From the NCBI RefSeq assembly GCF_025210435.1, contig NZ_JAOART010000108.1, positions 1 to 42,189 of the forward strand: a stretch of 42,189 nt of DNA, in the 5' to 3' direction. The notes beneath the pieces are model-generated. The model saw nothing but the letters and a program-made list of their open reading frames with translations, made no database searches and was not told the DNA's origin. This document shows positions 1-42,189 of the stretch, piece after piece. How positions within the stretch are numbered: position 1 is the stretch's first letter; each line of letters opens with the position of its first letter. The stretch comes from Anaeromicrobium sp. (lineage in GTDB: Bacteria; Bacillota; Clostridia; Peptostreptococcales; Thermotaleaceae). The position numbers and the translations under genes were made by a program.

Positions 1-136
1 ACAATTAGAATACGAATTGTTTGATTACGTAAATTGGTATAATAACCACAGGATACATGGGTCGTTAGATTACCTAACCCCTGTAGAATATAGATTAATG
101 ATGTCCGATAAAAAAGTGTCCTAAAAAGTGTTGACA
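1..136 (+). mobile_element. Right end of an IS3-family insertion sequence
   Basis: The window opens inside the 3' end of an IS3-family (IS150-like) element. The transposase stop is at 122-124. The right terminal inverted repeat probably ends at the TTGACA of 131-136; its complement begins TGTCAACACTTTTTAGGACA, a typical IS3-family end. The left end lies outside the window, so the target duplication cannot be read. The element interrupts the 3' part of a lipoprotein gene on the opposite strand (137-430). Confidence 0.8.
2..124 (+). CDS. IS3-family transposase OrfB, C-terminal fragment
   Basis: An open frame enters from the left edge and ends with TAA at 122-124, giving 40 visible residues. 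It reads YELFDYVNWYNNHRIHG, then SLDYLTPVEYRLMMSDKKVS. The WYNNHRIHGSL...L(T/S)PVEY pattern is the standard C-terminal end of IS3/IS150-group DDE transposases (rve integrase core), just after the catalytic Glu. The start and the DDE residues lie outside the window, so intactness cannot be judged. Confidence 0.85.
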   Translation, partial: QLEYELFDYVNWYNNHRIHGSLDYLTPVEYRLMMSDKKVS

Positions 137-430
137 ATCCAATATTCATCATATCATTTCTTGAAATTTCCTTATCAAAAACTGCATTTATAAATAATAC
201 TTTATTAGCGCAATAAGCTTCTACATATGATATACTCTCAACATTATACAAATCTTTAGTTATATTTAACGCTTCTTCATCATTAAAATATAATCTATCT
301 TTTTTTTGTGTATTCTCACTATATGAAAGCGATTCATTGCTTATACTATTGTTTTGTTGTGATTTACACCCTGAGAAAAAAATAATAAAACACATTACAA
401 AAAAGATATTTTGATAATTTTACTCATCAT
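137..430 (-). pseudogene. Lipoprotein gene broken by a frameshift and by IS3 insertion
   Basis: A strong ribosome site (AAAAGGAGGTT) precedes ATG at 430. The frame runs MMSKIIKISFL and then meets TAA. One extra T in the six-base T run (399-404 on the + strand, A run) would restore a normal lipoprotein signal: a hydrophobic stretch ending FFSGC, then a polar linker and about 60 soluble residues. The restored frame stays open to the IS3 end near 137, where it is cut off. The pattern after the linker (ALNITKDLYNVESISYVEAY) loosely recalls YhcN/YlaJ-type sporulation lipoproteins, but this is a weak match. Only 40 bp separate it from the secreted protein at 471-1136, so the two were probably cotranscribed. 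The frameshift could be decay, a phase-variable tract or a sequencing error. Confidence 0.6.
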
Positions 431-470
431 AACCTCCTTTTGTTTTATATACATACACTATTTAGACTTT

Positions 471-1136
471 TTATTTTTTATCAAAAGAAAATTTACGTGT
501 TAATGAATTTTCACATTTATAGTGTCCATCAGCTGGTGAATATACTCTAAATTGCCCCCAACCATAGTAAGTACCATCTGAAGGACTAATCACATGAGTC
601 ATAGAATGGGATCTAAACATACGACTTGAGCTTTCATCTCCCTTTGTACTGACTCTAGCACTAACTATTTTTCTTGTATTTGCATCGTATAATCTTGAAA
701 GTATCTCTATCCAGTTTGTCTCTCCATTTGTTTTCATCTCTAAATCTAAAGTTATTTCATATCTAGATAAAGAATAATCTATATCACAACTTGAACCATA
801 CCTACGAAGCATTTTAATTATATCAAATTCTTTAACTTCTCTAGCATTTTGATCAAAAGGTGTTTTCATTAAGTTATTCTTATTTGGCATTTTTGCAAAT
901 TCTTGAGGTGCTACAGCTTTTAATACTTCTCCATATGACATACCTTTCCCTTCAAGCTCATTCATTTTTTCTAATTGCTTTTCATTAGCTTCCCATGTAT
1001 ATACGGGAATTCCATCTTCTTCTGTGATTTCTACTTTTCCAGAACCATATTTCATTGGTACTTTTGCATCAGCAAATGATGTAACTGTGCTAAAAATGAA
1101 TAAAAATATTAACAATACTAATGATGTTTTTTTCAA
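471..1136 (-). CDS. Secreted protein of unknown function, 221 aa
   Basis: I do not recognise a family. The first 23 or so residues form a clear signal peptide (MKKTSLVLLIFLFIFSTVTS, then FADA as a likely cleavage site), so the product is probably exported. The mature part is mixed charged and polar. Its C-terminal third is rich in Ser, Tyr and Gly (positions about 165-205), which resembles a beta-rich fold. There are two Cys (about 117 and 208) that could pair outside the cell. The start is supported by AAAGGAGGT ten bases upstream. An 18-base motif at 1173-1190, almost identical to one upstream of the protease gene at 1825-3759, lies about 40 bp ahead of this start. Confidence 0.7.
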   Translation of the reverse strand: MKKTSLVLLIFLFIFSTVTSFADAKVPMKYGSGKVEITEEDGIPVYTWEANEKQLEKMNELEGKGMSYGEVLKAVAPQEFAKMPNKNNLMKTPFDQNAREVKEFDIIKMLRRYGSSCDIDYSLSRYEITLDLEMKTNGETNWIEILSRLYDANTRKIVSARVSTKGDESSSRMFRSHSMTHVISPSDGTYYGWGQFRVYSPADGHYKCENSLTRKFSFDKK

Positions 1137-1172
1137 TGTCTAGGACTACCTCCTTTAGAAACGAAAATATAA

Positions 1173-1190
1173 TGTCTAATTGAGTTACAT
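1173..1190 (-). promoter_or_regulatory. 18-bp motif shared with the protease upstream region
   Basis: TGTCTAATTGAGTTACAT here and TGTCTAATTAAGTTACAT at 3942-3959 differ at one base. Both lie upstream of minus-strand genes for exported proteins (about 40 bp and 185 bp from the starts). This could be a shared regulator site or promoter element; no known consensus was recognised. Confidence 0.3.
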
Positions 1191-1193
1191 AAA

Positions 1194-1250
1194 AAAAGCC
1201 CATAATTTATATCATTTTCATGTCGAAAATTGCATAAATCATGGACTTTT
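1194..1250 (-). terminator. Rho-independent terminator of the protease/small-protein operon
   Basis: Arms 1194-1210 and 1234-1250 pair over 17 bases with two mismatches. On the minus strand the stem is followed by a run of seven T. It lies downstream of the minus-strand gene ending at 1363 and just ahead of the next gene's promoter region. Confidence 0.6.
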
Positions 1251-1282
1251 GTATATAAATACATTAACTTTTCAGTTAGAAA

Positions 1283-1310
1283 AGTCTAGATGTATTGATA
1301 CATCTAGGCT
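1283..1310. repeat. Inverted repeat, 13-bp arms
   Basis: AGTCTAGATGTAT, a TG loop, then ATACATCTAGGCT. One position is a G-T mismatch. The loop is too tight for an ordinary terminator and no T run follows; it may be a DNA site or part of a longer RNA structure between two other stem-loops. Confidence 0.45.
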
Positions 1311-1316
1311 TAATGG

Positions 1317-1361
1317 TTGTTTAACTTATGTAACATAATTTATGTTACATAAGTTAAACAA
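1317..1361. repeat. Perfect 21-bp inverted repeat next to a stop codon
   Basis: Two perfect 21-base arms flank an ATT spacer and begin one base after the stop codon of the gene at 1363-1806. The stem is AT-rich, with TTATGTAACATA in the inner part. It could stabilise the mRNA 3' end, act as a weak terminator, or be a protein-binding palindrome. Confidence 0.6.
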
Positions 1362-1362
1362 T

Positions 1363-1806
1363 TTAATTTTGTTCTTTTTTATACACTTGTACTAATTTAA
1401 CAACATCAGTTTTTTCTATGCTTAGATATCTCTTCTTTCTTCCAATTATTTTTCTAAAATAATAATGTTTAATACTATCAATATAAGTATATCCATAATA
1501 TTCAAGTTCGCTGATTTTTATTCCTTCTTTCGTATTTACATACACATCCACATAAGGTTTTAAATCTTCTCCAACGACTTCATACGATGTATTTTTGTCA
1601 AGTTTTATTATGTCCTTTTCATCAGGTTCATCAAATGAATTAATAAATTGCTCCTTGAAAAGAAAACCTCCTGTATCTACAGAATGCACAGTAAATCCTA
1701 ATAATTCAAACTTTTTTATTTCCTGTTCTATATTATTTTTATTTACTACATATGCGCTGCCTATTATAATAACAATCGTTAACAATATAATATATATTTT
1801 TTTCAA
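1363..1806 (-). CDS. Small membrane-anchored protein, 148 codons
   Basis: I do not recognise a family. An N-terminal hydrophobic helix (KKIYIILLTIVIIIGSAYVV) anchors the protein, and the remaining 120 residues are charged and probably outside the cell. The ATG at 1812 sits directly against the ribosome site GGAGAG, so the TTG two codons later (1806) with five bases of spacing is the better start. The gene follows the subtilisin-like protease gene by only about 18 bp and is almost certainly cotranscribed with it, so a role linked to that protease (partner, inhibitor or anchor) is possible but unproven. Confidence 0.6.
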   Translation of the reverse strand: MKKIYIILLTIVIIIGSAYVVNKNNIEQEIKKFELLGFTVHSVDTGGFLFKEQFINSFDEPDEKDIIKLDKNTSYEVVGEDLKPYVDVYVNTKEGIKISELEYYGYTYIDSIKHYYFRKIIGRKKRYLSIEKTDVVKLVQVYKKEQN

Positions 1807-1824
1807 ATCCATCTCTCCATATAA

Positions 1825-3759
1825 TTAATTATTAGCAGGTTCAACGGCTCCTGTGATTTCTAATAAATATTCCATATCTTCTTTTCCGTGAACTGCGACA
1901 TATATAATATCACCTGCTTTTATATCATCTTTATGATATGCAAAATTATACCAAATAGGAGTATATCTACCATTCAAATTAAGCGCTTCTGAATTTATAC
2001 CATCACTTGGACTTTTCCCAGGTTTCCAACAAAATACAAAAAAATCATTTTGTGAAGATGGAAGATTTTTCTCATTTAAAACATGACATACTACATTTAA
2101 GTAATCATCATCTAAAATCTTTAATTTTGAAACATAAAATTTATTTTTTTCAGTAACATTTTCTTTAGTGTATGCAACACTCAACTTATCTCCATAACGT
2201 TCTGAACTTCCTTTACTTTCTGCAATAGAATCATATCTTCTTAACATTCCTTCTCCATATATTTTATCAAATCCTTTTGGCCCTAATTTCTTAGTGATAA
2301 AGTTTAACTTCCTTGAACTATTTCCTCTTGCATCTATCATTAATGCTAATGTTCCTGAAGCAGCTGCTGTAGCCGATGATGATCCATTACCATAGGTATA
2401 TGTAGAAGTTCCAGCTTTGGCAACTTTATGTGGTTCAGCACTAGCTATAAATCTCGGACCTCTACTGCCTTTTCCTCTTGAAGAATACTTTGTTGGACTC
2501 CATCCTCCTGCAAAAGGGTCTACTCCTGCTCCAACAGGATAAGTTGTATATTTAGCTTCTGTAGTAAGAGTATCGTAATATGGACTTTCATCCCCTTCGT
2601 TTCCTGCAGCTACCATTACTGGGATTCCATCATTATTAAATTTATTAATATAGTCTACAACTAAATTCATGGTATAATCGCCTATTGGATATCTTTTTGG
2701 TTCATGCCCAAGAGAAATATTAACTACATCTATATCGTATACATCTTTATTTTTCCATAGCCATTTCAACCCTTTTAGCATATCACCTAAATCGCCACGA
2801 TCTGATTTCAAGACTCTTACACCTACTAATGCCGCACCAGGAGCATGTCCATAATTATTTCCCGCAGCAATAGTAGACATTTTAGTTCCATGCCCCTGTT
2901 CATCTAAAGGTTTTTTTTCATCATCAACAGCATCATACCAAGCAATAACTTTACCTTTATCAAATTCTTTATGATCCGCATCTATACCAGTATCTATAAC
3001 TGCTATCACCACATCATTTTTTGAGTAACTACTTTCATTACCATCACGATCCCCTGTAACATTGAAATCTCTTCTAGCATCCTCTACTTCTTCTAATATT
3101 TCTGAGCTTGCCTTACTTGCAGAAATTCCTGTTAAAGATTTTATATCAGTAATTTCTGAATCTTGAATTTCTAAGGTTCCTTTCACTTCATCTTCTAGAA
3201 CAATATAATCTATTTCAGGAATTTTATTTAAAATAATTTCAACTTCTTCTTTTTTTAAACTAGCCTTATAAGTTGTAGAATCAATTTTTTCTATTTTATC
3301 ATCATTTAATACTTGTATTAGTTTCTCTTCTAAGTCGCTCACTTTATGAAATGTATTAATTAGCACATCAAATTTTTCATCAGGATTTTTATTTGTGTAT
3401 ATTTCTTTAATCTTACCTTCTAATTTATCCTGAATATCACTTGTGTTTTCTTCTACAAAAGATTTTGCCAACATTGTATTGAATTTCATTGATTTAGTTT
3501 TCGCTTTTGTACGCTCTAAATTAATTTTGATTTCGGATTCTCTTGAAATATCATCGAGTTCTTCAAAAACTAATTCATATTTCTCACCATTGTACATTAT
3601 GATATTGTCTTCCATATTCTCACTTGCATTCTCATAAACAGTTGATACTACCGTTTTGTTGCCTTCAATACTGTTTTGATTTTGCCCAAATGCAATTGAT
3701 GGGACTCCACTAATTGAAATACTTAATCCTAAAATTAATACTATAATTCTTTTTTTCAT
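1825..3759 (-). CDS. Secreted subtilisin-like serine protease (S8), 644 aa
   Basis: A signal peptide (residues 1-25) is followed by about 200 residues of charged N-terminal region that probably includes a propeptide. The S8 catalytic core spans about 225-475. Asp256 lies in VIAVIDTGID, His290 in EQGHGTKMST, the oxyanion Asn387 in VAAGNEG, and the nucleophile is Ser461 in NGSSSATAAASG. The usual GTSMATP motif is altered here to GSSSATA, but the Gly-x-Ser-x-Ala frame is kept. Residues 530-640 look like a C-terminal beta-rich domain, similar in size to a P/pre-peptidase domain. It acts outside the cell and probably cleaves proteins. The ribosome site is AAGGAAG. The first gene of a two-gene unit with the small membrane protein at 1363-1806. 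Confidence 0.9.
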   Translation of the reverse strand: MKKRIIVLILGLSISISGVPSIAFGQNQNSIEGNKTVVSTVYENASENMEDNIIMYNGEKYELVFEELDDISRESEIKINLERTKAKTKSMKFNTMLAKSFVEENTSDIQDKLEGKIKEIYTNKNPDEKFDVLINTFHKVSDLEEKLIQVLNDDKIEKIDSTTYKASLKKEEVEIILNKIPEIDYIVLEDEVKGTLEIQDSEITDIKSLTGISASKASSEILEEVEDARRDFNVTGDRDGNESSYSKNDVVIAVIDTGIDADHKEFDKGKVIAWYDAVDDEKKPLDEQGHGTKMSTIAAGNNYGHAPGAALVGVRVLKSDRGDLGDMLKGLKWLWKNKDVYDIDVVNISLGHEPKRYPIGDYTMNLVVDYINKFNNDGIPVMVAAGNEGDESPYYDTLTTEAKYTTYPVGAGVDPFAGGWSPTKYSSRGKGSRGPRFIASAEPHKVAKAGTSTYTYGNGSSSATAAASGTLALMIDARGNSSRKLNFITKKLGPKGFDKIYGEGMLRRYDSIAESKGSSERYGDKLSVAYTKENVTEKNKFYVSKLKILDDDYLNVVCHVLNEKNLPSSQNDFFVFCWKPGKSPSDGINSEALNLNGRYTPIWYNFAYHKDDIKAGDIIYVAVHGKEDMEYLLEITGAVEPANN

Positions 3760-3849
3760 TATATCTTCCTTAAATTGTTTATGTAAATAATATTATTGTG
3801 CTTTATACTCTGTTTTCTCTCCTTTCTAGTTCAAACCATATTTAGTCAT

Positions 3850-3877
3850 AGTATAGTTTAAACTATCCGAAGTGAAA
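3850..3877 (-). promoter_or_regulatory. Candidate promoter with internal palindrome
   Basis: Upstream of the protease gene, TATACT (3850-3855) could be the -10 and TTTCAC (3872-3877) a weak -35, with 16 bp between. A perfect 14-bp palindrome ATAGTTTAAACTAT (3853-3866) overlaps the -10 and fills the spacer, a common operator arrangement. Confidence 0.35.
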
Positions 3878-3941
3878 AAAATGTAGAAAAATGTTTTTTT
3901 ATTTATTTTACAGTTTGTATAAATTTGTCAATGTTCTACAT

Positions 3942-3959
3942 TGTCTAATTAAGTTACAT
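3942..3959 (-). promoter_or_regulatory. Second copy of the 18-bp shared motif
   Basis: TGTCTAATTAAGTTACAT differs from the 1173-1190 copy by one base. It lies about 185 bp upstream of the protease start and upstream of the candidate promoter at 3850-3877. Confidence 0.3.
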
Positions 3960-4296
3960 TGATTAAAGCATCTATAAACCTGTTGTTTTCAATATGTTTA
4001 TCATCTTCATTAAGAAAACCTCATGTATTTTTATTCAAAACAGGTGATTTTATACATGAAAAAACTTAATTTTTTATAATTTTCCTTTAAAAATATTAAC
4101 ACCTATGCCATTAAATAATGTAAATTTATTTATTAGGTTACAAATCCTAAGATTATAACCCTTTGAAAATGAACAAAATAAATCCAAAACTTATTTAACA
4201 CAAGTTTCTTTAATTTCACGATTTTCAAGACTTCTAGCACCATCAACATAAAATTTTATATAAAGATTCAAAAGTCAATTATATATACAAAAATAA
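3960..4296. other. Gene-poor intergenic stretch
   Basis: No complete gene was found. On the minus strand, 4191 to about 4270 encodes an open stretch ending TAA (KFYVDGARSLENREIK followed by ETCVK). It has no start or ribosome site and could be the degraded tail of a lost gene or transposase; I could not assign it. The rest is AT-rich with no convincing structure. Confidence 0.4.
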
Positions 4297-4315
4297 CTAG
4301 GAGAAATTCTCCTAG
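4297..4315 (-). terminator. Terminator of the RND/two-component operon
   Basis: CTAGGAGAA, A, TTCTCCTAG forms a perfect 9-bp stem. On the minus strand it is followed by TTATTTTTG. The response regulator stop codon lies inside the stem. Confidence 0.7.
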
Positions 4316-5010
4316 CTGCTTTTATTTTTAATCCTATATCCAAGACCCCATAGGGTCTCTATGTATTGTGGGTTAGATGGGTCTGGTTCGATTTTTTCCC
4401 TTATCTTTCTTATATGAACTGTTACTGTGGATATATCACCAAAGGAATCTAATCCCCATATTCGCTCAAATATTTCCTCCTTGCTAAATACCCTATTAGG
4501 ATTCTTACCCAATAGTTCTAATATATCAAATTCCTTAGAGGAAAGATTTACTTCCCTGTTGTTCACATAGGCCCTCTTTGAATAATTATCTATAACCAAT
4601 CCATTTATCTCTATATTTTTATTATTACTTACACTCTTACTAGTTAGACGTTCATATCTTCCTAGATGGGCCTTTACCCTAGCAACTAATTCACTGGGAC
4701 TAAAGGGCTTGGTTATATAATCATCAGCCCCAAGGCCCAATCCTCTTATTTTATCTATTCCCTCACCCTTAGCAGAAACCATAAGTATGGGAATATCTAT
4801 ACTACTTCTTAGGGACTTGCATATTTTAAATCCATCTATTTCTGGAAGCATCAAATCTAATATTATTAAATCAAACTTTTCATTTAATGCCCTATCTAGT
4901 CCCCCTTGACCACTTGTTTCTATCTCAACTTTATAATCATTGATTTCTAAATAATCCCTTTCTAACTCGGCAATACTTATATCATCTTCAATAATCAATA
5001 TCTTTTTCAT
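4312..5010 (-). CDS. OmpR-family response regulator, 232 aa
   Basis: A receiver domain (about 1-115) carries the acidic pair Glu8/Asp9-Asp10, the phospho-acceptor Asp52 (LIILDLMLP) and the conserved Lys in ITKPFSP. A C-terminal winged-helix DNA-binding domain (about 130-230) ends with the typical VTVHIRKIREKIEPDP and ETLWGLGYRI. It is the cytoplasmic output of the histidine kinase encoded 22 bp upstream (5033-6478), and probably controls the RND pump genes of the same operon. The ribosome site AAAGGGG is embedded in a TAAGGCATATGAAA sequence that matches the end of the 156-bp repeat family. A palindrome at 10929-10946 ahead of the operon is a candidate binding site. Confidence 0.95.
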   Translation of the reverse strand: MKKILIIEDDISIAELERDYLEINDYKVEIETSGQGGLDRALNEKFDLIILDLMLPEIDGFKICKSLRSSIDIPILMVSAKGEGIDKIRGLGLGADDYITKPFSPSELVARVKAHLGRYERLTSKSVSNNKNIEINGLVIDNYSKRAYVNNREVNLSSKEFDILELLGKNPNRVFSKEEIFERIWGLDSFGDISTVTVHIRKIREKIEPDPSNPQYIETLWGLGYRIKNKSS

Positions 5011-5021
5011 AGGAGTACCCC

Positions 5022-5035
5022 TTTCATATGCCTTA
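5022..5035 (-). repeat. Solo end of the 156-bp element at a stop codon
   Basis: On the minus strand, TAAGGCATATGAAA matches the left end plus TAA target of the 156-bp repeat family exactly. The TAA is the stop codon of the histidine kinase. No partner end is found, so it may be a remnant or a chance match. Confidence 0.35.
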
Positions 5036-6478
5036 AGATTTTCTTATGGAGAAAAATATGCTAGTACCCTTATTTACTTCACTTTTAGCCCATATATCTC
5101 CTCCATGGGCCCTTATAATTTCTTTAGATATGGCCAATCCTAGTCCACTTCCTCCAATGGATGTATTTCTAGATTTGTCTGCCCTGTAGAACCTATCAAA
5201 AACATATGGAAGATCATCTTCGTTTATGCCCTTTCCATTATCTTTTATTTCAATTTGGACAAATTCTTCATATTCTTTAATATTTATTTCTACTATTAAA
5301 TTTTTATCAGATTTATATTTCATGGAATTTTGTATAATATTTAATATGACACGCTGAAGTTTTTGAAGATCTGCCCTTACCATGATTTCTTCATTTCCCT
5401 GATTAAATTCTATAATTCCACCTATTTTCTCCATGTCAAAACTTAAGTCTTCAACACAGTATTTTAAATATTTTACTATATCAATAGATTGAAAAACAAA
5501 ATCCACCTTGTTTAAATCTAATTTTGAAAATAAAAACAACTCATTTATTAAATTTTCCATATGATTAGCTTTATCATATATGGTATTTATATATTTGTCC
5601 ATTTTTTCTGGAGATTTGGCCACCCCATCTTTTATTCCCTCTATATATCCTTTTATTGACATTATGGGAGTTTTCAAATCATGGGATATGTTAGATATTA
5701 GGTTTTTTCTATTTTCTTCATACTTAATATGCATATGTCTAGCATGTCTTAACCTTAATCTCATATCCTCAAAGTCTTTTATTAATTCTCCCATCTCATC
5801 GTTTCCATGCTCTTTTATATGATAGTCTAAATTACCCTTTTTAATCTGGTCAGTTCCATTTTTTAATTTTCTGATAGGTTTTATTATACCCCTATACATG
5901 GAAAAGGTTAATCCAAAGGCTACTATTAAAACTGCCACAATAGTTACTGATATGGTAAATATTCTAGCCTTACTCATTACAGCATCCCATTCTAATAAAT
6001 CCACTATAATATAAATACTCATATTAGAATCATCTATTATAAAATCCCTTTGAGCCCCTACTACAAATCCTTCCTTCTGGATAACCTCATGCTCCATATC
6101 TGCATTTTCACCAAAGCCAGGTAATTTAGATAGTATCCTCTCTTCATTTACTATGGGAGATACATATTTTATTTCTCCATTTTCCTTTATAACCATCCCC
6201 AAAAAAATTTCATCCAGTTCCTTATCAAAGGATTTTAAATAATCTATGTCCTTTAGTTTTTCCTTGTTATTAATATAATCCATATTCAGTTGTCTTAAAA
6301 TCTTTCCACTCCTATAGATACTTATTCTCGTTAATTTTAATGGATTTGCCCTTTCATAATAATCTAATTTATCATCAAATACTAAAGTACTTAACATACC
6401 ATTAAATATGAAAATAAGAACTATAGGCATGAGAATCATCCCTATATATGAAAGTATAAGCCTAGTTTTTATAGACAT
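5033..6478 (-). CDS. Sensor histidine kinase, 481 aa
   Basis: Membrane sensor of a two-component system. Two transmembrane helices (about 7-27 and 174-195) flank an extracytoplasmic sensor region of about 145 residues with no recognised motif. A HAMP domain (about 197-250) follows. The phospho-accepting His266 is in NISHDLKTP. The ATP-binding domain has ILNIIQNSMKY (N box), DNGKGI (G1), FDRFYRADKS (F box) and GGSGLGLAISKEI (G2). The ATG at 6478 follows GGAGG by five bases, so the TTG twelve bases upstream, which would be part of the ribosome site, is rejected. The start lies 12 bp after the stop of the pump adaptor gene, and 22 bp separate it from the response regulator; all four genes read as one operon. 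It probably senses an envelope or drug stress. Confidence 0.95.
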   Translation of the reverse strand: MSIKTRLILSYIGMILMPIVLIFIFNGMLSTLVFDDKLDYYERANPLKLTRISIYRSGKILRQLNMDYINNKEKLKDIDYLKSFDKELDEIFLGMVIKENGEIKYVSPIVNEERILSKLPGFGENADMEHEVIQKEGFVVGAQRDFIIDDSNMSIYIIVDLLEWDAVMSKARIFTISVTIVAVLIVAFGLTFSMYRGIIKPIRKLKNGTDQIKKGNLDYHIKEHGNDEMGELIKDFEDMRLRLRHARHMHIKYEENRKNLISNISHDLKTPIMSIKGYIEGIKDGVAKSPEKMDKYINTIYDKANHMENLINELFLFSKLDLNKVDFVFQSIDIVKYLKYCVEDLSFDMEKIGGIIEFNQGNEEIMVRADLQKLQRVILNIIQNSMKYKSDKNLIVEINIKEYEEFVQIEIKDNGKGINEDDLPYVFDRFYRADKSRNTSIGGSGLGLAISKEIIRAHGGDIWAKSEVNKGTSIFFSIRKS

Positions 6479-6490
6479 AGTTTCCTCCAA

Positions 6491-7597
6491 TTAATTTACT
6501 ATTTTAACTTCACTTTTTTCATCCACATATTCTTGACCTTTTACAACTAGTTTATCTCCTGCCTTTAGACCCTTTTTAACTTGGACTAATCCATTATTAA
6601 CTATTCCCGTCTTCACAACTGTTTTTTTAGGCATATTAGTTTCTATATCTACTACATATACATAGTCTTCATTTTGAGCCTTTAATATGGATTTCTTAGG
6701 TACTTGAATTTGATCATTGAGATTTGCTATTTTAAAATTAGCCTTTGCAAACATTCCCGTTCTTATTTTAGAATCTTCATTTAGAATCTCTATCTCTACA
6801 GGATATGTGGAGTTATTCCCTGTTCCCATGGGACTTATGGAAGTTATTTTTCCATTATAGTTTTCATCTAATGATTCTATATATACCTGGACATTATCTC
6901 CCTCATTAATTCTATTTACCACATTTTCTGCCACATTAACTTTAATATTTATTTTATTTAAATTAACTATTTTAAAGTCAGCATTCCCTGCCATTTCTCC
7001 AACTTCAATGTTTTTCTCAGCAACAATACCCTTTATAGGGCTTTTTACTATGGTATTTCCCAGGGCCAGTTCTCTATCCCTTTTATTTAAGTCTAAATCC
7101 TTCTTAGATTGTTCTAGACTTAACTTAATTTGATTAAGTTGAGACTCCACATTATCTAAATCATTTTTAGAGGCGGCCCTATTTTCGTATAATACCTTAG
7201 TATTATTGTAGTTTCTAAGGGCATCTCTGTATTTAAGTTCTAGATCTTTTATAGTTCTTTCTAATGAGCTAATTTTCATATGATAGGTATTTACAAGGGT
7301 ATCACTATCTACAGTATAAAGTACATCTCCCTTATTTACCTTATCTCCCACATTAAAATAAATATTTTTTATTTCTCCTTTAGTTTTAGCTGACACATTA
7401 GTTTCTTCTAATGGATATGTTTTACCAAAGGAATCATATTCTTCCGTAACTGTAGATGTGGATAGTTCCATTACTTCCACTGGCACAACTTTTTTCTTAG
7501 TCACCTGGGCTGCCACTTCTTTTTTTCCACAACCGGTAACGCTAAATAATAACCCTATAGTTAATGTGATAAGTACACATGTCTTAAGCTTCTTCAT
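6491..7597 (-). CDS. RND efflux adaptor (membrane fusion protein), 368 aa
   Basis: A lipoprotein-type signal (LLFSVTGCGKK) anchors the protein to the outer face of the membrane. The body follows the HlyD/AcrA layout: a beta strand region, a biotinyl-lipoyl half (DKVNKGDVLYTVD), a coiled coil at about 110-170, the second lipoyl half (SPIKGIVAEKNIEVGEMAG), a beta barrel and a membrane-proximal domain ending in VKKGLKAGDKLVVKGQEYV. Its start overlaps the pump gene end by 14 bp, so the two are translationally coupled. In a monoderm there is no outer membrane channel, and none is encoded here. It probably helps gather substrate or stabilise the pump. Confidence 0.93.
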   Translation of the reverse strand: MKKLKTCVLITLTIGLLFSVTGCGKKEVAAQVTKKKVVPVEVMELSTSTVTEEYDSFGKTYPLEETNVSAKTKGEIKNIYFNVGDKVNKGDVLYTVDSDTLVNTYHMKISSLERTIKDLELKYRDALRNYNNTKVLYENRAASKNDLDNVESQLNQIKLSLEQSKKDLDLNKRDRELALGNTIVKSPIKGIVAEKNIEVGEMAGNADFKIVNLNKINIKVNVAENVVNRINEGDNVQVYIESLDENYNGKITSISPMGTGNNSTYPVEIEILNEDSKIRTGMFAKANFKIANLNDQIQVPKKSILKAQNEDYVYVVDIETNMPKKTVVKTGIVNNGLVQVKKGLKAGDKLVVKGQEYVDEKSEVKIVN

Positions 7598-10500
7598 TTT
7601 TCAATGTCCCCCTTCTCTTATTTGACCAATATACCTTACCTTCCTCTAATAAAGAATACACTATTGGAATTATTACTAAAGTCAATAGGGTAGATGCAAC
7701 TAATCCAAATATTAAAGCATAACCCATCTCTCCATATTCAGCATTTTTTATAGCTAGAGGTAATATTCCACCTATAGTAGTTATGGATGTGGCAAATACT
7801 GGCATAAATCTAGTCTTTCCAGCCTCCCTAATAGCATCTACTAGGCTATACCCAGTTTTTCTCAAATAGTTAGTATAATCAACTAATACGATGGCATCAT
7901 TAACAGCTATACCTACTAGGGATACTAATCCCATAAAGGCATACATACCAAAGTTATTATTAGTAATGATAAGTCCTGCCATTACACCTATTATGGCAAG
8001 GGGCACTGATACTAATATTACTATTGGTTGAGACAGGGAGTTAAATTGTACTGCTAATATGATAAATACCAGTAATACGGCTATTATCATATCTATAAAT
8101 AGTTCTGTAAAAGATTCCCTTGTTTCCTGTGTCTCTCCACCATAGGATATGGTTACTCCCTTTGGTAGGGAATAATCCTTTGTTTCATTTTTAAATTGTT
8201 GGATTACTTCCCTTGATGTTATACCTTCTACTTGCCCTTCTATTTTTACTATCCTATCTAAATCATCGTGTTCTATCTTAGATAAGCCTATATGTTCTTT
8301 TACACTTGCAACTGTTTTAAATGGTATCTTTTGTCCCTTATTAGAAGTTATATATATCTTTTCTAAGTCCCTTAGGGTTTTAAATTCATCCTTATAATTT
8401 TTTATTATTATATCCGTTTCTTTATTGTTTTGTTTAAGCTCAGACACCTTTATACCTTGAATTGTATTTCTGATTTCCATGGACACATCAAATACACTTA
8501 ATCCTAGTGTGGCAGCCTTTTCCTTATTGACTTCTATTTGAAGCTCTGGCCTACCACCTTCTAAACTAGTAAATACTTCTGTAGTTCCATCTATATTATC
8601 TATAATATTTTTAAAATCCTTTGCAATTTTTTCAATGGTATCTAAATCATCTCCCCTTAATTCAATGCTTATGGGTTTACCCGTAGGAGGACCATGTTGT
8701 TGTTTTTCTATAGTAATCTTAGCTCCAGGAATATTTGACATTTCTTCTCTAATAATAGCTGCAATTTCATTACTAGTCTTTTCCCTTTCATCTGAGTCCA
8801 CTAAGTTTATATCTATTGCTGCCCTATTAGAATCACTTCCCAAACTACTTACAAAGTTATCTATATATTCATATTTATATAATAATTCTTCCACATCTTC
8901 CACTACTTGACCTGTTTCACTCAAAAGATACCCAGGTGGCGTCTCTATATTAATAGTAAATGTGGTACTATCCGTATCTGGCAATAGTTTAATCTTTAAT
9001 AGCCCCATAGGTATGGTGGCTAAACTAGATACAAATACTAAAAGGGCACATAATAATACTAAAATTCTCTTCTTTTTAGAACTTAGTACATTATCCATGA
9101 AATTTGAATACTTCTTAATTACAACCAAATCTCCATGGGAAGTATTTTCTTTCATTTTAAATCTCTTTATAAACATGGCTCCTGAAAATACAATTGCCAA
9201 TACTATAGTTATTATGGCAATTTTACCATCTATACTAAAGGCATACATGGAAAGTATAAATACAAATACTATGGCTAGTATATTATTTAATTTCTTTATC
9301 CTAGGACTAACCTTCTTTTCATCCTTCTTGTATTTACTTAGTAACTTAGAACAAAGTACTGGAGTAATTACTAAGGATACTATAAAGGATGAACCTATGG
9401 CGAACATTACAACTATTGGTATTACCTTCATAAACTGTCCCATGATTCCACCCATCATTGCCATAGGTAAGAAAGCTGCCATGGTAGTTAAGGTAGATGC
9501 CATTACTGCTGGTGCCACTTGATTTGTAGCAACCCTAGATGCAGTTTTTACATCATATCCTTCATCCCTTATTCTATCTATATTTTCCATTATAACTATG
9601 GCATTATCCACAAGCATTCCTAAGGCCAGAATCAATGCCAGTACAGATACACCATTAAAGGTCATATCTGTATTTTTCATAAGAATGAAACTACATAATA
9701 GGGATAATGGTATTACAAAGGATACTATTATGGATTCTCTAAGACCTATGAATAGGAATAAAACTATGATTACAACTAATAATCCTGAAATGGCATTAGA
9801 TACTACATCATTTAAAGAATCCTCCACCTCTACAGCCTGATTATTTGCCACACTTACAAAAACATCCGATGGATATAATAGATTTTTTCCCCCTTCAATT
9901 AATCCTAAGATTTCGTTACAAGGACCTATTATATCTCCGTCATCTTCCCTCTTTACGGATATTTTTATAGTATTAGTAGTTTTATTTTCATGAGACATGG
10001 CCCTTTGAAACATTTGAGCATAGGACTTTACATCTTCAAAGGTGTCCTTCACTTGTGCCACATCTTTTAATTTTACAGGCACATTATCTTTAGTCATTAT
10101 AACCGTATTTTCTATTTCTTCTATTTCCTTAAAGGAACCAACAGTTCTTATATTATAATTGGTATCATCTAATTCCATATCTCCACCTGGAAAATCCACA
10201 TTAGATGATGATATGGCATTTTTTATATCTGCCCTAGTAAGATTATAGGTTTTTAACTTTCCATCCTCAATATATATGTGTATTTCCCTATCAAGTCCCC
10301 CTATTAAATCTACTTCTTGTATTCCATCTATCTTTTCTATTTCATCCTTAATATCTTCTGCTATATTTTTTAAAGTAACTAAATCATAATCTCCACTTAT
10401 ATTTAATTTCATAATTGGGGATTTTCCTATGTCATATTTTCTAACTATAGGTTCATCACTATCTTCTGGTAGTTTACTTTTCATTTTTGATAGTTCATTA

Positions 10501-10868
10501 TTTATATCTTGTATTTTCTTATCCACATCTGTTCCTATTTCATATTCTATAATTATACTAGACACACTATTTTGTGATGTGGACGTAATGGATTTTATAT
10601 CCTCCAATCCATTTATCTTAGTTTCTATTTCATCCGTAATAAGATTTTCTATCTCATTAGGTGACGCCCCCACATATGTGGTCATTATGTTTACATAGGG
10701 AAGTTCAATCTCAGGTGTTCTCTCTCTAGGTAATCCTATGTATGCAGTTCCTCCTAATAACAACAATCCTATAAGTATTAAATATACTACCCTATATCTT
10801 TCTAGGAAAAAATTAGATATTTGGCCTAAAATATTTATTTTATCATTTATCTCATTTCTATTACTCAA
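7584..10868 (-). CDS. RND-family efflux transporter (HAE1 type), about 1094 aa
   Basis: A proton-driven efflux pump of the AcrB/MexB type with twelve predicted transmembrane helices in two repeats. The first helix (VVYLILIGLLLLGGTAYIGL) precedes a large extracytoplasmic loop. The TM4 motif ALILALGMLVDNAIVIMEN carries the proton-relay Asp, and the second half has SLVGIAVNDAIVLVDYTNYL. Start: a TTG at 10896-10898 lies upstream of a GGTGGAGGG ribosome site; the TTG at 10868 follows that site at the right distance and gives MSNRNEIND, so I prefer it. First gene of an operon with its adaptor and a two-component system. Substrates are unknown; drugs, bile acids or lipids are the usual classes. Confidence 0.93.
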   Translation of the reverse strand: MSNRNEINDKINILGQISNFFLERYRVVYLILIGLLLLGGTAYIGLPRERTPEIELPYVNIMTTYVGASPNEIENLITDEIETKINGLEDIKSITSTSQNSVSSIIIEYEIGTDVDKKIQDINNELSKMKSKLPEDSDEPIVRKYDIGKSPIMKLNISGDYDLVTLKNIAEDIKDEIEKIDGIQEVDLIGGLDREIHIYIEDGKLKTYNLTRADIKNAISSSNVDFPGGDMELDDTNYNIRTVGSFKEIEEIENTVIMTKDNVPVKLKDVAQVKDTFEDVKSYAQMFQRAMSHENKTTNTIKISVKREDDGDIIGPCNEILGLIEGGKNLLYPSDVFVSVANNQAVEVEDSLNDVVSNAISGLLVVIIVLFLFIGLRESIIVSFVIPLSLLCSFILMKNTDMTFNGVSVLALILALGMLVDNAIVIMENIDRIRDEGYDVKTASRVATNQVAPAVMASTLTTMAAFLPMAMMGGIMGQFMKVIPIVVMFAIGSSFIVSLVITPVLCSKLLSKYKKDEKKVSPRIKKLNNILAIVFVFILSMYAFSIDGKIAIITIVLAIVFSGAMFIKRFKMKENTSHGDLVVIKKYSNFMDNVLSSKKKRILVLLCALLVFVSSLATIPMGLLKIKLLPDTDSTTFTINIETPPGYLLSETGQVVEDVEELLYKYEYIDNFVSSLGSDSNRAAIDINLVDSDEREKTSNEIAAIIREEMSNIPGAKITIEKQQHGPPTGKPISIELRGDDLDTIEKIAKDFKNIIDNIDGTTEVFTSLEGGRPELQIEVNKEKAATLGLSVFDVSMEIRNTIQGIKVSELKQNNKETDIIIKNYKDEFKTLRDLEKIYITSNKGQKIPFKTVASVKEHIGLSKIEHDDLDRIVKIEGQVEGITSREVIQQFKNETKDYSLPKGVTISYGGETQETRESFTELFIDMIIAVLLVFIILAVQFNSLSQPIVILVSVPLAIIGVMAGLIITNNNFGMYAFMGLVSLVGIAVNDAIVLVDYTNYLRKTGYSLVDAIREAGKTRFMPVFATSITTIGGILPLAIKNAEYGEMGYALIFGLVASTLLTLVIIPIVYSLLEEGKVYWSNKRRGTLKNEEA

Positions 10869-10920
10869 ATTCCCTCCACCGCCTTTGTTTTTTAACAATG
10901 ATAAATCTATATAACTGTCT

Positions 10921-10946
10921 ATTATAGATTAATCCATAAGGATTAA
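10921..10946 (-). promoter_or_regulatory. Candidate promoter/operator of the RND operon
   Basis: On the minus strand a TATAAT (10921-10926) lies about 52 bp upstream of the TTG start. The palindrome TTAATCC-ATAA-GGATTAA (10929-10946) occupies the spacer just upstream. No good -35 is visible, as expected for an activated promoter. The response regulator of this operon is a natural candidate to bind here. Confidence 0.4.
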
Positions 10947-11279
10947 ATAATAAGAAAGTAAATATTAATTTTTTATTAACTCATATAAAAAAAAGATTAA
11001 GGCATATGAAAAAAATAAATTAGTCAGGTCCCTGAGGAATTTGGATTATTTTCGAGGCATGGTGAGCGAGCATATTAAACATATGTAAGGGATTCCATAA
11101 CGAAGAAAATAATTCAAATAACCAGTGAAATGACTAATTTATTTTTTGAATATGCCTAATTGGGAACTTTTTATCCATAGCTTCGTCCAATAAATAAGCA
11201 CATATACAAGAGATCTCTAGCACACCAATATAAGGCCCATACCATACTTTAAAGGGTTCATAGATCTTTTGTGTACTAA
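10947..11279. other. Intergenic stretch holding one 156-bp element
   Basis: Apart from the repeat at 11001-11156 and the terminator at 11280-11309, there is no gene. 11160-11275 has no ORF with a ribosome site and no clear structure. Confidence 0.6.
11001..11156 (+). mobile_element. 156-bp MITE-like element, copy A1
   Basis: Ends GGCATATGAAAAAAATAAA and, inverted, GGCATATTCAAAAAATAAA. The whole element is an imperfect palindrome that would fold as one long hairpin (for example GGATTATTTTC pairs with GAAAATAATTC). It is flanked by TAA at 10998-11000 and TAA at 11157-11159, a 3-bp target duplication. It has no coding capacity. It sits between the RND operon promoter and the gene ending at 11308. 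Confidence 0.85.
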
Positions 11280-11309
11280 AAAAAGGATGTGAAAATTCAC
11301 ATCCTTTTT
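11280..11309 (-). terminator. Terminator of the Cache/SHOCT gene
   Basis: AAAAAGGATGTGAA, AA, TTCACATCCTTTTT: a perfect 14-bp stem with T-rich flanks, overlapping the stop codon at 11308-11310. Confidence 0.8.
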
Positions 11310-12015
11310 AAATTTCATATTTATCAATTATACTTTCTCTTTTTCTATTGTATTCTTCCTCTGTGATTGTATTGTTTAATCTATAGTTTTTTAATCTTTC
11401 TAATTTACTTTTTAATTCATCATTGCCACATGACCCAATTTGATTATCATAATAATATTCATCCTTAAAAAATAATTTAACTAAAATAAGGCAAATTATC
11501 ATTTCAATTAAAGTAACTATCATAATAGCTACCATAATATATGCTTTTTTAAAACTTACTAGCTCATCTTTACTAGTAATGAAAATTAATTTAAAACCTG
11601 ATTTTGAAGTTCTATAAAAAAGAATCTTATTTTCATTTAAATATTCATATTCTATTGTTCCTGCATCATAGTCTAACCTGTCTTTAATAAATTCCCTTTG
11701 AGAAATATTTGTACCTACCAATTCCTTATTTGGATGTATTAGTATGGTTCCATCCTTATCCGCTAAAAACAGATATCCACTTTCCGTAATTTTATTGTTT
11801 ATTATTGTTTCATATACATTATCTGAGTGTATCTCTCTTAAAGATTTTTCATCTAGGTTCCTTGTGGCCTGATCTAATATATTATGAATATACTCCATAT
11901 TATTAGAAATACTAGATTCCATCATTTCCGCATAAATTAAACTTCCCATCATTACATTGCATATTATTATGGCAAGTATTAATCCTAAGTATAAACTTAA
12001 TTTTTTCCCCCTCAC
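11308..12015 (-). CDS. Membrane sensor with single Cache-type domain and SHOCT-like tail, 235 aa
   Basis: Two transmembrane helices (about 7-29 and 160-181) flank an extracytoplasmic region of about 130 residues. That region has the single-Cache signature: an N-terminal helix, then ESGYLFLADKDGTILIHPNK and a later LIFITSKDEL. After the second helix there is no HAMP, kinase or methyl-accepting domain. The C-terminal 30 residues (KSKLERLKNYRLNNTITEEE, then YNRKRESIIDKY) match the SHOCT short C-terminal domain, which usually mediates self-association. GTG start at 12015 after AAGGGGG. It may be a sensor that acts through another protein, or a sheared-off chemoreceptor input. It stands alone, with its own terminator. 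Confidence 0.75.
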   Translation of the reverse strand: MRGKKLSLYLGLILAIIICNVMMGSLIYAEMMESSISNNMEYIHNILDQATRNLDEKSLREIHSDNVYETIINNKITESGYLFLADKDGTILIHPNKELVGTNISQREFIKDRLDYDAGTIEYEYLNENKILFYRTSKSGFKLIFITSKDELVSFKKAYIMVAIMIVTLIEMIICLILVKLFFKDEYYYDNQIGSCGNDELKSKLERLKNYRLNNTITEEEYNRKRESIIDKYEI

Positions 12016-12152
12016 ATGGTTTCCCCCTTTCTTTAATTCCCTTCTTTGATAATTCTTTAAATTTCTACATATTCCTCTATTTTCCCATAAGTCTATTCAT
12101 GGAAATTAACAATCATTTGAAATTTATTCATTAAGTTGTTAAAATATAGTTT

Positions 12153-12225
12153 ATAGACCATATTTTTGTAAATATTTGAAGAAATTTGAAATACTGCGGA
12201 GTGATATGGAAATATGGTCTTATAA
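12153..12225 (+). promoter_or_regulatory. Inverted repeat in the xanthine dehydrogenase leader
   Basis: TATAGACCATATTT (12153-12166) pairs with AAATATGGTCTTATA (12211-12225) with one bulged base, enclosing 44 bases. The right arm ends 49 bp before the first start codon. It does not contain the conserved purine riboswitch core. It could be a leader RNA stem or two half-sites of a regulator. Confidence 0.4.
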
Positions 12226-12274
12226 ATAAAAAGAATAGTCTAATTTTTACAAAATTTCAAGAGGAGGTATTAAG

Positions 12275-13150
12275 TTGTTAAAAGATTATATTATAGCTAA
12301 ATCTACAGAAGACGTAATTAAGAGTTTCTCCTTATATGCTGGCAATTGTAGAGTAATTGCTGGAGGTACTGACTTAATCTTAGATTTAAAATCTGAGAAA
12401 ATAACATGTGATCATCTTATTGATATCAATAAGATTGAATCTTTAAAAAAAATCCAACTAAAAGATGGAGAAATCTTAATTGGAGCTGGAGTTACCCATA
12501 ATGAGGTAAATAAATCAGATTTGATAAATGAAAAAGGATCCTTATTGGCTAAAGCTTGTGGAACTGTTGGCTCCCTTCAAATTAGGAATACAGCCACCCT
12601 TGTTGGAAATGTGGTAAAAGCCCAGCCAGCAGCTGATGGTGCTGTTGCCCTAGTTGCTTTAGATGCTATGGCACAAGTTGAGGATAGTAATGGAACAAAA
12701 TATATAGCTGTTAAAGACATGTATAGTGGACTTAGTAAATCGGTTATTGATTCTACAAGTGAATTAGTTACACACATAAAGTTTAAGGCTCTGCAAAAAA
12801 ATCAAGGAAGTTCATTTGTTAGATTAAGTCAACGTAATGCATTGGCTCTACCAATGTTAAATGTGGCCGTTGTATTATCATTAAATGAAGATAATTCTAT
12901 TGATTGGGCTAGAATTGTCATGTCACCAGTGGGACCTAAACCTACAAGGGCCACAAAGGCAGAAGACCTTTTAAAGGGTTCTACAATTAATAATGAATTG
13001 ATTATTAAAGCTTCAAAACTAGCAGCAAAGGATGCGCATCCAAGAAGTAGTTCCTTAAGAGGTTCAGCAGAATATAGGAAAGAAGTATTAGAAACTTTAA
13101 TACAAAGGGCCTTAAAAGAAGCTTTATCAGAAGCAGGATTAGACATATAA
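12275..13150 (+). CDS. Xanthine dehydrogenase-type FAD-binding subunit, 291 aa
   Basis: The medium (FAD) subunit of a molybdenum hydroxylase; it passes electrons from the iron-sulfur subunit to the final acceptor. FAD-binding motifs are visible: RVIAGGTDL at about 27-34 and TVGSLQIRNTATLVGN at 98-112. The C-terminal part resembles the CO dehydrogenase flavoprotein C-terminal domain. The length is usual for the family (about 290). The TTG start follows AGAGGAGGT with good spacing. It is the first gene of a three-gene operon in the order FAD, 2Fe-2S, Mo subunit. Family assignment is firm. The substrate could be xanthine, hypoxanthine, another purine or an N-heterocycle. Confidence 0.93.
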   Translation: MLKDYIIAKSTEDVIKSFSLYAGNCRVIAGGTDLILDLKSEKITCDHLIDINKIESLKKIQLKDGEILIGAGVTHNEVNKSDLINEKGSLLAKACGTVGSLQIRNTATLVGNVVKAQPAADGAVALVALDAMAQVEDSNGTKYIAVKDMYSGLSKSVIDSTSELVTHIKFKALQKNQGSSFVRLSQRNALALPMLNVAVVLSLNEDNSIDWARIVMSPVGPKPTRATKAEDLLKGSTINNELIIKASKLAAKDAHPRSSSLRGSAEYRKEVLETLIQRALKEALSEAGLDI

Positions 13151-13169
13151 AACTCAGGAGGTCAGAGAA

Positions 13170-13625
13170 GTGGAAAAAAAATTACTTAAGTTTACATTAA
13201 ATGGAGAAATGGTTCAAGTACATGTATCCCCAGATGAAACTTTGTTAGATATATTAAGAGATAAATTTCAATTAACAGGTACAAAAAAAGGCTGTGGACA
13301 AGGAGAATGTGGTGCTTGTACTGTAATTATGAATGGTAATGCAGTAAATTCATGTATAGTTTTAGCTATGCAGGCTATGGATTCTGTTGTGGAAACTATC
13401 GAAGGTATTGGTACTAAGGATAATCTTCATAAGTTGCAAGAGTCGTTTGTTAGTAAGGGTGCAATACAATGTGGTTTTTGTACTCCAGGTATGATCATGT
13501 CATCTAAAGCTCTTCTAGATAAAAATCCATCTCCAAATAAATCAGATGTGAAAGAAGCTATTTCTGGTAATATTTGTAGATGTACAGGTTACGTAAAAAT
13601 TGAAGAAGCTGTTTTAGGCATATGA
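13170..13625 (+). CDS. Xanthine dehydrogenase-type 2Fe-2S subunit, 151 aa, C-terminus altered by insertion
   Basis: Carries two [2Fe-2S] clusters that link the molybdenum and FAD subunits. Cluster ligands are Cys42, Cys47, Cys50 and Cys62 (GCGQGECGACTV) and Cys101, Cys104, Cys136 and Cys138 (CGFCTPGM, NICRCTGY). GTG start after AGGAGGT. The last two residues (GI) and the TGA stop belong to the 156-bp element A2. Removing the element and one copy of its TTA duplication restores an open frame that adds SLCEENKSEKHVLEGK and ends at a TAG overlapping the next gene's GTG. The ancestral product was thus about 165 aa and translationally coupled to the large subunit. All cluster ligands remain, so the protein is probably still functional. 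Confidence 0.93.
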   Translation: MEKKLLKFTLNGEMVQVHVSPDETLLDILRDKFQLTGTKKGCGQGECGACTVIMNGNAVNSCIVLAMQAMDSVVETIEGIGTKDNLHKLQESFVSKGAIQCGFCTPGMIMSSKALLDKNPSPNKSDVKEAISGNICRCTGYVKIEEAVLGI

Positions 13626-13772
13626 AAAAAATAAACTAGTGAATTTCCTGAGGAATTTGGATTATTTTCTAGGCATGGTGAGCGAGCATATTTAACATAT
13701 GTAAGCGATTCCATAACAAAGAAAATAATTCAAATAACCAGTGAAATGACTAATTTATTTTTTGAATATGCC
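13617..13772 (+). mobile_element. 156-bp MITE-like element, copy A2, inside the xanthine dehydrogenase operon
   Basis: Same length and ends as A1 with a few substitutions. Flanked by TTA at 13614-13616 and TTA at 13773-13775. It interrupts the 3' end of the 2Fe-2S subunit gene and separates it from the large-subunit gene, so it is part of the operon mRNA and would fold as a long hairpin in it. Confidence 0.88.
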
Positions 13773-13825
13773 TTATCATTATGTGAAGAAAATAAATCTG
13801 AAAAACATGTTTTGGAGGGAAAATA

Positions 13826-16099
13826 GTGAAAAGAGAATATTCTACTATAGGTAAAAATGTTAAAAAATTAGATGGAATTGAAAAGGCCATGGGAAAGGCC
13901 ACATTTACAACGGACATGACACTTCCTAAGATGCTTTATGGTAAAGTCCTAAGAAGCCCCCATGCCCATGCTCGAATAATTAAAATAGATACAAAAAAAG
14001 CCGAATCATTACCTGGTGTTAAGGCCATTGCCACATATAAAAATACACCTAGGGTAAAATTTAACACATCCGTGGCAGCACAAACTACTATACCACCTTT
14101 AAAACCTGTGGAAGATCAATACCTATTTGATTCAGTTGTTCGTTATGTGGGAGATGAAGTAGCTGCCGTAGCTGCCATATCTGAAAAAATAGCAAAGGAA
14201 GCACTAAAATTAATCCAAGTTGAATATGAAATTCTACCTGCCCTATTTGAACCTTTTGAAGCCATGAAGGAAGATGCCTATGAAATCCATCCTACAGAAG
14301 AGGAAAATAATATTGTGGCTGAAAGGGTCCATATAGAGAAGGGAGATGTAGATAAGGGTTTTGAATCTGCAGATCATATATTTGAACACACCTTTAAATT
14401 GCCCGTTCAAAAACAAGCACAATTAGAAACTCAGGCTGCTTTGGCTGAAGTGGGGGTAGGAGGTAAGGTTACCGTTTGGTCAACTACTCAAACACCCCAT
14501 CCAACTAGAAGAATTCTAGCTAGTCTATTTAATTTGCCCTACAGTAAAATAAGGGTATTAAACCCTCCTTATATTGGAGGTGGATTTGGTGTTCGTATAG
14601 GATTGTCCGCAAAGGCAGAGCCTATTGCAGTGGCCCTATCCATCCTTTCAGAACAACCTGTTAAAGTTGTATATGATCGTAAAGAAGACTTTATTGCATC
14701 GGATACTCGCCATAGTGGATATGTAACTGTGAAAACTGGTGTTAAAAATGATGGTACCTTTACAGCTAGACAGATGTCATCTGTTCTAAATGCAGGAGCA
14801 TATTGTAGTTTTAGTGCGGAAGTTCCTGGAGTTTTAGGTGCCATGGGTCTTTCCATATATTATTGTGAAAATCAAATGTATGATGGCCATTGTGTATATA
14901 CTAATACAACACCAGCTGGAGCCATGAGAGGATTTGGTAATCCCCAGGCCATGTTTGCCATAGAATCTCAAGTAGATATTATGGCTCAAGCCTTAGGCAT
15001 AGATCCATTAGAGATTAGAAGAAAAAACATAATGAAACCGGGTAAATCATGGATATTACCTTATGAATGTTTAAGTTCAGGTTTAGAAGAATGTATGGAC
15101 AAGGGTGCAAATGCCATAGAATGGGAACGTAGAGGTAAGCTTAATAAGGAAAATGGAAGCATACGTAGAGGTGTAGGTATGGGTATTGGTACCCACGTAT
15201 CTAACGCATGGCCATTTTGTGTAGATTATTCAAATGCCTATGTTACTATTCAACAGGATGGTTCTGTTCATGTTGCCAGTGGAGTACCGGATATGGGTAC
15301 AGGAACCATAACTACCTTAAGTCAAATGGCAGCAGAAGTTTTAGAAGTTCCCTTTGAAAAGGTATCCATAACCTTTGCTGATACGGAATCTACTCCATAT
15401 GAAATTGGAAGTCATGCTAGTAGAACTTGTTATGCCTCTGGCTCAGCCGTAGTAGCAGCATCTAATGATGCAAAGAAACAAATATTAGAATATGCCACAA
15501 CTAAAATGAATGCACCAGATTTAATCATGGAAGATGGTTTCGTTTTCTGTACAGATAATCCAGAAAACAGAATGAGTCTTAGGGAAATAGCTCTACAAGC
15601 CCATTTGGAAGGAAAGCAGTTTGTTGGAGTAGGTAAGATTGTTCCTAAAAATGCACCTCCTTATTTCGCTCAATTTGCCGAAGTAGAAGTGGATATGGAC
15701 ACAGGGAAGGTCAACGTTATAAAAGTAGTATGCGCCAACGACGTAGGTAAAGCCATTCATCCTCAAATAGTAGAAGGACAATTAGAAGGAGGAGTAGTTA
15801 TGGGAATGGGTTATGCCTTAGGAGAAGAAATAAAATATGATTCTAAGGGAAAACAGCTAAATTATTCCTTTGAAAAATACAACCTTCCTACGGCTATGGA
15901 TATTCCAGAAATATATACAATCATTGTAGAATCTAATGATCCTACTGGTCCCTTTGGAGTTAAGGGTGTGGGAGAGACAAGTTCAGTTGCCACAGCTCCT
16001 GCCATATGCAATGCAGTATATGATGCCATAGGTATCCGTTTCCATGAAATTCCTTTAACAGAAGAACGTGTATATGAGGCAATTAAAAATAATAAGTAG
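13826..16099 (+). CDS. Xanthine dehydrogenase-type molybdopterin-binding subunit, 757 aa
   Basis: The catalytic subunit, binding molybdopterin cytosine dinucleotide. Cofactor and active-site motifs are all present: TTQTPH (Gln222), YIGGGFGVR (250-257), AGAMRGFGNPQ (Arg368), GQLEGGVVMGMG (651-662) and the base Glu717 in GVKGVGETSS. The family motif at the equatorial loop, RGFGxPQ, matches the xanthine dehydrogenase type rather than the CO dehydrogenase AYRCSFR loop. The GTG start follows TTGGAGGG. Original coupling with the previous gene (TAGTG overlap) is broken by the A2 insertion. No maturation gene is adjacent. A selenium-dependent purine hydroxylase is possible, but that cannot be read from this subunit. 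Confidence 0.93.
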   Translation: MKREYSTIGKNVKKLDGIEKAMGKATFTTDMTLPKMLYGKVLRSPHAHARIIKIDTKKAESLPGVKAIATYKNTPRVKFNTSVAAQTTIPPLKPVEDQYLFDSVVRYVGDEVAAVAAISEKIAKEALKLIQVEYEILPALFEPFEAMKEDAYEIHPTEEENNIVAERVHIEKGDVDKGFESADHIFEHTFKLPVQKQAQLETQAALAEVGVGGKVTVWSTTQTPHPTRRILASLFNLPYSKIRVLNPPYIGGGFGVRIGLSAKAEPIAVALSILSEQPVKVVYDRKEDFIASDTRHSGYVTVKTGVKNDGTFTARQMSSVLNAGAYCSFSAEVPGVLGAMGLSIYYCENQMYDGHCVYTNTTPAGAMRGFGNPQAMFAIESQVDIMAQALGIDPLEIRRKNIMKPGKSWILPYECLSSGLEECMDKGANAIEWERRGKLNKENGSIRRGVGMGIGTHVSNAWPFCVDYSNAYVTIQQDGSVHVASGVPDMGTGTITTLSQMAAEVLEVPFEKVSITFADTESTPYEIGSHASRTCYASGSAVVAASNDAKKQILEYATTKMNAPDLIMEDGFVFCTDNPENRMSLREIALQAHLEGKQFVGVGKIVPKNAPPYFAQFAEVEVDMDTGKVNVIKVVCANDVGKAIHPQIVEGQLEGGVVMGMGYALGEEIKYDSKGKQLNYSFEKYNLPTAMDIPEIYTIIVESNDPTGPFGVKGVGETSSVATAPAICNAVYDAIGIRFHEIPLTEERVYEAIKNNK

Positions 16100-16106
16100 T
16101 TTTACT

Positions 16107-16160
16107 TTTTAAAATAACAAAGAGGATATCCCATGGGATATCCTCTTTGTTATTTTAAAA
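16107..16160. terminator. Bidirectional terminator, perfect 27-bp palindrome
   Basis: A fully symmetric 54-bp sequence centred on CCATGG (16131-16136), with A/T runs on both sides. It lies between the convergent molybdenum hydroxylase and chemoreceptor genes and overlaps the chemoreceptor stop codon. Confidence 0.9.
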
Positions 16161-17426
16161 CTTAAATTTAACTATAGATTCTTGTAATTCTTGAGCTAGG
16201 TGAGACAAACGCTCACTAGAATTAGCCACTTCTTCTATGGCAGCAGATTGTTCCTCTGTTGAAGCTGCGGCTTCTTGGGTACTAGCTGCATTTTCCTGAG
16301 TTATGGCTGATAGGCCTTCCATAACTCTCAAAATTTCTTCTTTCTTTTGGCCCATTTCTTCTATAGATATGATAAATCTCTCCATGGCCTTTTCTGATAA
16401 GGACATGGCATTGGCAATTTCATGGTATTTACTCTCTGTGTCCCCTACACTTACCACTTGGGATTCTACTATTCTTGCAACTTCTTTCATCTTAGTAACT
16501 GCACCACCAGCGTTTTCTCTTAGTTCTACTACTATAGTATCAATTTCTTTAGTTGAGTTAGTTGATTCTTCTGCTAACTTCCTTATTTCTTCTGCCACTA
16601 CAGCAAATCCTTTTCCTGCGTCCCCTGCACGAGCAGCTTCTATAGCTGCATTTAAAGCAAGGAGATTGGTCTGTTCTGATATATTTGCAATTACATTACT
16701 AGCCTGTCCTATTTTTTCTGTACTCTCATTAGTCTTAACTATTATACTAAAAATGTCCTTTGCTGCATTCCCACTCTCATCTGTTTTATCTATTAATTCC
16801 TTAATTACATTTAATCCTTCATTGATTACTTCAACTACCTTGTTAGAAGATTCGTTTAAATTATCCATCAATAACCTATTTGATTCTATTATTTCATCTA
16901 ATTCACATACGGACTCAGATCCATTTTCCGTTTCCCTAGCTTGATTAGTAGCTCCATTAGCTAGTTCCTCAATAGTCCTTGCAATTTCCTCAGAAGAAGT
17001 AGATGTCTGTTGGGATATGGATTTTAACTCATGTGAAGAAGTAGTTAGTTCTTTTGATACCTCTTGTGACTTTTTCATCAACTCTATTAGATTCATTTGC
17101 ATAGTAGCCAATGATCTAGTCATATCTCCCACTTCATCTTTCTTATCTAAGTACTTAACAGCTTCACTTTTTTCATCAAAGGTAAAATCATAAGTGGCTA
17201 ATCTATCTGTAATATCTGATAACATGACAACAGATTTTATTACATATCTATTGTTCAAATATGATACTATCGACATGATTAATGTTCCTACAACAGATAA
17301 AGTAATCATAGTCTTTGCCATTTCAATATTATTATAAATACTAATCATTAAATAACTTATAATAGATATACATGCGATTATGCACATGCCCACATTCATT
17401 AAAACCATTCTTTTACTTAGCTTCAC
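16155..17426 (-). CDS. Methyl-accepting chemotaxis protein with minimal sensor, about 423 aa
   Basis: Two hydrophobic helices near the N-terminus ([20 protein letters not shown] and [17 protein letters not shown]) are separated by only about ten residues, so there is almost no external sensor domain. A HAMP-like segment follows. The cytoplasmic signalling hairpin contains [20 protein letters not shown] and [17 protein letters not shown], which bind CheA and CheW. Glu-Gln-rich stretches ([18 protein letters not shown]) are methylation regions. A GTG at 17426 preceded by AGGGGGAG with five bases of spacing is the likely start; longer frames to 17492 have no ribosome site. With so small a periplasmic loop it may sense membrane or cytoplasmic signals. 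Confidence 0.88.
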
Positions 17427-17584
17427 TTTCACTCCCCCTATATTAATTTCCTCACACATTTTCATATGTCTATATATTACATTATATAACAAAAATTTCT
17501 AATTTTCATGGTTTTTCCACATTTTTTTCTTTTTCATGTCCTAGATTGAACAAAAGGTCCTAAAAAATAAAAAAGTAAAAACAA

Positions 17585-17800
17585 TTAAAATTTAACCATT
17601 ATCCAAAGGGCCATCATTACTAGTATGGCTCCAGGAACCATTACTTGAATTCCTAACTTGTTGCTTTTATAAACTAATTCTTTATTAACTATTATTTTTA
17701 ATGGGGATAATTCGTAGTTTACAAATAGCATTCCTAAAGATATGAAGAATAATCCTAATATTACAAAAAATACTCCTAATCCATACACCATAGTTCTCAC
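17585..17800 (-). CDS. Small membrane protein, two helices, 71 aa
   Basis: I do not recognise a specific family. Two hydrophobic segments (about 5-27 and 51-69) are joined by a polar loop with several Lys. Both ends probably face the same side of the membrane. A GTG start at 17800 follows AGGAGATTTGGA; an ATG three codons further in is also possible, with GGAG ahead of it. The gene lies about 60 bp after the secreted protein at 17860-19227 and may be cotranscribed with it. Confidence 0.6.
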   Translation of the reverse strand: MRTMVYGLGVFFVILGLFFISLGMLFVNYELSPLKIIVNKELVYKSNKLGIQVMVPGAILVMMALWIMVKF

Positions 17801-17859
17801 TCCAAATCTCCTTTTTTATAATTATACCAAGAAAAACCCCAAAAAGAAATCTACGAGGC

Positions 17860-19227
17860 CTATTCCCCTTTCATATTAGTTAATTTACTTATGTCCCATA
17901 CATATATATTATTTGAAAGTTCATTATCCCAAAATATACCTTCCTGAGATAAAACAACCTCCTTATTTTCGCTTATACTAAGTATACGAGCAATTTTTTT
18001 ATTATTAATTTTATACTTTACTAGTCCCTTTTTCATGTCTACCACATGATAAAACTCACTAGGCATACTAACATCTTCTCCATACTTTAAAAAGGCTGGT
18101 ACAAATATTAATTCATCTGTGGCCACAAATATGGGTAGGGTAGTTTTCTTTTCCAATTTCATAGTACTTATTTTTTTCCCCCTATTAGAATTTAATATTC
18201 TTAAGGTTTTATCAGAATATAATCCTATTATTTTAGATTTATCTACGGTTAAAGCACTAGTCATTAATGTCCAATCACTGTTTATACTCCTTTTGTAAGT
18301 ATCATTATACTTCATACTTCCATCCAGCAAATCAAATCCATATATGGATACATTTCCTACGCCAAAATTAGCACTTAATATATTTTTATCCCTTATAAAA
18401 TCTACACTTTTAAAGGGTCCATATTTTTCATTTATTTTAACATCCCTTATCAAGTCCTTTTCCACATGTATTATTTTTTTCACATGATAATAACTCTTTG
18501 TATAGTAATCCTTTTTGTTATTATAGTATAAATGGACTCCGTCATAAAATATTATCTTACCATCATCTGATAAGATTATGTTTTCAATTTGAATTGGATC
18601 ACTTTTAAGTTTTTCTTCCATACTTATATATTTAAATACTTTCATATTTTCTAAATCATATAATACTAGATCAGTAATCCTAGGTAATCTTATTTTATTA
18701 CTCTCTTCCATAAAAGTTTTTTTCCTAGGTTCCATGGGATATATTAAATATTTCCCATCTCCAGAGAAATCTATTAAGGATTGTCTCTCCCTATTCTCTT
18801 CATTTATTGAAATAGATTTTAAAAGTTTAAATTCCTTTAAATCATATATATTTATTTCATTCTCTGTTCCCCTATTTAAGTACTTGTACACCATCATATA
18901 TTTAAATTTATTGTGAACTTTAGCTTCTATGGAGTAATGGGGTGCTAACTCTTTAGTTTCCATAGTTCTTGTTTCTTTATTTTCTCCAGTATTTTTATCG
19001 TAGATGAGTAATTTAAATTTATACTTTTTAAATACATCTAATTTTTCTTCTTTCATAGTTACCACATATATATCCTTATCCTCATTGGTAAAACCAGATT
19101 TTAATAGGACCTCATCTTCAGGTACATAAATTGTAAACTTTAATTTCTCCAACTCTCCATGCCCATAGGCTACAATAGAGGTAAAAGCCATAAATATTAT
19201 AAATAATAAGAAAATCAACTTCTTCAT
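17860..19227 (-). CDS. Secreted beta-propeller-like protein, 455 aa
   Basis: No named family is recognised. An N-terminal signal peptide (KKLIFLLFIIFMAFTSIVAY) indicates export. The rest has repeated strand patterns of a WD40/YVTN-like propeller: LLIYDKNTGE, INIYDLKEFKLLKSISI, DFSGDGKYLIYP, LVLYDLENMKVFKYI, ILSDDGKIIFYDG, IYGFDLLDGS, LRILNSNRGKKISTMKL and IYVWDISKL. These are typical of blades that end in a structural Asp. The protein probably binds a partner or polymer at the cell surface; I see no catalytic motif. Ribosome site AGGAGGAG. A solo end of repeat family B lies upstream. Confidence 0.7.
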   Translation of the reverse strand: MKKLIFLLFIIFMAFTSIVAYGHGELEKLKFTIYVPEDEVLLKSGFTNEDKDIYVVTMKEEKLDVFKKYKFKLLIYDKNTGENKETRTMETKELAPHYSIEAKVHNKFKYMMVYKYLNRGTENEINIYDLKEFKLLKSISINEENRERQSLIDFSGDGKYLIYPMEPRKKTFMEESNKIRLPRITDLVLYDLENMKVFKYISMEEKLKSDPIQIENIILSDDGKIIFYDGVHLYYNNKKDYYTKSYYHVKKIIHVEKDLIRDVKINEKYGPFKSVDFIRDKNILSANFGVGNVSIYGFDLLDGSMKYNDTYKRSINSDWTLMTSALTVDKSKIIGLYSDKTLRILNSNRGKKISTMKLEKKTTLPIFVATDELIFVPAFLKYGEDVSMPSEFYHVVDMKKGLVKYKINNKKIARILSISENKEVVLSQEGIFWDNELSNNIYVWDISKLTNMKGE

Positions 19228-19302
19228 AAAAACTCCTCCTACTAAGGATTAATTTCTACAAATTTTCCTAAAAACCTTCAAAAAGCATAAAGATATGAAA
19301 TT

Positions 19303-19366
19303 TAAATTTTCAATGGTTTCCTGAAGTAGGCCCACACAAAGGAAATTTATAAATAATAAATCTATA
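19303..19366 (+). repeat. Solo end of repeat family B (copy B3)
   Basis: It starts AAATTTTCAATGGTTTCC and continues through GAAGTAGGC (to 19331) to AAATCTATA at 19366. The same 35-bp spacing from the GGC to the final A occurs in copies B1 and B2. Only one terminal segment is present. It lies just downstream of the stop codon of the UPF0324 gene. Confidence 0.65.
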
Positions 19367-19368
19367 AT

Positions 19369-20352
19369 TTATATGAAATTAAGAATAATAACCAAACTTA
19401 AAGTAGAAAGAATTATGAAAAGTATAGTTCCTATAACAAATGACCTTATTCCCTTATTTAGAATACTTTTAAAATCAACAGACAATCCCATTCCTGTCAT
19501 GGCCATAAGTATTAATAGTGAACTTGCCTTTGTTAATATTCTAGTCATGTCTACTGGAATTATTTTAAATGAATTTATAACACTAGCTAATATGAAATAT
19601 AAAACGTAGGTTGGAAACTTAGCCTTTTTATTTTTTATACCTTCTTTGTTAAAAATAGAACTTAATACTATGGATATGGGAACCATCATCAATACCCTTG
19701 TCATTTTAACAATAGTTCCAATTTCTCCAGATTTATCTCCTAGTGCAAATGCAGCTGCAAGGGCATGGGCCACACCATGAAGAGAAATACCTGACCATAC
19801 TCCATATTGAACTGAACTTATGTCTATAAAACTTGTGCCAATGGCTGAATATAATATTACTCCAATGGCACCTAAAAGACTAACAACAGATACGGAGATT
19901 ACAGAATCATCATCATCTGCATTTATACAAGGAGCCATGGCAACTACTGCCGATGCCCCACATATACTGGTTCCTACCCCTATTAATGTGGCTAATTTTT
20001 TATCTACTTTAAATAATTTTCCTAATATTATGGATAAGGTTAATGCAGCAGTAACATATACTAATACCATTATTACTATTTTAGGACCTAGCTTTAATAG
20101 GGCATAAATATTAAGCTTGAAACCTAATAAAACTATCCCTACCTTTAAAAGTTTCTTCAAAGAGAAGGTAACACCCTTTTTAAAGATGTTCTGGGTTCCC
20201 ATTGTATTGTTATAAATAATACCTATGATTATGGCAATTGTAAGAGCTTCAATATTTATATGGTTTTTTAATAATTCATTTATACACATGGATAAATAAG
20301 AAATTCCTAGAATAAAAATAATACCAGGCATATACTCTTTAATATATTTCAT
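19369..20352 (-). CDS. UPF0324/YeiH-family membrane transporter, 327 aa
   Basis: An integral membrane protein with about ten hydrophobic helices. The family signature is clear: GVGTSICGASAVVAMAPCI, then the acidic NADDDDSVISVSVVSLLG, and SGISLHGVAHALAAAFALG. YeiH-family members are annotated as putative sulfate or sulfonate exporters, but the substrate is not established. The start overlaps the stop of the GerAB-like gene by four bases (ATGA), so translation is coupled. This pairing with a germination-type permease is unusual and gives no clear substrate clue. Confidence 0.88.
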   Translation of the reverse strand: MKYIKEYMPGIIFILGISYLSMCINELLKNHINIEALTIAIIIGIIYNNTMGTQNIFKKGVTFSLKKLLKVGIVLLGFKLNIYALLKLGPKIVIMVLVYVTAALTLSIILGKLFKVDKKLATLIGVGTSICGASAVVAMAPCINADDDDSVISVSVVSLLGAIGVILYSAIGTSFIDISSVQYGVWSGISLHGVAHALAAAFALGDKSGEIGTIVKMTRVLMMVPISIVLSSIFNKEGIKNKKAKFPTYVLYFILASVINSFKIIPVDMTRILTKASSLLILMAMTGMGLSVDFKSILNKGIRSFVIGTILFIILSTLSLVIILNFI

Positions 20353-21443
20353 TCCTTTTCCCCCTTAAATTTCTTCTTTCTTACTTGGATACTAAAAAGG
20401 ACTATAGTAGGTAAAATCACTTGAAATACTACAGCATAATAGGGCCATACTTTAAAAGCCCACTGGACCATTTCCCTTACGTTATCATAAATTATATTAG
20501 ATAGATTAATCATTAATAAACCCACTGGCACTACTATGGTTCTATAATCCTTTAGTCCACAGATCCTCTCCACCCCTTTGCAGGCTCCCAAAAAGCATAT
20601 ACTTATTTTAATAAATCCTCCTACCAGAAAGGCTATTGATACTACAATTTCTGATCTCTGTATAAAATTCCCAATATTTATTCTGCTTACAGCACTATAG
20701 TAAGGGAAGAATAATTCCTTATAATTATTTTCTCCTAAAACAAGAATTCCAGTAAAGGCTGTACTAATAACCATAAACCCACCTATTACTAATCCCCATG
20801 TATAAACCCTATAGGAAGATTTACTATCCTTTAAAGATGAAAAAACAAGACAGAATATAATTGTTTCAGCAAAGGGAAATGTAAAAACTGAAAAGGCACC
20901 TTTTAATACGGGTTTTATCCCATCTGATAAGATAGGCTGTATTCTATTTATGTCCATATCAGGTATTAAAAAAAATATGGTTACTATTATTAGAACTATA
21001 AGCATAATAAAAGTAACTTGTACCCACCTTCCTAATATTTCTATTCCACTTATAACTGCCCATATGCACAACAGATTAAGAATAATTATAGTTGCCATCA
21101 TGGGAGTTTTTAATAAGGATACAGTAGATGCAAACTCTCCAAAATTCCTAAGGACCAATACACCTAAATGAAAGGCAAACCATGTATACAATATGGAAAT
21201 ACATTTTCCTAGGAATTTACCAAAAACTACTTCAAGTATGGAAAATAAATCTTCCTTAGGAAAAGTAGCAAGTATTTTTGCGTAAATCATCAAAGCGGGA
21301 AAGGAAATAATTGTTCCTAGTATGGTTGCTAACCAAGAATCTCTACCTGCCTCTCCTCCTATGCCTAATATGGATGTACTTCCTATTACAAACATTACTA
21401 CTAATAGTACACCTTGTCTATCAGAAATTTCTTCTCTACCCAT
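20349..21443 (-). CDS. GerAB/GerKB-type spore germination permease, 364 aa
   Basis: About ten transmembrane helices in the APC-like fold of germinant-receptor B subunits. Typical features are an opening IS(D)RQGVLLVVMFVIGS-type segment, the GxxxGRDSWLATILG loop and a long C-terminal hydrophobic region. The ATG at 21443 follows GGAGGGAAAATA and gives MGREEISDRQG; the longer frame to 21491 has no ribosome site. No A (GerAA) or C (GerAC lipoprotein) subunit gene is next to it, so it is an orphan B subunit. It acts in the spore inner membrane if expressed in the forespore. Its presence supports an endospore-forming host. Confidence 0.87.
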   Translation of the reverse strand: MGREEISDRQGVLLVVMFVIGSTSILGIGGEAGRDSWLATILGTIISFPALMIYAKILATFPKEDLFSILEVVFGKFLGKCISILYTWFAFHLGVLVLRNFGEFASTVSLLKTPMMATIIILNLLCIWAVISGIEILGRWVQVTFIMLIVLIIVTIFFLIPDMDINRIQPILSDGIKPVLKGAFSVFTFPFAETIIFCLVFSSLKDSKSSYRVYTWGLVIGGFMVISTAFTGILVLGENNYKELFFPYYSAVSRINIGNFIQRSEIVVSIAFLVGGFIKISICFLGACKGVERICGLKDYRTIVVPVGLLMINLSNIIYDNVREMVQWAFKVWPYYAVVFQVILPTIVLFSIQVRKKKFKGEKE

Positions 21444-21579
21444 TATTTTCCCTCCAAAGTATGATAAAACTATATTAATGGAATATATCATATTGTTTCA
21501 CAAACTAATAAAATATATTAAAAGATTCTTCTAATGTATTTCCCTGCCATTAACATAAGATCAAGTCATAAAGTTTATT

Positions 21580-21600
21580 AGGCATATTCAAAAATTTTTA
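21580..21600 (+). repeat. Solo end of the 156-bp element, upstream of prfC
   Basis: AGGCATATTCAAAAATTTTT resembles the right end of the 156-bp family (GGCATATTCAAAAAATAAA on the complementary strand). A second end (AGGCATATGAAAAATTTT, 21659-21676) lies 79 bp downstream in the same orientation. The prfC promoter lies between them. Confidence 0.4.
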
Positions 21601-21610
21601 TAAATAACAA

Positions 21611-21639
21611 TTGACAGGCACACCATATGGTTATATTAT
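21611..21639 (+). promoter_or_regulatory. prfC: Sigma-A type promoter of prfC
   Basis: TTGACA at 21611-21616, 17 bp, then TATTAT at 21634-21639. The start codon is 57 bp downstream. The spacer contains CCATATGG. Confidence 0.75.
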
Positions 21640-21658
21640 CAATAGGATTAGTATTTTA

Positions 21659-21676
21659 AGGCATATGAAAAATTTT
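21659..21676 (+). repeat. Solo end of the 156-bp element in the prfC leader
   Basis: AGGCATATGAAAAATTTT, preceded by TTTTA, matches the left end of the 156-bp family for its first 15 bases. It ends 20 bp before the prfC start codon. Confidence 0.4.
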
Positions 21677-21695
21677 AAATAAAGGAAGATTAAAA

Positions 21696-23300
21696 ATGAC
21701 AGAACAAAATTTAAGTTTCATTGATGAGGTTAGAAGAAGAAGAACCTTTGCAATCATTTCCCACCCGGATGCGGGAAAAACTACCTTAACTGAAAAGTTC
21801 CTATTATATGGAGGAGCCATTCGATCAGCAGGATCTGTTAAATCTAGAAGATCACAAAAACATGCCGTATCAGATTGGATGGAAATAGAAAAACAAAGGG
21901 GTATATCAGTCACATCCAGTGTGCTTCAATTTGAGTACAATAACTTTTGTATTAATATTCTAGATACACCAGGTCACCAGGATTTCAGTGAAGATACTTA
22001 CAGAACTCTTATGGCAGCAGATAGTGCCGTTATGGTTATTGATTCTGCAAAGGGTGTGGAGGACCAAACAAAGAAATTGTTCCAAGTATGTAAAATGAGA
22101 GGAATTCCTATTTTTACTTTCATAAACAAGATGGACCGTACAGGACGAGAGCCCTTTGAACTCCTTGAAGATATTGAAAATGTCCTGGGAATCCGTTCAT
22201 GTCCTATGAACTGGCCTATTGGTTCAGGTAAGGATTTTAAAGGAGTTTATAACCGTCACAAGGAACAAATAGAAGTCTTTGATGATGGAAACCACGGACA
22301 ATCCATTGCTGATGCAATTAAAGGTGATTTAACAGACGAAAAGTTTAATGACTTATTAGGAGAAGAACTTCATGAACAACTAATGGGAGATATTGAGCTT
22401 TTAGACATTGCAGGAGATAATTTTGATTTGGATAAGATATTAAAGGGAGAATTAACTCCATTATTCTTCGGAAGTGCCCTTACTAACTTTGGTGTGGAAC
22501 CATTCTTAGAGTCATTCTTAGACATAACCATGCCACCTACACCACGTACTAGTAATTTAGGTGAAATCGATCCTGAATCAGATAACTTCTCTGGATTTAT
22601 CTTTAAAATTCAAGCTAATATGGACCCTGCCCACAGGGACAGAATAGCATTCTTAAGAATTTGTTCTGGTAAATTTGAAAAGGGTATGGCTGTAAATCAT
22701 GTACAAAGAAATAAAAAGGTAAAACTTGCCCAACCACAGCAATTTGTGGCCCAGGATCGTGTAATGGTGACGTCAGCTTATCCTGGAGATATTATAGGTA
22801 TACATGACCCAGGAATATTTAATATTGGTGATACCCTATCAGCTAAAAACGTAAAACTAAAATATAAGGGAATACCACAATTTGCTCCTGAACATTTTGC
22901 AACCATATCCACAAAGAATTCTCTTAAGAGGAAGCAATTCCTAAAGGGAATTACTCAAATTGCCCAAGAAGGAGCAATCCAAGTATATAAACGTCCTAAT
23001 ATAGGTATAGAAGAACTTATTGTGGGAGTAGTTGGAGTACTTCAATTTGAAGTATTAGAATATAGACTTAAAAACGAGTATGGTGTGGATATTACTATGG
23101 AAAGATTACCATATCGTTATATTCGTTGGGTAGAAATGGATAACTTCAATGCTTCTAAATTCTCCATGACAATGGATACTATGTTAGTTGAGAATAAGGA
23201 TGAAGAACCTGTATTATTATTCTCAAACGAATGGTCTATCAGACAGATAATAGAAAGAAACGAAGGATTATCCTTAAGAGAAACTTCTTTAGTTGAATAG
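21696..23300 (+). CDS. prfC: Peptide chain release factor 3 (RF3), 534 aa
   Basis: A translational GTPase that recycles RF1 and RF2 from the ribosome after peptide release. GTP-binding motifs are ISHPDAGKTTLTEK (P loop, 21-34), the switch region HAVSDWMEIEKQRGISVTSS, DTPGHQDFSEDTYR and NKMDRTGREP. The SV-TSS and QRGISVTSSV pattern is characteristic of RF3 rather than EF-G, and the protein has the RF3 length (about 530) with beta-barrel and C-terminal domains. A good promoter lies 57 bp upstream and a strong terminator follows. It is transcribed alone and faces tcdA. Confidence 0.97.
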   Translation: MTEQNLSFIDEVRRRRTFAIISHPDAGKTTLTEKFLLYGGAIRSAGSVKSRRSQKHAVSDWMEIEKQRGISVTSSVLQFEYNNFCINILDTPGHQDFSEDTYRTLMAADSAVMVIDSAKGVEDQTKKLFQVCKMRGIPIFTFINKMDRTGREPFELLEDIENVLGIRSCPMNWPIGSGKDFKGVYNRHKEQIEVFDDGNHGQSIADAIKGDLTDEKFNDLLGEELHEQLMGDIELLDIAGDNFDLDKILKGELTPLFFGSALTNFGVEPFLESFLDITMPPTPRTSNLGEIDPESDNFSGFIFKIQANMDPAHRDRIAFLRICSGKFEKGMAVNHVQRNKKVKLAQPQQFVAQDRVMVTSAYPGDIIGIHDPGIFNIGDTLSAKNVKLKYKGIPQFAPEHFATISTKNSLKRKQFLKGITQIAQEGAIQVYKRPNIGIEELIVGVVGVLQFEVLEYRLKNEYGVDITMERLPYRYIRWVEMDNFNASKFSMTMDTMLVENKDEEPVLLFSNEWSIRQIIERNEGLSLRETSLVE

Positions 23301-23311
23301 ATTATTGTTAA

Positions 23312-23350
23312 AAAATACCCATGGATTTTTATAGAATCCATGGGTATTTT
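23312..23350. terminator. Terminator after prfC
   Basis: AAAATACCCATGGATT pairs with AATCCATGGGTATTTT; T and A runs on both sides allow function on both strands, although tcdA ends 113 bp away. Confidence 0.85.
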
Positions 23351-23462
23351 AGTAAGATGATTATTAAAAGCCTACTAAGGCATATTTTCTAGATAATTGA
23401 ATACCTTGTAAATATATAATACAAATGTTTCTAGACTTTTTTTCATCCTCTTTTACAATTTC

Positions 23463-24212
23463 TTATTTATTAACTAAATCCTTAACAACTTCTGATGCAA
23501 TAATAAGTCCTGCCACAGAAGGCACAAAGGAAACACTTCCTGGAATAGATCTTCTTTCAACACAGGTCCTATCCGTATTAGGACAAATACAATCTGTTTT
23601 ACAATCTCCCTCTGATACTTTAGGAGTTATTGGCTGTTCCTTAGAATATACTACCTTTAACTTCTTAATCCTTCTATTTCTCAATTCTTTCCTCATGACC
23701 CTTGCTAAAGGACATATACTAGTCTTATGAATGTCTGTTACTTCTAACATGGTTGGATTAAGTTTATTACCTGTTCCCATGGAACTAATAATAGGAAACG
23801 CCCTTTTATTACATCTCTCAATCAAATCTAGTTTAGCTGATACCATATCAATGGCATCTACCACATAATCACAATGCTCTGGAAGAATCTCCTCAGCCGT
23901 ATCTTTATTATATAGCATATGATAAGTTTCTATAGTTGCCTTTGGATTAATATCTAAAATCCTTTCTTTCATAACTTCCACTTTAGATTTCCCAACAGTT
24001 TTTCTAGTGGCATGAATTTGCCTATTAATATTTGTTAAACATACCTCATCATCATCACATAAAACAAAATGCCCCACTCCACAGCGGGCTAACCCTTCTG
24101 CCACAAAAGAACCTACTCCACCAACTCCAAAGATTAAAACTTTACTTCCCTTTAATTTATCTAGTCCCTCTTTACCAATAACCATTTCTGTTCTTGAAAA
24201 TTCGTGTAACAT
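23463..24212 (-). CDS. tcdA: tRNA threonylcarbamoyladenosine dehydratase TcdA, 249 aa
   Basis: An E1-like (ThiF/MoeB fold) enzyme that uses ATP to cyclise N6-threonylcarbamoyladenosine at tRNA position 37. The nucleotide loop is VLIFGVGGVGSFVAEGLARC (25-44), with Asp in CDDDEVCLTNINRQ and the Arg of that motif, which contact ATP. DAIDMVSAKLDLIERC and the later SSMGTGNKLNPTMLEV are conserved in the TcdA/CsdL branch. TcdA proteins of this type have a C-terminal Cys cluster; here DCKTDCICPNTDRTC is present. Ribosome site AAGGAGG. A candidate Fur-type box lies about 45 bp upstream. Confidence 0.95.
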   Translation of the reverse strand: MLHEFSRTEMVIGKEGLDKLKGSKVLIFGVGGVGSFVAEGLARCGVGHFVLCDDDEVCLTNINRQIHATRKTVGKSKVEVMKERILDINPKATIETYHMLYNKDTAEEILPEHCDYVVDAIDMVSAKLDLIERCNKRAFPIISSMGTGNKLNPTMLEVTDIHKTSICPLARVMRKELRNRRIKKLKVVYSKEQPITPKVSEGDCKTDCICPNTDRTCVERRSIPGSVSFVPSVAGLIIASEVVKDLVNK

Positions 24213-24256
24213 GTCCTGCCTCCTTAAAAATACTCTAGTAACACTTTACTTTATGT

Positions 24257-24271
24257 GATAATGATTTTCAA
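24257..24271. promoter_or_regulatory. Fur-box-like 7-1-7 palindrome upstream of tcdA
   Basis: TGATAAT-G-ATTTTCA matches the TGATAAT-N-ATTATCA core with one mismatch. It lies 45 bp ahead of the tcdA start. The match could be chance in AT-rich DNA. Confidence 0.2.
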
Positions 24272-24359
24272 GTTAATTTTAATGAGCCTAAATATAAATT
24301 TATTATTAATTATTTTACATATTTGTATTCATTGTTACAATCCCCTATAGACTAAATAG

Positions 24360-24390
24360 GGCCTATGACAAAATTTGTTTATCATAGGCC
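24360..24390 (-). terminator. Stem-loop at the end of the nucleoside operon
   Basis: GGCCTATGA pairs with TCATAGGCC across a 13-base loop, seven bases beyond the amidohydrolase stop. The T run is better on the plus strand than on the minus strand, so its efficiency in this orientation is uncertain. Confidence 0.5.
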
Positions 24391-24396
24391 TTTTTA

Positions 24397-25710
24397 CTAG
24401 GACTTTATCATATTTAATATAATATCTTTCATTTGACTAACTTCATCATATATATGTGAAAGTTCAGTAGTTAATAATTTTCTGTCTTTCATAAGTACTT
24501 TTCCATTTACCATAGTCATGGTCACATTACTTGCATATGCTCCATATACAATACCTGCATAATAATCATATAAAGGTAACATATTTGGAGTATTCGTATC
24601 AATTATGATTATGTCTGCCCTCTTTCCAACTTCAATAGAACCTATTATTTTATCTAGTCCAATGGCCTTAGCCCCTCTTATAGTTCCAAGTTCCACTGCA
24701 CTTAGGGCACTGGCAATACTTCTATCTCCTTCTCTCACCTTTTGAAATTTAGTGTACTGGTGCATTACACTAATAATATCTTGATGATTTCCACTCATGG
24801 GTCCATCAGTTCCTATTCCCACAGAAATATCCTTTTTGAGCATTCTATGAATAGGGGCTATGGGTCTAGCGCTTTTAGCATTTGCACCCACATTATGTAT
24901 AACACTTACTCTATTCTTCTTTAAAATTTCCATATCATTATCTGTAGTATAAACACAGTGGGCACCTATTAGTTTTTCACATAAAAAACCTATACTATCT
25001 AAATACTCAATTGGTGTTTTACCATACTCATTTTTAAATCTTTCTATTTCAAAATCCATTTCCGATAGATGCATTAAAATAGGTACATCATATTTATGAG
25101 CAATATCTTTAATTTTTAATAGATGTTCCCCATCATTAGTATAGGTAGCATGGGGCCCTATGGCAGGAATTATTAAATCATCCTTTTTCCATTTTTCAAT
25201 AAAATTAATACTATAGTCAATTCCACCATAGGGTTTATGTGAATCTGGAGTTTTCTTATTTAATACGGACTCTCCTAGGATGGCCCTCATTCCCATTTCC
25301 TTAGTAACCTTTGCCACTTCATCTTCATAATAGTACATATCCACAAAGGTAGTGACTCCACCAAGGATCATTTCTGCCATACTCAGTTTAGCTCCAACCC
25401 TTACTAGTTTTTCATCTACTATATTTTCTTCCAGTGGAAATATATATTTCCTAAGCCTATCGGGCACATCTTCCCCTAGTGTCCTAAAAAGGCTCATGGA
25501 AACATGACAATGACCATTGATAAATCCAGGCATTATTATGCCTCCCTTTCCATCTATCATCTCACAATCATGGTATTTTGAAAGTAATTCTTTACAATCT
25601 CCTATCTCTATGATTTCCCTATCTCTAATAATAATGGCACCCTTTTCTATAATATGTCTATCTTCATTCATAGTTAAAATAGTTCCATTGTATATACATT
25701 TGTATGACAT
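24397..25710 (-). CDS. Amidohydrolase, MtaD/SsnA-type aminohydrolase, 437 aa
   Basis: A metal-dependent hydrolase of the amidohydrolase superfamily (TIM barrel), most like 5-methylthioadenosine/S-adenosylhomocysteine deaminases and related purine deaminases. Metal ligands appear in order: His67 and His69 (FINGHCHVSMSLFR), His in LMHLSEMD, His in IGAHCVYTT and Asp in VGIGTDGP. N- and C-terminal strands (MSYKCIYNGTILTMNEDRHI and DIIIIDTNTPNM...) form the small urease-like domain. It is the last gene of the BMP transporter operon, starting 19 bp after a permease stop, so the likely substrate is an imported nucleoside or purine base that it would deaminate in the cytoplasm. The exact substrate cannot be settled from sequence alone. 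Confidence 0.88.
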   Translation of the reverse strand: MSYKCIYNGTILTMNEDRHIIEKGAIIIRDREIIEIGDCKELLSKYHDCEMIDGKGGIIMPGFINGHCHVSMSLFRTLGEDVPDRLRKYIFPLEENIVDEKLVRVGAKLSMAEMILGGVTTFVDMYYYEDEVAKVTKEMGMRAILGESVLNKKTPDSHKPYGGIDYSINFIEKWKKDDLIIPAIGPHATYTNDGEHLLKIKDIAHKYDVPILMHLSEMDFEIERFKNEYGKTPIEYLDSIGFLCEKLIGAHCVYTTDNDMEILKKNRVSVIHNVGANAKSARPIAPIHRMLKKDISVGIGTDGPMSGNHQDIISVMHQYTKFQKVREGDRSIASALSAVELGTIRGAKAIGLDKIIGSIEVGKRADIIIIDTNTPNMLPLYDYYAGIVYGAYASNVTMTMVNGKVLMKDRKLLTTELSHIYDEVSQMKDIILNMIKS

Positions 25711-25728
25711 TATATCACCTTCATAAAA

Positions 25729-26667
25729 TTATTCGTTCATCATTTTTTTCTTTCTATTAATCTCTTTTTTGCTATTTACTATGGATATTACAATAAATCC
25801 AACTATGGTCATTATATATGGAGTCATATGGATAAATTCCACAGGGATTTTAAAGGCCTGTAAATAATTGGATAAAGTATCTGCAAATCCAAATAAAAGG
25901 GATGCTAGTAGTGCTCCTATGGAAGTATTTCCTGCAATGGCCCTAGCAGCTAATGCTATATATCCCCTTCCAGCAGTCATACCTGCTGAGAACCAAGATA
26001 CATATCCCATAGATAGAAAGGCTCCTCCTAGACCTGCAAATACACCACTCATACAAAGGGAAATAAACTTTATTTTAAATACATCTATACCTACAGATTC
26101 TGCTGCCTCTGGCGATTCTCCTACAGCCTTAATTCTTAGTCCTAGGGACATATGATTAAATAATATATACATAAATATTATAGATACTAATCCCACATAA
26201 GTTAAAATATTATGACCTGATAATATGGATCCTACCACAGGCATATCCTCTATTATGGGAATATGTATATTAGGTAATACTAAACTATTTAAAGATGTGG
26301 AAGTTCCCTTGTCTCCCGTTAAGGATGATAAAAGAAATACAGTTCCTCCTGCTGAAAATATATTTATGGCTATACCCGTTACGATTAAATTAGATTTTAA
26401 TTTAAAAGCAAAATAGGCTAATACTATACTTAGAATAATTCCAGCTATAACTGCTGCCATAAGTCCTATCCACACACTTTGACTATAAGCACTAAATATT
26501 ACTCCCATTAGGGCTGCAGTTAACATGGTTCCTTCTATTCCTATATTTATGGCACCTGCCCTACTGGCTACTACGGCACCTAGAGTTGCAAATAAAATTG
26601 GAGTAGTGGCCCTTATGACTGCAAACCAAAAGGCATCATTTAATATCATTTCAAATAAAGATTCCAT
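25729..26667 (-). CDS. Nucleoside ABC transporter permease (NupQ-type), about 312 aa
   Basis: Second permease of a BMP-family importer (BPD_transp_2 family). About eight or more hydrophobic helices and the family stretch IGIEGTMLTAALMGVIFSAY near the N-terminus, plus AVGESPEAAESVGIDV and GMTAGRGYIALAARAIAG in the second half. The ATG at 26667 follows GGAGGTGG by seven bases and starts right after the TAA of the first permease gene; the frame extending to 26691 lies inside that gene and lacks its own ribosome site. It forms the membrane pore together with the product of 26669-27754. Confidence 0.9.
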   Translation of the reverse strand: MESLFEMILNDAFWFAVIRATTPILFATLGAVVASRAGAINIGIEGTMLTAALMGVIFSAYSQSVWIGLMAAVIAGIILSIVLAYFAFKLKSNLIVTGIAINIFSAGGTVFLLSSLTGDKGTSTSLNSLVLPNIHIPIIEDMPVVGSILSGHNILTYVGLVSIIFMYILFNHMSLGLRIKAVGESPEAAESVGIDVFKIKFISLCMSGVFAGLGGAFLSMGYVSWFSAGMTAGRGYIALAARAIAGNTSIGALLASLLFGFADTLSNYLQAFKIPVEFIHMTPYIMTIVGFIVISIVNSKKEINRKKKMMNE

Positions 26668-26668
26668 A

Positions 26669-27754
26669 TTATGCCACCTCCACATTTTCATTTAAATATT
26701 TTTCTTTAGCTTTTTTATCTTCCTGTCTCTGTTTCCAAAAGGCCAGGAACCTTTCTGCTGCAATTAATAAAATCATAACAGCTTGTATAATAGCTATTAT
26801 TTCATTATCCACATCTGCCCTTCTAGACATCATATCTGCTCCTATTCTCAAATAGGATAAAAAAAAGGCAGCTAGTGGAACATATTTAGGATTATTCCTA
26901 GATAAAAGGGCTACTATAACTCCATCCCAAGCATATGAAGGAGGTACATCCCATAAAAACCGCTTATACATTCCTGACATTTCAATAGCTCCACCCATTC
27001 CTGCAATAGAACCTGCTATAAATTGAGAACAGATTATAACCTTAGCCGTATTAATGCCAGAATATCTTGCAAAATTTAGATTATCTCCCACCGTTCTGAT
27101 CTCATATCCCCATTTAGTTTTATATAAATAGATATAGACTAAAACTATAAATGCTATGGCTATGACAAATCCAAAATGAAGCCTAGTACCAGGTAAAATC
27201 CTTGGTAATCCAAAGGACTTTTTAAACTTATAGGAGGCAAATACACTGGCCTTTGGATCCCTTAAATAGTAATTAACTATATATAATCCAAAGAAGTAAA
27301 AAATATAGTTAAACATAAGGGATGTAACTAATTCATTAGCCTTCCATTTAATTTTAATTATTCCTGGTAGCATACCTATTGTTCCACCCACAAGACCAGC
27401 ACAAGCCATACCTATTAGAGGATGTATTCCCATGGGTGCTGCAAATTTTATTCCCACAAAGGCCGCAATAATAGAGCCCATATAAAAGCATCCATCTGCA
27501 ATTAAACTAAAGTTTTTAGATTGATATATTATAGATAAACCAAGTCCTGTACAGATTAAAGGAATCATCATCTCTAATACATAAGAAAAATACTTTAATC
27601 TTTGTAGTGGTCCAAATAGGAAATTCTGTAATGAATAAATTGGGGTTTCACTGGTGAAAAAAATTATAATAGTCGATATACTAAGGGCTATTAAAATTGC
27701 TAATGAGGTTCTTAGTGCATCAAATTTATTTATACTATTTTTTAGCCTATTCAT
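26669..27754 (-). CDS. Nucleoside ABC transporter permease (NupP-type), 361 aa
   Basis: First permease of the BMP-type importer, same family as its neighbour but longer. Helices are spread along the chain, with LICTGLGLSIIYQSKNFSLI, then ADGCFYMGSIIAAFVG and TVGDNLNFARYSGINTAKV as family-typical stretches. The charged C-terminal tail (FLAFWKQRQEDKKAKEKYL) is cytoplasmic. The ATG at 27754 overlaps the ATPase gene end by eight bases and follows GGAGGG, so translation is coupled. Confidence 0.9.
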   Translation of the reverse strand: MNRLKNSINKFDALRTSLAILIALSISTIIIFFTSETPIYSLQNFLFGPLQRLKYFSYVLEMMIPLICTGLGLSIIYQSKNFSLIADGCFYMGSIIAAFVGIKFAAPMGIHPLIGMACAGLVGGTIGMLPGIIKIKWKANELVTSLMFNYIFYFFGLYIVNYYLRDPKASVFASYKFKKSFGLPRILPGTRLHFGFVIAIAFIVLVYIYLYKTKWGYEIRTVGDNLNFARYSGINTAKVIICSQFIAGSIAGMGGAIEMSGMYKRFLWDVPPSYAWDGVIVALLSRNNPKYVPLAAFFLSYLRIGADMMSRRADVDNEIIAIIQAVMILLIAAERFLAFWKQRQEDKKAKEKYLNENVEVA

Positions 27755-29300
27755 TTGTAGCCCTCCTTATTTCTTCTTTTTCTTGCCTCTTAACTCCTAA
27801 CATATATAATCCTAATTCTTCCTCTGTCACGTCCTTTGAGTTAGGGAAGTATCCTGCTATTTCACCTTCATTCATAACTATTAAGGAATCACTTAAAGTC
27901 ATTACCTCATTTAAGTCAGCAGAAACTAATAATATTCCCTTCCCCCTATCTCTCATGGCAACTATTTTCTTTCTGATAAACTCTATGGCTCCCACATCAA
28001 TACCCCTAGTAGGTTGATTTACAATGAGAAGGTCCGAATCAGAACTAAACTCCCTTCCCACAACTACCTTTTGAATATTTCCTCCAGATAGACCTTTAAT
28101 AGGAGACTTTTCACTATCCGTTTTTACGTTGAAATCCTTTATCAAACTACGGGAAAGATTATTTATTTTATTTTTATTTAACCAAAAGCCCCTCTTAGTC
28201 AATTCCTCACTGGAATATTTTTCAGAAATAAAGTTTTCTTCTACACTCATATTAGGGGCAATCCCCGTATGCATCCTATCTTCTGGTATATGGGACATTC
28301 CTAAATTACGTATTTCTTTAATATTCATCTTACCTATATTTTTATTCTTTAGGAAAACGTCTCCCTTATTGGCCCTTTTAAGTCCTGTAATAACTTCTAT
28401 TATCTCTGATTGGCCATTACCTTCCACGCCAGCTATACCTACAATTTCACCACGTCTTACAGAGAAGGATACGTCCTTTACTGCACCCTTTCCAAATTCG
28501 TCCACATAACTTACGTCTTTAACATTTAATAGGACTTCTTCTGCTTTGGGTTCTTTCTTTTCTATATCAAGCTTTACATCTCTACCAACCATTAACCTGG
28601 ATATATCATCTTCAGAAACTTCATCCACCTTGTATACTCCCATGGATCTCCCATCTCTCATAATAGTCAATCTATCACATAGTTTTTTTATTTCATGTAG
28701 TTTATGAGATATGAATATTATTGTATGGCCTGATTCTTTCAATAATTTGAGTTGTTCAAACAATTCTTCAATTTCTTGAGGAGTTAATACAGCAGTAGGC
28801 TCATCTAATATTAGTATTTTAGCTCCCCTATATAGGGCCTTTAGAATTTCTACCTTTTGTTTATTAGAAACGGATATATCCATTATTTTAGATTTAGGAT
28901 TAACGGGTAAATTGTATTTCTCTGATAATTGTCTTACATGTTCTATGGCCTTAGATTTATCTAAGAAGACACCCTTTTTTATCTCACTTCCCAATACTAT
29001 ATTTTCAGCCACAGATAAGCTAGGTACTAGCATAAAATGTTGGTGAACCATTCCTATTCCATTACTAAGAGCATCTAGGGAAGAATTCATATTTAATTCT
29101 TTTCCCTTTAGAAACACCTTACCTTCCGTTTGTTTCTCCATTCCAAATAATATTTTCATAAGTGTTGACTTTCCCGCACCATTTTCACCTATAAGAGCAT
29201 GTATTTCTCCTTCTTGAACAGAAAAATCAACTTCATAGTTTGCCACAACTCCACCTGGATAAATTTTCGTTATCTTATCCATCTCCAAAAATTTACACAT
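27747..29300 (-). CDS. Nucleoside ABC transporter ATP-binding protein (NupO-type), 517 aa
   Basis: A duplicated ATPase of the sugar/nucleoside class with two ABC cassettes. Cassette 1 has Walker A GENGAGKSTLMK, a signature ISVSNKQKVEILKAL and Walker B ILILDEPTAVLTP. Cassette 2 has GVEGNGQSEIIEV (degenerate Walker A without Lys-Ser/Thr), signature LSGGNIQKVVVGREF and LLIVNQPTRGIDVG. A single-active-site design with a degenerate second loop is usual for this family. It drives the importer with the two permeases and the BMP protein. The ATG at 29300 follows AAGGAGTG by six bases and is preferred over the TTG just upstream. Confidence 0.92.
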   Translation of the reverse strand: MCKFLEMDKITKIYPGGVVANYEVDFSVQEGEIHALIGENGAGKSTLMKILFGMEKQTEGKVFLKGKELNMNSSLDALSNGIGMVHQHFMLVPSLSVAENIVLGSEIKKGVFLDKSKAIEHVRQLSEKYNLPVNPKSKIMDISVSNKQKVEILKALYRGAKILILDEPTAVLTPQEIEELFEQLKLLKESGHTIIFISHKLHEIKKLCDRLTIMRDGRSMGVYKVDEVSEDDISRLMVGRDVKLDIEKKEPKAEEVLLNVKDVSYVDEFGKGAVKDVSFSVRRGEIVGIAGVEGNGQSEIIEVITGLKRANKGDVFLKNKNIGKMNIKEIRNLGMSHIPEDRMHTGIAPNMSVEENFISEKYSSEELTKRGFWLNKNKINNLSRSLIKDFNVKTDSEKSPIKGLSGGNIQKVVVGREFSSDSDLLIVNQPTRGIDVGAIEFIRKKIVAMRDRGKGILLVSADLNEVMTLSDSLIVMNEGEIAGYFPNSKDVTEEELGLYMLGVKRQEKEEIRRATNE

Positions 29301-29319
29301 CAATTACACTCCTTAAGTG

Positions 29320-29350
29320 ATATGAAGTCAGCACTAGGCTGACTTCATAT
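29320..29350 (-). other. Intra-operon stem-loop between the BMP and ATPase genes
   Basis: ATATGAAGTCAGC and GCTGACTTCATAT form a perfect 13-bp stem with a five-base loop. No T run follows, so it is more likely an mRNA-stabilising hairpin that raises binding-protein expression over the downstream genes than a full terminator. Confidence 0.55.
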
Positions 29351-29363
29351 TATTAATAAATAA

Positions 29364-30488
29364 TTATTTTACAGATTCTTTTAGTTGTCCTATTTCTTCA
29401 CTGCTAAGACCAAAGGCTGAATTAACTTTAATTTCTCCTGAACCAATCTTACCTTCTATCTCTAAAACCTTGTCTTTAATCTCTTTTGGTACTATTTCTT
29501 CATAATACTTATTCTTAGAAAGACCTATAGCTCCTTCTTCTAAACCAATAGATTCTTTTTTACCTGTTGGAATATTCCCTTCAAAGTACATATCTAGGGC
29601 ACGAAGTAATGATTTATCTACTCTTTTTAATGCAGAACTAGCTATTTTATTTGCCTTCTCTGGCTTATCTTCAAATAGTAATGCTTGATCTGAATCTACT
29701 CCAATTGCATAGGTATTCTTTTCATATGCAGCTTCTATCTGTCCAAGACCTGCTCTACCAGCCACATTAAATCCTATATCTACACCCTTAGTATCATATT
29801 GAATTATGGCTAACTCTTTAGCTTTAGCTGCATCACTAAAGGAATCTATATAAGAAATATCTACCTTTATTTCTTCATCAATATATTTAGCTCCCTCAAT
29901 ATATCCTACTAGGAAATCGTTTATTACTGGAATATCCATAGCACCTAAGAAACCAATCTTCTTATCAGGATTAATATTATCAACATCTGTTGCTGTAGTC
30001 ATTTGAGCTGCCAATACACCCGCTAGGAAACCTGCTTCATTTTGCTTATATAAAATTGAATATACATTATCCAAACCTTCAACTTCATCATAACTTACAG
30101 CCGTATCAAACAATATGTAAGTTTTATCTGGATAATTTGGTGCCACTTCTTCTATAGGCTCTTTCATATGGAAAGTTCCCGTAATAATTACATCCCAATC
30201 TTCCTCAGATACGTCTTCTAGTGTGGGGATAAACTTAGTTTTGTCAGATCCCATTTCAATAGTTTTTGTAACTACCTTATCACCATATTTTTCTTTAATT
30301 AGGTCTATTCCTCCCTGGGATGAATCATGAAATGATTTATCACCTAAAGAACCTGATACTAATAAAGCTACCTTTGTTACTTCCTTTGTTTCTTCTCCTC
30401 CATTACTAGCTTCTTCTGGTTTTGAACCACATGCACTTAAAGAGAACATGATACAAAGAACTAGCAATAGGCTTAATAATTTTTTCAT
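29364..30488 (-). CDS. BMP-family nucleoside-binding lipoprotein, 374 aa
   Basis: Extracytoplasmic binding protein of the BmpA/PnrA family (periplasmic-binding-protein-like fold). A lipoprotein signal LCIMFSLSACGSKPEE anchors it to the membrane. Family features include KVALLVSGSLGDKSFHDSSQ near the N-terminus, NKIASSALKRVDKSL and a Gly-rich hinge (GFLGAMDIPVINDFLVGYIE). The ATG at 30488 follows GAGGTGGGG; the frame to 30503 starts inside the ribosome site. Family members bind purine nucleosides such as guanosine and inosine, and the operon context agrees. Confidence 0.92.
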   Translation of the reverse strand: MKKLLSLLLVLCIMFSLSACGSKPEEASNGGEETKEVTKVALLVSGSLGDKSFHDSSQGGIDLIKEKYGDKVVTKTIEMGSDKTKFIPTLEDVSEEDWDVIITGTFHMKEPIEEVAPNYPDKTYILFDTAVSYDEVEGLDNVYSILYKQNEAGFLAGVLAAQMTTATDVDNINPDKKIGFLGAMDIPVINDFLVGYIEGAKYIDEEIKVDISYIDSFSDAAKAKELAIIQYDTKGVDIGFNVAGRAGLGQIEAAYEKNTYAIGVDSDQALLFEDKPEKANKIASSALKRVDKSLLRALDMYFEGNIPTGKKESIGLEEGAIGLSKNKYYEEIVPKEIKDKVLEIEGKIGSGEIKVNSAFGLSSEEIGQLKESVK

Positions 30489-30517
30489 ATAACCCCACCT
30501 CATATTTTTTTATTAAA

Positions 30518-31801
30518 TTAACAACCTAACCAGGATTTTAAATACTCTTCCCTTGATAATCTTGGTATATTGTTATTTTTTATTTCTTTACTTAACTTGC
30601 CATGATCCTTTAATAGATCATATATACTCATGGCTATTATTTTAGCTGGTATTATGTAGGCCATCTCCTCATCCACAATGGAAAAATCAGAACCATGGAC
30701 ATTTCCAGAAAAGCCACTAAATCCAAACTGAATAGTAGGAATTATAGAAGCTAAGTCTCCTATGTCTCCTGATGCCATGGACTTTTGACCATCTATTATA
30801 TTTTTTTCATCTATAAACTTATCCATATTATTTTTAATAACTTTAGATAAATCCTCACATTGTTTAAGGGGCATGTATCCAACCCTATCTTTTATTAAAC
30901 ATTTACCACCTACTGCATAAGCCCCTGCTTCAAAGGCTCTGTTTACCTTGTGATTTGCATCTATTATAGATTGAACATCTCCACCTCTTACATAAGCCTC
31001 AATCTCAACCTTCTCTGGTATTGAATTAACCGTATGACCTCCATTTTTAATTATTCCATGGACCCTAATATTGTGATCATCAATGAAAGTCTCCCTTTGA
31101 GCATTTACTGCTGTTAAACCTATTACAGCAGCATTCAATGCATTTATTCCTAAGTGAGGTGCAGCTCCTGCATGGGCAGCCTTTCCAATGTATGTTATGG
31201 TCTTTTGAATAAATCCATTTAAGGATGAATTAATATCTGTCATTCTACCTTCTACTCCACCCATAGTATGACATGAAATAACTAGATCAATATTATCAAA
31301 TACCCCCTTGGATATCATATCCTGTTTACCAGAACAATATTTTATTTTTCCTTCTTTTATTAAACTTTCCCTATAATCAATATCAGTAAATTCTTCTGCT
31401 GGTGCTCCAATAAAGGTAACAGTTCCCCCTATTTCTTCTAATATTTTAGATTCCTTTAATGCCTTCATAACGGCCAACATAATGGCTATCTGATTTGAAT
31501 GGGCACAAGTATGGGCGGCCCCCAAATCATCACTTGAGTATTTGTGTCCTCCTGTTGGAACTGCATCCATTTCTGCAATAATTCCAATATTTATACCATG
31601 ACCATTTCCTATAGTAGCTTTTAAACCAGTAATAGATATATTTTCTTCTATGGGTATATTCAAATCCTTTAGGTATTTCTGAATGATTTTTGAAGTCTTG
31701 TACTCTTTAAATCCCAGTTCAGGGTTTTTAAATATATGGTTCCCTATATTAATTAATTCCTCAGAATTATTATCTATAATATGGCATAACTTATCTTTAA
31801 T
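30518..31801 (-). CDS. M20-family amidohydrolase, about 427 aa with a probable ATT start
   Basis: A zinc amidohydrolase of the M20D type (p-aminobenzoyl-glutamate hydrolase / PM20D2-like). Visible metal-site motifs are GIIAEMDAVP, AAHTCAHSNQ, FIGAPAEEFTD, ISCHTM and HGSDFS. The first conventional start, TTG at 31663, would remove the first 46 residues. The frame upstream of it is open and encodes an ordinary M20 N-terminus (EELINIGNHIFKNPELGFKE), back to ATT AAA GAT AAG at 31801. AAAGGGGTG lies six bases ahead of that ATT. So either ATT initiates or an original ATG mutated. First gene of the operon, 14 bp ahead of the BMP gene. Its job may be to cleave an N-acyl or amide-linked substrate taken up by the importer. 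Confidence 0.8.
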   Translation of the reverse strand: MKDKLCHIIDNNSEELINIGNHIFKNPELGFKEYKTSKIIQKYLKDLNIPIEENISITGLKATIGNGHGINIGIIAEMDAVPTGGHKYSSDDLGAAHTCAHSNQIAIMLAVMKALKESKILEEIGGTVTFIGAPAEEFTDIDYRESLIKEGKIKYCSGKQDMISKGVFDNIDLVISCHTMGGVEGRMTDINSSLNGFIQKTITYIGKAAHAGAAPHLGINALNAAVIGLTAVNAQRETFIDDHNIRVHGIIKNGGHTVNSIPEKVEIEAYVRGGDVQSIIDANHKVNRAFEAGAYAVGGKCLIKDRVGYMPLKQCEDLSKVIKNNMDKFIDEKNIIDGQKSMASGDIGDLASIIPTIQFGFSGFSGNVHGSDFSIVDEEMAYIIPAKIIAMSIYDLLKDHGKLSKEIKNNNIPRLSREEYLKSWLGC

Positions 31802-31922
31802 TTAAAACACCCCTTTCCATTACTAACGTATTAGTCAATCTTTTTCTGTATTTTTCCTTATATTACTACATATTACTACAATTTTACTTTTAAGTAAATT
31901 CCTGATTTCAACAGAAAGCACA

Positions 31923-31950
31923 AAACGATACCTTACTATGGGTATCGTTT
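31923..31950 (-). terminator. Terminator of the amino acid transporter operon
   Basis: AAACGATACC (31923-31932), an eight-base loop, GGTATCGTTT (31941-31950), followed on the minus strand by TTGTGCTTT. It lies just beyond element A3. Confidence 0.6.
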
Positions 31951-31959
31951 AATTACTAA

Positions 31960-32115
31960 GGCATATGAAAGAAATAAACTAGTCAGTTCTCTGAGAAATT
32001 TGGATTATTTTCAAGGCATGGTAAGCGAGCATATTAAACATATGTAAGCGATTCCATAACGAAGAAAATCATTCAAATAACCAGTGAAATGACTAATTTA
32101 TTTTTTGAATATGCT
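31960..32115 (+). mobile_element. 156-bp MITE-like element, copy A3
   Basis: Same 156-bp length and ends (last base of ATATGCC changed to T). Flanked by TAA at 31957-31959 and TAA at 32116-32118. It lies between the amino acid transporter operon and its terminator. Confidence 0.85.
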
Positions 32116-32209
32116 TAAAATATTCTGTTCTAAATTTTTTTGTGAAACTCCTTCCCAAGGTCACATGAAGCCCACTTTATAATGGGATTATAACTGAAAA
32201 GGAAAATCA

Positions 32210-32947
32210 TTAATAACAGTCAATAGTTTTTTTAAATTTTATTGTTCTTTCATGTTTTGGATTATTAAAAATCTCATGGGGTGAACCTTCTTCAACAATA
32301 TTTCCTCCATCCATAAATATAACTCTATCTGCCACTTCTTTTGCAAATCTCATTTCATGGGTAACAATAATCATAGTAGTATGTTTTTTTGCCAATCCTC
32401 TTATTACATCCAAAACTTCTCCTACAAGCTCCGGGTCTAATGCAGATGTGGGTTCATCAAATAACATAATTTTAGGCCTTACAGCCATGGCTCGAGCAAT
32501 TCCAACCCTTTGTTGCTGTCCTCCTGATAGTTTTGAAGGATAGCTATCTTTTTTATCCCCTAGTCCTACCTGCTCTAATATGTCTAATGCAATCCTTTCT
32601 GCCTTTTTGTAATCCATCTTTTTTACTACAATTAATGGTTCCATAATATTTTGTATGGCTGTTTTATTTTTGAAAAGATTATAGCTTTGAAATACCATGG
32701 AAGTGGCTTTTCTCAATCCATATATTTGTTTTTTTGTTGCATTTTCTATATTCACCTTTAAATCTTCAATTTGAATTTCACCTTTATCAGGAACCTCTAA
32801 ATAATTTATACATCGAAGGAGAGTAGATTTTCCCGTGCCAGAGGGGCCAATCACTGCAACTACTTCACCTTTTTTAATTTCTAAATTAATTCCCTTTAGG
32901 ACCTCTAATTCATTAAAGCTTTTATATAGGTTCTTTATTTTTATCAT
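32210..32947 (-). CDS. Polar amino acid ABC transporter ATP-binding protein, 245 aa
   Basis: Single ABC cassette of the polar amino acid uptake family. Motifs: Walker [15 protein letters not shown] loop FQSYNLF, signature [16 protein letters not shown], Walker [14 protein letters not shown] and the switch His in MIIVTHEM. It drives uptake through the permease encoded 11 bp upstream and the binding protein ahead of it. Substrates of this family include cystine, histidine, glutamine and arginine; the neighbouring MalY/PatB gene suggests a sulfur amino acid, but this is an inference. Confidence 0.95.
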
Positions 32948-32958
32948 ATAGACACATC

Positions 32959-33627
32959 CTAATATGCTTTACTCATCTTAATCTCTAATTTTTTTTGCAA
33001 GTACCCAAAGAACCAGATAAGGGCCCAATATATAATAATCACATCTGTGAAAGCTTCAAAAAACCTATAGGCTGCAGCTCCTTCCATTTGGGCTGTAGCC
33101 ATTATTTCCACTACTCCTAATGTAAAAGCAAGGGAAGAACCCTTTATAATATCAATAAAATTATTGGACAAGGCTGGTATGGCCACCCTTGCAGCTTGTG
33201 GCAAAATAATTCTTCTCATTGCCTGAAGATAGGTCATTCCTATGGATAAAGCCCCTTCCATTTGTCCTTTATCTACAGAGGATATGGCACCTCTAATAGT
33301 TTCAGACATATATGCTGAAGCATTTAAGCTTAGTCCTATAACTGCAGCCGTAAAAGCATCCATTCCCTTTAAGCTTGGAAAAATCTGAACTAATCCAAAA
33401 TATAAGAAAAACAATTGTGCTATAAGTGGTGTTCCTCTAAAAAAGGAAACGTATATCCTTGTAATTGGATACAAAATTTTTATTTTAGTTTGAATAATTA
33501 ACGCAATCATAATTCCAATCATCAACCCAAATACTAAAGATAATACAGACATAAAAAGGGTCACATGGAGATATTTTAGCATTAAGGGAAGTAGCCTCAA
33601 TGCAAACTTAAAACTGAAAACATTCAT
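32959..33627 (-). CDS. Amino acid ABC transporter permease, 222 aa
   Basis: A single-domain permease of the His/Glu/Gln/Arg/opine family with five hydrophobic helices and the EAA loop [20 protein letters not shown], then [20 protein letters not shown]. It forms a homodimeric channel in the membrane. The ribosome site is weak (GAGTGA), consistent with coupling to the binding-protein gene 22 bp upstream. Confidence 0.93.
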
Positions 33628-33649
33628 ATTCTAATCACTCACTAAATTA

Positions 33650-34468
33650 TTACTTTTTTGTGGTATCTAGGCCAAACCACTTTTTAGATAGTTCAGTTAG
33701 TGTTCCGTCCTCATGCATCTCTTTAATCACTTTGCTAATCTCTTCTGACATTTTTTTGCCATCTTCACTTTTTGCGAATGGATATGCATTGATTTCAGCA
33801 CCTATTTCTGTATCTGCTCCCATTAGTTTTACATCTAAATTTCCTTTAGTTATCACTGTTTGAGATTTAACTGCCCCTTGCCAGCATGCATCAAGTCTTT
33901 CTATTTCTACTTCCTTTTCTAAAGGAGTTCCATCATAAAATGACATATCTAAACCAAGTTCATATTCTTCATTTAATGCTCTTAATGTTTTTTCTCCATT
34001 TCCACCTAACCAAGCTCCAACTTTTTTACCTTTCAAATCTTCTATTTTTTCATAAGGGCTATCTTTTTTTACTATAAAATCGTATTTACTATAAGCATAT
34101 GGTTCAGTGAAATTATACTTTTCTTGTCTCTCCTTCGTAATGGACATTTGGTGTGCCACCGTATCAATTTGACCAGCATCTAACAATCCAACTAATCCAC
34201 TAAACTTTGATACTGTAAATTCAATCTTATATCCTGATCTTTTTCCTATTTCATTCCAAAGATCTACTTCAAATCCTTGAAGCTTATCATTTTCTTTAAA
34301 ACACCATGGATTATATGTACCACCTGTTCCAACTCTCATTACTTTTTCAACCTCTTGAGGTGCACTTCCATCAGTTTTTACCTCTTCCTTTTTACCACAT
34401 GCTGCAAATAGCATAGTGCTCATTACTAATACTGCTAACAGTATTCCTAATTTCTTCTTCTTAAACAT
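33650..34468 (-). CDS. Amino acid-binding lipoprotein, 272 aa
   Basis: Extracytoplasmic solute-binding protein (family 3). Signal peptide with lipobox MLFAACGKKEE, then RVGTGGTYNPWCFKENDKLQ and GFEVDLWNEIGKRSGYKI, the family-3 opening. Later KYNFTEPYAYSKYDFIVKKD and LKGKKVGAWLGGNGEKTLR form the ligand cleft and hinge. First gene of the three-gene transporter operon, with ribosome site AAAAGGGGAGG. The 'W' near the cleft and the operon partners recall cystine-type binders, but substrate is unproven. Confidence 0.93.
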   Translation of the reverse strand: MFKKKKLGILLAVLVMSTMLFAACGKKEEVKTDGSAPQEVEKVMRVGTGGTYNPWCFKENDKLQGFEVDLWNEIGKRSGYKIEFTVSKFSGLVGLLDAGQIDTVAHQMSITKERQEKYNFTEPYAYSKYDFIVKKDSPYEKIEDLKGKKVGAWLGGNGEKTLRALNEEYELGLDMSFYDGTPLEKEVEIERLDACWQGAVKSQTVITKGNLDVKLMGADTEIGAEINAYPFAKSEDGKKMSEEISKVIKEMHEDGTLTELSKKWFGLDTTKK

Positions 34469-34801
34469 ATTAATCCTCCCCTTTTATAAAAAAATTATGT
34501 ATAACCACAAAGGTCAAGCTGAGAATATTACCATATGTATATAGATTTCGTAACGCTAAGATTTCTTTATACAGTAACTTGCCTATAAGGGAAACCATTG
34601 AAAATTTTTGGAACCCTGGAACGTCACAACATCCTATGCTACTCCAACATGACTCATGAACCTATATACTAAGATTCACACTTTCGCTTGTGACAAGGAC
34701 TTGGGTGGAAAAGATTTTCAATATATTTTCCTGAAATAGGCACACATAAAGCTGGTTTATAAATACGAAATCTATAATTAATCTTCATCTATGATTTTTT
34801 C
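34469..34801. other. Intergenic stretch filled by repeat copy B1
   Basis: No gene. The 237-bp repeat B1 (34540-34776) fills most of it. The region 34469-34539 is the leader of the amino acid transporter operon; no riboswitch or T-box pattern was recognised. Confidence 0.6.
34540..34776 (+). mobile_element. Repeat family B, copy B1 (237 bp)
   Basis: Ends TATAGATTTCGTA and, inverted, TATAGATTTCGTATTTATAA. Inner parts of the arms share GCCTAT and CATTGAAAAT / ATTTTCAATAT. The centre contains GGAACCCTGGAACGTCACAA and CTTGTGACAAGG, again self-complementary, so the element would fold into a long hairpin. It has no ORF. Copy B2 (42001 onward) matches it in inverted orientation. Confidence 0.7.
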
Positions 34802-35983
34802 CTATATGTGGGTATATACAGCTTTTTTCAACCTACTTAGTCCTTCTTTCAATACAGATCGTGGACAAGCAATATTTATTCTTACAAATCCTTCTCCTTC
34901 TTCTCCATAGGTATATCCTTGATTTAACAATAGCTTTCCTTTACTATGAATAAGATTTTCTAAATCATTTTTATTCAATCCTAGCTCTCTTAAATCTAGC
35001 CATACTAAATATGTAGCTTCAGGTTGGATTACCTTTGCTTTTGGGATATTTTCTTCTATATATTTTGTTAAGAATTTTAAATTTTCTTCTATATATACCA
35101 ATAAATCATCTAACCATTCTTCTCCATGTTCATATGCTGCTTTTAATGCTTCTATTCCAAATACATTTGGCCTTGAAATTCCACAGCTTTCCCTTTCATT
35201 TAAAAACTTATTTCTTATTTTTTCATTTGGGATAATAATGTTTGACATTTGAAGACCTGCAATATTAAAAGTCTTACTTGGGGCTGTACAAACAATAGTA
35301 TTTTGAGCAAACTCCTCACTTATTGAAGGAAAGGGTCTATGCTCATGACCTTTTAATACTAAATCAGCATGAATTTCATCAGATACAAGGATTATATTAT
35401 TTTTAATACAAATATCTCCAAGCCTTTTTAATTCTTCTTCACTCCACACTCTTCCTACTGGGTTATGGGGACTACATAAAAACATAAGTTTTACCCTATC
35501 ATCAATTTTTTTCTCTAAATCATGAAAATCCATTACATATTTTCTTCCATCAAACTTCAAAGGATTAGAAACTACATCACATCCATTATTCTTAACTGCC
35601 TTAAAAAATGGTGGGTATACGGGGGATTGAATGATTACTTTATCATTAGGGTTAGTCAATGCTTTTACTAGGATATTTAATGCCGTAACAACTCCTGGTG
35701 TAAATACAATCCATTCTTTTTTTATATTCCAATTATGACGATGCTTCATCCAATGAATTACTGCATCATAATATGTATCATATCCTCCAGCATATCCAAA
35801 AATACCGTGTTCAGCCCTATTCATAATAGCCTCTAATACACACTTAGGAGCCTTAAAATCCATATCTGCTACCCATAAAGGTAGTATATCTTTATCTACA
35901 ATACCAAATACTTCTTCTAATCCATCCCATTTTATACAATTTGTATTTAAACGATTCCTTACTTCATCAAAATTATATTTCAT
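34802..35983 (-). CDS. MalY/PatB-family PLP-dependent C-S lyase/aminotransferase, 393 aa
   Basis: Fold-type I PLP enzyme. Substrate and cofactor motifs: FTPGVVTALNILVKAL, QSPVYPPFFKAV, CSPHNPVGRVW, VSDEIHADLVL and the PLP-binding Lys in APSKTFNIAGLQMSN. The IHADL and the PSKTFNIAGL patterns are those of MalY/PatB enzymes, most of which cleave cystathionine or cysteine-type C-S bonds. The ATG at 35983 follows AAGGGG; frames up to 36055 lack a ribosome site. It sits upstream of a polar amino acid importer on the same strand, separated by repeat B1. The pair suggests uptake and breakdown of a sulfur amino acid, with the repeat now between them. Confidence 0.9.
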   Translation of the reverse strand: MKYNFDEVRNRLNTNCIKWDGLEEVFGIVDKDILPLWVADMDFKAPKCVLEAIMNRAEHGIFGYAGGYDTYYDAVIHWMKHRHNWNIKKEWIVFTPGVVTALNILVKALTNPNDKVIIQSPVYPPFFKAVKNNGCDVVSNPLKFDGRKYVMDFHDLEKKIDDRVKLMFLCSPHNPVGRVWSEEELKRLGDICIKNNIILVSDEIHADLVLKGHEHRPFPSISEEFAQNTIVCTAPSKTFNIAGLQMSNIIIPNEKIRNKFLNERESCGISRPNVFGIEALKAAYEHGEEWLDDLLVYIEENLKFLTKYIEENIPKAKVIQPEATYLVWLDLRELGLNKNDLENLIHSKGKLLLNQGYTYGEEGEGFVRINIACPRSVLKEGLSRLKKAVYTHI

Positions 35984-35995
35984 AAAGACCCCTTC

Positions 35996-36009
35996 TTTCA
36001 TATGCCTTA
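35996..36009 (-). repeat. Solo end of the 156-bp element in the MalY/PatB leader
   Basis: On the minus strand TAAGGCATATGAAA lies 12 bp upstream of the ATG, with the ribosome site right after it. Another exact 14-base copy is at 5022-5035. Confidence 0.35.
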
Positions 36010-36152
36010 TAATCTTACAAATTTCATTATAATTTTCATTTACATAATAATCCAATAGAAAAATCTTATCTTCTCTATCTTTATTATAGAATGTGCTTAT
36101 ACAACAGGTCAGTTAATCCTATTGTCGTAAGTTTTTCCATTCCAATAAAATA

Positions 36153-36179
36153 AAGGACACGACTTAAATCCGTGTCCTT
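36153..36179 (-). terminator. Terminator of the 98-aa gene
   Basis: AAGGACACG and CGTGTCCTT pair around a nine-base loop. On the minus strand the stem is followed by TATTTTATT. It lies about 55 bp after the stop of the 98-aa gene. Confidence 0.7.
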
Positions 36180-36233
36180 AAAATTTATCATTAATCATAT
36201 GTTTTTTCATAAACAATTTATAAAACAGTTTTC

Positions 36234-36530
36234 TCATGAGTTATATTTTTGACCCTTCTTTTTGAATCTCATGGGTGGCAGTTCTTTTCCTGTGGCAAAA
36301 GTATAATAGGATTTTAAAACTTCAGGATACATTCTTTTATCCCTTGGCGTAAGATCCGTGTCAAAATAAATAGTAGTTCTCAATCTTTGCACTTCCTCTT
36401 CCCTTTTGACCATTTCATCTAACGCAATTTTATACTCAGCTTCTAACTTACCTAAAACCTCCATGATTTTGTCAACTTCATCTCTACCTTTGTCCTTAAT
36501 TAGATAATCTCTATAACCTTCTATCTTCAT
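36234..36530 (-). CDS. Small charged protein of unknown function, 98 aa
   Basis: I do not recognise a family. The first half is a Lys/Glu-rich helix, with a heptad-like stretch (about residues 16-50) that could form a coiled coil. The second half contains TPRDKRMYPEVLKSYYTFAT and a basic end (RFKKKGQKYN). It has no signal peptide or membrane helix, so it is probably cytoplasmic. The start is well supported by AAGGGGGG. It is followed by a terminator and preceded by element A4. Confidence 0.6.
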   Translation of the reverse strand: MKIEGYRDYLIKDKGRDEVDKIMEVLGKLEAEYKIALDEMVKREEEVQRLRTTIYFDTDLTPRDKRMYPEVLKSYYTFATGKELPPMRFKKKGQKYNS

Positions 36531-36669
36531 AAAAATCCCCCCTTACTTATATGATAAATGAATTTACAAAAAATTCAATGAATTTCTTTACAAATATTTT
36601 CCATGTCATCATATAAAAAGGAATCCTATAGGATAATCCCCCCATATTAGATTCATAATTTTTACTTAA

Positions 36670-36825
36670 GGTATATTCAAAAAATAAATTAGTCATTTCA
36701 CTGGTTATTTGGATTATTTTCTTCGTTATGGAGTCGTTCACATATGTTTAATATGCTCACTCACCATGCCTTGAAAATAATCCAAATCCCTCAGAGACTT
36801 GACTAGTTTATTTTTTTCATATGCC
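36670..36825 (-). mobile_element. 156-bp MITE-like element, copy A4 (inverted)
   Basis: Opposite orientation to A1-A3, beginning GGTATATTCAAAAAATAAA on the plus strand and ending TTTCATATGCC. Flanked by TAA at 36667-36669 and TAA at 36826-36828. It lies against the end of the chemoreceptor gene and changes its stop codon from TAA to TAG. Confidence 0.85.
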
Positions 36826-38891
36826 TAAAGTTTAAATCTTTCAATATTTCCTTGCATAGAATCAGAACGTTCTCTTAGTTCCACACTTGTATCTAAAATA
36901 TCTCTTGTGGCTTCACTGACCACCTGAATTGTAGCCGCAATTTCCTCCGTTGCAGCCGATACTTCTTCAGATACTGCCGATACAGACTGTACCTTTTCGA
37001 TAATATTTTCTTTCTTTCCAATCACATCTGATGTGACAACATCAATATGTGTAACCTTTGGAATGACTGCTTCCACTTCACTTATGACATCTTTAAAGGT
37101 TTTAATAGAATCTCTAACAATTCTTTCTTGTTCTATTAACTGTACACTTACATGATCTGCCCTATCTACTGCTGTTTCAGCATCATTTGAAATACTACTA
37201 ATTAATTGGTTTATATTGCTAGAAGATTGTTTTACTTGTTCAGCTAATCCTCTTATTTCATCTGCTACTACTGCAAATCCTTTACCCGCATCCCCCGCTC
37301 TTGCCGCTTCAATGGCTGCATTTAGTGCTAAAAGATTAGTTTGTTCTGATACACTATTAATAACCTCTGTAATTTGACTTACTTGTTTAATATTTTCACT
37401 TAATATTGAAATATTTTCTTTTACACTGGTAGAAGCTTTATTCATAACCTCTATGGATGATATTAATTTTTCTAACTGATCGTTACTTACATTAGCCTTT
37501 GAATTAATTGAATTTGTTTTATTGCTCACTTCTGAAACAAGTTTTGCAACATTATCCATTTCATCACCAAAATTTATTAATTGATTAGTAATCTCTGCTA
37601 AATCTTGGGCTTGATAATTGGTTCCCTGTGCCACATCACCTATGGAACTTGCCACTTCATTGGATGAATGATTAATTTTTTCAGCTACTTCATTTAAACC
37701 CTTTGCATCATAATCCACAAGTGCTGACACCTCTTTTATTTCTAGCATCATATTTTTCTGTCCCTGTACCATATTTTCAAAGCTATCTGTAAGTTTCCCA
37801 AATTCATCTGAACTTTTACTATCTGACCTAATTGTAAAATCGCCTTTTTCAGCATATGCCATTAGATTGATTAAATTATGAATAGGCTTAGTGATAATTT
37901 TACCCGTATAATAGGCACCTATCATAGAAATAATTAACACACCTATTAGTATAAAACTTTGGAAAATTAGCATTTCCCGTGCTTGTGCTAAAATTTCACT
38001 CTTAGGGACTGTGGCCATAATTATAAATCCATTATCCATTTTTGAAAAACTAGTTATTTTATCTATTCCTTCAAATTCTGTTTCTTGAATACCTAAAAGT
38101 TTCTCATCTATAATAGCTTCTAGTTTTGTAAATGCATTACCCCCTAGATCTTTTAGGTTAATCTTCTCCTTTATTGTAGGATGTACAATAATATCCTTAT
38201 TTGAATTTAATAAGGTAGTATATCCACTAGTATATAATTTCATAGATAAAACATTCTCTTCAATAAATGTAAAATCTATATCCATACCCACAACACCAAT
38301 TAACTTATTTCCCTTATAAATGGGTGAAGAATATGTAATCACATTAGCCTTTAAATTTTCATCATAGTAAGGATTACTCCATATGCCTTGTCCTCCTTTA
38401 ATAGGTCTAAAGTACCAGGCTGCATTTTCATTTGAAGGAGTTAAATCTTCAAGGGGTGTAGCATCTCCCACATTTTCATAATCACCCCTGTCGTTTATAA
38501 GATATACTGATTGATAAAGCTTATCTCCATGAATTAATTCTGGATTAAATGCAAAGTAAGCATCAATATTTCCCTTTGCACTTCTTGCACCATTATAAAC
38601 TAGGGGATGGATACTTTTAATAAAAGTGTCCATATAATTAGGATCACTTAATTTACTCTCATCATATATTCCTGAAATGCTATTTCCTAAATTATCTACT
38701 GAACCTTCAAGGGAATTCATCATTTTATCAAATTCATTTGCTTTATTTTGTACAGTCAATAACATTTTATCATTTGCATCATTGCTAATAATCTCACTAC
38801 ATTTTACATAGCTCACAGCACTTATTCCCACAGACACTAGTAATGTACATAAAATAATAGCCAGGGCTATTTTGTAAGATATTCTTCTCAT
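36825..38891 (-). CDS. Methyl-accepting chemotaxis protein with dCache sensor, 688 aa
   Basis: A full-length chemoreceptor. An N-terminal helix (about 8-28), then an extracytoplasmic double-Cache domain of about 265 residues. Its distal part reads [20 protein letters not shown], then [20 protein letters not shown], and [17 protein letters not shown], the standard dCache_1 layout. A second helix (about 310-330), a HAMP domain and the signalling hairpin follow, with [20 protein letters not shown] and [17 protein letters not shown]. The Arg that usually stands just before the WY in amino acid-binding dCache domains is Ala here, so the ligand class is unclear. The start lies 26 bp after the stop of the decarboxylase gene at 38917, so the two are probably cotranscribed. 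The stop codon TAG is partly supplied by element A4. Confidence 0.93.
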
Positions 38892-38916
38892 ACTTGTAAC
38901 CTCCTCTCCTCTCCTT

Positions 38917-41238
38917 TTATTTTGCCATTAAGTCATCTATAAACTCATCAATCACATCTGGTGAAACATGGGGCATAATATCAAGATGAGATACGGAGTG
39001 GTTATTTTCATCTATTACCTCAGGCATTCCCCATTTTTCTCTAATCTTAGCCCTAGGAGAAGGTTTTAAAATGATAATATTTGAACTTTCATTCCTAAAT
39101 GGCCTTATATTGGTATCTTTTTCTACTTCCTTCAGCCTTTGTTCCGCATATCTACTAACTTCCATAGTATTTTGTGCAAACTCGCCTAATCCCTTTTCTC
39201 CTAACTCACATATTCTTTTCCAAATAACAACAGACATGTATGAATTCTTAGATCCTGTAATAATCGTTCCATATTTATGAAAATAATCTTGAACATCTTC
39301 ATCCGTATATACATTTTTGCTATTTTCAATAATAGATGTAAGATTTGATATTATTTCATTCATAATAATATCTATATTGCTTTTTCTAAAAATTCCTATA
39401 CCACATGGAAATGGAGCTCCTAAAAACTTATGTCCACTTACAGCTATGGAGTCTATAGGCATATAATTTTCATCTTCTGGTGATAGTTTAAAAGGTATTA
39501 TTTCTTCATATGTACTTAAAAAAGGTAAAATATGTCCGTGTAATGCTCCATCACAATGGATATATACTTGTTCTCTAGGCATTTCACATTCCCTTAAAAC
39601 CTCTCCAACTTTTTTTAACTTATCAATAGAACCTTTCATAGTTGTTCCTAAATTAATATTTATGATAGCTCCTAAGTTTGGATTTAACCTTTTATTTAGG
39701 ATGATTTTTTCTTTTAATGAAGTATAATCCATTTCTCCCCATATGGGATCATGTTCAACTTTTTCTGTTTTTATATCAAATATGGCTGCTCCCTTTGATA
39801 GACTATAGTGAGTCTCTCCAGTTAAAAACAATACCCCATTCTCTTTGAATTTTCTCTTTGCCGTAAGTAATCCTATATAATTTCCTTCTGTTCCACCAGT
39901 TGTTACATATCCTGTGAATTTTTCCTGTACCTGTTCGTGGAAAAATATATTTTTATAAAAACTAATAATTTCATTATCAAATTTATCCGTATAAGAAGTA
40001 TCATATGTAGGATTTTTTATTGTATCTAAATTTAAGTCTACTGAAAAAATTCCATTACATGTATTGTACATAATACTCTCTTTTATTAACATTTCAAACA
40101 AATTATTTAATTGACTATCATCCCAAAGTTGGTTAATGGGATAACCCATTGACATGGGTTTTAGAATTTTTAATTTTTCCATAAAGGTTTTGTACCCATG
40201 ATAATCCTTTTCTAATAATTGATTTTTAGCAAATACTTCACTTAATTCTTCTTCCCTCAGATTCTTTAACTCACCTATTTCATCTAAACTAAATCTATTG
40301 AAAAAATAATCATCAAAGAAAAGAAAGTTTCCATTTCTAGAACCAACAACAGTGCTGTCTTCTGCACCTATATACTGAACAGTAGCATCATTAAAATATT
40401 TTTGCACTTCCACACTAGTTATTAATAGTCCTGTTAAGTAAGATGACTTTGCACAAGTACAACTAATAGATACAGAGTCAATATATACATGAGATTCATT
40501 TTTCTCTAATAGATTCATCCCTCCTGAAAGGACCTTTAGATCATTAATAGAATGAACCATTAAATGAATATATGAATTTGTAAAATTTTTCCTTACTTCC
40601 CTAATAATATTTTTTATTTTATTCATCTCTTCTTTCGTATACTGGTTTGGTAATGAAATTGTGAAGAATATACCTTTCTTCTTTAAATCTTCATTTTTAA
40701 AATGGCCTAAAATTTCTTTTCCTTCATCTTCCACAATTATTTGTTTCTCTATATTTAACAAAACTGCTGATTCATACATACTCAATGGAATTTTTCCATA
40801 ACCCATTAAAAGGGTTTCTAATTTTTCTTTTTTAAATTTTGTCTTTGCTGATTTAAGAGCAAAAATTGATGCTTCCTTATGACCTAATGTAAAATATCCA
40901 AAAGTATTTGTATCACTTCCTCCATAAGGATTTAGATGTAAATATTTGAATATTTTATTTAATAATTTCAATTCAATTTCCCTTGTTTCCAATCCATATT
41001 TACATTGGCCATCTGGATTTCCCACATTGTTAATATGATAGTTAAATAATTTCATTAACACTTCCTTATCCCTATTAGGTAACATATTTTCATCTATATG
41101 ATTAAAATAATCCTCATAGTTTTTCAATAGCTGTGAGATAAACTCATTATACGTTTGAAATTTTTCTCCATTAAACTCATATTTTTCAGCGATTATTTCT
41201 GGTTCTACAAGACAAAGACAATTATTTGAATCTTTCAC
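38917..41238 (-). CDS. Histidine-decarboxylase-like PLP enzyme with a second, degenerate PLP domain, 773 aa
   Basis: The C-terminal half (about 385-773) matches PLP-type histidine decarboxylases (group II). It carries [11 protein letters not shown], His477 ([10 protein letters not shown]), IGTT-like [12 protein letters not shown], Asp563 ([11 protein letters not shown]), His603 and the PLP Lys604 in [18 protein letters not shown], and ITGSKN. The N-terminal half (about 60-330) repeats the same order in a decayed form: [20 protein letters not shown], then [38 protein letters not shown] and [14 protein letters not shown]. In that half the Asp is Met227, the Lys site is Cys262 and the catalytic His is missing. 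The pattern implies a tandem duplication in which the first half became structural or regulatory. GTG start after GGGAGG. It lies upstream of, and close to, the chemoreceptor gene. Confidence 0.85.
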
Positions 41239-41389
41239 CCTATTTCCTCCCTATTTTTATGTGATTAAAGCATTTTAATATTATAGTAATCTTTAATCAT
41301 TACATAACATTACATTATTTAACTAATTTTACAATATTAACCTACAATTTTTTGTCATTTCTTGCGATTTATTTTATTTTTAAATGATT

Positions 41390-41400
41390 AGGCATATGAT
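41390..41400 (+). repeat. Solo end of the 156-bp element beyond aroK
   Basis: AGGCATATGAT preceded by TTA, a left-end match that breaks off after ten bases. A second end in the same orientation is at 41490-41510. Confidence 0.25.
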
Positions 41401-41433
41401 TTACCAGTAAAATATATTTTTTTCTATATAAAA

Positions 41434-41460
41434 AATCACATATATACAAAATATGTGATT
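41434..41460 (-). terminator. Terminator of aroK
   Basis: AATCACATAT and ATATGTGATT pair around a seven-base loop. On the minus strand the stem is followed by TTTTTTATA. Confidence 0.75.
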
Positions 41461-41480
41461 ATCTGTAATTTCTTGATTAT

Positions 41481-41978
41481 TTAAGCTTTAGGCATATTCA
41501 AAAAATTTATTATATTCTTTATAATCTCTTCTAAACTTCTATCATTCATAACTTCCATATGACAATATTTTTTATACAAATCATATCTTTCTTCATACAA
41601 CTTGAACAAATTTTCCTTCTTACTCAAAAGAGGCCTACTTTCCGTATCTATATCCTCTAATATATTATCTATAGGCCTATTTATAAAAATAATTACTCCA
41701 TTTCTCTTAATTATCTTCACATTATATGGATTCTTTATTATTCCTCCACCTGTGGATATTACTCCATTAGTTTTTTCACTAACAATCTCAGTGGCCTTCG
41801 TCTCCATTTCCCTAAAATAACTTTCTCCTCTTTTGAATATCTCAGGAATAGTTTTTCCTGCTATCTTTTCTATCTCTTCATCTATATCAATGAATACTCT
41901 ATTCAAATTGTGGGCAACTTTTTTTCCTATGGTAGTTTTTCCACAACCAGGCATACCTATTAATACAATATTTTTCAT
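41481..41978 (-). CDS. aroK: Shikimate kinase, 165 aa
   Basis: Phosphorylates shikimate at the 3-OH with ATP in the aromatic amino acid pathway (cytoplasm). Walker A is IGMPGCGKTTIG (7-18). Shikimate-binding Asp33 is in FIDIDEEIE, Arg56 is in SYFREMETKA, and the GGG motif is STGGGII (75-81). The lid Arg is in ESRPLLSKKE. The length is normal for the family (about 165-175). The C-terminal residues NMPKA are encoded by a sequence matching the end of the 156-bp element (plus-strand 41490-41510, AGGCATATTCAAAAAATTTA). The gene stands apart from other aro genes, with its own terminator; repeat B2 lies just upstream. Confidence 0.95.
   Translation of the reverse strand: MKNIVLIGMPGCGKTTIGKKVAHNLNRVFIDIDEEIEKIAGKTIPEIFKRGESYFREMETKATEIVSEKTNGVISTGGGIIKNPYNVKIIKRNGVIIFINRPIDNILEDIDTESRPLLSKKENLFKLYEERYDLYKKYCHMEVMNDRSLEEIIKNIINFLNMPKA
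41490..41510 (+). repeat. Element-end sequence encoding the aroK C-terminus
   Basis: AGGCATATTCAAAAAATTTA matches the right-end complement of the 156-bp family for its first 16 bases. It codes for residues INFLNMP of aroK on the minus strand. Confidence 0.4.
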
Positions 41979-42000
41979 AATTTATCATCCCTTTGTGTTC

Positions 42001-42189
42001 TATAGATTTATCATTTTCAAACTTGAGTTATGTGAGCCTACTTCAGGAAAATATATTGAAAATTTTTTCCACCCAAGTCCTTGTCACAAGCGAAAGTGTG
42101 AATCTTCGTATATAGGTTCATGTGTCATGTTGGAGTAGCATAGGATGTTGTGACGTTCCAGGGTTCCAAAGATTTTCAATATATTTTCC
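42001..42189 (+). mobile_element. Repeat family B, copy B2, cut by the window end
   Basis: Starts TATAGATTTATCATTTTCAA and matches B1 in inverted orientation through CACCCAAGTCCTTGTCACAA and CATAGGATGTTGTGACG. About 45 bp of the element are expected beyond the window. It lies between aroK and whatever gene precedes it. Confidence 0.7.

Follow-up and report, generated by a model that had tools for sequence, protein, structure and literature searches.

A tandem group II PLP decarboxylase in which a half without the catalytic lysine may complete the active site of the other half

Group II PLP decarboxylases are homodimers that borrow active site residues across the subunit interface. In CsAlaDC and AtSerDC, one subunit contributes Lys309, His308, His196, Asp277, Ala279, Thr247, Gly169 and Thr170 to the site, and the adjacent subunit contributes Tyr336 of the catalytic loop, which is believed to be the proton donor, and the phosphate residue Ser347 (PMC11407765). 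LbTDC agrees in taking Ser440 from the other subunit (PMC4904194), as does human AADC with Tyr332 in trans (PMC10382914, PMC9121088), and in EcGadB Asp86 is supplied by the neighbouring subunit (PMC12961736). AtSerDC and CsAlaDC (8jg7, 8jij, 8jik) are the closest solved relatives of the tandem protein described here, both by sequence and by the full-chain model (for the C half), and have the same PLP-binding set. Their homodimers consist of two separate chains (418-421 residues in the crystals), whereas the tandem protein carries one complete set of site residues in one chain.

The bacterial PLP histidine decarboxylases (profile NF002748; Photobacterium phosphoreum 7eru/7erv) are also close, since their profile matches both tandem halves, but the tandem protein is about twice as long and scores under the cut-off of this profile. 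Among the listed plasmid genes with a histidine decarboxylase annotation, identity to it is 23-31% if one partial record is set aside. In the glycine decarboxylase P-protein, a single chain contains two PLP folds, of which one is without cofactor. The tandem protein resembles it in this pairing, with one fold dead as judged from its residues. P-protein chains occur among the structural matches of the low-confidence N-half model. Pfam, searched with the whole chain up to E 10, returns no P-protein match, and the GcvPA model reaches just 11.6 bits on the C half (E 0.093), against a cut-off of 364. Judged by these profiles, the tandem protein is not a member of the P-protein family. Eukaryotic serine palmitoyltransferase belongs to the alpha-oxoamine synthase PLP family. 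Its subunits LCB1 and LCB2 are a homologous pair, of which LCB2 carries the PLP lysine and LCB1, which lacks it, is proposed to contribute catalytic residues to the single site of the pair (PMC3794620). The likeness to the tandem protein lies in the contributing dead partner; the difference is that LCB1 and LCB2 are two polypeptides of another PLP family.

The window, a stretch of 42,189 nucleotides from Anaeromicrobium sp. (NZ_JAOART010000108.1), encodes the 773-aa tandem decarboxylase on the reverse strand in an uninterrupted frame with a GTG start (38917..41238); a ribosome-binding site, GGAGG, is read by eye at 41246..41250 on the same strand. The N half (residues 1-344 including the linker 317-344, 40207..41238), supported by a profile match and a low-confidence model, corresponds to the large domain of the decarboxylase fold; the small C-terminal domain and most PLP-binding residues are missing. 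The C half (residues 345-773 and the stop codon, 38917..40206) has a complete PLP side and the small domain. Promoter-like sites are at chance level, with 35 against an expected 34.1. Four terminator-like sites occur where 1.3 are expected, and one of them, at 36782-36802, lies 3' of the receptor gene that follows the decarboxylase. The Rfam search gave no match.

By homology, both halves of the 773-aa protein are group II PLP decarboxylases of the histidine/serine/alanine branch; the initial annotation had seen the motifs of PLP-type histidine decarboxylase in both. The NCBIfam histidine decarboxylase profile NF002748 finds the N half alone with E 8.8e-16 (profile positions 33-275 of 382) and the C half alone with E 6.7e-74 (248.9 bits). 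The whole protein reaches 293.6 bits, under the curated cut-off of 305 bits, and NF002748 therefore makes no histidine decarboxylase call for it. The Pfam model PF00282 (Pyridoxal_deC; 65.5 bits for the whole chain, cut-off 27, best stretch 459-706) finds the C half only and has no match to the N half. Direct comparisons also connect the two halves: hhalign, run with the three-row N alignment against an eight-row alignment of C halves and single-domain relatives, gives a probability of 97.8 and E 1.1e-12, and BLASTP of the window's N half against its C half gives E 3e-5. A profile built from 14 single-domain relatives scores the three known N halves at 63-78 bits (window, 66.5), and the best of 1000 shuffled window N halves at 4.2 bits. 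The P. phosphoreum enzyme 7erv matches residues 31-304 of the N half alone (E 2.4e-4), and a single 386-aa frame of Vibrio campbellii is matched at one place by both halves. In a tree, the three N halves sit on a branch of length 3.84, with a warning that long branches meet, and both internal duplication and capture of the N half are possible origins.

Structure prediction agrees with the profiles about the fold of the N half. For the N half modelled alone (pLDDT 52.8, low confidence), 49 of the 50 listed structural matches are fold-type-I PLP enzymes by recognised names, the name of the remaining one (9pep) not being recognised. The full-chain model has pLDDT 58.9 and pTM 0.49, with most of the N half under pLDDT 70. 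The initial annotation had staked its reading on this fold and on a decarboxylase match of the N half alone, and both were found.

The C half has the residue set of a group II PLP decarboxylase. His477 (39808..39810), Asp563 (39550..39552) and the pair His603-Lys604 (39427..39432), all of them named correctly in the initial annotation according to the alignment, are the counterparts of the residues that in the relatives stack on PLP, bind the PLP ring nitrogen and provide the Schiff-base lysine, respectively (PMC11407765). The PLP phosphate loop is GGTEGN (448-453, 39880..39897). All eight residues that one subunit supplies in the relatives (cis residues) are present in the C half of all three tandem proteins. 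The substrate-specificity motif starts with GYP (365-367, 40138..40146) and continues with Ile368. The residue at this position is Tyr in SerDC and Phe in AlaDC, and AtSerDC with Ile there has marginal activity on alanine and less than 5% activity on serine. The most likely activity of the tandem protein is the decarboxylation of an amino acid, with an amine as product.

Most of this set is missing from the N half. The equivalents of Gly169, Thr170, Ala279, His308 and Lys309 are gone in all three tandem proteins, the window having His120, Lys121, Val236, Thr261 and a deletion in their places. Those of His196, Thr247 and Asp277 are lost in two of three according to the profile alignment, the exceptions being one each and alignment dependent (a His in Lutibacter sp. 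B2, a Thr in the third tandem protein, that of G009, and Asp233 in the window). The initial annotation had noted a first half without the catalytic set, and this holds beyond the positions it listed, as the equivalents of GGT, His and GTT are missing as well. Two of its assignments have to be qualified. It had placed Cys262 at the lysine site: the segment SCTCAKSS is one residue short, and the profile alignment, in which the lysine is absent from all three proteins, deletes the Lys column and has Thr261 under the His, with Lys264 close by. It had also placed a Met at the Asp site, where an ungapped alignment gives Met227 and one with a six-residue insertion gives Asp233, a residue that all three tandem proteins share. 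The segment that replaces SGHK..PxPCG (residues 259-270, 40429..40464) reads SCTCxKSSYLTG and is nearly invariant among the three, with Cys260, Cys262, Lys264, Ser265 and Ser266.

What the N half has kept is the part that a subunit lends to its partner. Residues 286-304 (40327..40383) contain Tyr289 and Ser300, 11 apart like Tyr336 and Ser347 of CsAlaDC, in all three tandem proteins; this trans motif retains 7/7 family-conserved columns and is invariant at 19/19 positions. Residues 57-91 (40966..41070) retain the INNVGNP...E segment in four of five conserved columns, with 33 of 35 positions invariant. This INNxGxP...E segment may also be lent by the partner, by analogy with EcGadB Asp86 and from one alignment: the GAD-like relative L028 puts an IDKDEYP-like stretch in the segment, and the alignments of two others start after it (1/3). 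In the C half, the trans motif (residues 652-666, 39241..39285) is degenerate and keeps 3/7 family-conserved columns, namely Tyr652, Gly662 and Ser663; the Asp, Thr and last Gly are gone and the Arg is Lys in two of three. The stretch before it (619-651, 39286..39384; 17/33 invariant), in the catalytic loop of the C half itself, contains an insertion of about 20 residues, and the counterpart of NNxGDP is interrupted in the alignment, with Asn392 there retained.

The pattern can be expressed in counts. Conserved columns are those in which a single residue reaches 80% or more among 13 single-domain relatives, a set from which the divergent L022 had been removed before counting, and a column was scored as kept if at least two of the three tandem proteins have this residue; unaligned positions were scored as not kept, which affects the GYP region of two N halves. 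The CsAlaDC/AtSerDC numbers were placed on the alignment by hand (chain index + 60). In the cis segments the N half keeps 8/32 conserved columns and the C half 29/32, and in the trans segments the proportions are reversed, with 11/12 in the N half and 4/12 in the C half. Such a division is what a pseudo-heterodimer with a single site should look like. The remaining 14 conserved columns are kept twice in the N half and seven times in the C half. For trans against cis segments, Fisher P is 9e-5 (N) and 3e-4 (C), values to be read with the segment limits drawn after the alignment was seen and with three tandem proteins that are close relatives. With the paper-documented trans motif only (7 columns; N 7, C 3), P is 4e-4 (N) and 0.012 (C). 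Log-odds scores agree for the Tyr-Ser motif (N 31-33 bits, C 11-16) and for the Lys segment (N 10-13 bits, C 49), and are less clear for the INNxGxP segment (N 25-27 bits, window 26.8; C 21.0 in the window and 8.5 and 9.8 in the others).

We infer from this complementary retention that the N half is a donor that completes the active site of the C half, and is not a mere scaffold. With a probability of roughly 0.7, the protein would be a single-chain pseudo-heterodimer, that is, two fused subunits that divide the work and form one composite active site per chain. In the family homodimer, each site consists of the PLP side of one subunit and the loop Tyr and Ser of the other, and the N-terminal segment would also be lent across the interface. 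In the tandem protein, the C half would give the PLP (Schiff-base) side and the N half the partner side, so that each chain would have a single working site; the other site, which combines the PLP side of the N half with the loop of the C half, would be dead. Decarboxylation would then follow the mechanism of the family. The initial annotation had suggested a single-chain pseudo-dimer with an allosteric or scaffold half. The pseudo-dimer is right in outline, and the second part lacks support as worded, as a half that kept Tyr289, Ser300 and INNxGxP and lost most of its PLP side and the small domain fits one that completes a site.

The scaffold would return in another form if the C halves of two chains paired as an ordinary homodimer and used Tyr652 and Ser663, with the N half merely attached. 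Both residues are indeed retained in the C half, so that a site between two C halves is conceivable. Nevertheless, this arrangement appears unlikely: the C-half loop carries the insertion of about 20 residues and has lost 4/7 conserved columns of its trans motif, the NNxGDP counterpart is interrupted and variable (residues 372-441, 40/70 invariant, compared with 7/7 for GYP and 26/27 for SGHK in the same half), and a scaffold would not need a trans motif that is invariant at 19/19 positions.

Variation within the N half bears on a further alternative, in which this half would be a regulatory domain that takes up a small molecule in its dead pocket and thereby controls the C half. Allostery in PLP enzymes has been the subject of a review (PMC9081730), and the segment around the former lysine site is well conserved (252-285, 29/34), as this alternative would lead one to expect. 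The near-invariance of that segment is unexplained by the donor reading. However, the most conserved stretches of the N half are those of the partner side (52/54 invariant positions in the trans segments against 152/233 elsewhere, P 6e-7), and the lost pocket varies in its other parts (132-223, 51/92; 224-251, 14/28). An allosteric role of the N half is possible, and as the main purpose of this half we regard it as improbable.

Both halves are under purifying selection. The dN/dS is 0.22 for the N half (three pairs), 0.16-0.21 for the C half and 0.21-0.26 for the receptor. A decaying fusion with a functionless N half might be imagined in view of the missing Lys, most PLP residues and small domain, but it is scarcely credible with a dN/dS this close to that of the C half in all three pairs and with a frame that is open in three genomes of three genera.

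Full-length relatives, which the initial annotation had proposed to look for, are present in two further genomes, or three of the 60 related genomes including the window's own, with 77-78% identity. One of them is recorded as Lutibacter sp. B2. Lutibacter is a genus of Bacteroidota; the genome search places the record in the window's own family, and the name looks misapplied. The fourth match in the 60 genomes (L004, 571-2199) is a single-domain decarboxylase of 542 aa with insertions, and adjoins a gene that by eye resembles phosphatidylserine decarboxylase.

The tandem arrangement has so far been seen in these three genomes. The order, class and phylum genome sets searched further are samples of larger groups. 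Among 394 genomes of the order, the N-half profile matched the three known ones and two others weakly (E 4e-4 and 8e-4 over 79 and 58 residues), which were dropped; among 398 genomes of the phylum it matched the window's own and one other weakly (E 1.2e-4), also dropped. The histidine decarboxylase profile matched 74 of 391 class genomes including the window's own, with no other listed frame above 623 aa (those of 614 and 623 aa are known by length alone), and 13 of 398 phylum genomes at E <=1e-15, again including the window's own, with no other listed frame above 515 aa. One single-domain relative from the phylum genomes (L098, 1501-2757) has, by eye, a signal-peptide-like start and may be an exported decarboxylase. 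Plasmids gave 140 records at E <=0.01; among the 60 listed, the sole record with 80% query cover is the one with the single V. campbellii frame. Phages gave two records, matched by the C half only. A first scan of IMG/VR found none and a second found ten loci, nine with frames of 365-421 aa and one (L080) with a frame of 530 aa. Single-domain histidine-decarboxylase-like genes were seen on IMG/VR contigs of 9-178 kb (L071-L079), several of which have DSTVSGSRNG and YYGLDSR segments that closely resemble the N half. A narrow-pattern search of genome contigs returned one locus. In licence-limited literature searched by title and start of abstract, no decarboxylase was described that is tandem or single-chain and has one dead half.

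In all three genomes with the tandem protein, the next gene, 15-25 bp on, encodes a dCache chemoreceptor. In the window it starts 25 bp downstream of the decarboxylase and encodes, also on the reverse strand, 688 aa with dCache_1, HAMP and MCP profiles (36825..38891). The sensor part of the other two receptors is 71-74% identical to the window's; after these, the highest-scoring sensor match among the 60 genomes has 35% identity, with up to 37% in short weak matches. DNA similarity was assessed between the window positions 30001-42189 and 19.5 kb of sequence surrounding the pair in each of the other two genomes. It is limited to the gene pair, 36826-41250 and 36831-41218, the upstream limit of the block common with the Lutibacter sp. 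B2 contig being 41250, and the flanks differ. A gene for a PatB-family C-S lyase, also a PLP enzyme, lies slightly downstream, outside the shared two-gene block (34802-36055; TIGR04350, 508.8 bits).

A genus mate of the window's genome (G001, RF3 98% identical) has no decarboxylase match and a sensor match of just 24%, and its shikimate kinase gene has different neighbours. Since the same pair occurs with differing flanks and gives no such match in G001, the decarboxylase and receptor genes behave as a two-gene cassette, a distribution that both transfer and repeated loss would fit. Divergence alone does not prove transfer, because the RF3 protein is 80% identical to that of the related genome G010 and the decarboxylase 78%. 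The rpoB search gave no match in the window's assembly. A recent transfer argued from low dS was considered and dropped, as the dS of 0.48-0.74 would need a matched housekeeping dS to speak for it.

The best solved match of the receptor is the uracil and short-chain-fatty-acid sensor A4 (9hvj, E 2.5e-32). A4, of the dCache_1UR type, has four pocket positions in common with the amine sensor McpX (PMC12415202), which belongs with PctD and PacA to the dCache_1AM sensors. In the alignment to A4, these positions, Tyr130, Trp159, Tyr175 and Asp204, are present 4/4 in all three receptors. The receptor differs from A4 in lacking the uracil-specific Arg116 and Asn178, which are Ala114 and Asp177, and retains Thr145 and Asn180. 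The Arg of the amino-acid motif (PMC10104139) is absent. The best guess, based on the amine motif mapped at the four shared positions, is an amine-like ligand; a uracil-like ligand is possible. Three of four acetate-site residues are present, so that a carboxylate might possibly occupy the second pocket.

With the decarboxylase directly upstream of a dCache receptor that has an amine-type pocket, the two genes may link the making of an amine to how the cell swims. The wider reading, that the PLP-less half is a dedicated trans donor of Tyr and Ser and that it travels in a portable cassette whose receptor senses the amine made, is put forward tentatively, as one that may well fail in one of its parts.

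For homodimers that borrow site residues across the interface, complementary loss within a single chain would reveal on one protein which residues are lent and which are owned. The single-chain version would also permit single-site mutants that are impossible in a homodimer. Glycine decarboxylase and serine palmitoyltransferase have gone the same way, and the tandem protein would add an independent example from a further PLP family. Its close association with a single chemoreceptor makes a testable link from metabolite production to taxis and, if true, the two genes would be a portable module to make an amine and sense it.
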